Shown: positions 1-39,192 of the stretch, piece by piece
Position numbering within the stretch: position 1 is the first letter of the stretch
How the letters are laid out: each line of letters starts with the position of its first letter
DNA from: Clostridia bacterium
GTDB taxonomy: Bacteria > Bacillota > Clostridia > Oscillospirales > CAG-272
Direction: 5' to 3'
Length of the DNA: 39,192 nucleotides
NCBI GenBank assembly: GCA_017466375.1
Contig: JAFTUH010000073.1
Span: 1 to 39,192 of the forward strand
Notes under the pieces: model-generated
Database searches by the model: none
Told to the model about the DNA's origin: nothing
Seen by the model: only the letters and a program-made list of their open reading frames with translations
Translations under genes and position numbers: made by a program

Positions 1-1488
1 AAGCAGAACGTAGGCACCAATCGCAGATCCGGCACAGAGGACAGCGGCGGCAAGCGGACGGATAAACACGCGTCCGGCAGAAGGCACAACACCGGTTTTC
101 TTCACAACGAAATAGAGATTCATAGCCGTTGCGGTCAGATAGCACAGGAAGGTGCTGATCGGCGTTCCGTACATACCGATCACACGGATGAGTACGTAGT
201 TGGAGGCAAGCTTAACCGCCGCGCCTGCCAGCATGGAATACAGCGGCTTGCGCTCATAACCGCACGACTGCAGAATCGCGTTCGTAACGGAAAGCACGCA
301 GATAAACAGCGAAGAAGGCGCGAGCAGCGACAGAAGCGGCCATGCCATCTCCACCGATTCAGCCGGGAACAAAAGCGAAAGAATCGGTTTGGAAAGCACA
401 GACATACCGAGTGCACAGGGCAATCCGATCAAAACAGAAACACGGAGCGAAGATTCCATAATACGGTTGGCACGGATCGTGTCGCCGGTACTGCGTGCCA
501 TTGTGAGTACCGGAATGATCGAATAGGAGATGGGATAGACCAAATACGGCGGAAGATTGAACATCGTAACGGCGAGTGTCATATAGTTGCCATACACCTC
601 TGTTGCCGCCTCGGGGTGCATACCGATATCCTGAAGTCCCCTGGATATGATCCATGAATCGATCAAATTGGTGATGCTCATGACGGACGAGCTGATCGTG
701 ATTGGGATAGCGATGATCGCGATCCGCTTGAGAATCGTTTTTGTGGATTCGACTGTCTCGGACGCTCCGTTTTCCAGCAAAAACTCCGCGTTGTACTGCG
801 CTTCCTTTGCGCGGAAGGAGAGCTTTGCAAAAAACAGAAAGATCATACCGAGTGCCGCACCGATCGTCAGACCTGCAGCGGCGTATGCGGCAACGATATG
901 TATGCCATATCCCTGCCGTTTTGCGTACAGCGCAAGGAACACGCCGAGGAACAGTTTAGAAAGAGCCTCAGTAAGCTGCGATATCGAGGTGGGAAGCATC
1001 TGCTGATAGCTTTGGAAATACCCACGGTACGCGCTCGAAATACTGATAAAGAAAATTGTGGGAGCAACGGCAAGGATGCAGTAATACGCCTGATCGACCT
1101 TGAGAACGCCCGATGAATACGCGCCAGCACCGAACAGCATGATCAGCATGCAGACAAAACCGACGATAAAGAACATCGTCATGGCGATACGGAAGATCCG
1201 CTTTGCCTGCTTCAGCTGTCCACTGGATCGGCTGTCGGAAAGCATTTTTGCGAGTGCAACAGGCAATCCGTTTGTGGCAATCATGAAAAAGAATGTATAG
1301 AGCGTATACGCCTGAGAATAGTAGCCCATTCCCTCGCCGCCGACATACCGGTTCATCGGGATCTTGAAGAGCATACCGATGACCTTGATAATCAAATTCG
1401 AGATCGTGAGAACGAGCACGCCCGAAAAGAACAGGTTCGTTGAGTTTTTAACTTTCGGCGCAGAGCCGTTACCGTTTCGCTTCAGCAA
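1..1488 (-). CDS. SpoVB/MurJ-type polysaccharide (lipid-linked) flippase, 3' end cut by window
   Basis: Multi-spanning membrane protein of the MOP flippase superfamily (SpoVB/RfbX/MurJ-like). Members move lipid-linked cell-wall or polysaccharide precursors across the membrane, and SpoVB acts in spore cortex synthesis. Translating the minus strand gives an open frame of about 496 codons to the window edge, with many hydrophobic helices. Near the N-terminus are the family-typical stretches FKIPMNRYVGGEGMGYYS and NGLPVALAKMLS. I chose a TTG start at 1488 because GGAGG lies 8 bases upstream and no ATG fits as well. It is the last visible gene of the long operon, 38 bases after the kinase-like gene. 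The family call is firm; SpoVB versus another flippase paralogue is not resolved. Confidence 0.85.
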   Translation of the reverse strand, partial: MLKRNGNGSAPKVKNSTNLFFSGVLVLTISNLIIKVIGMLFKIPMNRYVGGEGMGYYSQAYTLYTFFFMIATNGLPVALAKMLSDSRSSGQLKQAKRIFRIAMTMFFIVGFVCMLIMLFGAGAYSSGVLKVDQAYYCILAVAPTIFFISISSAYRGYFQSYQQMLPTSISQLTEALSKLFLGVFLALYAKRQGYGIHIVAAYAAAGLTIGAALGMIFLFFAKLSFRAKEAQYNAEFLLENGASETVESTKTILKRIAIIAIPITISSSVMSITNLIDSWIISRGLQDIGMHPEAATEVYGNYMTLAVTMFNLPPYLVYPISYSIIPVLTMARSTGDTIRANRIMESSLRVSVLIGLPCALGMSVLSKPILSLLFPAESVEMAWPLLSLLAPSSLFICVLSVTNAILQSCGYERKPLYSMLAGAAVKLASNYVLIRVIGMYGTPISTFLCYLTATAMNLYFVVKKTGVVPSAGRVFIRPLAAAVLCAGSAIGAYVLL

Positions 1489-1526
1489 GGAGCAATCCTC
1501 CGTAGTTTCAAAATAGATTGAGAGAA

Positions 1527-2429
1527 TCAGCCGAGGAATTCGTGGTACAGGGAGTTTTCCGGCAAAAGGTCGGCAGGAATCTCCGCGCCTTCGACACAGC
1601 GGTACTTCTCTCTGAGCTGGACAGCCTCGGTGAAATACGGGCTGTCAATCGGCACACTTTCCAAAAGCGGAATCAGATACGGCGCGATCATGAACGGCTC
1701 GTACTCCATGAGAGAATTAATATGATAATCACATCCGCCCATGTAGGGATAGATGTTCTTTTCCTCGTTTTCGCGCACGCCCTTCCAGAGATGAAGCGTG
1801 AAATCGGGCGAAGCGGAGCGGAAATGGAAATCACGCACAAGACGGCGCGAGAGACGGATTTCCTCCGCAGTAAACACCGTCCCGTTCACGGAGATCGGCT
1901 CCGCGACGGAGATGTAGATACTCTTGTACGGATACGCACGAAAGAGTGCGACCACCTCGGGATACACCGCCTGAATCCCCTCGAAAACGATGATATCATC
2001 CGGTTGCGGCACATACTCGGCACACTCGGTGCGGATGCCGGATACAAAATCGTAGCGCGGCAAAGGGGTTCTCTCTGCACGGAGCATTTTTCGGGTGCAC
2101 TCCGCGAGGTAATCGAGATCAATCGCGCTGACGGAATCGTAGTCGACCGTATGCTCCGTCGATTTCGGGACGGTGCGGTTCTTGAAAAAATCGTCAATGG
2201 AAAGGACGACCGCGCACTTCCCCGCTTTCGTAATCGAATCGGTCAGCTTGTTCGCCATCGTCGTTTTACCGGAGCAGGTTGGACCGGAAAGCGTGACGCA
2301 CTCCGTATCCGTATGCGAAAGAAGATGGAAAATCAGCGTCTCCATGGAATCAGCAAAGCGCGCCTCCGACCGGGCGACGAGTGCGGCAGCCTCCTCACGG
2401 CTGAACGATGTTTTATTGACAGTAATCAT
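1527..2429 (-). CDS. Uridine kinase / phosphoribulokinase-family P-loop nucleoside kinase
   Basis: Predicted cytoplasmic ATP-dependent kinase, most likely acting on a nucleoside such as uridine. A Walker A motif GPTCSGKTTM lies near residue 50, followed by IDDFFKNR and YDFVSGIR stretches that match the uridine-kinase (PRK/URK) fold. At about 300 aa it is shorter than the roughly 550-aa Firmicutes proteins that fuse a TGS/ThrRS-like N-terminus to this kinase; here only a short N-terminal lead precedes the P-loop. I used the ATG at 2429, which has GAGG six bases upstream, over the GTG four codons earlier. It sits in the operon 23 bases after hemZ. The exact substrate is inferred. Confidence 0.8.
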   Translation of the reverse strand: MITVNKTSFSREEAAALVARSEARFADSMETLIFHLLSHTDTECVTLSGPTCSGKTTMANKLTDSITKAGKCAVVLSIDDFFKNRTVPKSTEHTVDYDSVSAIDLDYLAECTRKMLRAERTPLPRYDFVSGIRTECAEYVPQPDDIIVFEGIQAVYPEVVALFRAYPYKSIYISVAEPISVNGTVFTAEEIRLSRRLVRDFHFRSASPDFTLHLWKGVRENEEKNIYPYMGGCDYHINSLMEYEPFMIAPYLIPLLESVPIDSPYFTEAVQLREKYRCVEGAEIPADLLPENSLYHEFLG

Positions 2430-2452
2430 AAGATACCTCACTGTAAAACGAA

Positions 2453-3958
2453 TCAGAAATACGTCTTATAGAACGACTCGGCGGCAGCATCAAAGCGCGC
2501 GGCACGCGTCGCTCCTGCCTCCCCTTCGTAATCCTTTAGATATTCATATGGATATTTCGATTCAAATATGCGGTCAATCCGGCAGCTGCCGTCCTCGAAA
2601 GGCGGGGATACAAACTTGGTAACGGCGGAAGCTCCGGCGGCAAAAATGCTGTGGACCTCCTCCATCATATAAATATTGTAGAGTCCCTCAGCACCCGGAA
2701 GCGCATAGCCGACGTTCTCCAGATTGCCGACTGTATTCTTCTGGCGGTACATATAGTACGGCAGATATCCGGCTTCGGTAACTGCCTTCTGTGAATACGC
2801 AACGGAAGCACCGGCGGTAAGCCCCTCGCGGTCGTAGACGGATTCGTTTTCCTGCCGTATCTCGGCGGATTTTTTGACGGTGAACGTATGCACCGTAATA
2901 TTATCGGGGCGGAGCGCTGTAATCCGATCCACCGTAGAGACAAAGCTTTCCGTGCTTTCACCGGGCAAGCCTGCAATCAGATCGACGTTGATATGGCGAA
3001 TTCCGACTGCGCGGGCGGCATCGTACGCAGCGAAGAACTGCGCCGCCGTGTGCTGTCTGCCAACGGACGCAAGGATCGCGTCGTTCAATGTCTGCGGATT
3101 CACACTGATGCGCGTGACGCCGAATTCTTTTGCAATCCGCAGTTTCTCCTCCGTAATCGTATCGGGACGTCCTGCTTCCAGCGTGAACTCAGAAAGCGCG
3201 GATACATCCGTTTCCCCCGCGACCGTTTCAAGGAGGAAGCGAAGCTGATCTTCCGTAAGAACGGTGGGAGTACCGCCGCCGATATACACCGTAGATACGG
3301 TCAAACCGCGTCTGCGCACCGTATTAAAAACGGTACGGATATTCTCTCTGAGCGCGATCAGGTAATCGGGGATCAGAGAAAGAAGTTTTTTTGACGTATA
3401 GGAAACAAACGAACAGTAAGCGCACCGCGTCGGGCAGAACGGGATCGCGATATATACACTGCACTTGCGCACGAGATCGGGGGTGATCAGTCGGTGTTCC
3501 GCCTCAGCCACGGACGCGGCAAGGTGTGCCTTTACGGGATCCGTGAGATAGTGCTCGGAGATCCACGCCGCCGCCGCATCTGACGAATAGCCGCAGCGGA
3601 ACATTTCCGAGGCAATCTTGGCAGGACGCACGCCGGTAAGGACGCCCCACGGCGGACGGATACCGATCAGAGCAGACGCGGCCTCATAAAACGCGCATCC
3701 TGCGGCAATCTGCCGTGCACGGACGGCGTCAATTCCGTCACCGATATCGCATCGGCTTGCTCTTGTTTCGTTTTTTTCGTCAAGGATCAGTGTGGCAGAT
3801 GCATCCGCACCCGTTTCATCCTCTCGGACGGTGAAACGTGCCTCGGGCACCCCTGCGCCGGGCATCTCTCCTTCGGGGAATTTCACGCCCGGGAAAAAGA
3901 TCATGCAAAGCGTCTGTGCATAGTACGGCTTCAAATTGCCGTCAATTTTGAGAATCAT
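2453..3958 (-). CDS. hemZ: Coproporphyrinogen dehydrogenase HemZ (radical SAM)
   Basis: Radical-SAM protein of the HemZ branch, related to the oxygen-independent coproporphyrinogen III oxidase of heme synthesis. The 4Fe-4S motif CPTRCAYC (cysteines about 175, 179, 182) lies in a typical YIAIPFCPTRCAYCSF context. About 65 residues before it is RPPWGVLTGVRPAKI, a stretch characteristic of HemZ rather than HemN/HemW. The 501-aa length fits the family. The ATG at 3958 has GAGG eight bases upstream. It lies 14 bases after dtd in the same operon. No other heme genes are visible, so its role in making heme in this organism is uncertain; some HemZ proteins occur in bacteria with an incomplete heme pathway. 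Confidence 0.9.
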   Translation of the reverse strand: MILKIDGNLKPYYAQTLCMIFFPGVKFPEGEMPGAGVPEARFTVREDETGADASATLILDEKNETRASRCDIGDGIDAVRARQIAAGCAFYEAASALIGIRPPWGVLTGVRPAKIASEMFRCGYSSDAAAAWISEHYLTDPVKAHLAASVAEAEHRLITPDLVRKCSVYIAIPFCPTRCAYCSFVSYTSKKLLSLIPDYLIALRENIRTVFNTVRRRGLTVSTVYIGGGTPTVLTEDQLRFLLETVAGETDVSALSEFTLEAGRPDTITEEKLRIAKEFGVTRISVNPQTLNDAILASVGRQHTAAQFFAAYDAARAVGIRHINVDLIAGLPGESTESFVSTVDRITALRPDNITVHTFTVKKSAEIRQENESVYDREGLTAGASVAYSQKAVTEAGYLPYYMYRQKNTVGNLENVGYALPGAEGLYNIYMMEEVHSIFAAGASAVTKFVSPPFEDGSCRIDRIFESKYPYEYLKDYEGEAGATRAARFDAAAESFYKTYF

Positions 3959-3972
3959 TGTTTTTCCTCGGT

Positions 3973-4434
3973 TTATGCGTTTTTCGGTGCTTTCAAGACG
4001 GCGGAATCCATCGGGATCGTCACCGGCCCGTCATTCAGAAGCGACACCTTCATATCCGCACCGAACGTACCGCGTGCCGTGGGCACTGTTTTCCCGATAT
4101 AATCGCAGAAATACGTGAACAGGCGCTTAGCCTCCTCCGGACGCTCGGAATTCATGAAATCAGGACGGTTTCCTCGGCGGTAGGACGCGAGAAGCGTGAA
4201 ATTCGGCACAACGAGCACTTCCCCGCCGATGTCGGTAACGGATAGATTCATCTTCCCGTTTTCATCCTCAAATACGCGCATTTTTGCAACCTTATCCGCA
4301 AGCAGCTCGGCATCCGTTTCCGTATCTCCTTTGGCAACGCCGAGCAGGACCATAAAGCCACGTCCGATGGACGCAGTCATCTCTCCGTCGATCGTGACGG
4401 ATGCGTTCGTTACGCGCTGTAAAATGGCTATCAT
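3973..4434 (-). CDS. dtd: D-aminoacyl-tRNA deacylase
   Basis: Cytoplasmic proofreading enzyme that hydrolyses D-amino acids, and Gly from mischarged tRNA-Ala, off tRNA. The 153-aa protein starts MIAILQRVTNASV and carries NFTLLASYRRGNRPDF and the C-terminal LNDGPVTI with the Gly-Pro active-site motif. The frame is open to 4500, but the ATG at 4434 matches the family N-terminus and has GGAGG just upstream, so the longer form is rejected. It starts 10 bases after the relA stop. The relA-dtd order is conserved in many Firmicutes. Confidence 0.95.
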   Translation of the reverse strand: MIAILQRVTNASVTIDGEMTASIGRGFMVLLGVAKGDTETDAELLADKVAKMRVFEDENGKMNLSVTDIGGEVLVVPNFTLLASYRRGNRPDFMNSERPEEAKRLFTYFCDYIGKTVPTARGTFGADMKVSLLNDGPVTIPMDSAVLKAPKNA

Positions 4435-4444
4435 ACATCCTCCG

Positions 4445-6691
4445 TTATCCGATTGCGCGCGTGGCCGAATGAATGTTGCTGATCGAGCGAAGGCGCGCAA
4501 GGATGGAATTGAAATGATCTGTGTTTTTGCATCCGACCGTCAGATGGATGAGCATACCGGTCGCGGAGCGTTTCTGCGTATTGATGGAAAGAAGAGACAC
4601 TTTCATATCGGCAAGAGCTGTCGTAATCTCGGCAAGGAGCATGATATGATTCTCCGCTTCAATCACGATACCGGATTCAAAGACGGCACGGCTGTCCTGA
4701 TTCTCTGCGGTATCATCCCAGCGAGCTTCCTTCCAGCGTCCACGGTTTTCTTCGTTCTGCATACCGGCAATGACGTTCGGGCAGTCTTTTTTGTGAACGG
4801 ACACACCGAAGCCCTTGGTAACAAAGCCGACAACGCTGTCACCGGGGAGAGGATTGCAGCATTTGGCAAACTTGACAGCGCAGCCAACCTCACCGTCGAT
4901 GATGATACCGCCCGTATGCGTCCGCTTATGCGTGGCGGTCTTGACCTGCTGTGCTTCGGTCGGGATCTGCGGCTCCGTCTCTGCGATCTGCTTGACGTAT
5001 TTATCAAACTCATCGCGCAGCTTGGGCAGAATCTTACTGACGGAAAGCCCGCCGTAACCGATCGCGTTATACAGATCGTCGAGATCCTGCATACCGACGC
5101 GTTTTGATGCGGCAAGCGCAATCTCTGCCTTCTGCGAATCGGTAAGCTGTCTGCCGAAGCGTGTGATCTCACGCATGACGTCCGCTTTACCGACAACGAT
5201 ATTCTCCGCCCTCTTCTCTTTTTTGAACCACTGGCGGATCTTACTGCGCGCCTCGCTCGTCCGCACAATGCCAAGCCAGTCGCGGCTCGGTCCCTTGGAG
5301 GAGGCAGAGGTCAGAATCTCCACAATATCGCCCGTCTGCGGCACGCGGTCGATCGGTGTAATCATACCGTTGACCTTGGCTCCGACCATTTTATTACCGA
5401 CGCCCGAGTGGATCGCGTAGGCAAAGTCGATCAGCGTCGAGCCCTGCGGCATGGAGATTACGTCCCCCTTCGGCGTGAAGACAAAAGTCTCATCGTGGAA
5501 AAGATCAATTTTGAGGGCGTGCATAAATTCGTCGGGATCGGCAGCGCTGTTCTCTGTATCGATCAGCTTCGAAATCCAGGAAAGCTTCTGGTCGATCTCC
5601 GCTTTGCTCTGCTGACCTGTTTTGTATTTCCAATGCGCAGCGATACCGTACTCGGCGATATGGTGCATATCCCACGTACGGATCTGGACTTCAAACGGTA
5701 CGCCTGCACGACCAATGACCGTCGTATGGAGCGACTGATACATATTCGGCTTCGGCGTGGAGATGTAGTCCTTGAAGCGTCCGGGAACGCTTTTGAACAG
5801 CTCGTGGATAACGCCGAGTGCGGTGTAGCACTCCAGCTCCGTATCGACGATAATGCGGAGCGCGTAGAAATCGTAGATCTCATCGAACGTCTTATTATGG
5901 TTGAACATTTTGCGGTATATACTGTATACCGATTTGACACGGTACTCGAGAGTAAAATGGATATTGTACTCCGCGAGTTTTTCACCGATGTAGGCGCGGA
6001 CATTTTCCAAAAAATCGCGTGTCTGTCCGTACTTCTCGGCAATATTCGTATTGACCTCCTCGTATCCGATCGGGTCAAGATACTGAAGCGCGAGGTTTTC
6101 GAGTTCGTGCTTCATCATCTGCATACCGAGGCGATGTGCAAGCGGCGCATAGACGTTCATCGTCTCCAAAGCCGTTGTGCGCTGTTTTGCCTCCCGCTTT
6201 GCAGAAAGCGTTCGCATATTATGCAGACGGTCGCAGAGTTTGATGAAGATAACGCGAATATCCTTAGACATGGCGAGAAGCATTTTGCGGATATTCTCCA
6301 TGTGCGCTTCTTCTTTATCCTCGATATTGATGTTCTCCATCTTCGTGAGTCCGTCAACAAGCATGGCAACATCGTCACCGAAATAGGATCGGATCAGTCC
6401 GAGATTCGTCTTGTCGGGACAGTCCTCGACCGTATCGTGCAAAAAGCCCGCACAGACAGAATCCGTATCCAGTCCGAGAGACGCAACGATCTCCGCAACT
6501 GCGATCGGATGGCAAATATACGGATCCCCGCTGTTGCGGAACTGTCCCTCATGCAGTTTTTCGGCATACAGATACGCACGCTTGATCTTATCGAGATCGT
6601 AATTCTTACCGCTGTTTTTCAAGGTTTCAAGCAGGGATTCAATTCTCGATACATCCGCGCAGTTATCTGCGACAGGTCTCATCTCCGACAT
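4445..6691 (-). CDS. relA: Bifunctional (p)ppGpp synthetase/hydrolase (RSH, RelA/SpoT)
   Basis: Makes and degrades (p)ppGpp, the stringent-response alarmone. At 748 aa it has the full long-RSH layout. The N-terminal HD hydrolase has HPIAVAEIV and HDTVED (H61, HD85-86). The synthetase domain includes RVKSVYSIYRKM and PKPNMYQSLHTTVIG. A TGS domain starts near VFTPKGDVISMPQGST, and a C-terminal ACT domain covers about the last 75 residues. Both catalytic domains look intact, so it is predicted bifunctional. It lies between recJ and dtd; the apt gene often found between recJ and relA is absent here. RNA polymerase would read it from the cdaA promoter unless an internal promoter exists. Confidence 0.96.
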   Translation of the reverse strand: MSEMRPVADNCADVSRIESLLETLKNSGKNYDLDKIKRAYLYAEKLHEGQFRNSGDPYICHPIAVAEIVASLGLDTDSVCAGFLHDTVEDCPDKTNLGLIRSYFGDDVAMLVDGLTKMENINIEDKEEAHMENIRKMLLAMSKDIRVIFIKLCDRLHNMRTLSAKREAKQRTTALETMNVYAPLAHRLGMQMMKHELENLALQYLDPIGYEEVNTNIAEKYGQTRDFLENVRAYIGEKLAEYNIHFTLEYRVKSVYSIYRKMFNHNKTFDEIYDFYALRIIVDTELECYTALGVIHELFKSVPGRFKDYISTPKPNMYQSLHTTVIGRAGVPFEVQIRTWDMHHIAEYGIAAHWKYKTGQQSKAEIDQKLSWISKLIDTENSAADPDEFMHALKIDLFHDETFVFTPKGDVISMPQGSTLIDFAYAIHSGVGNKMVGAKVNGMITPIDRVPQTGDIVEILTSASSKGPSRDWLGIVRTSEARSKIRQWFKKEKRAENIVVGKADVMREITRFGRQLTDSQKAEIALAASKRVGMQDLDDLYNAIGYGGLSVSKILPKLRDEFDKYVKQIAETEPQIPTEAQQVKTATHKRTHTGGIIIDGEVGCAVKFAKCCNPLPGDSVVGFVTKGFGVSVHKKDCPNVIAGMQNEENRGRWKEARWDDTAENQDSRAVFESGIVIEAENHIMLLAEITTALADMKVSLLSINTQKRSATGMLIHLTVGCKNTDHFNSILARLRSISNIHSATRAIG

Positions 6692-6713
6692 AACATCACA
6701 TCCTTATGGAAAA

Positions 6714-8939
6714 TCATTGGGGCATCTGATCCCCTGCAGCCGCCTGCAGGGTTTGCAGGAGGACCGATTTATCAAGGCTTGTTTTGCCTTGCAGATACAC
6801 GTATCGGAACGTGTAGATCTCCCGCACGGGATCGTTTTCCTTAACCTCAATCAAATTGAGTTCGGAAAAGACGCGCAGGATCATTTTCAGCTTACCGTAC
6901 GGGATATCATACCCCGATGTACGAAGCAGATGCGAAAGCGCACGGATGCTGAACACCTCATGACCAAGATGAAGCTCATGCTTAAGCGTATTGTACACAA
7001 TGCCGCACTCACTGCGGTTGGGAGTCACGGCGGCGACATCTGCCTGTGCGGGCGTTTTCCCGGCAGCAAGCGAATCGGTGACACGGTTGTACACCTCGTG
7101 CGCCGCGTCCTCCTCCCGTGCGATCGATTCGCTGAGGCGAAACTCCTTCACGATCATCTGGAGGCTCTTTCTTCCCTGAAATTCGTTGATATCCAAGGTA
7201 TAAAGAACATCGATACGGTCACCGGGATACACATCGATATCGACAAGACCGTGACGGAAATACATGGCGGTGAAATCCTTATCCCCTGCCGTGAGTTTCA
7301 TGCGCAGATGCTTTCCAGCACCGACTGCGGCAACATCCGCGACTGTCATATCAAACGTGACAAACACCGGCACCGGATTGGAAACGCCGTACGGCTCCAG
7401 CTCATACAGCTCCTCGACCTGCCGCATGGTAAGGTCGGCATCCGTAAGCTCACACTCAATATCGACCGTCTGCACGGGCACGCCGTCCGTAAAATGGGTA
7501 CGTGCGTAGTCGTTCAGGCGCTCTTTGAACGCGGGAAGATCCTCACGGCGGACGGTAAGTCCTGCGGCAAGCTCATGCCCGCCGAATTTAACGAGCAGAT
7601 CAGAGCAGGCGGCAAGCGCGTCGACGAGGTTCATCCCCTTGATGCTTCGCCCAGATCCCTTTCCGGCGTCATCCGGCATGGGTTCGCTCTCCTCCCCTTT
7701 ATCAAAGGAGATCAGAATCGAAGGACAACCGTATTTGTCCGTAATACGGGACGAAACGATACCGATAATGCCATGGTGCCAATGCTCATCGGCTACGACA
7801 ATCACCGGATCTTTTTCAAAATCATGCTCCGCATCGATGCGGGCATAGGCAACGTCAACGATTTTATTTTCCTCGTTCTGCCGTTCGCGGTTGATATCGC
7901 AAAGCTTATGTGCGAGATAGTTCGCCTGTTCCGGATCACTCTCCATGAAGAGATCAACGGCAGCTGATGCATCGCGAAGTCTGCCTGCAGCATTGATGCG
8001 CGGTGCGATGGTAAATCCGATCAGCGACGAGGACACACGGCGTGGCTGTTTGGATTTGCTCTCATTGGCGGTAGCATCCAAAAGGGCACGCACACCTTCG
8101 CGGGGAGAACGTTCGATCAACTGCAGACCGAGCGCGACGATCAGTCGGTTTTCATCCCTAATCGGCATCACGTCGGCAACCGTACCGATTGCGACAAGAT
8201 CCGCAAACTGCATAGCGACCGCACGGACGCACGATGCCATGGGTTTTTCCGGATCGCGGCACGATTCCAGCGCACACAGAAGCTTGAACACAACGCCGAC
8301 ACCGGCGAGCTCCTTGAAAGGATACGTATCATCCGGTCTGTGCGGATTGACAACGGCGGCCGCTTCGGGGATCTCACCGTGGCACTCATGGTGATCGGTG
8401 ATGACAAGCGTAATCCCAAGCTCGGCGGCAACACGCGCTTCCGTCTGTGCAGTAATACCGGTATCGACTGTAATAATCAGGCCGACACCGTCCTCGGCAA
8501 GTTTGCGGACAGCATTTTCAGACATGCCGTAGCCCTCGCCGGTACGAGACGGTATGTAATAGGTGACATTCGCACCGAGTGAACGCAGGTAGATCTGCAG
8601 ACAGCAGACGGAGGTTACGCCGTCCACATCGTAATCGCCGAATACAGCGATTTTCTCACCCTCCGCGACAGCGGCGAGAACCGTCTCCGCCGCCTCACGC
8701 ATATCCTTCATCGCGAACGGATCATGGAACATCTCCTCCGCCTTGGCCAGGAACATACGCGCGTCTTCGGGCGTGGTGCATCCGCGATTCAAAAGAAGCT
8801 GCGCAGTCGGGCGCGTGATCATCAGCGCATCCGCTATCTCACCGACAGCGTCACTCTCACGGATCGTGGCAGCATCCGCCTGCAACACCCATTCTTTCAC
8901 CGCACGTCTCTTTGCCTTTTTTTGCATACTTATATTCAT
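6714..8939 (-). CDS. recJ: Single-stranded-DNA-specific exonuclease RecJ
   Basis: 5'-3' single-strand DNA exonuclease of recombination and mismatch/base-excision repair. The DHH-family metal motifs are present: FGDYDVDGVTS (D102, D104), DTG at 159-161 and DHH at 182-184. The DHHA1 motif GGHELAAGL follows in the second half. At 741 aa it has a long C-terminal extension compared with the 577-aa E. coli protein, as is common in Firmicutes. The start ATG at 8939 overlaps the stop of the upstream RseC-like gene in an ATGA arrangement, suggesting translational coupling; a second in-frame ATG lies four codons downstream. Confidence 0.95.
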   Translation of the reverse strand: MNISMQKKAKRRAVKEWVLQADAATIRESDAVGEIADALMITRPTAQLLLNRGCTTPEDARMFLAKAEEMFHDPFAMKDMREAAETVLAAVAEGEKIAVFGDYDVDGVTSVCCLQIYLRSLGANVTYYIPSRTGEGYGMSENAVRKLAEDGVGLIITVDTGITAQTEARVAAELGITLVITDHHECHGEIPEAAAVVNPHRPDDTYPFKELAGVGVVFKLLCALESCRDPEKPMASCVRAVAMQFADLVAIGTVADVMPIRDENRLIVALGLQLIERSPREGVRALLDATANESKSKQPRRVSSSLIGFTIAPRINAAGRLRDASAAVDLFMESDPEQANYLAHKLCDINRERQNEENKIVDVAYARIDAEHDFEKDPVIVVADEHWHHGIIGIVSSRITDKYGCPSILISFDKGEESEPMPDDAGKGSGRSIKGMNLVDALAACSDLLVKFGGHELAAGLTVRREDLPAFKERLNDYARTHFTDGVPVQTVDIECELTDADLTMRQVEELYELEPYGVSNPVPVFVTFDMTVADVAAVGAGKHLRMKLTAGDKDFTAMYFRHGLVDIDVYPGDRIDVLYTLDINEFQGRKSLQMIVKEFRLSESIAREEDAAHEVYNRVTDSLAAGKTPAQADVAAVTPNRSECGIVYNTLKHELHLGHEVFSIRALSHLLRTSGYDIPYGKLKMILRVFSELNLIEVKENDPVREIYTFRYVYLQGKTSLDKSVLLQTLQAAAGDQMPQ

Positions 8940-9394
8940 TCCGTTTCTTCATGTTCGTGCCGTACAACAGAGACGATCCGTATATCCGGCAGTTTTTTTC
9001 TTTTAGCCCGATCTATGAAAAAAGCGGGCAGAAAAGAAAGGGCAAAACCAATCAAAGCGGCGATCCATGCAGCACCGTCGGACGAAAACAGGCGCGAGGC
9101 AATCAGATAAAAAAGCAAAGCCCCGGCAATCGGCAAGAGGAAAACGAGAGCGGCGTACGAAAGAACTGCGTCCGTTTCCGTTTCGATCTCCACGTTGTCA
9201 CCGACGGTGGCAGACAGCGGATTCTGCGCATCCACGATCATCTCGCGTGCCGTGCCGAGCATGACACTGCAGGCACAGGTTTTTCCGTCGGAGCGGTTTT
9301 CACACCCCTCGCACATCGCAGAACGGAGCACGCGGACACGTGCAAGCTCCCCGTCCTCGCCCTTCAGCTCTATGACAGTCGCCTTCTGGCGCAT
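8936..9394 (-). CDS. RseC/MucC-family (SoxR-reducing) membrane protein
   Basis: A 152-aa protein with an N-terminal cysteine cluster (CEGCENRSDGKTCAC, residues about 29-43) followed by two hydrophobic segments (about residues 80-98 and 105-125) and a basic tail. This matches the SoxR-reducing-system RseC family. In proteobacteria RseC is linked to sigma-E control and reduction of SoxR; its job in Firmicutes is not established. The ATG at 9394 has GGGAGG eight bases upstream. It begins 2 bases after the FAD-oxidoreductase stop and ends overlapping recJ, so it is embedded in the operon. A redox-linked role next to a flavoprotein is plausible but inferred. Confidence 0.8.
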   Translation of the reverse strand: MRQKATVIELKGEDGELARVRVLRSAMCEGCENRSDGKTCACSVMLGTAREMIVDAQNPLSATVGDNVEIETETDAVLSYAALVFLLPIAGALLFYLIASRLFSSDGAAWIAALIGFALSFLPAFFIDRAKRKKLPDIRIVSVVRHEHEETE

Positions 9395-9396
9395 AC

Positions 9397-10998
9397 TCAG
9401 CCCTCCCTGTTCGATCGTTTGAATCTTTTCAAGATCGCCTGCGCGACACGGATTCCGTCCACCGCCGCACTGACGATACCGCCGGCATATCCCGCGCCCT
9501 CACCGCACGGATAAATGCGGTCATAGCCGACAGCGAGGCACGTTTCCTCGCCGCGCAGAACACGCACAGGTGCCGACGTACGCGTTTCGATACCCGTCAT
9601 GGGAACGTCCGCCGCATCAAAGCCGCGGATCTTACGTCCGAAATTGACAAATCCCATCTCCAGCATGGAGGTAACAAACGGCGGCAAAATGTCATGAAAA
9701 TCACACATCGCGACGTCTCCGCCGCGATAGGTGGGAAGAATTCTTTTCGGCTCACTGCCGCGTTTACCCGTCAGAAAATCTCCAATCGTCTGACACGGCG
9801 CGGCATACGTTCTGCCGCCGGCTTCAAATGCCGCCCGTTCCAGATGCCGCTGAAACGCAATCGCCTCCGTCGGTGAAGCACCGTAATCGGACGGATGCAC
9901 CGAGACAGCAATCGCCGCGTTGGCGTTTCTGCCATCCCGTGCACGGCAGCTCATACCGTTTGTAACGACACCGCCCTCTTCGGACGCGGCGGCTACGACT
10001 TCCCCGCCCGGGCACATACAGAACGAATACACACCGCGGTCGCCGCTGCGGGCAGACAGTGCATATTCGGCATGCGGCAATCCGTATTTAGCGGCACTCG
10101 CGCCGTACATGGCGAAATCGATATCCTTCTGCAGATGCTCGACACGCACACCGACGGAAAACGGCTTCGCCTCAATGGAAAAGCCCGCGGAAATCATCTC
10201 GGCATACAGATCCCTTGCGCTGTGACCGCACGCTACGATCAGTGCGCCAAACGGGATCTTCTCCTGACCGACGTACAGTGAATCGGCAGTAATGCGTTCC
10301 GCAAGCGCGTGATAGCGGATCTCACCGCCAAGTGCACGGATTCTCTCATCGGTACGGCGGACAACGTCACGCAGAATATCGGTACCGATATGCGGCTTCG
10401 CACGCCACAGGATATCCTCCGGTGCGCCAAGACGCACGAGCTGCTCAAGTACATATGTGATTCTGCTGTCGCTGATGCGAGTCGTCAGCTTTCCGTCGGA
10501 AAACGTCCCCGCACCACCTGCGCCAAACTGGATATTCGTACGCGGATCAAAGCTGCCGCCGCGGGAAAACGCTTCAACCGCCGCAATACGCTCGTCAATT
10601 GATCCGCCACGTTCGAGTACAAGGGGGGCAAATCCGCACACAGCGAGCACCAGCGCGGCAAACATACCGGCAGGACCGAAACCGATAATAACCGGTCGTC
10701 CCTGCATGGGCGTCTCGCCGCACGGAAGAGCCAGCGGCTCATACTCGCTCCGCTTAATACCGAGAGCGTGGAGTGCTGTATCATCCGTATCGGCAACGCT
10801 CTCTGCCTCCGCATATACGGAACAAACGAACGATATATTCGGTTTTCGGCGCGCATCAATCGATTTACGGTGGATTTCTAACCGAATCGGATCCGAAAAT
10901 GCACCGGATTTTCTCAGAATACGGCAGGCTGCGTCAAGTACAGCACTGTCCGGAGCGGAGGCAGGAACACGGATGTTCTCTATCAGGAGCCGCTGCAT
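9397..10998 (-). CDS. FAD-dependent oxidoreductase, uncharacterised dehydrogenase family (COG2509-like)
   Basis: Large predicted flavoprotein of the NAD(P)/FAD-dependent oxidoreductase superfamily. A dinucleotide-binding motif VIIGFGPAGMFAAL lies near residue 105, followed by ERGGSIDER and a glycine-rich TNIQFGAGGAGTFSDGKL. Near the C-terminus is PCGEGAGYAGGIVSAAVDG, the second FAD-contact region. The family is widespread in Firmicutes, and I know of no settled substrate. I chose ATG 10998 because MQRLLIENIRVP matches the expected N-terminus. A TTG at 11013 overlapping the cdaR stop is an alternative start that would add five residues and couple translation to cdaR. Confidence 0.82.
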   Translation of the reverse strand: MQRLLIENIRVPASAPDSAVLDAACRILRKSGAFSDPIRLEIHRKSIDARRKPNISFVCSVYAEAESVADTDDTALHALGIKRSEYEPLALPCGETPMQGRPVIIGFGPAGMFAALVLAVCGFAPLVLERGGSIDERIAAVEAFSRGGSFDPRTNIQFGAGGAGTFSDGKLTTRISDSRITYVLEQLVRLGAPEDILWRAKPHIGTDILRDVVRRTDERIRALGGEIRYHALAERITADSLYVGQEKIPFGALIVACGHSARDLYAEMISAGFSIEAKPFSVGVRVEHLQKDIDFAMYGASAAKYGLPHAEYALSARSGDRGVYSFCMCPGGEVVAAASEEGGVVTNGMSCRARDGRNANAAIAVSVHPSDYGASPTEAIAFQRHLERAAFEAGGRTYAAPCQTIGDFLTGKRGSEPKRILPTYRGGDVAMCDFHDILPPFVTSMLEMGFVNFGRKIRGFDAADVPMTGIETRTSAPVRVLRGEETCLAVGYDRIYPCGEGAGYAGGIVSAAVDGIRVAQAILKRFKRSNREG

Positions 10999-11009
10999 GT
11001 TTTCTCTGC

Positions 11010-12296
11010 TCAATTCAGTCTCACCTTCACAACGAAATCGTCCTCGGTCGTATCCGGATCATCCACCTCGTATACGTTCACGTCGTAGCCCGAATCAATG
11101 ACGATTGTCGGCGTTTTTTCCACCACACCGGAAAACTCCGCGGGATATCCGCTGAGATCAACGATCGCGGTGAAGTCCGTCGGCTTCAAAAGCGCAAGAT
11201 CCGCAAGCGTACCGCGCACGTTCACGCGAATAGCGTCGTTCAGGATTTCGTAATCCGCGCCGGAATTCCCCTTAACGTCGATATCCGTCACATAAAACGT
11301 GGCCGTATGGATTCCGATATGCGATACGCTGACCGTCACATATTCGTCGCCGTCGACGGCTGTGACTCCGCCGTCAAGAGAGAGACGGATCTTCTGCGTC
11401 ACGTCGCCGGTGATCCGCTTCTCGTCAAGCGTGGTGATGACAAGCTCCGTCATTGCGTCAAGGATCGCGGGATCTCCGCGCAGCGTGATCTCAGACGGCT
11501 CTGTAGTCACACGCACGTTCGTATCGTTGAAATAGCCGTATTTGTATTTCGCTACAACCGGCAAAGTCTTCGTCGTATACACCGGGATATCCACGGTGAC
11601 ATCGGTACGCGCAAGGCGAAGATACGGATTATCAATCGGTTCGCCGTTTTTACCGATCAGAGAAAGCTGACCGGACGCCGTCATGGATGCGCTTACGCTG
11701 CCGAGAGAAAGATTGATAACCGCATAATCGATCTCCTCGAGGGCGGATTTCGGTCCCGTAACGACAACGGTTTCGTGCCGCGGTCTCGGCTCACCGACCT
11801 CAAGCTGACTGCCGATCATGATAGATGTGATCTTTGCGCGAATCTCAACGACCTCGCTGGATTTTTCGTCAACGTACACCTGAATGGCGTTTTGTGACGT
11901 AGAGTCAAGCGACAAACCGGAGGGCAGAATCACATCAATCGGCACGGAGTGCATACCTGCCTCGGTAATCTTCGACACGTCGGCGACAACGGAAAAATCA
12001 TCCGCTTTCATTTTGTTGATAGTACTCTTTTTTCCGATGACGGTAACATCGACCGTTGCGCCGTAACCGCTGTACACGGACAGTCCGCCCGCGCCCTCAA
12101 GCACAGAGGTATTCGTCAGCGTGACGTCTACCGAGTAAAACGTTTCACGGTGTTCGGGGCTGTCAACCTGCATAACATAGAACCAAATGATAAATGCTAT
12201 CAGCAGACAGAGAATCTTGGCAATCCAATCTCCGCCGGAGCGAGCTGTCGGCTGCGAATCCGCGTCAAGAACCGTTGCGTTCTGTTTTGTTTTCAC
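11010..12296 (-). CDS. cdaR: CdaA regulatory protein CdaR (YbbR-domain protein)
   Basis: Membrane-anchored protein whose extracytoplasmic YbbR repeats regulate the diadenylate cyclase CdaA. One N-terminal transmembrane helix (WIAKILCLLIAFIIWFYVM, about residues 24-42) is followed by about 380 residues of beta-rich repeats containing recurring DV/V-V-V strands. The start is GTG at 12296 overlapping the cdaA stop as GTGA, with a strong GGAGGTGA ribosome site inside the cdaA 3' end. The cdaA-cdaR pair is conserved; glmM, which usually follows, is replaced here by the FAD-oxidoreductase gene. Confidence 0.9.
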   Translation of the reverse strand: MKTKQNATVLDADSQPTARSGGDWIAKILCLLIAFIIWFYVMQVDSPEHRETFYSVDVTLTNTSVLEGAGGLSVYSGYGATVDVTVIGKKSTINKMKADDFSVVADVSKITEAGMHSVPIDVILPSGLSLDSTSQNAIQVYVDEKSSEVVEIRAKITSIMIGSQLEVGEPRPRHETVVVTGPKSALEEIDYAVINLSLGSVSASMTASGQLSLIGKNGEPIDNPYLRLARTDVTVDIPVYTTKTLPVVAKYKYGYFNDTNVRVTTEPSEITLRGDPAILDAMTELVITTLDEKRITGDVTQKIRLSLDGGVTAVDGDEYVTVSVSHIGIHTATFYVTDIDVKGNSGADYEILNDAIRVNVRGTLADLALLKPTDFTAIVDLSGYPAEFSGVVEKTPTIVIDSGYDVNVYEVDDPDTTEDDFVVKVRLN

Positions 12297-13237
12297 TTGC
12301 CGTCACCTCCGTTATCTGCGTTATCATTTACCGTTTCGGGAACGCTGTCGGTTTTGTCCCCCTTGGACTTCTTTCCGCCCTTTCCGTTTTTGACACGGAT
12401 CAGCCGGCGTCCCACACCAGCCGCATCGTTATCCGGCACGAGGAACGCGCGCAATTCAGTCTCAAGCGTTTTGGCGGTAAAGCGGCGCTTCAGCACGCCG
12501 TCATGTGCAACCGAGATGATACCCGTCTCCTCCGAAACAACCACGACAAGCGCGTCGCTGTTTTCACTCATACCGATTGCGGCGCGGTGGCGCGTACCGA
12601 GATCGCGGATGATATCCGATTTGGCGGACAGCGGCAGAAGGCATCCGGCAGCATGCAGTCGCCCGTCGCGGACGATCAGTGCGCCGTCATGGAGCGGCGA
12701 TTTATTGAAAAATATGTTCTTGATGAGGAATGAGGATGCATCGGCGTTGATTACCGTACCGGTCAGAATGAGATCCCCAAGCTTTGTCGTCCCTTCAAAA
12801 ACGATCAGCGCACCCGTACGGCTTGCCGACATATCGGAAACCGCAGAGCAGACGGAGCTGATGAGCTTATCCGCCGCGGCATCGTTCTTCTGCTCGGAAA
12901 TACTGCGGAAGCCGCGCAGAGACTCGTTGCCCATCTTCTCAAGCGCACTTCTGAGCTCCGGCTGAAACAAAATGACCAGCGTAATCAGACCGACCTGGAA
13001 GACGTTCGTCAGAATATACTGGAGTGCATTCATCTCGAGAAGATCACTCAAAATCAAAAACAGAATAATGAATGCAACGCCGAGTGCAAGCTTGCCAGCA
13101 CGGCGATCCCGAATGAATTTATACCCGTAATAAAGCAGGAATGCGACGCATACAATATCGATCACATCCAGCAAGGATGCGGACTTGATATTGCGCACAA
13201 AACTCTCCCAGAAGTCTGTCAGCCAAACCGGTAACAT
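12293..13237 (-). CDS. cdaA: Diadenylate cyclase CdaA (DacA)
   Basis: Membrane enzyme that joins two ATP to form cyclic di-AMP, which governs potassium and osmotic homeostasis and cell-wall integrity. Three hydrophobic segments fill the first 95 residues. The DAC domain carries PLHDGALIV (DGA 184-186) and LGTRHRAAIG (RHR 216-218), the catalytic motifs. A lysine-rich, low-complexity tail extends past the usual roughly 270-aa length to 314. It is the first gene of the long minus-strand operon, with a GGGGGA ribosome site and a promoter about 35 bases upstream. It overlaps cdaR by 4 bases. Confidence 0.95.
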   Translation of the reverse strand: MLPVWLTDFWESFVRNIKSASLLDVIDIVCVAFLLYYGYKFIRDRRAGKLALGVAFIILFLILSDLLEMNALQYILTNVFQVGLITLVILFQPELRSALEKMGNESLRGFRSISEQKNDAAADKLISSVCSAVSDMSASRTGALIVFEGTTKLGDLILTGTVINADASSFLIKNIFFNKSPLHDGALIVRDGRLHAAGCLLPLSAKSDIIRDLGTRHRAAIGMSENSDALVVVVSEETGIISVAHDGVLKRRFTAKTLETELRAFLVPDNDAAGVGRRLIRVKNGKGGKKSKGDKTDSVPETVNDNADNGGDGK

Positions 13238-13270
13238 AGTCGTCCCCCAAAATAAGTATAATTAATATAT

Positions 13271-13299
13271 ATTGTATCACATTTGCGTGGATATTTCAA
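13271..13299 (-). promoter_or_regulatory. Sigma-A promoter of the cdaA operon
   Basis: On the minus strand TTGAAA (13294-13299) is separated by exactly 17 bases from TACAAT (13271-13276), with a TG one base before the -10 box (extended -10). Transcription would start near 13264, giving a leader of about 27 bases before cdaA. No other equally good promoter was noticed between the genes downstream. Confidence 0.8.
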
Positions 13300-13403
13300 A
13301 CCCTATTTCATGTTTTTCATAAAAATTCACAGAAAACTTTCATTTTCCCGACTTCGCGCCTCGGATTACGGAAAGAATAGACAACGGCAAGCAATATTGT
13401 TAG

Positions 13404-13432
13404 ACATATTCGACCGGAATCGGCGCATAGTA
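13404..13432 (+). promoter_or_regulatory. Possible forespore (sigma-G-like) promoter of spoIVB
   Basis: ACATA (13404-13408) and CATAGTA (13426-13432), 17 bases apart, resemble the sigma-G -35 (GnATA) and -10 (CATnnTA) elements. spoIVB is forespore-transcribed in Bacillus, so this is a sensible location, but the -35 match is imperfect and the call is weak. Confidence 0.35.
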
Positions 13433-13467
13433 AAGGCAGCAAATCCACGCAAAAGACAAAGAGAAGG

Positions 13468-14664
13468 ATGTACTACTTTATGAAACAAAAAACAAAGCAG
13501 CCGCTTCGCGCGGCATTATCGCTTCTGATTGCGGCGGTCGCCTTTCTCGGGGCCGCCGATTACGGAATAGATGACACGATTTCTCTGCGCACAGATGCAC
13601 CGCTTCCCTCCAATGCATTCTATTCCGTGGAAGCTGCAAACGATGCGTTAGCGGCATCTACCGGCACGGAATGCACATATGTAGCCAAGTTGTTCGGTAC
13701 CGTACCTTTGAAAACTGTCAGCGTCAGCCGGTTCGGCAATATCCGTCTCTGCCCCGGCGGCATGCCGTTCGGTGCAAAGATGTTCACGGACGGGCTGATT
13801 GTCGTCGGCTTCTCTGAAGTAGACTGCGAAAGTGGCAGCAAGCAGCCTGCCTACGACGCCGGTATCCGGATGCACGACGTAATTCTCAAAATCAACGGTG
13901 AGCCGTTAGCCTCCGCTGCACACATGTCGGAGATCGTAAGCGCATCAGATGGCAAGCCGATGACATTTACCGTCCGCCGCGGCGAAACGGAGTTGGAATT
14001 CACGCTCTCACCGACATTTTCCGTGGGAGAGCAAACGTACAAAACCGGGCTGTGGGTGCGCGATAATACGGCCGGAATCGGTACCGTAACGTATATCGAT
14101 CCCGCGACGGGAGCATTTGCAGGACTTGGGCACGGAATCTGCGACGGTGAAACGGGGGCACTTCTCCCCCTCTCCCGCGGCATGATCGCGAATGTATCGA
14201 TCAGCGGTGTCAGACGAGGCATAAGCGGCACACCGGGCGAGTTGAAGGGATATTTCTCCTCCGGCAAGATCGGGGCGCTTCTCGGCAACACCTCGGCGGG
14301 CGTATACGGAATTCTGTCGGATATCCCGGTCGGAGTGTCGAAAGACACGTCCCTGCCGATCGCGCTCAAGGACGAGATTCACGACGGGAAAGCGCAGATC
14401 TACTGCACATTGGATGAAAACGGGATCAAATCGTATGAGGTGACGATCCGCAAGATCAAAAACGCGACAGACAACAAATGCATGGAAGTGACTGTAACGG
14501 ATCCCGCACTGATTGAAATCACGGGCGGCATTGTGCAGGGAATGTCGGGCAGTCCGATCATACAGGATGGCAGGCTGATCGGTGCGGTGACGCACGTTCT
14601 GATCAGCGATCCGACGAAGGGATACGGGATTTTTATCGAAAATATGCTGGCAGCGGCAGAGTGA
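13468..14664 (+). CDS. spoIVB: SpoIVB serine peptidase (stage IV sporulation protein B)
   Basis: Forespore-secreted serine peptidase that triggers pro-sigma-K processing by cleaving SpoIVFA. The 398-aa protein has an N-terminal signal/membrane segment (about 14-31), a PDZ domain (about 105-180; PAYDAGIRMHDVILKINGEPL) and an S55 peptidase domain. The likely catalytic residues are His222 (GLGHGI), Asp345 (VTDP) and Ser360 (GMSGSP); the Asp-Ser spacing of 15 equals that of the Bacillus enzyme. A second in-frame ATG at 13480 gives the more typical signal-peptide start MKQKTKQPL; GAGAAGG directly abuts the first ATG and lies 12 bases from the second. spo0A, its usual neighbour, does not follow. 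Confidence 0.95.
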   Translation: MYYFMKQKTKQPLRAALSLLIAAVAFLGAADYGIDDTISLRTDAPLPSNAFYSVEAANDALAASTGTECTYVAKLFGTVPLKTVSVSRFGNIRLCPGGMPFGAKMFTDGLIVVGFSEVDCESGSKQPAYDAGIRMHDVILKINGEPLASAAHMSEIVSASDGKPMTFTVRRGETELEFTLSPTFSVGEQTYKTGLWVRDNTAGIGTVTYIDPATGAFAGLGHGICDGETGALLPLSRGMIANVSISGVRRGISGTPGELKGYFSSGKIGALLGNTSAGVYGILSDIPVGVSKDTSLPIALKDEIHDGKAQIYCTLDENGIKSYEVTIRKIKNATDNKCMEVTVTDPALIEITGGIVQGMSGSPIIQDGRLIGAVTHVLISDPTKGYGIFIENMLAAAE

Positions 14665-14674
14665 AAGAAAAGCC
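14545..14674 (+). repeat. Direct repeat copy 1 (spoIVB 3' end plus 10 bases)
   Basis: This 130-bp stretch, from the catalytic-serine codon of spoIVB to the start of the terminator hairpin, recurs at 16969-17098 with about 10 mismatches. The two copies bracket the two XRE-TPR genes. Confidence 0.9.
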
Positions 14675-14695
14675 AAGGTGATGAACCTTGGCTTT
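14669..14695. terminator. Bidirectional hairpin terminator between spoIVB and XRE-TPR gene 1
   Basis: Stem AAAGCCAAGGT / ACCTTGGCTTT (11 bp) with a GATGA loop. It lies 4 bases after spoIVB and 12 bases beyond the stop of the convergent XRE gene. The same stem recurs at 15976-16003 and 20491-20516. Confidence 0.85.
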
Positions 14696-14707
14696 CTATA
14701 ATTCATT

Positions 14708-15832
14708 TCACGCACGTGCAGTCTTTTTCAGTTCTTCTGCTACTCTAACAAAACGCACATGCTCCCGTACGGGATCAAATCGGCTATCGGATAGAAGTTT
14801 CAAATACTCCATGGCGGTATTTTCCGTCGAAAGCGAGCTGTTGCACATAGAGATTCTGTCGTCGTTTTCATCCTTCGGTCGTACAAGAATGGATGTCGGC
14901 CACTTTTCACGCGGCAGAATCACATGATTTCCTAATATACCATCGCTAAAGCTGTCAAACGACTCAATATGCACGAGCATCTTCTCAAGCGCATCCAAAG
15001 CGGATTCCTCCTCGCCATGTTTCACATGTAGCTTTGCTTGCCAGAAATATCCCTGTACCAAAAGCTGTTCCTGGAATCCGTAATCTCCGTTTTCATAAAA
15101 CAGTTCGACAAAAGAGATAATTTTCTGCCAAAGCACAAGCAGTTCTTCGTCTGTAAAGAGCGGATGCTCATTTTTGAAGGCTTGAATCAAATTTCTGAGC
15201 CGCCAGATAAAAGCATCAAAGTCATTTGCGACTTGATTTCGCAGATCGTCCGCCCATTCAGCACCTCTAAGCGTCATTCGCCTGCACTGCTCTCTTGTAT
15301 AGAGCGGCTGCGGAACGGTTTCGGCAAGATTCTTTGCAATCTCAGGCCTTCCGACTCGCATGTACAAATCACAAAGATTTCCCACTGCATAATTCTGTGT
15401 ATCCGCATCGTTCACGCCCTCCCTGACCTTCTCAAACAACGCGATGCTTTCCTCCAGCACAGCGGGATCGGACGAATATTGGAGTTCAAATGCCAGCTCC
15501 TCCATGAGTTTATACGCATCGGGAAATTCCTTTAGTCCCTCACGGTACAGTTCGATCGCCTCCGTACGATGCCCGGTACAGGACAATTCTCGTGCCGCAC
15601 TGTATATCTCATCAATGCGCGTATCCTTTGCCGCCACATCGATCCCGAGCAAAACATCGGCGCTGACACGAAAAAGATTCGCCAGAAGCGGCAGCTGCGA
15701 AATATCCGGCGCTGTTCTGTCACACTCCCACTGCGACACTGCATTCGCGGTAATGCCGAGAAAATCCGCCAGTTGCTCCTGCGTCATATCCCGATCACGG
15801 CGGAGCTTTTTGATGGTTGATCCGATAGACAT
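14708..15832 (-). CDS. XRE-family HTH protein with C-terminal TPR-like region (copy 1)
   Basis: A 374-aa protein. Residues about 7-60 form an XRE/Cro helix-turn-helix (TIKKLRRDRDMTQEQLADFLG, then ITANAVSQWE), followed by the linker VSADVLLGIDVAAKDTRIDEIY and about 290 residues of helical, TPR-like repeats. This architecture is typical of Firmicutes regulators in which the TPR part senses a ligand or partner. The ATG at 15832 has GGAGG eight bases upstream. It is convergent with spoIVB. A perfect 14-bp palindrome just downstream of its -10 box suggests autoregulation. Two related genes (16013-16819 and 20526-21524) share its layout. Its regulatory target is unknown. Confidence 0.85.
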   Translation of the reverse strand: MSIGSTIKKLRRDRDMTQEQLADFLGITANAVSQWECDRTAPDISQLPLLANLFRVSADVLLGIDVAAKDTRIDEIYSAARELSCTGHRTEAIELYREGLKEFPDAYKLMEELAFELQYSSDPAVLEESIALFEKVREGVNDADTQNYAVGNLCDLYMRVGRPEIAKNLAETVPQPLYTREQCRRMTLRGAEWADDLRNQVANDFDAFIWRLRNLIQAFKNEHPLFTDEELLVLWQKIISFVELFYENGDYGFQEQLLVQGYFWQAKLHVKHGEEESALDALEKMLVHIESFDSFSDGILGNHVILPREKWPTSILVRPKDENDDRISMCNSSLSTENTAMEYLKLLSDSRFDPVREHVRFVRVAEELKKTARA

Positions 15833-15855
15833 ACTATCTACCTCCGTAAAAGATT

Positions 15856-15882
15856 CAAAAGCGCTTTTGTGATTCTATTATA
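15856..15882 (-). promoter_or_regulatory. Extended -10 promoter and palindromic operator of XRE-TPR copy 1
   Basis: On the minus strand a TGG-TATAAT extended -10 (TATAAT at 15877-15882) is followed after 7 bases by the perfect palindrome CAAAAGCGCTTTTG (15856-15869), overlapping the expected transcription start. No good -35 box is seen. The palindrome is a likely self-operator. Confidence 0.6.
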
Positions 15883-15975
15883 CCATATTTTCACTAAGAT
15901 TCCACGGAGAAGATGCACAGATAAACTGAAGCACCGCTGTAGTTTAAGAGTGGTGTGCCGAAAATAGCGCATCGA

Positions 15976-16003
15976 AAAAGCCAAGGTACAAACCTTGGCT
16001 TTT
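15976..16003. terminator. Hairpin terminator downstream of XRE-TPR gene 2
   Basis: Stem AAAAGCCAAGGT / ACCTTGGCTTTT (12 bp), loop ACAA, 9 bases beyond the stop of the minus-strand XRE gene 2. The stem core is identical to those at 14669 and 20491. No plus-strand gene ends here. The rest of the interval between XRE genes 1 and 2 holds nothing else I can support. Confidence 0.8.
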
Positions 16004-16012
16004 ATGATATAT

Positions 16013-16819
16013 TTAACTCATTGAAAGTGCTTTTTTTATTGCTACAATATACTCTTTTTCTGAAATTCCGGCTATTGCGAGTTCTTTTTTATGCACCATC
16101 ATGTCAACATCACATCCGTCATCAGAAAGTTTCATAACAGATTCTCTGAATATCTGATAGTATAATACAGCATTCAGTTTCAGCCTATTTTTAAGTTCCT
16201 CGCCGTTCTGTATATAAGTTAACATATATTCGCAGGTGCATCGCGGCCCCGGCATCTGATATGCCAGGTCAAATGCTTTTTCTGTCATGCCAAGATCAGC
16301 GTACGTTACAAGCAAAATCTGTTTTGCTGAATCGCGCCACCGATCCTCGACAGACCTTGCAAGAATATCCTCGCATAGCGTAATTGCTTCTTCAAACAAT
16401 TTCCTTTTTTCGGCGGGATCCGAGAGAATTTTGCCCTTCAATGATAAATCCGCCGCAAGAAGCTGTTCGAAGAAAAATTCTCCCGGAACTTCTTTTAGTG
16501 CATTACGGATGAGTGTTATACCTTCATCCAGTCCGTAATTCGGATCAAGTAGAATGTGGCGCCTGATTTTGTTGTATTCTGCTGTGATCTCGTCAATTCT
16601 GTTTTGTCTGGCTATTTCGTCAACACCGAGAAGTGTATCGACAGAAACATGAAAGAAACCGGCGATTTGTGGAAGAAGTGTTATATCAGGATATCCTTCA
16701 CATCGTTCCCATTTTGAAACTGCCTGTGATGTTATACCGAGAAATTCAGCAAGTTCGTCCTGTGTCTTCTCATTCTTCTGACGTAGGCACTTTAATGTTT
16801 TTGAAATTTGTATTTCCAT
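16013..16819 (-). CDS. XRE-family HTH protein with C-terminal TPR-like region (copy 2)
   Basis: A 268-aa regulator with an N-terminal XRE domain (KTLKCLRQKNEKTQDELAEF, then ITSQAVSKWE, about residues 8-60) and the shared linker VSVDTLLGVDEIARQNRIDEI, followed by a shorter helical region than in copies 1 and 3. The ATG at 16819 has GGGAG six bases upstream. The coding sequence is visibly richer in A+T than spoIVB and the operon to its left, which fits recent acquisition. It lies inside the block bounded by the duplicated spoIVB 3' end. Its target is unknown; autoregulation is suggested by a near-palindrome at the promoter. Confidence 0.82.
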   Translation of the reverse strand: MEIQISKTLKCLRQKNEKTQDELAEFLGITSQAVSKWERCEGYPDITLLPQIAGFFHVSVDTLLGVDEIARQNRIDEITAEYNKIRRHILLDPNYGLDEGITLIRNALKEVPGEFFFEQLLAADLSLKGKILSDPAEKRKLFEEAITLCEDILARSVEDRWRDSAKQILLVTYADLGMTEKAFDLAYQMPGPRCTCEYMLTYIQNGEELKNRLKLNAVLYYQIFRESVMKLSDDGCDVDMMVHKKELAIAGISEKEYIVAIKKALSMS

Positions 16820-16843
16820 GCTCTGCTCCCTTAATTATGATTT

Positions 16844-16892
16844 ACAAAGATCCTTGTGAAATAATTATAGCATACATGAAAAATCATAACAA
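16844..16892 (-). promoter_or_regulatory. Promoter and near-palindromic operator of XRE-TPR copy 2
   Basis: Minus strand TTGTTA (16887-16892), 17 bases, TATAAT (16864-16869) with a TGC extended -10. Six bases further is the 14-bp near-palindrome ACAAAGATCCTTGT (16844-16857; 12 of 14 positions symmetric), in the same relative position as the operator of copy 1. Confidence 0.65.
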
Positions 16893-16968
16893 TAACCGCA
16901 TTGTTGGATATCAGTTGACAAAAGCAACGGTTGGTTTAATTTGTTGTCACTTATTAATATCAATGGTG

Positions 16969-17088
16969 AGCGGCAGCCCGATCATACAGGATGGCAAGCT
17001 GATCGGTGCGGTGACGCACGTTCTTATTTCCGACCCGACGAAGGGATACGGGATTTTTATCGAAAATATGCTGGCAGCGGCAGAGTGA
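16969..17088 (+). pseudogene. Duplicated spoIVB 3' fragment (last 39 codons)
   Basis: In-frame copy of the SpoIVB C-terminus, from the catalytic SGSP motif to the stop codon (SGSPIIQDGKLIGAVTHVLI onwards). Similarity to spoIVB stops abruptly at 16969 upstream and continues 10 bases past the stop. Of seven codons that differ from spoIVB, six are synonymous and one is Arg to Lys. The fragment therefore descends from a functional spoIVB allele and is not a decaying recent tandem copy. It has no ribosome site, signal segment, PDZ domain or His/Asp catalytic residues, so it is not expected to be active. It is copy 2 of the direct repeat (16969-17098). Confidence 0.9.
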
Positions 17089-17093
17089 AAGAA

Positions 17094-17119
17094 AAGCCGG
17101 GGCGGTAGCCTCGGCTGTT
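17094..17119. terminator. Hairpin terminator between spoIVB fragment and AraC gene
   Basis: Stem AGCCGGGGC / GCCTCGGCT (one G-U pair), loop GGTA, followed by GTTTT on the plus strand. It differs in sequence from the AAGCCAAGGT hairpins and may be the original terminator of this convergent junction. Confidence 0.7.
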
Positions 17120-17120
17120 T

Positions 17121-18032
17121 TCATCCTTTAATGCTTTTTCGGTATTCGCCCGGCGTTTTTCCCGTCTGCGACCGAAACGCTGTATAGAAATGCTTCATAT
17201 CGTGAAATCCGCAATACTGCGCAATCTCCAGAACGCTTTGATCCGTCTCCAGGAGAAGTCTGCACGACTCATTGATGCGCAATTGTTTCAAAAATGCTGT
17301 GACTGTCATACCCGTGGTATTGCGGAACAACTTACTGAAATAATCACGACTCAGAAACATATGTGATGCCAGATCCGACACGGACATGTGCATGCTGTAA
17401 TTCTCGCGCAGATATACCAAAGCATCGTCGATGATCTTCGATTTGCGCATAATCGGCTGCGCCTCCGTTTTTGCATCCATACGACGAAAAATCTTGACGA
17501 TCAGTTCTATTACGTACGCACGGATGATATTGACGTATCCCTGCTCCATCCGATTGTATTCGAGATGGATTTTATTGAACAGCTCGCCGAAATCGTTATA
17601 GCTGTTGTTGCTGAAATGCAAATCAGCCCCTGCCGCCTTTTCCTGCGGAAACATGGAATAAAATAAAAAGGATGAGCCCAGTGACGAAAAATCGCCGCTA
17701 TTGATCAGATTCACGTCAAAAAAGTCCGGCACAAACATCAGATCGTATGCGCAAAAGGATTCACGGCTGTCTTTATTCCCGTAAAAAGCATGCGGAACGT
17801 CAGGATTGATGATAAACAGATCTCCTTTTTGCGCTGTTACGCGGCCGTTGACCGTCTCGTGCTCCGCACTGCCGGAAAGGATGTAAACAATCTCAATATA
17901 CTTATGGCTATGTGTCACACCGACGAAATCGGGGTATTCCGATGAGAGATGGATATATACCTTATCTTCCGGCCGCGGGAAGCTTTCTTCCGTGAAAACC
18001 GGGATCCCGTTTCTGGATATCGGCGCTTTCAT
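17121..18032 (-). CDS. AraC-family transcriptional regulator with cupin sensor domain
   Basis: A 303-aa regulator. An N-terminal cupin-type ligand domain (HSHKYIEIVYILSG and KGDLFIINPDVPHAF) is followed by a C-terminal pair of AraC helix-turn-helix motifs over about the last 100 residues (VSDLASHMFLSRDYFSKLFR; EIAQYCGFHDMKHFYTAFRS). The ATG at 18032 has AGGAGG nine bases upstream; the frame continues open further up but without family similarity. It is divergent from the phosphotriesterase-family/M24 operon, whose promoter lies in the shared 177-base gap, so it probably controls that operon in response to its substrate. That link is inferred from position. Confidence 0.9.
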   Translation of the reverse strand: MKAPISRNGIPVFTEESFPRPEDKVYIHLSSEYPDFVGVTHSHKYIEIVYILSGSAEHETVNGRVTAQKGDLFIINPDVPHAFYGNKDSRESFCAYDLMFVPDFFDVNLINSGDFSSLGSSFLFYSMFPQEKAAGADLHFSNNSYNDFGELFNKIHLEYNRMEQGYVNIIRAYVIELIVKIFRRMDAKTEAQPIMRKSKIIDDALVYLRENYSMHMSVSDLASHMFLSRDYFSKLFRNTTGMTVTAFLKQLRINESCRLLLETDQSVLEIAQYCGFHDMKHFYTAFRSQTGKTPGEYRKSIKG

Positions 18033-18066
18033 GTTCTCACCCCTCCTATTTCGTGCTTTTAATATT

Positions 18067-18095
18067 ATTTTATCCGAAATTTGTGAACAATGCAA
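18067..18095 (-). promoter_or_regulatory. Promoter of the AraC-family gene
   Basis: Minus strand TTGCAT (18090-18095), 17 bases, TAAAAT (18067-18072), about 35 bases before the ATG. It is divergent from the hydrolase operon promoter at 18147-18175. Confidence 0.55.
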
Positions 18096-18146
18096 TCATT
18101 TTTACAAAAACGCCGAGCTTCACCAATCAAATGCCGTAAACCGCCA

Positions 18147-18175
18147 ATGACAGCCCGCCGTTTCTCCTGTATACT
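18147..18175 (+). promoter_or_regulatory. Promoter of the phosphotriesterase-family/M24 operon
   Basis: ATGACA (18147-18152), 17 bases, TATACT (18170-18175), 34 bases before the ATG of the first gene. The -35 is one mismatch from consensus. It is a likely target of the divergent AraC regulator. Confidence 0.6.
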
Positions 18176-18209
18176 ATTTACAGACACAACAATGCTGGGA
18201 GGAATCAAG

Positions 18210-19256
18210 ATGACAGTAAACACCGTATGCGGTGCGATAACCAGAGAACAGCTTGGAATCGTCGCCCCGCACGAACACGTGCTTTTGGATCAGAGCAATC
18301 ATTACAAGGCAGTCCCCACCCCGGGTATCACCGATCCTGAAAACCAAAAGGTGGAAATGTGGAATCTGGGAATCCTGAGCCGCGACTGTTTCGCCCTGAA
18401 GGACAACACAATCCTCGATGACGAAGCGGTACAGACAGAGGAAGTTGCCTATTTCAAAAAAGCAGGCGGCGGCACGCTCGTAGACGCTTCCCTACCCGGC
18501 ATCGGAAGAAATCCGCATGTACTGCGCCGCGTTGCCGAGAAAACCGGATTGAACGTCATTATGGGAACCGGATTCTACGTAGGAGCTACTCACCCCGAAA
18601 AGCTTCGTTTTATGAATGAACAAGAGATTGCGGACATTATGATAGGTGAGCTGACGGAGGGAGCAGACGGTACCGACATCTGTGCAGGTTACATCGGTGA
18701 AATCGGTATCAGCGAAGTCTTTGATGACGAAGAACGCAAGGCTCTCCGTGCCGCTGCGATTGCGCAAAAAGCAACGGGTGCCGCCATCAATGTGCATATC
18801 AATCCGTGGACAACCAACGGCCTGGAAGCTTCTAATATTCTGCTGGATGCCGGCGTAGAAGCGCAAAGAATCTGCATCAGTCACGTAGACGTCGAAAACC
18901 GCGAAGACTATATATACGCACTCCTCAAAAAAGGCGTTTACGTTGAGTTTGATAATTTCGGAAAAGAGTACTACATCCGCCGTGAGGTGCGTCATTCCGG
19001 CTACGGACTCTTCGTGCATGACACCGAGCGTGTAAAACTTGTAAAAAAGCTGATTACGGACGGATATCTGAGACAGATTCTGCTGTCGTGCGACCTTTGT
19101 CTGAAAAATCTTCTTCACAAATACGGCGGCTGGGGATACGATCATGTGCTGACGAATATCGTTCCCATGATGGAAGACGAGGGCATTACAAACAAAGAAA
19201 TCCACACTCTGCTCGTGACCAATCCTGCCGACTGGCTGTTCGGTGAAGAAATATAA
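18210..19256 (+). CDS. Phosphotriesterase-family (PHP-like) metal-dependent hydrolase
   Basis: A 348-aa binuclear-metal TIM-barrel hydrolase related to E. coli Php and bacterial phosphotriesterases. Metal ligands can be assigned: H21 and H23 (APHEHVLLD), bridging E164 (YIGEIGIS), H196 (INVHI), H225 (ISHVD) and D295 (SCDLCLK). The bridging residue is glutamate, as in Php, not the carboxylated lysine of true phosphotriesterase, which argues for a lactonase- or amidase-like natural reaction. The C-terminal HKYGGWGYDHVLTNIVPMM is family-typical. The ATG at 18210 has GGAGG seven bases upstream. It is followed after 26 bases by the M24 gene, and both probably act in one catabolic route controlled by the AraC protein. 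The substrate is unknown. Confidence 0.88.
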   Translation: MTVNTVCGAITREQLGIVAPHEHVLLDQSNHYKAVPTPGITDPENQKVEMWNLGILSRDCFALKDNTILDDEAVQTEEVAYFKKAGGGTLVDASLPGIGRNPHVLRRVAEKTGLNVIMGTGFYVGATHPEKLRFMNEQEIADIMIGELTEGADGTDICAGYIGEIGISEVFDDEERKALRAAAIAQKATGAAINVHINPWTTNGLEASNILLDAGVEAQRICISHVDVENREDYIYALLKKGVYVEFDNFGKEYYIRREVRHSGYGLFVHDTERVKLVKKLITDGYLRQILLSCDLCLKNLLHKYGGWGYDHVLTNIVPMMEDEGITNKEIHTLLVTNPADWLFGEEI

Positions 19257-19282
19257 TATTTTACAAAAAGGAGATTCATCCA

Positions 19283-20470
19283 ATGTTGAATATACCATCC
19301 ATTCCGCTTTACGAATTCAAGGAACGTATCGTTAAAGTTCAGGAAAACATGAAAAAAGAAGGTTTTGACCTTCTTCTCGCATACGGCAACGAGGCCGAGC
19401 CTCAATACGTACGTTATTTTTCAAACTACTGGCCATCTTTTGAGACTGCCGGCGTTTTGATTCCGGCAGACGGCGAGCCGCTGCTTCTGATCGGCCCGGA
19501 AAGCTACACGTACGCCGCCGATCGCACGAAAATCCCCGAAATCCGTCTTCTGAAAGCCTTCCGCGAATCGTCTGAACCTGAATACCCGGGCAAAAAGCTG
19601 GATACGTTCCGCTCTGTTTTCAAGGAAGTGCTCGGTGACAAGTCCGTGCAGCGGTTCGGTGTGGCAGGACTGCCGCTGATGACGATCGGCGTATATGAAG
19701 CATTGGCGGAAGCCCTGCAAGACTACGGCAATATTCGAATTGAAAAAGCCGATGAGATCGTAAACAAGGTACGTATGATCAAAACCGAAAACGAACTGGC
19801 ATGCATGCGTGCCGCTGCGGAAATCACGCGTAAAACCTTTGACTACGTGCTCGAAAACATTAAGGTGGGCATGACCGAGCAGCAAGTCGTCGGACTGGCA
19901 CTGGGCAAAATGCACGAGCTGGGCGCGGAACGGGAGTCCTATCCTCTGTGGGTACTGACCGGAAAAGGCTCGAATCAGGCAATCAGCCGCCCCCGCAATA
20001 AGGCAATCGAGAAAGGCGACATGACCTTCATCCAGATCGGTGCGAGAGTGGACGGATACGCTTCCAGCATCGGTCGCGCAGTTGTTTTCGGAAAAGCGAC
20101 GGAGGAACAGCGCGCTTTGATTGAAACCGGATACCGCGCACAGGCAGATGTAATCGGCATGCTGAAAGCCGGCGTGCCTGCCGCCGACGTCGCGAAATTC
20201 CATATTGAAAACGTCACAAAAATGGGCTATGGCGACTGGCTTCTGTACGGTCCCTGCCACGGCAACGGCACCATGGAAGGCGAAGCTCCCTGGATTGAAA
20301 CAACCTCGGACTATCTCCTTGAAGAGAACATGACCTTCTGCGTCGACATTTTCCTCGGATCCGGCAAGACAGAGACAGGACTCCGCATGGAAGACGTCGT
20401 TTGCGTGAAGAAAGACGGCGCGGAAAACCTGACCAATTATCCGCGTGAGTTATTTGAAATTCCCTGCTGA
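19283..20470 (+). CDS. M24 family (creatinase/aminopeptidase-P fold) protein with degenerate metal site
   Basis: A 395-aa pita-bread-fold protein. The N-terminal half is the creatinase-type domain; the C-terminal half (about 170-395) is the M24 domain. Comparing the classical five metal ligands (D, D, H, E, E), I read Q251 (FIQIGAR), S262 (GYASSIGR), H326 (GPCHGNG), D355 (FCVDIF) and E370 (RMEDVV). Both aspartates are lost and one glutamate is changed. This resembles creatinase, which uses the fold without metal, more than an Xaa-Pro peptidase. The ATG at 19283 follows an AAAAGGAG ribosome site. It is operon partner of the phosphotriesterase-family gene, and an identical-core hairpin follows. 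A C-N hydrolase role on a small molecule is inferred. Confidence 0.85.
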   Translation: MLNIPSIPLYEFKERIVKVQENMKKEGFDLLLAYGNEAEPQYVRYFSNYWPSFETAGVLIPADGEPLLLIGPESYTYAADRTKIPEIRLLKAFRESSEPEYPGKKLDTFRSVFKEVLGDKSVQRFGVAGLPLMTIGVYEALAEALQDYGNIRIEKADEIVNKVRMIKTENELACMRAAAEITRKTFDYVLENIKVGMTEQQVVGLALGKMHELGAERESYPLWVLTGKGSNQAISRPRNKAIEKGDMTFIQIGARVDGYASSIGRAVVFGKATEEQRALIETGYRAQADVIGMLKAGVPAADVAKFHIENVTKMGYGDWLLYGPCHGNGTMEGEAPWIETTSDYLLEENMTFCVDIFLGSGKTETGLRMEDVVCVKKDGAENLTNYPRELFEIPC

Positions 20471-20490
20471 CGAAAAGCGAAAAACGGCAA

Positions 20491-20516
20491 AAAGCCAAGG
20501 TAAAAACCTTGGCTTT
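20491..20516. terminator. Bidirectional hairpin terminator between M24 gene and XRE-TPR gene 3
   Basis: Stem AAAGCCAAGGT / ACCTTGGCTTT with an AAAA loop and a plus-strand C-TTTTTTT tail. It lies 9 bases beyond the stop of the convergent XRE gene and shares its stem with the hairpins at 14669 and 15976. Confidence 0.9.
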
Positions 20517-20525
20517 CTTTTTTAT

Positions 20526-21524
20526 TCACACCGGGCATTCTCCGAGCAGCTCCAGTTCGCACTCGTGATAGTACTCCCTGAACGGTGCGAAAACCCACTC
20601 CGGATCCTTGGCATACGTTGCATCATCCCAGCATCGGCGGACGATATACTCTGCCTTTGCCAGCTTTTCTTTTGCCGCATCCGTCTGTCCGAGTTTGAGC
20701 AGACAACTCGCCTCCCAGAGATATGCGTACCAATGATGCGTCTGCATTCCGCTCCAAAGATAGCTGTCTATACTGATCTCGTCGGATTTCATAAACATCT
20801 CGATCAGCCGGCGGTACTCTCCGAACGAATGGAGCGCCGCATCGTACTGTCCCGTTTCAAAATATCCCTGTCCCTCAAATGCACAGGACAGATACAGCTC
20901 CTGTATTTCGATAATTCGCCATTCCTTCGCCCATTTCAGCCGATCCTCACCTTTCAGCTGATAGCAGGACTGGCGCATCTGATCGCAAAGCATATACGGA
21001 TACATCACGGGAAGCGTATCGATCAGTGCTTTTGCATCCTCATAACGATCCTGCCTGAGATACAGCCCGGCAAGACTCGATTTTGCACGACATTTGGCAA
21101 AAACGTCCGTTGCTTCCTCCACTAACTGTTCTGCAATCGGGAGTGCCTCCTCGTTCGTTCCGTGCGTCATATACGCGTCAAGAAGCTCGGTGAGAAGTCG
21201 CTCATTGGACGGGTATTCGTTCAGCGCGTTCAGATAGATCTCCTTACATTTATCGGGATTCGACCAGAAGTATTTACCTGCTTCTTTAATGATTGCATCG
21301 ATTTTTGCATTGAGCTGGGTTACGTCATAATTGAACAGCTCGTCAAGGCTCACGCCGAAGAAATTGGCAAGCACGGGAATCTGCGTCATATCGGGATAGC
21401 ACGTGCCGTTCTCCCATTTGGAAACTGCCTGTCCCGAAACGCCGAGTTTTTCTGCAAGCTCCTCCTGCGACAGTTCCTTTTTCTTTCTCAGTTCACGGAT
21501 TTTTCCTCCGAGATTTATGTCCAT
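20526..21524 (-). CDS. XRE-family HTH protein with C-terminal TPR-like region (copy 3)
   Basis: A 332-aa regulator: XRE domain at residues about 6-60 (KIRELRKKKELSQEELAEKL, then VSGQAVSKWE), linker VSLDELFNYDVTQLNAKIDAI, then about 260 residues of helical TPR-like repeats rich in Trp/Tyr. The ATG at 21524 has AAAGGA eight bases upstream and starts at the usual MDINLGGKI; the open frame extends 18 codons further without a ribosome site. It is the third member of the local XRE-TPR set and shares the same 3' hairpin and a promoter-proximal palindrome. It is convergent with the M24 gene. Its target is unknown. Confidence 0.85.
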   Translation of the reverse strand: MDINLGGKIRELRKKKELSQEELAEKLGVSGQAVSKWENGTCYPDMTQIPVLANFFGVSLDELFNYDVTQLNAKIDAIIKEAGKYFWSNPDKCKEIYLNALNEYPSNERLLTELLDAYMTHGTNEEALPIAEQLVEEATDVFAKCRAKSSLAGLYLRQDRYEDAKALIDTLPVMYPYMLCDQMRQSCYQLKGEDRLKWAKEWRIIEIQELYLSCAFEGQGYFETGQYDAALHSFGEYRRLIEMFMKSDEISIDSYLWSGMQTHHWYAYLWEASCLLKLGQTDAAKEKLAKAEYIVRRCWDDATYAKDPEWVFAPFREYYHECELELLGECPV

Positions 21525-21550
21525 ACCATCGTATCCTTTCGGTTCATTCT

Positions 21551-21597
21551 GCAAGATCTTACGGTTACAGTATAGCATATTTTCCGGCGCGATACAA
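21551..21597 (-). promoter_or_regulatory. Promoter and palindromic operator of XRE-TPR copy 3
   Basis: Minus strand TTGTAT (21592-21597), 17 bases, TATACT (21569-21574) with a TGC extended -10. Six bases beyond is GCAAGATCTTAC (21551-21562; core AAGATCTT perfect), placed exactly like the palindromes of the other two copies. Confidence 0.6.
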
Positions 21598-21644
21598 TAA
21601 CGCCGTTTTTGATGTTTTCCTACCTGCGGTTGAGAAAAACGGCA

Positions 21645-21673
21645 TGGACATTCTGTCTCCCGTATGGTATAAT
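21645..21673 (+). promoter_or_regulatory. Promoter of the DUF4298 gene
   Basis: TGGACA (21645-21650), 17 bases, TATAAT (21668-21673) with a TGG extended -10; about 23 bases of leader before the GTG start. Confidence 0.75.
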
Positions 21674-21702
21674 GAAGGCATCAATAAAGTCGAGGTACTG
21701 CC

Positions 21703-21972
21703 GTGCTGAACAGAATCCGAACATATCTTGCCATCCGCCGTGTCAGGCGCATGGAGAAACTCTTTGACACGCTGTCCGCTGCCGCGCCTGCCGAAATTCG
21801 AAAAAGTGTTACCCTCAAACGAAAGCTGCGCGCCCTCACCCGCTATTACGAAGGCGGCACATGGCTTGAAGACTTCGAGCGAGACGAACGGGGAGAATTC
21901 CCTGCCGATCTGAAACGAGGCGTACTGTCCGAAGACGGGATATATAATTTGCTGACGAAGGACGAAATTTAA
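21703..21972 (+). CDS. DUF4298 family small protein
   Basis: An 89-aa protein with a basic, helical N-terminus and the C-terminal signature YYEGGTWLEDFERDERGEFP ... LKRGVLSEDGIYNLL, which I recognise as DUF4298. The function is unknown. There is no signal peptide or membrane segment. The GTG start at 21703 has GAGGT seven bases upstream, and the gene has its own promoter. It is probably monocistronic: the sialidase-like gene about 100 bases downstream has a separate -10 box. Confidence 0.8.
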   Translation: MLNRIRTYLAIRRVRRMEKLFDTLSAAAPAEIRKSVTLKRKLRALTRYYEGGTWLEDFERDERGEFPADLKRGVLSEDGIYNLLTKDEI

Positions 21973-22034
21973 TAGTTCAGGACATAATCCGAAAAACAAC
22001 GGCGTGTGATAACATATCAATCTCTCCCGATTTA

Positions 22035-22043
22035 TGCTATAAT
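22035..22043 (+). promoter_or_regulatory. Extended -10 promoter of the sialidase-like gene
   Basis: TGC-TATAAT (22035-22043) lies 31 bases before the ATG. The -35 position (22015-22020, TATCAA) is poor, so this would be an extended -10 or activator-dependent promoter. Confidence 0.55.
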
Positions 22044-22074
22044 GCTTTTAACCAATATATTAAGGAGAGTCAAA

Positions 22075-23178
22075 ATGAAAGTTTTTGAAACCAACAGTAT
22101 TTTTGAGAATCCACTGCCGCAGCTCGTAAGCCGTCAGAGCATTTTTCCCTCGATCTGCCAGCTTCCCGACGGCACGCTTGCCGCATCGCACGTAATCGGT
22201 CAGGCGTTTGAAAGTGCGGATCAGGTTCCGTACATTTCCTTCAGCAGCGATCTCGGAAAAACGTGGACGAAGCCGAAGATGATGTTTGATTTTGGCGAAA
22301 AACAGGGCAAGTTCTCCGGCTGCGCCAAGATATCCCTGCTTCCCGACGGTCGCCTGATCGCGATCGGCTACGGACACGATCGTCTCGATCCTGAACTCCC
22401 TGTCGGCAACCCGGAAAACGGCGGTCTGCTTGACGATATGGTATTCTGCTCCTTCTCCGAGGACAGCGGAAAAACGTGGAGTGCTCCGCGCGAGATCGTG
22501 TGCTCCTGGGGTCCTCACGTAGAAGCATCCGGCCCGATCGTTATATTGAAGGATGGCACACTGATTACGCCGATCACGGGATTCCCGAATTGGGATGGCA
22601 AGATGACCGGTCCTCATTGCGGTAAGGCACTTCGTTCTGAAGATAACGGAAAGACGTGGGAAGACAGTGCCGTATGCATGGCGTTTGAAAACGGTGTCAC
22701 AACCTGCTACGAGCAGAGAATGTGTCAGCTTGAATCCGGTACGATCATCGACATCGGTTGGAATGAGAACACGGTGACAGGCGAGCGTTACGATAACCCC
22801 TACACATATTCTACAGACAACGGAAAAACGTGGAGCGCCCCGATCAGCACGGGTATCCGCGGTCAGGCATCCTCCGTATGCGCACTCGGCGGCGAGAAGC
22901 TCCTCGCTCTGCACGCCATCCGCCGCGACACGAACCGTCCCGGTATCTACGCATACGTGATCGACTTCTCCGAGAAGACGTGGAAAATCGTTGACGAAAT
23001 GGTCGTCTGGGAGCCGGCTACCCCCGTTCTCAAGGACACGAAAATGGCAGAGATTTTCGCTTTCCTCAAATTCGGTCAGCCGAGCGCAATCAAGCTGCAG
23101 GACGGCGGTCTGCTGATGACGCACTGGTATGCGCAGGACGGTCTGTACAGAACGGTTACAACTCGCATTGAGCTTTAA
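22075..23178 (+). CDS. Sialidase-like six-bladed beta-propeller (BNR/Asp-box) protein
   Basis: A 367-aa protein with four clear Asp-box repeats: SSDLGKTW (57-64), SEDSGKTW (128-135), SEDNGKTW (188-195) and STDNGKTW (246-253). A degenerate fifth lies near 300. The repeats and their roughly 60-residue spacing define the sialidase propeller fold (GH33-like). There is no signal peptide, lipobox or transmembrane segment, so the protein is predicted cytoplasmic, unlike most host-glycan sialidases. The usual FRIP-type arginine motif is not obvious near the N-terminus. It may hydrolyse an imported glycoside. The ATG at 22075 has GGAGAG upstream; frame sequence before it is not conserved. Confidence 0.75.
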   Translation: MKVFETNSIFENPLPQLVSRQSIFPSICQLPDGTLAASHVIGQAFESADQVPYISFSSDLGKTWTKPKMMFDFGEKQGKFSGCAKISLLPDGRLIAIGYGHDRLDPELPVGNPENGGLLDDMVFCSFSEDSGKTWSAPREIVCSWGPHVEASGPIVILKDGTLITPITGFPNWDGKMTGPHCGKALRSEDNGKTWEDSAVCMAFENGVTTCYEQRMCQLESGTIIDIGWNENTVTGERYDNPYTYSTDNGKTWSAPISTGIRGQASSVCALGGEKLLALHAIRRDTNRPGIYAYVIDFSEKTWKIVDEMVVWEPATPVLKDTKMAEIFAFLKFGQPSAIKLQDGGLLMTHWYAQDGLYRTVTTRIEL

Positions 23179-23183
23179 TTTGA

Positions 23184-23210
23184 AAAACAGCCGCATTTCG
23201 CGGCTGTTTT
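23184..23210. terminator. Bidirectional hairpin terminator, sialidase-like gene / TetR gene
   Basis: Stem AACAGCCGC / GCGGCTGTT with an ATTTC loop, followed by TTTTT on the plus strand; the minus side runs into an A-rich tract that gives T-rich RNA 3' of the TetR gene. Confidence 0.85.
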
Positions 23211-23774
23211 TTATATGACCGTTTTCATGACCGTTTCAAAATACCCTGCCAGCACCGCGGGCTCCTCCTTCATCCCGTGGGAGAGCCACCAAACAACCGT
23301 TTCAACAAAAGACGAGGAGACGTGATTGACGAGATAATCCGTCGGCAGATCGGAATTTTTCAGTGCCCCTGTATCCGCAAACTGCGTGCGAATGAGTTTT
23401 TTCAGATCCGTTTTGAAATATGCGAGAAAAATCTCGTTATTCTGCGAGGAGAGGAGCGCAAGGATATTACGGTCGTTCTCCTGCAGATGGCGGAGGAGAT
23501 GCAGAAAGACGGACTCGTCCGCGCGGCAGCCGGCGTAATGCTCATGACCGTGCGGAAGCCCGAGTGCCGTATTGACAATGTGCCCGAAAAGCTCGTCGCA
23601 CAAATCTTTCAGAAGATACTCCTTCGTCTCAAAATGCGCATAGAACGTGGCGCGTCCGATATCCGCTTCATCGATAATATCCTGCACCGTGATCTGATGA
23701 TACGGTCTTTTCTCAATCAGGCGCGTGAATGCGCTGAAGATCGCTTCTCGCGTTTTTCTCTGCCGTCTGTCCAT
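23211..23774 (-). CDS. TetR-family transcriptional regulator
   Basis: A 187-aa regulator. The N-terminal TetR helix-turn-helix (TREAIFSAFTRLIEKRPYHQ ... DIIDEADIGRATFYAHFETK, residues about 6-55) is followed by an all-helical ligand domain. The ATG at 23774 has GGAGAAAG upstream. It is divergent from the P1B ATPase gene, with an inverted repeat TTCGGTA...TACCGAA in the shared region and a half-site near its own start. It probably represses the ATPase and itself. The ligand, a metal or another compound, cannot be read from sequence. Confidence 0.88.
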   Translation of the reverse strand: MDRRQRKTREAIFSAFTRLIEKRPYHQITVQDIIDEADIGRATFYAHFETKEYLLKDLCDELFGHIVNTALGLPHGHEHYAGCRADESVFLHLLRHLQENDRNILALLSSQNNEIFLAYFKTDLKKLIRTQFADTGALKNSDLPTDYLVNHVSSSFVETVVWWLSHGMKEEPAVLAGYFETVMKTVI

Positions 23775-23834
23775 ACTTTCTCCATACAAATTCTCAAAAA
23801 TGTTCGGTATCTTACAAAGGGCAAAATTTGCTTA

Positions 23835-23863
23835 TTGCAATCTTTCGATAAAAGCCTTATACT
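23835..23863 (+). promoter_or_regulatory. Promoter of the P1B ATPase gene
   Basis: TTGCAA (23835-23840), 17 bases, TATACT (23858-23863). The expected start near 23870 is just upstream of the inverted repeat at 23880-23905. Confidence 0.55.
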
Positions 23864-23879
23864 GTTATCGTACAATCTG

Positions 23880-23905
23880 TTCGGTAATATATATGGTATA
23901 CCGAA
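23880..23905. promoter_or_regulatory. Putative TetR operator (inverted repeat)
   Basis: Arms TTCGGTA (23880-23886) and TACCGAA (23899-23905) around 12 bases; the right part also contains the perfect palindrome GGTATACC. An extra half-site TTCGGTA lies at 23803-23809, close to the TetR start. Position downstream of the ATPase promoter suits repression by roadblock. Confidence 0.55.
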
Positions 23906-23932
23906 ACTCACTATTTGTCAAGAGGTTGAATC

Positions 23933-25795
23933 ATGAAAAAAATCATTGGATTTCTCTCATCTGTTCCCATGACGGTCATTGGAGGCGTGTGCCTCGTCAT
24001 TAGCTTTATTCTCTCCAAAACAGAGACTGTTTTCCTCCTCGATCCGGCATGGGCAACTGTGCTGATCAGCGGACTGCCGCTTTTGGTGAATGCGGTAAGA
24101 AAACTGATCTTCAACAAAGGAATCAGCAAAATCTCCTCCGCTCTGCTCATCACAGCAGCGATGATTGCGGCAATTGCAATTGGGGACCTCTTTGCGGCGG
24201 GTGAGGTCGCATTCATTATGGCGATCGGTGAGATTTTAGAGGATCTGACCACCGACCGTGCCAAAAAGGGGCTGAAAAAGCTGATCTCTCTTACGCCGAC
24301 GCAGGGCAGACGGCTTATCAACGGAAAGGAAGAAATGATCCCGGCTGAGGAGATCTGCAAGGGCGATATTCTCCGCATTCTCCCGGGTGAGAGCATTCCC
24401 GTGGACGGACGGATCGTCTCCGGCAGCACGTCAGTCGATCAGTCGATTCTGACAGGCGAGTCACTTCCCGTTGACAAAGGCGCAGGCGATGAGGTGTTCT
24501 GCGGCACGATCAACCGATTCGGTGCGATTGACATTGAGGCAACCAAGGTCGGCGAGGACAGTTCGCTCCAAAAGCTGATCCGCATGGTAAAGGAAGCCGA
24601 GGACCAAAAAGCACCGATGGCACGTATTGCCGACCGGGCGGCGAGCTGGCTTGTCCCTGCGGCGCTTCTGATTGCAATTATTACCGGATTTGTAACGAAA
24701 GACATCGTCCGCGCGGTTACGGTGCTCGTCGTCTTCTGCCCGTGCGCGCTCGTTCTGGCGACACCGACCGCGATCATGGCGGCAATCGGACAGGCGACGA
24801 AGCACGGCGTGATCATCAAATCCGGTGAAGCGCTGGAGAAGATGGGCAAGGTCAAAACGGTCGCGTTTGACAAAACAGGCACGCTGACGTACGGGCGTCT
24901 TGCTGTTTCCGAGGTGATCCCGCTTTCCGATGCTGCAGACAGCAATTCCCTGCTCACTCTTGCTGCATCCGCTAAGGCAAAAAGCGAGCATCCGCTTGCT
25001 AAAGCGATCGTCGAGTGTGCGAAGAAGCGCGGACTTGTCATATCGGATACATCAGATTTCACGATGGAGGCAGGCAAAGGCGTGAAGGCGACCGTATCGG
25101 GGCGCACAGTTCTTTGCGGCAGTGAGAAATATCTTCTTGAAAACGGAATCACCGCGGACGGTGCGGCAGTACGCACAATGGAAGAGATCCGTGCACGCGG
25201 CGACGCCCTGATCGCGGTGGCTGACAACGAGCGGTATCTCGGCGTCATTGCGCTGTCTGATGTAATTCGACCGAATGCCCCGGAGATGGTGAAAAAACTC
25301 CACGCCCTCGGTCTTGAAACCGTGCTTCTGACAGGCGATAACCGCAAAGCGGCGGCACATTTTGCAAAGCAGGCAGGCATCCGTGAGGTACGGGCAGAGC
25401 TTCTTCCCGAGGAAAAGCTCTCGACTGTCGCTGAGCTGCAAAAGAACGCCTGCATCTGCATGATCGGCGACGGTGTAAACGACGCGCCTGCGCTCAAGAG
25501 TGCCGATATCGGTGTCGCAATGGCGAACATTGGCAGCGACATCGCCGTGGAAGCCGCAGATATTGCGCTTGTGAGCGACGATCTCTCACGGATTCCGTAT
25601 CTGAAACGGCTGTCACGCGCAACCGTCCGCACGATCAAGATCAGCATCACTCTGTCGATGGTTATCAATATTCTTGCCGTGATTCTGTCCGTTATGGGCG
25701 TTCTGAATCCGACGACAGGCGCACTCGTCCATAATGCCGGATCGTGCTTTGTGGTGCTGTTCGCGGCGCTTCTCTACGATCGGAAATTCAAATAA
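23933..25795 (+). CDS. P1B-type heavy-metal-translocating ATPase
   Basis: A 620-aa membrane pump that exports a transition metal using ATP. Motifs in order: actuator TGES (174-177), metal-binding CPC (269-271) in the sixth helix, phosphorylation site DKTGTLT (D313), SEHPLAKAI (His353-Pro354) and GDGVNDAP near residue 507. The last helix has HNAGS. It lacks the N-terminal HMA/ferredoxin-like metal domain seen in many CopA/CadA pumps. The CPC motif with the last-helix pattern is closer to zinc/cadmium-type pumps than copper pumps, but specificity is uncertain. Divergent TetR control is likely. A hairpin shared with the reverse-transcriptase gene ends it. Confidence 0.9.
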   Translation: MKKIIGFLSSVPMTVIGGVCLVISFILSKTETVFLLDPAWATVLISGLPLLVNAVRKLIFNKGISKISSALLITAAMIAAIAIGDLFAAGEVAFIMAIGEILEDLTTDRAKKGLKKLISLTPTQGRRLINGKEEMIPAEEICKGDILRILPGESIPVDGRIVSGSTSVDQSILTGESLPVDKGAGDEVFCGTINRFGAIDIEATKVGEDSSLQKLIRMVKEAEDQKAPMARIADRAASWLVPAALLIAIITGFVTKDIVRAVTVLVVFCPCALVLATPTAIMAAIGQATKHGVIIKSGEALEKMGKVKTVAFDKTGTLTYGRLAVSEVIPLSDAADSNSLLTLAASAKAKSEHPLAKAIVECAKKRGLVISDTSDFTMEAGKGVKATVSGRTVLCGSEKYLLENGITADGAAVRTMEEIRARGDALIAVADNERYLGVIALSDVIRPNAPEMVKKLHALGLETVLLTGDNRKAAAHFAKQAGIREVRAELLPEEKLSTVAELQKNACICMIGDGVNDAPALKSADIGVAMANIGSDIAVEAADIALVSDDLSRIPYLKRLSRATVRTIKISITLSMVINILAVILSVMGVLNPTTGALVHNAGSCFVVLFAALLYDRKFK

Positions 25796-25798
25796 CAG

Positions 25799-25828
25799 AA
25801 AAGGCAGTCGGAAATCCGGCTGCCTTAT
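25799..25828. terminator. Bidirectional hairpin terminator, ATPase / retron RT
   Basis: Stem AAGGCAG-T-CGG / CCG-G-CTGCCTT. It overlaps the stop codon of the minus-strand reverse transcriptase and has short T-rich tails on both strands. Confidence 0.75.
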
Positions 25829-26748
25829 TTCGCTTCTTTAAGAATACGGATGACTGCTTCTTTGTAGTCAAGAAATTTCGCATCATCGGGAGATATCTGG
25901 AGAACGTAGTTGATTCGTCCGAGCAATCTCATGAGATACTGCTTTTCAGAAAACGGGGACGCGGTTCTTCTAAGGTGATCCGCCACGCCGAATTTTCGGA
26001 GAAAAAACACTTCCTGCCGTATCTTCCGCTTGTAATCGGCGGAAATGTTGAGTTTCTCGTTGACGACCACACCCGTAACAATCTGCCGTCTGCAAAACGG
26101 AACGACGGCGGTCTTTTTTTCGTTAAGGAAAAATCCGCGCTTTCTGAGCTCGTCACGAATGAACGGAACGATCTCCCCTTCATCAAAATCGCCCGAGAAC
26201 GTCATATCGTCGCAGTAGCGTGTGTAGCTGACGCCAAGCGCGCGGCACCGTTTGCCGACAGCTTCATCAAAATCGCGCATGATGATATTCGTAATCATCG
26301 GCGAGGACGGCGCCCCCTGCGGAAGCACCTCTCCACAGTAGCAAAGCATAGCAAGAAGTACGCGGATTTTCTCTGCATACTTTTCTTTTGGAAACGCATT
26401 TTCTTTGACGGTGGAATACAGCACGCTGTCAAAAAAATGAGCAATATCCAGCTTGAGAAGCTTTGCTTTACCGACGTGCGGCACGGCATTTTTACAGACA
26501 CTTCCGGCAATACGATACGCAGTGGCGTAGGTCGAAATCGGCTCATAGGATAGCAGCTTATCCGCTATGGCGCGCTGGACGCGCGAGAGAATCTCATCCG
26601 GCACGTTGAGCGTTCGGAAGGAACCGTCACGCTTCGGAAGTTTAACCTCGCGATAGTGCGCGGAGAGATTGTTGCTGAGACCGTACAGTGTTTTCGCTGG
26701 AAAGCCGAGATCCGCCTCAACAGAGGATAGTTCTTTATAAACGATCAT
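25825..26748 (-). CDS. Retron-type reverse transcriptase
   Basis: A 307-aa reverse transcriptase expected to copy the upstream structured RNA into branched msDNA. The RT motifs are in order: LDIAHFFDSV (100-109, first catalytic Asp), QGAPSSP (144-150), the catalytic YCDD (178-181), and FFLNEKKT (207-213). Two retron hallmarks are present: NAVPH (87-91, NAxxH) and IVTGVVVN with VTG at 224-226. No maturase, endonuclease or fused effector domain is present, which argues against a group II intron or a fusion-type retron. The ATG at 26748 follows AGGGA eight bases upstream, and this ribosome site overlaps the a2 repeat of the RNA. It shares a promoter with that RNA. Confidence 0.95.
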   Translation of the reverse strand: MIVYKELSSVEADLGFPAKTLYGLSNNLSAHYREVKLPKRDGSFRTLNVPDEILSRVQRAIADKLLSYEPISTYATAYRIAGSVCKNAVPHVGKAKLLKLDIAHFFDSVLYSTVKENAFPKEKYAEKIRVLLAMLCYCGEVLPQGAPSSPMITNIIMRDFDEAVGKRCRALGVSYTRYCDDMTFSGDFDEGEIVPFIRDELRKRGFFLNEKKTAVVPFCRRQIVTGVVVNEKLNISADYKRKIRQEVFFLRKFGVADHLRRTASPFSEKQYLMRLLGRINYVLQISPDDAKFLDYKEAVIRILKEAK

Positions 26749-26755
26749 TTAACAT

Positions 26756-26947
26756 CCCTGAACAATACAAATTTGTATGCTGAAAAGCGCAGGTGTAATG
26801 AGGTACGTCGAAGGCGTACGTCACCATTCCGCAGGAATGGTTTTTACTCCGAGCATTTTCATCTGAGCGCAGCGAATACGGCAGGGTTACTGCCTCCGAC
26901 AGCGACTCGCTGCCGGCTTGAAAAATCAAGTGACACTATTGTTCGGG
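26756..26947 (-). ncRNA. Retron msr-msd structured RNA
   Basis: Directly upstream of the reverse transcriptase on the same strand. The ends form the a1/a2 pair: CCCGAACAATA (26947-26937) with TATTGTTCAGGG (26767-26756), 11 base pairs and one bulged A. A G at 26936, just after a1, is the candidate branch nucleotide. The msr part shows three hairpins: CTTGA/TCAAG (26930-26917), CCGGCAGCG/CGCTGTCGG (26916-26896) and GGCAG/CTGCC (26894-26880). The msd part (about 26880-26768) forms a long imperfect stem, with GTAT..GCTG at its left base pairing to CAGCATAC at its right. It holds an inner hairpin ACCATTCC/GGAATGGT (26841-26823). Exact RNA and cDNA ends are inferred. Confidence 0.85.
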
Positions 26948-26950
26948 AGT

Positions 26951-26979
26951 ATTATATCACAGGCGCGTACCGGTGTCAA
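26951..26979 (-). promoter_or_regulatory. Consensus sigma-A promoter of the retron
   Basis: Minus strand TTGACA (26974-26979), 17 bases, TATAAT (26951-26956), perfect in both boxes and with a TG extended -10. The predicted start (about 26944) falls in the a1 repeat, as expected for an msr transcript. Confidence 0.9.
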
Positions 26980-26993
26980 GGAATAACGTACGG

Positions 26994-27016
26994 AAAAACA
27001 GGATTTTTGACAATCC
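26994..27016 (-). terminator. Weak hairpin terminator after the HTH gene
   Basis: Minus strand stem GGATT/AATCC (27016-27001) followed by TGTTTTT. The five-base-pair stem is weak, so some read-through into the retron is possible. Confidence 0.4.
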
Positions 27017-27027
27017 GTTTACAGGTA

Positions 27028-27270
27028 TTACTCCAGTCCAAGAAGCCAAGCAGGCGTCACTTTCAGAATCCGCGCAAGCTCTCTCAGCTCGTAATCCGCC
27101 ACAAATCTCGTACCGATTTCAATTCTTGATATGCTGTCACGTTCAAGAATAATCCCCGCTACCTGCATCTGTGCCGCGAGATCGCTCTGTGTCATTCTGT
27201 GACGGCACCTTGCCTCGTGTACGCGATCGCCGCAGATGTTCTTTTTGCCTTCGTAATCGTAAATTTTCAT
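27028..27270 (-). CDS. Small XRE/Cro-type helix-turn-helix protein
   Basis: An 80-aa single-domain DNA-binding protein: MKIYDYEGKKNICGDRVHEA, then MTQSDLAAQMQ and RDSISRIEIGTRFVADYELR, a common Firmicutes XRE type. The ATG at 27270 has GGAGAG five bases upstream and is preferred over the ATG four codons earlier. It lies just upstream of the retron on the same strand and divergent from the two-gene operon at 27410-29250. Two 25-bp palindromes in the gap are its likely operators. It could be the retron's regulator or accessory protein; small HTH partners are known for some retron types. It could equally be only the repressor of the divergent operon. Confidence 0.88.
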   Translation of the reverse strand: MKIYDYEGKKNICGDRVHEARCRHRMTQSDLAAQMQVAGIILERDSISRIEIGTRFVADYELRELARILKVTPAWLLGLE

Positions 27271-27291
27271 TAATCTCTCCAATATTTAGAT

Positions 27292-27316
27292 AAAGTTCGG
27301 AATTTATCTTGACTTT
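27292..27316. promoter_or_regulatory. Operator-like palindrome, site 1 (imperfect)
   Basis: A 25-bp site with outer arms AAAGT / ACTTT and the same central GAATTTATCT as site 2. It overlaps the -35 box of the plus-strand promoter (27309-27314). Confidence 0.6.
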
Positions 27317-27337
27317 AACATATTTTTGTCGTATAAT
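27309..27337 (+). promoter_or_regulatory. Promoter of the 203-aa/403-aa gene operon
   Basis: TTGACT (27309-27314), 17 bases, TATAAT (27332-27337). Its -35 box is covered by operator site 1 and its start region by site 2. Confidence 0.8.
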
Positions 27338-27345
27338 TGTGTTAA
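27317..27345 (-). promoter_or_regulatory. Divergent promoter of the small HTH gene
   Basis: Minus strand TTAACA (27340-27345), 17 bases, TATGTT (27317-27322). It overlaps the plus-strand promoter and lies between the two palindromes, so one bound protein could control both directions. Confidence 0.55.
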
Positions 27346-27368
27346 AGATCAGAATTTATCTGATCTTT
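27344..27368. promoter_or_regulatory. Operator-like palindrome, site 2 (perfect)
   Basis: Ten-base arms AAAGATCAGA and TCTGATCTTT, perfectly complementary, around a 5-base centre ATTTA. It begins 7 bases after the plus-strand -10 box. Its centre is 52 bp from that of site 1, about five helical turns, so cooperative binding on one face is possible. Confidence 0.75.
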
Positions 27369-27409
27369 TGCGCTTCTAAATATTATCTTAATAAAGAAAG
27401 GAAAAGAAA

Positions 27410-28021
27410 ATGGGATTTTTTCGCTCACCAATGACGCTGATCGGACTTTCGATGCAACGAAAGAAAATCGTTGCGGAACTCGAAGGACACGAACCTGAAT
27501 GGTACTTTACCCAAGAAGGAGAACAAGCGTACAACAACGCAAAAACAAAAGCAGACAAGGTATTGTATTTTTTCGACTATCTGAACGCCGTTGCAGGCTC
27601 AAGAGGAAACAGAGACACTCTCTACCGTGCAGCGTACGTCATGGCAAACTCAATGGACAGCTCATCGCTGGATTTTTCGGGCTATCCGAACATTCTGAAG
27701 ACAGATAAGAACCCGCTCGTTCGCACTGCTGCACTAAAGCCCAGTGAGCCAGCTGTTTTCGGACTCATGAGTCTGTCAATTCTTCACGGCAGTGATAATG
27801 CCAGTGACTATCTTGAGGCAAAAGCCTGCCCGTACAAATTTCTCACATACTCCGCCGATGACGGCAGTATGTCCGATCTGTATAAAATCGAGAGAGATAT
27901 TATCGGTGCATTCTGTCTTGAAGAGGATGGAGAATACGTACCTCCCTATATGTATGATATTATCGACTCCGAAATCGGTCCCGATTCGGACGATGAAGAA
28001 GACTATAGCGACGATGAATAA
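27410..28021 (+). CDS. Hypothetical protein with acidic C-terminus (retron-adjacent operon, gene 1)
   Basis: A 203-aa protein I do not recognise. It has no signal peptide or convincing transmembrane segment. The N-terminus MGFFRSPMTLIGLSMQRKKI is basic and mildly amphipathic. The middle is mixed helical (ADKVLYFFDYLNAVAGSRGN). The last 20 residues are strongly acidic, with runs of Asp/Glu. The ATG at 27410 has AAGGA eight bases upstream. It is the first gene of a two-gene operon that starts from the HTH-controlled divergent promoter and ends 17 bases before the membrane coiled-coil gene. The acidic tail could mimic nucleic acid or hold a basic partner; that is speculation. Confidence 0.8.
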   Translation: MGFFRSPMTLIGLSMQRKKIVAELEGHEPEWYFTQEGEQAYNNAKTKADKVLYFFDYLNAVAGSRGNRDTLYRAAYVMANSMDSSSLDFSGYPNILKTDKNPLVRTAALKPSEPAVFGLMSLSILHGSDNASDYLEAKACPYKFLTYSADDGSMSDLYKIERDIIGAFCLEEDGEYVPPYMYDIIDSEIGPDSDDEEDYSDDE

Positions 28022-28038
28022 GAAAGGAGCACGCGGTC

Positions 28039-29250
28039 ATGAGTAACGATAAAATGAGTATGAGTGAAATAATTGACGAGCTTCATAACATCGATACACT
28101 GTTCAGTCGGTATCGGTCGATTGAGAGTTCGCTCAGTGATCTGTCTTACAAAATGGAGGAAGAAACCGATCAAGTCAGGCATGAACACGTAAAGCTTCTT
28201 ATGGAATTCGAGAACAAACAGCGTGAAAAAACGATTGCAAAGAAGCCTGCCCCGTCCCGCGCACTCCGCCTGGCACCGCCCACTCCTCCGCAAAAGCCTG
28301 AAATCTCCGATCCTGACAAAAACATTAAGAAAAGTGTAATAGCCGGCCTCGCATTTTGGGCTTGCATCGCTCTGGTCGTTTTCGGTCTGGCGATGGGCGG
28401 TACTTTTTACGGACAAATTCTCCAATTTGTTTGTGTCTTTCCCGCTGCAATTGCGGGTTTCATTTGGCATCAGTACTCCAACAAAGTTGATATGTTCTTA
28501 GCATGGCGGAATGAACAGAAAGAATACGATAAGAAGCAACAAGTATGGAAAGCTGAATTCGCAAAAAAAGCAACCGACGCAGACAACGCACGTCTTCTCG
28601 GTGAATTCCAAGCGTACGACGCATCCTTTTTGAAATTCGTTGAAATCTGCTCGAAGGAATTTGCCGATCAGTACACTGCCCGTCACGTCGCAGGACTTCA
28701 GCGCATCGCCGATAAATATGAAAAGAAAGAAGAAGAACTGCGCAGTCAAGCGGCAGAGGTGCGCGCCGAACTCGACAGTGTCACACTGATCCACAAGAAT
28801 TTGTTCGAGAACGCATGGAGAATCGCCGCCATCCTGGAAACCGGCCGTGCAGATACACTGAAGGAAGCAATCAATCTGGCGCTTGACGAGGCAAGAAAAG
28901 ACGAGGAAGAAGAAGCAAGACGCGAGGAAGCGCGTCAGCAGGAAGAAATCCTTGAGCGTCAGGCGGAAGAAAGCCGCAGACATAACGAGGCGATGCAGCG
29001 TGCAGCTGAGCGAGAAGCCGCCGATAGACGTGCGCATGACCGTGAGATGGAAAGAGCGGCGAAGGCACAGGCACGCGCTGCAGAGGCACAGGCACGGGAA
29101 GCGGCAAAGCAGACAGAAATGGCGAGAGAACAATCGAGTGCTGCAAGCAGAGCTGCAAGCGCCAGATGTACTAACTGTGCCAACTTCTCTAAATGTCCGC
29201 CAAATGCCAGAAAGAATTCCGGAAGTTGCGGAGCCTATAGGCCGATGTAA
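28039..29250 (+). CDS. Two-helix membrane protein with long coiled coil and C-terminal four-Cys motif (gene 2)
   Basis: A 403-aa protein of unrecognised family. In order: a helical N-terminus (1-65), a Pro-rich linker (70-90), two adjacent transmembrane helices (about 98-119 and 123-145) forming a hairpin, then a large predicted cytoplasmic region. That region holds charged coiled coil (about 225-245) and a long Glu/Arg/Ala-rich helix (about 285-372). It ends in Cys377-x2-Cys380-x5-Cys386-x10-Cys397 plus GAYRP, which looks like a zinc-binding knuckle. The ATG at 28039 has AGGAG nine bases upstream. A strong hairpin follows it. A two-helix membrane protein beside a retron recalls retrons with membrane effectors, but homology is not shown. 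Confidence 0.85.
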   Translation: MSNDKMSMSEIIDELHNIDTLFSRYRSIESSLSDLSYKMEEETDQVRHEHVKLLMEFENKQREKTIAKKPAPSRALRLAPPTPPQKPEISDPDKNIKKSVIAGLAFWACIALVVFGLAMGGTFYGQILQFVCVFPAAIAGFIWHQYSNKVDMFLAWRNEQKEYDKKQQVWKAEFAKKATDADNARLLGEFQAYDASFLKFVEICSKEFADQYTARHVAGLQRIADKYEKKEEELRSQAAEVRAELDSVTLIHKNLFENAWRIAAILETGRADTLKEAINLALDEARKDEEEEARREEARQQEEILERQAEESRRHNEAMQRAAEREAADRRAHDREMERAAKAQARAAEAQAREAAKQTEMAREQSSAASRAASARCTNCANFSKCPPNARKNSGSCGAYRPM

Positions 29251-29278
29251 TAAAATTATAGAAAATCAAAGCGCCAGC

Positions 29279-29307
29279 AAAAGCAGTATCGAATCGGTAC
29301 TGCTTTT
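29279..29307 (+). terminator. Terminator of the retron-adjacent operon
   Basis: Stem AAAAGCAGTA / TACTGCTTTT (10 bp), loop TCGAATCGG, then a short T/C-rich tail; 28 bases after the 403-aa gene. Confidence 0.85.
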
Positions 29308-29347
29308 CTCTTGCCCAAATATGGAAACAACATACATCCGCTCGTCT

Positions 29348-29377
29348 GCATAACGGTGACTGTCGGCAGGCAATACT
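29348..29377 (+). promoter_or_regulatory. Candidate forespore (sigma-F/sigma-G) promoter of sigG
   Basis: GCATA (29348-29352) and GGCAATACT (29369-29377) are 16 bases apart and match the sigma-F pattern GYATA / GGnnAnnnT. It lies 40 bases before the sigG ATG. No sigma-A promoter was seen here, consistent with compartment-specific expression. Confidence 0.5.
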
Positions 29378-29416
29378 GTTTTCATGAACATCCTTCACAG
29401 AAACGGATAGTGCGGC

Positions 29417-30190
29417 ATGTATTACAATAAAGTGGAAATATGCGGTGTAAACACGGCAAAGCTGGCAGTATTAACAAGCGAGGAAAAGCGTGAGCTTCTC
29501 CTCAAAAGTAAGGCGGGGGACGAGGCGGCGCGGCAGAAGCTGATCGACGGTAATCTGAGATTGGTACTGAGCATCATACAGCGCTTCACCAATCGCAGAG
29601 AGAATCTGGACGATCTGTTTCAGGTGGGATGCATCGGACTGATTAAAGCGGTTGATAACTTCAACACGGATTTGGATGTAAAATTCTCCACATACGCCGT
29701 ACCTATGATCATCGGCGAGGTGCGGCGGTATCTCCGAGATAACAACACGATCCGCGTGAGCCGATCCGTGCGGGATCTTGCCTACCGTGCCCTGCAGATG
29801 CGCGAACAGCTCTCCAAAACGATGGCAGCAGAGCCGACAATCGCGCAGATCGCCAAGGAACTGGGAGAGAAAGAAGAAAACATCCACAATGCGATTGAAG
29901 CAATCGTAGAGCCCGTATCGCTGTATGAGCCGGTTTACAACGACGGAGGGGATTCAATTTACGTCATCGATCAAGTGAGTGACTCCGGCACATCAGACGA
30001 GCTGTGGCTTGAAAACATCGCCTTGAAGGAAGCGATGAAAAAGCTGTCCGACCGGGAGAAGAAGATCATTCAGATGCGATTCTATAAGGGAAAAACGCAG
30101 ATGGAGATCGCAGAGGAGATCGGCATATCGCAAGCGCAGGTATCACGTTTGGAAAAAGGCGCGCTGGAGCGAATCCGCAAACAAATGTGA
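29417..30190 (+). CDS. sigG: RNA polymerase sporulation sigma factor SigG
   Basis: Late forespore sigma factor. The 257-aa protein begins MYYNKVEICGVNTAKLAVL, the SigG-specific N-terminus. It then shows region 2 (NLRLVLSIIQRF ... LDDLFQVGCIGLIKAVDNF, STYAVPMIIGEVRRYLRDN), region 3 and region 4 (LSDREKKIIQMRFYKGKTQM, GISQAQVSRLEKGALERIR). The ribosome site is weak, as reported for other sigG genes. In Bacillus and many Clostridia sigG follows spoIIGA-sigE; here it stands alone between the retron-adjacent operon and cotJ. A hairpin shared with cotJC ends it. Confidence 0.95.
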   Translation: MYYNKVEICGVNTAKLAVLTSEEKRELLLKSKAGDEAARQKLIDGNLRLVLSIIQRFTNRRENLDDLFQVGCIGLIKAVDNFNTDLDVKFSTYAVPMIIGEVRRYLRDNNTIRVSRSVRDLAYRALQMREQLSKTMAAEPTIAQIAKELGEKEENIHNAIEAIVEPVSLYEPVYNDGGDSIYVIDQVSDSGTSDELWLENIALKEAMKKLSDREKKIIQMRFYKGKTQMEIAEEIGISQAQVSRLEKGALERIRKQM

Positions 30191-30193
30191 CAA

Positions 30194-30225
30194 AAAGCAT
30201 CGGATACATCCGTACCCGATGCTTT
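30194..30225. terminator. Bidirectional hairpin terminator, sigG / cotJC
   Basis: Stem AAAGCATCGG / CCGATGCTTT (10 bp) with a 12-base loop, 4 bases after the sigG stop and just beyond the convergent cotJC stop. Confidence 0.85.
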
Positions 30226-30228
30226 CTC

Positions 30229-30831
30229 TTATCTCTTCGGCTGGTAGGCGGGATTGACTGCGTAAAAGTTCTTAGAGTCCATGCTGTCCTTCGCAATCTG
30301 CAGCGCGTCACCGAAGCGCTGATAGTGCACGATCTCGCGCTCGCGGAGGTATTTCAGCGGATCGCGTACGTCGGGATCATCGATCAGGCGGAGCAGATTG
30401 TCATACGTCACGCGTGCCTTTTGTTCCGCCGCGAGATCCTCGTGGAGATCGGCGAGTACGTCTCCCTTCGACTGAAGGGTAGCAGCCGTGAAGGGGAATC
30501 CGGACGCAGCCGTCGGGTACACACCAACCGTGTGATCAACAAAATATGCCGCAAACGGTGTGCCCGCAATCTCCTCAGGCTTAAGATCCCGCGTCAGCTG
30601 ATGCAGGATCGTGGAGATCATTTCAACGTGAGCAAGTTCTTCCGTGCCAACGTCGGTCAGAACGCCGACTACCTCACGGTAAGGCATCGAGAACCGCTGG
30701 GAAAGATACCGCGTAGAGGCTCCCAATTCGCCGTCCGGACCACCCAACTGACTGACGATGATCTGTGCGTACAGCGGATTTGGATTTTTGATCTTAACCG
30801 GATACTGAAGTGATTTCTTGTATACCCACAT
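30229..30831 (-). CDS. cotJC: Spore coat protein CotJC (manganese-catalase family)
   Basis: A 200-aa member of the manganese-catalase family found in the spore coat. The N-terminus MWVYKKSLQYPVKIKNPNP and QLGGPDGELGASTRYLSQRF are CotJC signatures. Ferritin-like metal ligands are visible as GTEELAHVEM (Glu, His), EDLAAEQKAR and REREIVHYQRFGDAL. The ATG at 30831 has GGGAGGG upstream. It is the last gene of cotJABC, 3 bases after cotJB. It probably contributes to peroxide handling or assembly in the coat; mother-cell expression is known for the family. Confidence 0.95.
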   Translation of the reverse strand: MWVYKKSLQYPVKIKNPNPLYAQIIVSQLGGPDGELGASTRYLSQRFSMPYREVVGVLTDVGTEELAHVEMISTILHQLTRDLKPEEIAGTPFAAYFVDHTVGVYPTAASGFPFTAATLQSKGDVLADLHEDLAAEQKARVTYDNLLRLIDDPDVRDPLKYLREREIVHYQRFGDALQIAKDSMDSKNFYAVNPAYQPKR

Positions 30832-30834
30832 AGC

Positions 30835-31224
30835 TTAACCCTCCCACGGCCACGGTTCGCGCACCCACAGCCATTCATCGGCACAGTCACTATTGCGCGC
30901 GAGAATCGGTCCGTACTTCGATTCAAAGACCGATGCCAGTTCCCCGTATTCCTTCACGGCGCATTTATAGCGGGCGATTGCCGCGCTGTTTTCCGGATGC
31001 ACATCGAGAAAGAGTTCAAGCTCCGTCATCACGAAATAGAGAGCCATCAGTTTCTCCTTCATCTCGCAGTATGCAGCCATGTCTCTGCCCTGCGGGACGG
31101 TTCGCGTTTTAGTTCCGGCGATACGGACTTCTGCCGCATCTGCATAGTCGCAACGACAGCGGGATCGGACGTTGTCATTCTGCCATGTGTTGGCACAGCG
31201 ATTATTATAGCGAATATTTTTCAT
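30835..31224 (-). CDS. cotJB: Spore coat protein CotJB with N-terminal extension
   Basis: A 129-aa protein. The C-terminal 80 residues match CotJB (KEKLMALYFVMTELELFLDV ... YGPILARNSDC ... WVREPWPWEG). The first 48 residues are an Arg/Cys/Asn-rich extension not typical of the roughly 87-aa CotJB. The ATG at 31224 has a strong AGGAGG and overlaps the cotJA stop as ATGA, so the long form is supported. An internal ATG at 31080 would give a standard-length protein but has a poor ribosome site. It belongs to the cotJABC operon and probably forms a coat complex with CotJA and CotJC. Confidence 0.88.
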   Translation of the reverse strand: MKNIRYNNRCANTWQNDNVRSRCRCDYADAAEVRIAGTKTRTVPQGRDMAAYCEMKEKLMALYFVMTELELFLDVHPENSAAIARYKCAVKEYGELASVFESKYGPILARNSDCADEWLWVREPWPWEG

Positions 31225-31547
31225 CCGTTAAGCCCTCCTTTGCATCTCGGACCGGGTGCATCCGTGATCGGCAGATACAAAAGTTTGAACAGCGTTCCGT
31301 GCCGCAGTGCCTCGTTTGGACACTCAAAGACATCACTGAAGCCCTGATAGGGAGAGGAGACAATTGCAAGCGGCGCATCTGACCACTCGTTTGCGATGCC
31401 GCATACGTCATCCTGCGTACCGCCATTACCGACAGGAGCGTCATCAAAAGGATTGCACAGCCGCTGGGCACACACAGGCGCACGCATCATACGGTCCGTG
31501 CAATCGCCAAGGACGCGCGGTGTCATTCCTTCATCATAGATTTTCAT
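31221..31547 (-). CDS. cotJA: Spore coat-associated protein CotJA
   Basis: A 108-aa protein with the CotJA-type motif PNEALRHGTLFKLLYLPI near the C-terminus, preceded by PYQGFSDVFEC. It is longer and more Cys-rich than the roughly 80-aa Bacillus protein. The ATG at 31547 has AAAGG ten bases upstream. It is the first gene of the cotJ operon. I did not find a convincing sigma-E promoter in the roughly 100 bases upstream, although that would be expected from the family. Confidence 0.8.
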   Translation of the reverse strand: MKIYDEGMTPRVLGDCTDRMMRAPVCAQRLCNPFDDAPVGNGGTQDDVCGIANEWSDAPLAIVSSPYQGFSDVFECPNEALRHGTLFKLLYLPITDAPGPRCKGGLNG

Positions 31548-31650
31548 TCGTTTTATGCCTTTCGTTTGTAATCATGTCAAGCGTCATAAGCGCGCTGACA
31601 TTAACAGCATATGTGATTCCGTGCCCGTTGGTGCGGCAGAAAACACAAAA

Positions 31651-31681
31651 AAACACCGCCTCACAAATGTGAAGCGGTGTT
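31651..31681 (-). terminator. Terminator of the OB-like lipoprotein gene
   Basis: Minus-strand stem AACACCGC / GCGGTGTT, extended inside by TCACA/TGTGA, followed by seven T on the minus strand. It isolates the lipoprotein transcript from cotJ. Confidence 0.9.
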
Positions 31682-31695
31682 TTCGCAATTGCGGA

Positions 31696-32409
31696 TTACT
31701 GTGCGTCCTTAACAGCGGTGATGTGGGTGTTTACGCCCTCATACCAGTAGAGGAAGCCCTCAACGTCGATGACGTCACCAGCCTCAAGAGCCTCAACAGC
31801 CTTGTAGACGTCGGTATTCGCATCGGTGAGATAGGACTCAACACAGAAATTGTAGGATGCGCCATCCTTGGAAACGGTAACGTAGATATCGTTGCCCTGC
31901 TGATCGTTCTTGTATGCAACAGACTCAACGGTCATACCCTTGAACGCAACCTTCTTGTTCTGATGGTTGACCAGCTCGTCCTTGCCGAGGAGATCGGTTA
32001 CATCCAGAACACTTGCAACCCAAGTGCCTTCGAGAATCTCGAACGTAGCGTCGATGATCTCAACTTCGCCTGCCCATGCAGCTTTATAGCCGGAAACCTT
32101 GATCTTGGTACCTGCGGTCATCTTGTCAGCGTCTGCCTTCGTGCAGGGGAGCTCATAGATGAAGTAACCGCCGGTCGGATCCTGCGCGTAGAGAGTGATG
32201 AAGCCGTTGCCGTCGTCATCATCGTCCCACCATGCCTGATTGCCCTGAACGTATGCCTCGATAACAACTGCTGCCTCAAGATCGGCTGCGTTGTACTCTT
32301 CCCAGGTCATAACGCCCTCGGACTTTTTGTTCGGATCGTTAGCGGTGCCGCAAGCGACGAGGCTAACGCAGAGAACAAACGCGAATACCAGTGCAAGAAT
32401 CTTCTTCAT
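31696..32409 (-). CDS. Secreted lipoprotein with two OB-like domains, function unknown
   Basis: A 237-aa exported lipoprotein. The signal peptide MKKILALVFAFVLCVSLVAC ends in a lipobox (Cys20). Two beta-rich repeats follow: about 40-125 (FITLYAQDPTGGYFIYELPC ... GTKIKVSGYKAAW) and about 145-235 (DIYVTVSKDGASYNF ... GDVIDVEGFLYWY). These look like OB-fold domains. An Asp-rich stretch (WWDDDDDGNG, about 60-69) could bind calcium. The ATG has GGGAGG upstream and its own promoter, whose -35 overlaps the stop codon of the ABC solute-binding gene. It is probably co-regulated with, but separate from, the ABC importer. I cannot assign a function. Confidence 0.82.
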   Translation of the reverse strand: MKKILALVFAFVLCVSLVACGTANDPNKKSEGVMTWEEYNAADLEAAVVIEAYVQGNQAWWDDDDDGNGFITLYAQDPTGGYFIYELPCTKADADKMTAGTKIKVSGYKAAWAGEVEIIDATFEILEGTWVASVLDVTDLLGKDELVNHQNKKVAFKGMTVESVAYKNDQQGNDIYVTVSKDGASYNFCVESYLTDANTDVYKAVEALEAGDVIDVEGFLYWYEGVNTHITAVKDAQ

Positions 32410-32452
32410 TTTTGTTTTCCTCCCAAAAGTAGGTAAAAATTAGTGCGGATTC

Positions 32453-32481
32453 ATTATACTACAATCAGATAAATAAATCAA
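32453..32481 (-). promoter_or_regulatory. Promoter of the lipoprotein gene
   Basis: Minus strand TTGATT (32476-32481), 17 bases, TATAAT (32453-32458). The -35 box overlaps the stop codon of the upstream solute-binding gene; no terminator separates the two. Confidence 0.75.
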
Positions 32482-34085
32482 TGGCTTTTTTGAAATTTCT
32501 TTCTTTTTTTGCGCATTTCCGTCAATAAATATGCACCGATCAGCACCCACACTGCCGCGAGGACGGTCAAAAGCCATACAGAAGCAGACGGCAGAGAACC
32601 GAGATCCTGTTTTTCATTTGTACCGCCACTCTGCGAAATCTGATCGAGTCGGTACAGCGAGGTTACTTCGCTGAACAGATTCTCCATATAGGCGTCATCG
32701 ACCGTCTGCTTACGGCGGGCCGCTTTCGCCGCATTCTCAATCATCTGCCCGGCGGCGTTGCGCACCTTTACGGAGCCGTCAAATACAGGCGTAACAAACG
32801 TATTTCCTACGTTTTCAAGAAGCAGACGCGACGCTTTGATTTTCACGTCGTAGTAAAGCTCGTTATCCTCACCCATTCGGGAAAGATAATCCGCATACTC
32901 CGCACTTCCCTGCGCCTTGGACGTCACGGGGACATAGCCCTCCGTCTGCGAGTACGCGATCTGCACATCGTTCGTCAAAAGGTACTGCGCAAAGAGCCAC
33001 GAGGCGAGCACCTCCTGCGGGTCCGTTTTATTGAATACGCAGACGGACGGTCCCTGTGAGATCATCGTGGGATTCTGCGGATCAAACTGGGGGATCGGAT
33101 ACACAGCCGTCTCGAATTTGACAAGCTTATCCTCATCAATATCAATCAGCGGGGCGTCACAGCCCATCCACGTCGCGCCTGCGGTGGAATCGACTGCGAA
33201 GATGCACTGTCCCGCATTCAGAAAGTTGGCTGGATAGCTGGAGATTTTGAACGTGGAGAACGCACCCGTTTTTGCATGAGAAGCGATCCTGTACAAAAGT
33301 TCCTTCGTCGTATTGTTGAAGATCTGCACCTCGCCGTCCGCCGTGGAATAGCCGCCGCCGGTCTGCCGAAGCATCTGGATCATCATGTTATCCGTGGATT
33401 TATAGATAAAAGGGATCAGTGTCTTCTGCCCGTTCAGTTTGAAATTGCCGTCCGCGTCCTTCTCCATTGCCGCCTCGGATACCTCCCAGACGAAATCCCA
33501 CGTCAGGACATCCGGCAGCGTATATCCAAGCGCTTCAACGAAATCCGTATTGACGTAGCACGCCTCGGTTGAGCGCATATACGGCATTGCGTAGTGTGCA
33601 CCGTTTACAATACATTCCGAGAGAAACTGCGGGATGATCTCTTCCATAGTCGGACCGTCAAAGAGAAGCTCACTGCCGCCGAGACCGTATTGTTCATCGA
33701 CAAACAGCGCGTCAAGCGGCACGACCGTTTTATTGCCGGTCAGATACGTTGCGATATGATCGGGATACGTTATACACACATTCGGCGTAGTCTGCGTGGA
33801 AATATTCGTGATAACGTCGTTGTAAATCTTGCCGTAGTCGTTATACAGTCTCATGGTGACCTTAATATTCGGGTACAGATCCATAAAATCTGCCATTGCC
33901 TGCTCGTAAATTCCGGTCTGGACGACGTTCGTATCGTTTTTAGCCCAAAACGTAATTTCGTACGTTCTTGACGTATCAAACGCTTCCGGAATCACGAATT
34001 CCGGCAGGGAGCGTGCACCGTGACAGCCACTGAGCGCCGGTACAAGCAGACATGCGATCAAAAACAGCGAGAAAATTCGCTTCAT
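32478..34085 (-). CDS. ABC transporter solute-binding lipoprotein (family 1, sugar-type) with C-terminal membrane anchor
   Basis: A 535-aa extracellular carbohydrate-binding protein of the family-1 (MalE/UgpB-like) type. The signal peptide ends in lipobox LSGC (Cys21). The binding domain contains YEITFWAKNDTNVVQTGIYE, VPLDALFVDEQYGLGG and GPSVCVFNKTDPQEVLASWL. Unusually, the C-terminus carries a transmembrane helix (about 505-525, VWLLTVLAAVWVLIGAYLL) and a Lys/Arg-rich tail, so the protein seems anchored at both ends. The ATG overlaps the upstream permease stop as ATGA. It is the last gene of the importer operon. The sugar is unknown, with glycerol-phosphate or oligosaccharide as possibilities. 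Confidence 0.92.
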   Translation of the reverse strand: MKRIFSLFLIACLLVPALSGCHGARSLPEFVIPEAFDTSRTYEITFWAKNDTNVVQTGIYEQAMADFMDLYPNIKVTMRLYNDYGKIYNDVITNISTQTTPNVCITYPDHIATYLTGNKTVVPLDALFVDEQYGLGGSELLFDGPTMEEIIPQFLSECIVNGAHYAMPYMRSTEACYVNTDFVEALGYTLPDVLTWDFVWEVSEAAMEKDADGNFKLNGQKTLIPFIYKSTDNMMIQMLRQTGGGYSTADGEVQIFNNTTKELLYRIASHAKTGAFSTFKISSYPANFLNAGQCIFAVDSTAGATWMGCDAPLIDIDEDKLVKFETAVYPIPQFDPQNPTMISQGPSVCVFNKTDPQEVLASWLFAQYLLTNDVQIAYSQTEGYVPVTSKAQGSAEYADYLSRMGEDNELYYDVKIKASRLLLENVGNTFVTPVFDGSVKVRNAAGQMIENAAKAARRKQTVDDAYMENLFSEVTSLYRLDQISQSGGTNEKQDLGSLPSASVWLLTVLAAVWVLIGAYLLTEMRKKRKKFQKSH

Positions 34086-34957
34086 CCCTTCGTACCTCCT
34101 CTCGAAACGCCCTCCATAATCTTCTTGCGGAAGAGGAGGAACAAAACGATCAGCGGTACAGAGATAACGACGACCGCAGCCATCATGGCAGGGATGTTAT
34201 CCCGTCCGAATCCGCTTTCACGAATCTTCTGAATACCGACAGAAACAAGAAAATGCGATTCCTCATCAGCGGCAAGGCGCGGCCACACGTACGAGTTCCA
34301 GCACTCGATCACCTTGAGAATCGTGATTGTGACGATCGTGGGGCGGCAGATGGGAATGAGCACGCGGAAGAGGAATTTCAGATCAGATGTGCCGTCCACC
34401 TTTGCCGCGAGATACAGCTCGTTCGGCACCTGCGCGAAATTCTCTTTGAGAAGATACACATAGAACACCGAAGCAACGGACGGCAGAATCAGTCCGGCAA
34501 ACGTATTACGCAGATCCAAATCGGTGACGGTGACGTAATTCGTGATGACGACCAGCTCATTCGGAATCATCATCAGGGCAAGGAACAGCGTAAACGTGAG
34601 ATCCTTCCCGGGAAAATCGAGCCGTGCGAATGCGAACGCGGCAAACACAGTGACAAACAGCATGATCGCCGTTGTTACGACGGTGAAAACCAGCGTATTG
34701 AGGAAATAATCCGCCAGCGGCACGGATGTAAATGCAGAGATATAGTTTTCAAACGTCGGAGAGAGGGTGAACAGCTTCGGAATATACTCAGAGTTGTACG
34801 CGCCGTACTCCTTGACGGAGGTAAGGATCATCCAGTAAAACGGGAACAGGACCATTACCGCCCACAGCGAGAGGAGTACATATGTTATGACTGTAACCGC
34901 TTTTTTGCGCACTGCGGCGGCACGCTCCATCTTTTCAAAATCAGTTGTATGATTCAT
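34082..34957 (-). CDS. Carbohydrate ABC transporter permease (MalG type)
   Basis: A 291-aa inner-membrane permease with about six hydrophobic helices. The cytoplasmic EAA loop reads ELYLAAKVDGTSDLKFLFRV followed by LIPICRPT, which docks on the ATPase. The N-terminal YVLLSLWAVMVLFPFYWMIL is typical of the MalG/UgpE group. The ATG at 34957 has AGAGGTGG upstream; it starts 11 bases after the MalF-type gene and overlaps the solute-binding gene by 4 bases. Confidence 0.95.
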   Translation of the reverse strand: MNHTTDFEKMERAAAVRKKAVTVITYVLLSLWAVMVLFPFYWMILTSVKEYGAYNSEYIPKLFTLSPTFENYISAFTSVPLADYFLNTLVFTVVTTAIMLFVTVFAAFAFARLDFPGKDLTFTLFLALMMIPNELVVITNYVTVTDLDLRNTFAGLILPSVASVFYVYLLKENFAQVPNELYLAAKVDGTSDLKFLFRVLIPICRPTIVTITILKVIECWNSYVWPRLAADEESHFLVSVGIQKIRESGFGRDNIPAMMAAVVVISVPLIVLFLLFRKKIMEGVSRGGTKG

Positions 34958-34968
34958 AATGCCACCTC

Positions 34969-35856
34969 TCAGTAGTGCACGTGCTTTTTGCTTACGAGCA
35001 GATTGATCACCGTGATCGTCAGAACGATGACAAACAGGATGATCGCCGCTGCAGATGCGTAGGACGGATATCCGCCGCTGCTGTACAGCATATCGTAGAC
35101 GTAGCCGACAATCGTATTCATGCCGGCTGCGTTCAGATCCGTGCCGAACAGAGCTACCGCATCGCTGTACGCCTTGAATGCGCCGATAAAGCCGGTAATC
35201 ACGAGATAGAACAGTGACGGCGAGATCATCGGAAGCGTGATTTTTGTAAACATACGAAGACGGGACGTACCGTCAACCATCGCGGCGTTGTAATAATCCT
35301 GTCTGACGGAGGCAAGCGCGCTCGTAAGAATCAGAATTTTGAACGGCATGACGACCCAGACCGTATAGAAACAGAGCACGAACATTTTTGCCCAATACGG
35401 TCCGTCAATGAAATCGACCGACTGTCCGCCGAAAAACTGTATGATCAGATTTGCAAAACCGTCCGTATACGGAGTCTTCTGGAACAGGATCATGAAAACA
35501 AGTCCGACGGCAAGCGTATTCGTGACATACGGCAGGAAATAGACCGTCTGGAACAGCTCGCGCAGTTTTTTTATGGAAGAAAGTCCGACCGAGATCAGAA
35601 GCGCGATCCCCGTGGACAGCGGAACTGTAATGATAACAAGGATAAACGTATTCTTCAGCGCCTGCAGGAAAAACGGATCGTGCAGGACGTAGGAATAATT
35701 ATACGTACCGACGCCGTGAAACGTCTGCGACGTGAAGTTATACCCTTCCTCAAAGGAATAGATCAGCACGTCGATGAGTGGATACAGCATGAACGCACCG
35801 AGGAAAAGGATCGCCGGCAGAAGATACAGCCAGCCCTTCAGATTTTTTTCGCCCAT
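34969..35856 (-). CDS. Carbohydrate ABC transporter permease (MalF/UgpA type)
   Basis: A 295-aa inner-membrane permease with six predicted helices. The N-terminus (GWLYLLPAILFLGAFMLYPL) and the EAA loop (DYYNAAMVDGTSRLRMFTKI followed by TLPMISPS) are typical of MalF/UgpA. I chose the ATG at 35856, which has GAGG six bases upstream. A GTG at 35868 that overlaps the ATPase stop is an alternative adding four residues. It forms the heterodimeric channel with the MalG-type permease. Confidence 0.93.
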   Translation of the reverse strand: MGEKNLKGWLYLLPAILFLGAFMLYPLIDVLIYSFEEGYNFTSQTFHGVGTYNYSYVLHDPFFLQALKNTFILVIITVPLSTGIALLISVGLSSIKKLRELFQTVYFLPYVTNTLAVGLVFMILFQKTPYTDGFANLIIQFFGGQSVDFIDGPYWAKMFVLCFYTVWVVMPFKILILTSALASVRQDYYNAAMVDGTSRLRMFTKITLPMISPSLFYLVITGFIGAFKAYSDAVALFGTDLNAAGMNTIVGYVYDMLYSSGGYPSYASAAAIILFVIVLTITVINLLVSKKHVHY

Positions 35857-35864
35857 TGCCTTCC

Positions 35865-36968
35865 TCACTCCGCGTCAAACGGGATTCTCTCACCCGTTTC
35901 GCTATTGAAAATATACACCTTGGATGCAAGCAGCGAGAACCGAACGGAATCACTGCCTGCCACGATTTTTGTCTCAGAGCGCAGAATCGCACGGATCGCC
36001 TCGTTTTCACAAGCAGGATGCGTGCAAATCACGCTGACATCACGTCCCATAACCTCAATGCGGGAAAGCGCGCACGTCAGCCGACCGTCCTCGCACGGCA
36101 AAAAGCCCTCGGGACGGATTGCCGCGGTGACGGGACCGTCGGGAGCTCCCTTGACAGCAAGCACGGGTTCCGAACCGATGAACAACTCGCCTGCCCGTAC
36201 CTCTGCGGCAAACACGTTGACAGGCGGTGTGCCGAGGAACTTTGCTACAAACAGATTAACGGGATCATCGTACACCTGTTGCGGCTCGCCGATCTGCTGA
36301 ACAACGCCGTCCTTCATCACCACGATAAGATCGGAGATGCTCATGGCCTCCTCCTGATCGTGCGTGACGAACACGGTAGTGATCCCCGTTTCGCACTGGA
36401 TACGGCGGATCTCCTCACGCGTCTGCAAACGGAGACGCGCATCAAGGTTGGAAAGCGGCTCATCGAGCAGAAGGATACGCGGCATCTTGACAAGCGCACG
36501 CGCAATCGCCACGCGCTGCTGCTGACCGCCGGAAAGCTCGCTCGGCTTGCGATCCATCAGCGTTTCGATCTGCACGAGCTTTGCTGTCTCGTACGCCATC
36601 TCGCGCATTTTTTCCTTGGAAAGCTTGTCCGCACCCTTGCGGTTCTCCAGCGGGAAGATGATATTCTGCAGAACGGTCAGATGCGGATAGAGCGCATAAT
36701 TCTGGAAAACGAGACCGACTCCGCGATTCTCCGCCGGGAGATTCGTGACGTCATCCTCGCCGAAATAGATTTTGCCCGCTGTCGGTTTCTGCAGTCCGCT
36801 GAGCAGGTGGAGCGTCGTGCTCTTACCGCACCCGGACGGACCGAGGAGTCCGATCAGCTTGCCGTCGGGAATCTCAAACGTGAAGTCATTGACCGCGATA
36901 ACGTCCTTCCCTGCCTTCTTATTGCGCGAGGGGAATTTCTTCGTCAGATGTTCAAGTACCACTTTCAT
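35865..36968 (-). CDS. Sugar ABC transporter ATP-binding protein (MsmX/UgpC type)
   Basis: A 367-aa cytoplasmic ATPase energising the importer. Walker A GPSGCGKST (about 43-51), signature LSGGQQQRVAIARAL, Walker B RILLLDEPLSNLD and the H-loop VFVTHDQEEA are intact. A C-terminal OB-type (TOBE) regulatory domain occupies the last 120 residues (MGRDVSVICTHP). It is the first gene of the operon, with a promoter 48 bases upstream and a weak ribosome site. Having a dedicated ATPase in the operon is less common in Firmicutes, which often share one MsmX. Confidence 0.95.
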   Translation of the reverse strand: MKVVLEHLTKKFPSRNKKAGKDVIAVNDFTFEIPDGKLIGLLGPSGCGKSTTLHLLSGLQKPTAGKIYFGEDDVTNLPAENRGVGLVFQNYALYPHLTVLQNIIFPLENRKGADKLSKEKMREMAYETAKLVQIETLMDRKPSELSGGQQQRVAIARALVKMPRILLLDEPLSNLDARLRLQTREEIRRIQCETGITTVFVTHDQEEAMSISDLIVVMKDGVVQQIGEPQQVYDDPVNLFVAKFLGTPPVNVFAAEVRAGELFIGSEPVLAVKGAPDGPVTAAIRPEGFLPCEDGRLTCALSRIEVMGRDVSVICTHPACENEAIRAILRSETKIVAGSDSVRFSLLASKVYIFNSETGERIPFDAE

Positions 36969-37016
36969 GATTTGGGTTTACCGTCACTTTCTTTTTCGCA
37001 ATGGTTTATGTAGTAT

Positions 37017-37045
37017 ATTATAGTCAATTTCTCCCTTTATTGCAA
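37017..37045 (-). promoter_or_regulatory. Promoter of the sugar ABC importer operon
   Basis: Minus strand TTGCAA (37040-37045), 17 bases, TATAAT (37017-37022); leader of about 42 bases. No terminator lies between the four genes downstream. Confidence 0.8.
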
Positions 37046-37083
37046 GAGATTCGGGCGAAAAACAGCCGCGCACAGCAAAAAAA

Positions 37084-37106
37084 GCGGCAGGATTTTCTCC
37101 TGCCGC
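37084..37106 (-). terminator. Terminator of the DUF1508 gene
   Basis: Stem GCGGCAGGA / TCCTGCCGC (9 bp), loop TTTTC, with a run of T on the minus strand (A run at 37077-37083). It lies 13 bases beyond the DUF1508 stop. Confidence 0.9.
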
Positions 37107-37119
37107 CTTTTCTTTACGA

Positions 37120-37491
37120 TCAGTATGCCTTTTCGATCTTCTCGTCAGCCGCGTTCTTTACAACGCTTGCAATACCGTTTTCGCAGCTTGCCTTCGTCTT
37201 GTAGCCTTCGGAGGTTGCGATCACTTCGCCGTTGCGCGCCTTGAGGCGGAAGCGGAACTCGCCTGCCTTGTCAGCGTACAGCTCGAATTTCGGATGCTTC
37301 TTTGCTTCGACGGGCTCAGCGGTCTGATCCTCGATCTGTGCGACAGCAGCACACTTGATAACGCTTGCGATGCCGCCCATGCAGGAAGCCTCGGATGCGT
37401 AGACCTCAGACGTAGCAACAACTTCGCCGTTGCCTGCAACGAGATCAAACTTGTAACCGGTGTTCGTTTTCTTTGCGATAAACTTGCCCAT
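37120..37491 (-). CDS. DUF1508 (YegP-like) protein with two repeats
   Basis: A 123-aa protein made of two tandem DUF1508 units: KTNTGYKFDLVAGNGEVVAT ... SCMGGIASVIKCA (about 7-50) and KAGEFRFRLKARNGEVIATS ... SCENGIASVVKNAA (about 75-118), joined by an acidic linker. The family is small, soluble and of unknown function. The ATG at 37491 has AGGAG upstream, and a perfect consensus promoter lies about 60 bases upstream, implying strong expression. The gene is single, with its own terminator. Confidence 0.92.
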   Translation of the reverse strand: MGKFIAKKTNTGYKFDLVAGNGEVVATSEVYASEASCMGGIASVIKCAAVAQIEDQTAEPVEAKKHPKFELYADKAGEFRFRLKARNGEVIATSEGYKTKASCENGIASVVKNAADEKIEKAY

Positions 37492-37550
37492 TTTCTTTTC
37501 TCCTTTTAGGTAGAAATTGCTTCGGCTGTGCGCCGATATAGTACGGCTCT

Positions 37551-37579
37551 ATTATACAATCAAAAACTCAAATTGTCAA
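37551..37579 (-). promoter_or_regulatory. Consensus promoter of the DUF1508 gene
   Basis: Minus strand TTGACA (37574-37579), 17 bases, TATAAT (37551-37556), perfect in both boxes. The rest of the 37,492-37,807 gap holds only the divergent promoter of the TIR gene; I see no further gene there. Confidence 0.85.
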
Positions 37580-37712
37580 TGATTTTTGTAAAAAATCACC
37601 GACAAAAATCTTGGTTTCTGTCCGTTTCGCGGCAATCTGCCTTTTTCTGCCTCCGTAGACCTGCCTATTACACAAAAGCGTACGCAATCAAAAAGAAATT
37701 GATCCGTAAGAG

Positions 37713-37741
37713 TTTACATTTGCAAAAAAATATGCTATAAT
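37713..37741 (+). promoter_or_regulatory. Promoter of the TIR-TM2 gene
   Basis: TTTACA (37713-37718), 17 bases, TATAAT (37736-37741) with a TGC extended -10; leader of about 60 bases. Confidence 0.75.
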
Positions 37742-37807
37742 CTATAATATGACAGTTTTCGAGTATCAGTATCCATCCGAATACTTTGACAAGCGGAGTG
37801 TGTTCTT

Positions 37808-38614
37808 ATGACCGGTAAACCTTATGTATTCATCAGCTATGCACACCTGGACGGCGCCACCGTTCTTCCCTGCATAGACGCAATGAAGCAAAGCGGCGTC
37901 AACCTTTGGTATGACGAAGGAATCGAAGCGGGCAGCGAATGGCCTGAGTTTATAGCTGAAAAGGTCGTCGAGTGCTCCAAATTCGTTCTGTTCATCAGCA
38001 ACGCGTATCTGGAGTCACAAAACTGCAAACGGGAGCTGAATTTCGCTATTTCCCGAAAAAAAGATATCCTATCCATTTTCATTGAAGAGGTCAACCTCTC
38101 CCCCGGCATGGAAATGCAGCTCGGCACCTATCAGGCGATCTACAGAAACCGTTTCAGCAGTGATGCAGCGTTCCGAAGCTCCCTTGCAACCGAGGCGTAT
38201 TTCAATTCCTGCCGCATCGCAGGCACGCAGACACCGCCGAAGAAGGCAGCGCCCTCCTACAGCAATCCGTATACGGGCAGTACAGGTTTCAGCACAACAT
38301 CTTCTGCACACACGACAGGCGGTACGCCGTATTCGGCCCCGTCCACGTCAAACACCCGCCCCTCCGCCGCCGCGCAATCCAATACTAAGGTACCGCCGGT
38401 CAAAAACCGAATTACAGCAGGCTTGCTCGCCATCTTTCTCGGGTGGATCGGCATTCAAAAATTTTATCTGAAACAGCCGATCTGGGGAATTATTTACCTC
38501 GTTTTCTGCAGTACGTATATTCCGGCTATCCTTTCCTTTATCGAAGGCATCATGATCCTGTGCTCCACCGATGAAAAATTCGCACACAAGTATAAATGCC
38601 GCACAAAGCAGTAG
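37808..38614 (+). CDS. TIR-domain protein with C-terminal TM2 membrane domain
   Basis: A 268-aa protein. An N-terminal bacterial TIR domain (about 4-125) shows YVFISYAHLD, LWYDEGIEAGSEWPEFI and FVLFISNAYLESQNCKREL, in which Glu76 is the likely NADase catalytic residue. A Ser/Thr/Pro-rich linker (about 140-197) follows. Last comes a TM2 domain (about 198-258) with two hydrophobic helices and the GWIGIQKFYLKQPIWGIIYL motif. Bacterial TIR proteins can degrade NAD or make signalling nucleotides during antiphage defence; membrane tethering by TM2 is an inference from the domain. It has its own promoter and terminator and no obvious partner. About 8.6 kb separates it from the retron-adjacent operon. 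Confidence 0.9.
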   Translation: MTGKPYVFISYAHLDGATVLPCIDAMKQSGVNLWYDEGIEAGSEWPEFIAEKVVECSKFVLFISNAYLESQNCKRELNFAISRKKDILSIFIEEVNLSPGMEMQLGTYQAIYRNRFSSDAAFRSSLATEAYFNSCRIAGTQTPPKKAAPSYSNPYTGSTGFSTTSSAHTTGGTPYSAPSTSNTRPSAAAQSNTKVPPVKNRITAGLLAIFLGWIGIQKFYLKQPIWGIIYLVFCSTYIPAILSFIEGIMILCSTDEKFAHKYKCRTKQ

Positions 38615-38633
38615 AATCAAAAGAAAATATAGC

Positions 38634-38663
38634 AAGCGGGGTGATTATCACTCCGCTTTTTCT
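38634..38663 (+). terminator. Terminator of the TIR-TM2 gene
   Basis: Hairpin AAGCGGGGTGA / TCACTCCGCTT (one G-U pair) followed by TTTTTC; 20 bases after the stop codon. Confidence 0.85.
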
Positions 38664-38682
38664 TCGGAAAACGCAATCTTAC

Positions 38683-38711
38683 TTGACAATATCCGTATTT
38701 TACGATATAAT
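38683..38711 (+). promoter_or_regulatory. Consensus promoter of the M29 aminopeptidase gene
   Basis: TTGACA (38683-38688), 17 bases, TATAAT (38706-38711), perfect in both boxes; about 25 bases of leader. Confidence 0.9.
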
Positions 38712-38743
38712 TTGTAAAGACTATAACCACCACGGAGGATATT

Positions 38744-39192
38744 ATGAACAAGACAATCATGAAAAAATACGCTGCGCTGATCGCCCGTGTCGGCGCGAAT
38801 GTGAAAAAGGGACAACCCGTCGTAATCTACGCCGATGTCGATCAGGGCGAGTTTGTCTCCTATGTAACGGAGGAGTGCTACAAGGCAGGTGCATCCCGCG
38901 TCACGCACGAGTGGAGCTACCAGCCGATCACGAAAATGACGTACAAATACCGCACACTGAAATCCCTGTCCACCGTTCCGGCTTGGCAGGAGTCAAAGAT
39001 GCAGGCGATGGTTGAGGAGGTTCCCTGCCGTATCCGCATCGAAAGCTCGGATCCCGACGGTCTGCGCGGTATCAATCAGGAAAAGATGCAGAAGTCCCGT
39101 ATGGCAACCTATCCGATCATGAAGAAGTACAACGACGCGCTCGAAAACAAGGATCAGTGGACGATCGCGGCTGTGCCGTCTTACGCATGGGC
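38744..39192 (+). CDS. M29-family aminopeptidase (AmpS/PepS type), 3' end cut by window
   Basis: The first 149 codons of a cytoplasmic metallo-aminopeptidase of family M29. The N-terminal pattern KYAALIARVGANVKKGQPVV, then YKAGASRVTHEWSYQPITKM and CRIRIESSDPDGLRGINQEK, matches the N-terminal lobe of the family; the metal-binding residues lie in the missing C-terminal part. The ATG at 38744 has GGAGG five bases upstream. Its own consensus promoter suggests constitutive, strong expression. Confidence 0.88.
   Translation, partial: MNKTIMKKYAALIARVGANVKKGQPVVIYADVDQGEFVSYVTEECYKAGASRVTHEWSYQPITKMTYKYRTLKSLSTVPAWQESKMQAMVEEVPCRIRIESSDPDGLRGINQEKMQKSRMATYPIMKKYNDALENKDQWTIAAVPSYAW

Follow-up and report, generated by a model that had tools for sequence, protein, structure and literature searches.

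Here, we show that a 69-bp element lying between the gene for an 80-aa HTH regulator and a divergent operon, o203-o403, is conserved in front of homologous HTH genes, to which it is linked one to one across genomes, and that the genes on its other side are diverse. The element was analysed within a 39,192-nucleotide stretch of clostridial DNA (the window), to which all coordinates refer. We consider it likely that the paired palindromes in the element are part of the operator of the HTH protein, and that regulator and operator together make a local self-regulating switch over the regulator's own gene and o203-o403.

The regulator and the architecture of the control region

The HTH gene lies on the minus strand (27028..27270) and encodes a single-domain protein of the XRE/434 type. 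Pfam HTH_31 and HTH_3 fall just below the gathering cut-off for this protein, and an AF2 model, for which an alignment of ten HTH homologues (A1) served as input, has five helices (pLDDT 90.3). The best PDB matches in Foldseek include P22 C2, 434, TP901-1 CI, C.AhdI, C.BclI and the domain of ICEBs1 ImmR (3jxb, 1sq8, 5a7l and 7t8i among them), and a sequence-profile search of the PDB agrees with this result. As modelled, the protein is a five-helix DNA-binding domain with the 434/P22-repressor-type fold, and it probably uses the conserved control region to regulate both its own gene and the neighbouring one.

Two related palindromes mark this region. Site 2 (27344..27368, without strand) is a perfect 10+5+10 palindrome, and site 1 (27292..27316, likewise strandless) is an imperfect one, symmetric at 7/10 positions; the 33-nt stretches around them are direct repeats, 76% identical and 52 bp apart. 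Both the perfection of site 2 and its relationship to site 1 had been described in an earlier, sequence-only reading of this DNA. Palindromy alone is weak evidence and only mildly surprising, because a perfect repeat with 10-bp arms and a loop of 0–8 arises by chance in 1.1% of resampled 139-bp intergenic regions, because the whole window holds 13 such repeats (loop 0–12) at seven places versus 0.8 expected, and because the six places other than site 2 resemble terminators or other hairpins. It is conservation, as judged from alignment, and not palindromy itself that gives these palindromes their significance. Site 1 is palindromic at 7/10 positions or more in 39 of 69 aligned copies of the element (control 0.3%). 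The outer, second arm of site 2 reaches this level in just 4 of the 69 (control 0.9%), the HTH-proximal half only being kept in homologues, so that the perfect form of site 2 is largely special to this genome. The idea of two equivalent 25-bp palindromes is therefore apt for the window and does not extend to the homologues in general. Conservation peaks from the inner half of site 2 through to the promoter-side half of site 1. Elsewhere in the window, three near-identical hairpins, AAAGCCAAGGT...ACCTTGGCTTT, at 14669, 15976 and 20491, are probably terminators with one common sequence.

A finer unit is apparent within the element: a 14-base half-site, TGTTAAAGATAAGA or a near variant of it, occurs three times with near-fixed spacing. 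Half-site h1 (TGTTAAAGATCAGA; 27340..27353, plus strand) is the inner half of site 2 and holds the weak −35 box of the HTH gene. Both h2 (TGTTAAAGTCAAGA on the minus strand; 27307..27320), which contains the divergent −35, and h3 (27288..27301, plus strand) belong to site 1, and h3 repeats h1 in direct orientation at a distance of 52 bp. A consensus scan predicts a strong plus-strand promoter for the divergent operon (27309..27337; TTGACT at 27309-27314, 17 bp, TATAAT at 27332-27337; 11/12), consistent with the rigid spacing between the element halves, and a weak minus-strand promoter for the HTH gene (27317..27345; TTAACA at 27345-27340, 17 bp, TATGTT at 27322-27317; 9/12). Each direction has its own −10 box, and the starts are predicted to lie about 34 bp apart. 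The promoters were first described as face-to-face, which is wrong: they are interleaved and back-to-back, pointing apart. The same scan agrees with the placement of site 1 over the plus −35 and of site 2 over the predicted plus start region.

The location of site 2 raises the possibility that its palindrome acts as RNA: at the very start of the o203-o403 mRNA, a stem-loop would stabilise or attenuate the message. With a start near 27344, as predicted, the transcript would open with the 10-bp stem; folding of the leader gives −14.8 kcal/mol (z −2.6); and the second arm is window-specific, hence dispensable for a general operator. However, it is the first arm that is kept, as DNA, while its pairing arm is missing in most homologues, and nothing in the window matches Rfam at gathering, the two sub-threshold hits having E values of 0.83 and 0.95. 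As an explanation for the palindromes we find the stem-loop unlikely, and a role of this kind can coexist with operator function of site 2.

Conservation of the element and its linkage to the HTH gene

Relatives' contigs were scanned with the A1 profile of the HTH protein, and the best 80 of 215 were taken as HTH loci; all are from MAGs labelled Clostridia, Eubacteriales, Oscillospiraceae, Ruminococcaceae/Ruminococcus or Lachnospiraceae. In a search with a fuzzy motif of two parts, the element (27288..27356, minus strand, in the window; HTH-sense consensus AATTCTTATCTTTAACACAATTATA-N4-AAAAATATGTTAAAGTCAAGATAAATTCTTATCTTTAACA) turns up upstream of the HTH gene in 74 of these 80 loci. The same search gives zero matches in 443 upstreams of other ORFs in the same 80 loci, and zero in 79 true upstreams read backwards. 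The two parts are separated by 33 bp in 69 of the 74 loci, by 32 in four and by 44 in one. As for the six misses, L078 comes without upstream sequence and is scored as a miss, L032 and L038 have the HTH gene behind another gene, and L043, L051 and L081 have degenerate or partial elements. Across 69 aligned copies, the element amounts to 95 bits over 69 bp, and its borders are sharp, the mean falling from 1.38 bits per base inside to 0.22 over 60 bp of upstream and 0.42 over 25 bp of downstream sequence. Three distant HTH homologues (L015, L022 and L023; 41–43% identity) have other repeated palindromes upstream (TGACATT..AATGTCA), which suggests that the layout is older than the sequence.

Linkage at the genome level was assessed with a sequence-only profile, R1, built from 69 of 75 copies, namely the window's and those of 68 loci with 33-bp spacing; L042, which is cut at a contig end, and the copies with 32- and 44-bp spacing are omitted, and G011 and G078 (32-bp spacing) thus lie outside the profile. 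In the window's own genome, R1 finds a single strong copy (E 8.8e-19), followed by a match at the same place on the opposite strand (3.2e-4) and then one at 0.01. A genome search for more copies of the site had been proposed as a check, and no second strong one emerged; a regulon in this genome is rejected on that ground. Among 146 relatives, six genomes have strong copies (E<=3e-13), all of which adjoin a close homologue of the HTH gene, and the next best match is at 1.3e-5. A larger set of 395 family genomes, which overlaps with the 80 loci, contains 56 copies at E<=1.8e-8, spread over 55 genomes; all but one of the 56 end 10–41 bp before an HTH homologue. Counted by genome, 54 have element and HTH gene, one has the element only, 12 have the HTH gene only and 328 have neither. 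The lone exception, G402, has a strong element followed by a frameshifted HTH reading frame. Matches to the training copies are partly by construction, because R1 was built from copies before HTH genes; no such bias affects the lack of strong copies at other places.

The HTH gene can exist without the element, since 13 of the 68 HTH places in the 395 genomes have no strong copy. Seven of these were inspected. The element is degenerate in G352, reduced to its right part in G234 and missing altogether in G041, G216, G289, G430 and G444, and in the last four the HTH gene is preceded by another gene, by a tRNA or by some other unrelated sequence. Similarly, the HTH copies of L029 and L032 follow another gene or a tRNA, and the element is missing. 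L032 and L038 are among the HTH genes closest to that of the window (90–91%), yet they have no element; in G216, the genome that matches, the HTH gene follows another small HTH-like gene.

The sequence-only reading would have been refuted had the sites not been kept upstream of homologous HTH genes, and they are kept, both among the 80 loci and among the strong copies of the 395 genomes. This conservation lends support to the view that the sites form a control element shared by the HTH gene and the divergent operon. From linkage and conservation, we infer that the HTH protein binds the palindromic operator. Moreover, because this genome has one strong copy and nearly all strong copies in the family stand before an HTH homologue, we favor a local self-regulating switch with no regulon. 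It could be argued that the element is conserved as a divergent promoter for some other, unlinked regulator, among whose targets the HTH gene is just one. Many of the conserved bases are indeed promoter hexamers, and XRE proteins are not always self-regulating. But strong copies lie directly before the HTH gene and only once in this genome, and 328 of the 395 genomes lack both partners, whereas an unlinked regulator would be expected to have sites at other genes. We regard this reading as improbable.

Variable cargo beyond the element

In 68 of the 74 loci, a divergent ORF begins no more than 260 nt from the strong promoter, with a median leader of 52 nt. Our cargo set comprises 64 proteins, o203 of the window and 63 of these 68 ORFs; four were dropped as doubtful (L050, L068, L095 and L109) and one as a near duplicate (L097, of L092), and the cargo ORFs of L034, L059 and L069 were given longer starts. 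The 64 proteins form 39 similarity clusters, the largest of which has 11. Among the Pfam families listed are trypsin-like proteases (6 members), SPFH/Band 7 proteins (4) and double zinc ribbons (4), and, more rarely, LRR surface-type repeats (2), one Imm_superinfect and one TIR_2; the cargo of L041 has an HtrA-like match. By a hydropathy rule, membrane or signal segments are present in 41 of 53 cargo proteins versus 188 of 496 background ORFs (Fisher p 4e-8), where the cargo is limited to proteins of at least 120 aa other than the window's (53 of 63) and the background consists of mechanically called ORFs, some of them surely spurious. For 9 of the 64 cargo proteins, the nearest HTH relative by DNA identity carries cargo of the same cluster. 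In ten loci, the HTH gene is followed by a spoIVB-like gene, yet the cargo is of several types; three of the ten spoIVB-like genes were scanned, and all three pass the TIGR02860 SpoIVB cut-off. The regulator-operator-promoter unit, then, appears constant at the sequence level, and the cargo variable, with mostly membrane or secreted proteins. The trypsin/HtrA-like proteases, SPFH proteins and surface proteins hint at envelope stress or surface variation.

The window's own cargo belongs to no family in Pfam, PADLOC or NCBIfam. The first gene, o203 (27410..28021, plus strand), encodes a helical protein with no known family or fold match; assignment of its function by fold was rejected, as the model (pLDDT 73.8) has no PDB match below E 2. 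The second, o403 (28039..29250, plus strand), encodes a protein with a hydrophobic segment, a coiled coil, a RADTLKEAINLA motif and a C-terminal Cys cluster, features read by eye from an alignment of the o403 family (A4), in which the motif and the Cys cluster are conserved. A near variant of the RADTLKEAINLA motif is also seen in the cargo of L076. Directly 3′ of o403 is the gene for the sporulation sigma factor SigG (NCBIfam PRK08215; 29417-30190, plus strand). Homologues of o403 occur in 21 of the 395 family genomes, and a homologue of o203 adjoins that of o403 in 11 of 19 loci (L113-L131) with flanks of only 1.5 kb. In L114, which is the same as locus L033, the pair is found with an HTH gene and element of the window type. 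In L113, L116 and L123, the pair is divergent to other small HTH genes, and the intergenic regions have repeats or palindromes of their own. It seems, then, that the regulator swaps cargo and the cargo swaps regulators, while the divergent layout stays constant.

Such exchange might mean that the element is chiefly a recombination site, and its conservation does end abruptly at the outer border, where the cargo changes. Against this, the bases that are conserved match promoter hexamers and half-sites, no recombinase was seen beside the HTH gene in the window, and homologous recombination through the conserved HTH-element block would give the same pattern. We give little credence to recombination as the chief role of the element.

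A broader proposal, built on the switch that we favor, can be made tentatively, and we hold it with less than even confidence. HTH gene, operator and strong outward promoter may constitute a standard 'expression socket' of Oscillospiraceae chromosomes, a self-silencing unit that accepts exchangeable envelope, secreted and possibly defence genes and thereby gives each strain its own surface trait under a common stress- or noise-triggered switch. Small self-regulating HTH repressors are otherwise common; what is unusual here is a 69-bp operator-promoter that is nearly unchanged in sequence in many genera, although the gene under its control varies. In titles and abstracts of the open-licence literature, we found nothing on such a regulator-operator-cargo unit. 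If the proposal is true, genomes of uncultured gut bacteria could be searched with the element as a tag for surface genes that vary and are under switch control, unannotated families such as o203-o403 included, and the element offers a simple, testable model for how regulation is passed to new cargo.

A putative local switch and its relation to known systems

How might the switch work? The HTH protein, probably as dimers, would bind site 1 as well as site 2, of which it would occupy the inner half in general and both arms in this genome, and it would do so on one face of the DNA, because 52 bp is about five helical turns. Once bound, it would exclude RNA polymerase from the weak promoter of its own gene and from the strong, divergent one of o203-o403 interleaved with it, keeping its own level low and the cargo silent. 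Should the repressor fall or be antagonised, the strong cargo promoter would fire, and polymerase at this promoter would also block the weak HTH promoter, favoring an all-or-none response. One regulator, one operator and one cargo would thus make up a local device. Alternatively, the HTH protein could activate its own promoter instead.

The HTH gene has a retron for a neighbor (25825-26979, minus strand), with an RT of the PADLOC RT_Ec107-like type (1e-120) and a perfect TTGACA-17-TATAAT promoter (26979-26951). An RNA between this promoter and the RT is structured (z −4.3 for the 212 nt folded); its long-range 5′/3′ helix resembles retron a1/a2 arms, and it has no Rfam match. One could suppose that the HTH gene is an accessory gene of the retron and that the palindromes control it, given that the RT is next on the same strand and that the HTH protein has a PADLOC HTH_VI hit, a weak one (E 0.0062). 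But an RT is present in 0 of the 80 HTH loci (the best 80 of 215), where a retron accessory would be expected to show constant linkage, and the retron has its own 12/12 promoter; the link is rejected as very improbable. The phage-repressor-like switch of the sequence-only reading, in the form of a prophage or ICE immunity switch of the CI/Cro or ImmR/ImmA type, draws on the fold (nearest to P22 C2, 434, TP901-1 CI and ImmR domains) and on the divergent overlapping promoters with several operators, and is the least probable reading of all, as no Cro-like antagonist or protease partner adjoins the HTH gene, no integrase or structural phage gene stood out in the ten flanking proteins scanned, the PHROG matches of the HTH protein are generic repressors, and the neighbors are chromosomal, with loci lying among genes such as spoIVB. 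A terminase-small-subunit hit (3e-6) in the window is incidental and stems from SigG's own HTH.

Restriction-modification C proteins and phage or ICE repressors are the nearest working analogues of the switch that we favor. Controller proteins such as C.AhdI, C.Esp1396I, C.Csp231I and Mollicutes HsdC are likewise single-domain XRE proteins of about 80 aa, and likewise regulate themselves from paired palindromic operators before their own gene, as the HTH protein would here. C.Csp231I binds two sites of the form CTAAG-N5-CTTAG, in which the 5-bp spacer is A-rich; the inter-site distance matters, and two dimers pair across a spacer in a length-sensitive way (PMC4321490). In HsdC, a GTGTTA core overlaps the −10 box (PMC5282649), and GTGTTA is also found here, at h1. 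The present system differs in that its operator spans divergent interleaved promoters, and in its half-sites and 52-bp spacing. Restriction-modification genes are absent from o203-o403 and from the 25 listed of 33 Pfam families in the 64 cargo proteins. Canonical AGTC/GACT C-box repeats were not found in the consensus, where AGTC is present once, inside h2, coinciding with the −35. Membership of the C-protein family therefore fails on cargo and C-box.

The phage repressors 434, P22 C2 and TP901-1 CI share the modelled fold (TM by query length 0.67–0.74) and also place several operators over divergent promoters. CI proteins have a C-terminal domain; here there is no second domain, antagonist gene or phage. 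No antagonist DNA-binding protein is encoded on the divergent side, o203 and o403 having no HTH family, and membership of the phage-switch class fails on antagonist and context. ICEBs1 ImmR/ImmA resembles our system in its divergent promoters with several repressor sites, six according to PMC8960796, and in the fold of its DNA-binding domain (7t8i). ImmR itself is a 127-aa protein cleaved by a linked protease, ImmA (PMC8960796). In contrast, the HTH gene of the window is flanked by o203-o403 and by the retron RT, and no protease partner or mobile element was seen.

CylR2 also belongs to this comparison: it is a small single-domain HTH regulator of a nearby enterococcal operon. It differs from the window's HTH protein in its cargo. 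PMC8960796 lists it as a structural relative of ImmR. For the promoters, a precedent is provided by the bidirectional promoters of E. coli studied by Warman, Grainger and colleagues, at which one polymerase keeps the other off the DNA that both would occupy (PMC12825309). As described there, a −10 element is common to both directions, whereas the two directions here have separate, interleaved −10 and −35 boxes. Polymerase competition at these promoters, together with dimer pairing by C.Csp231I, offers an analogy for the proposed mechanism.
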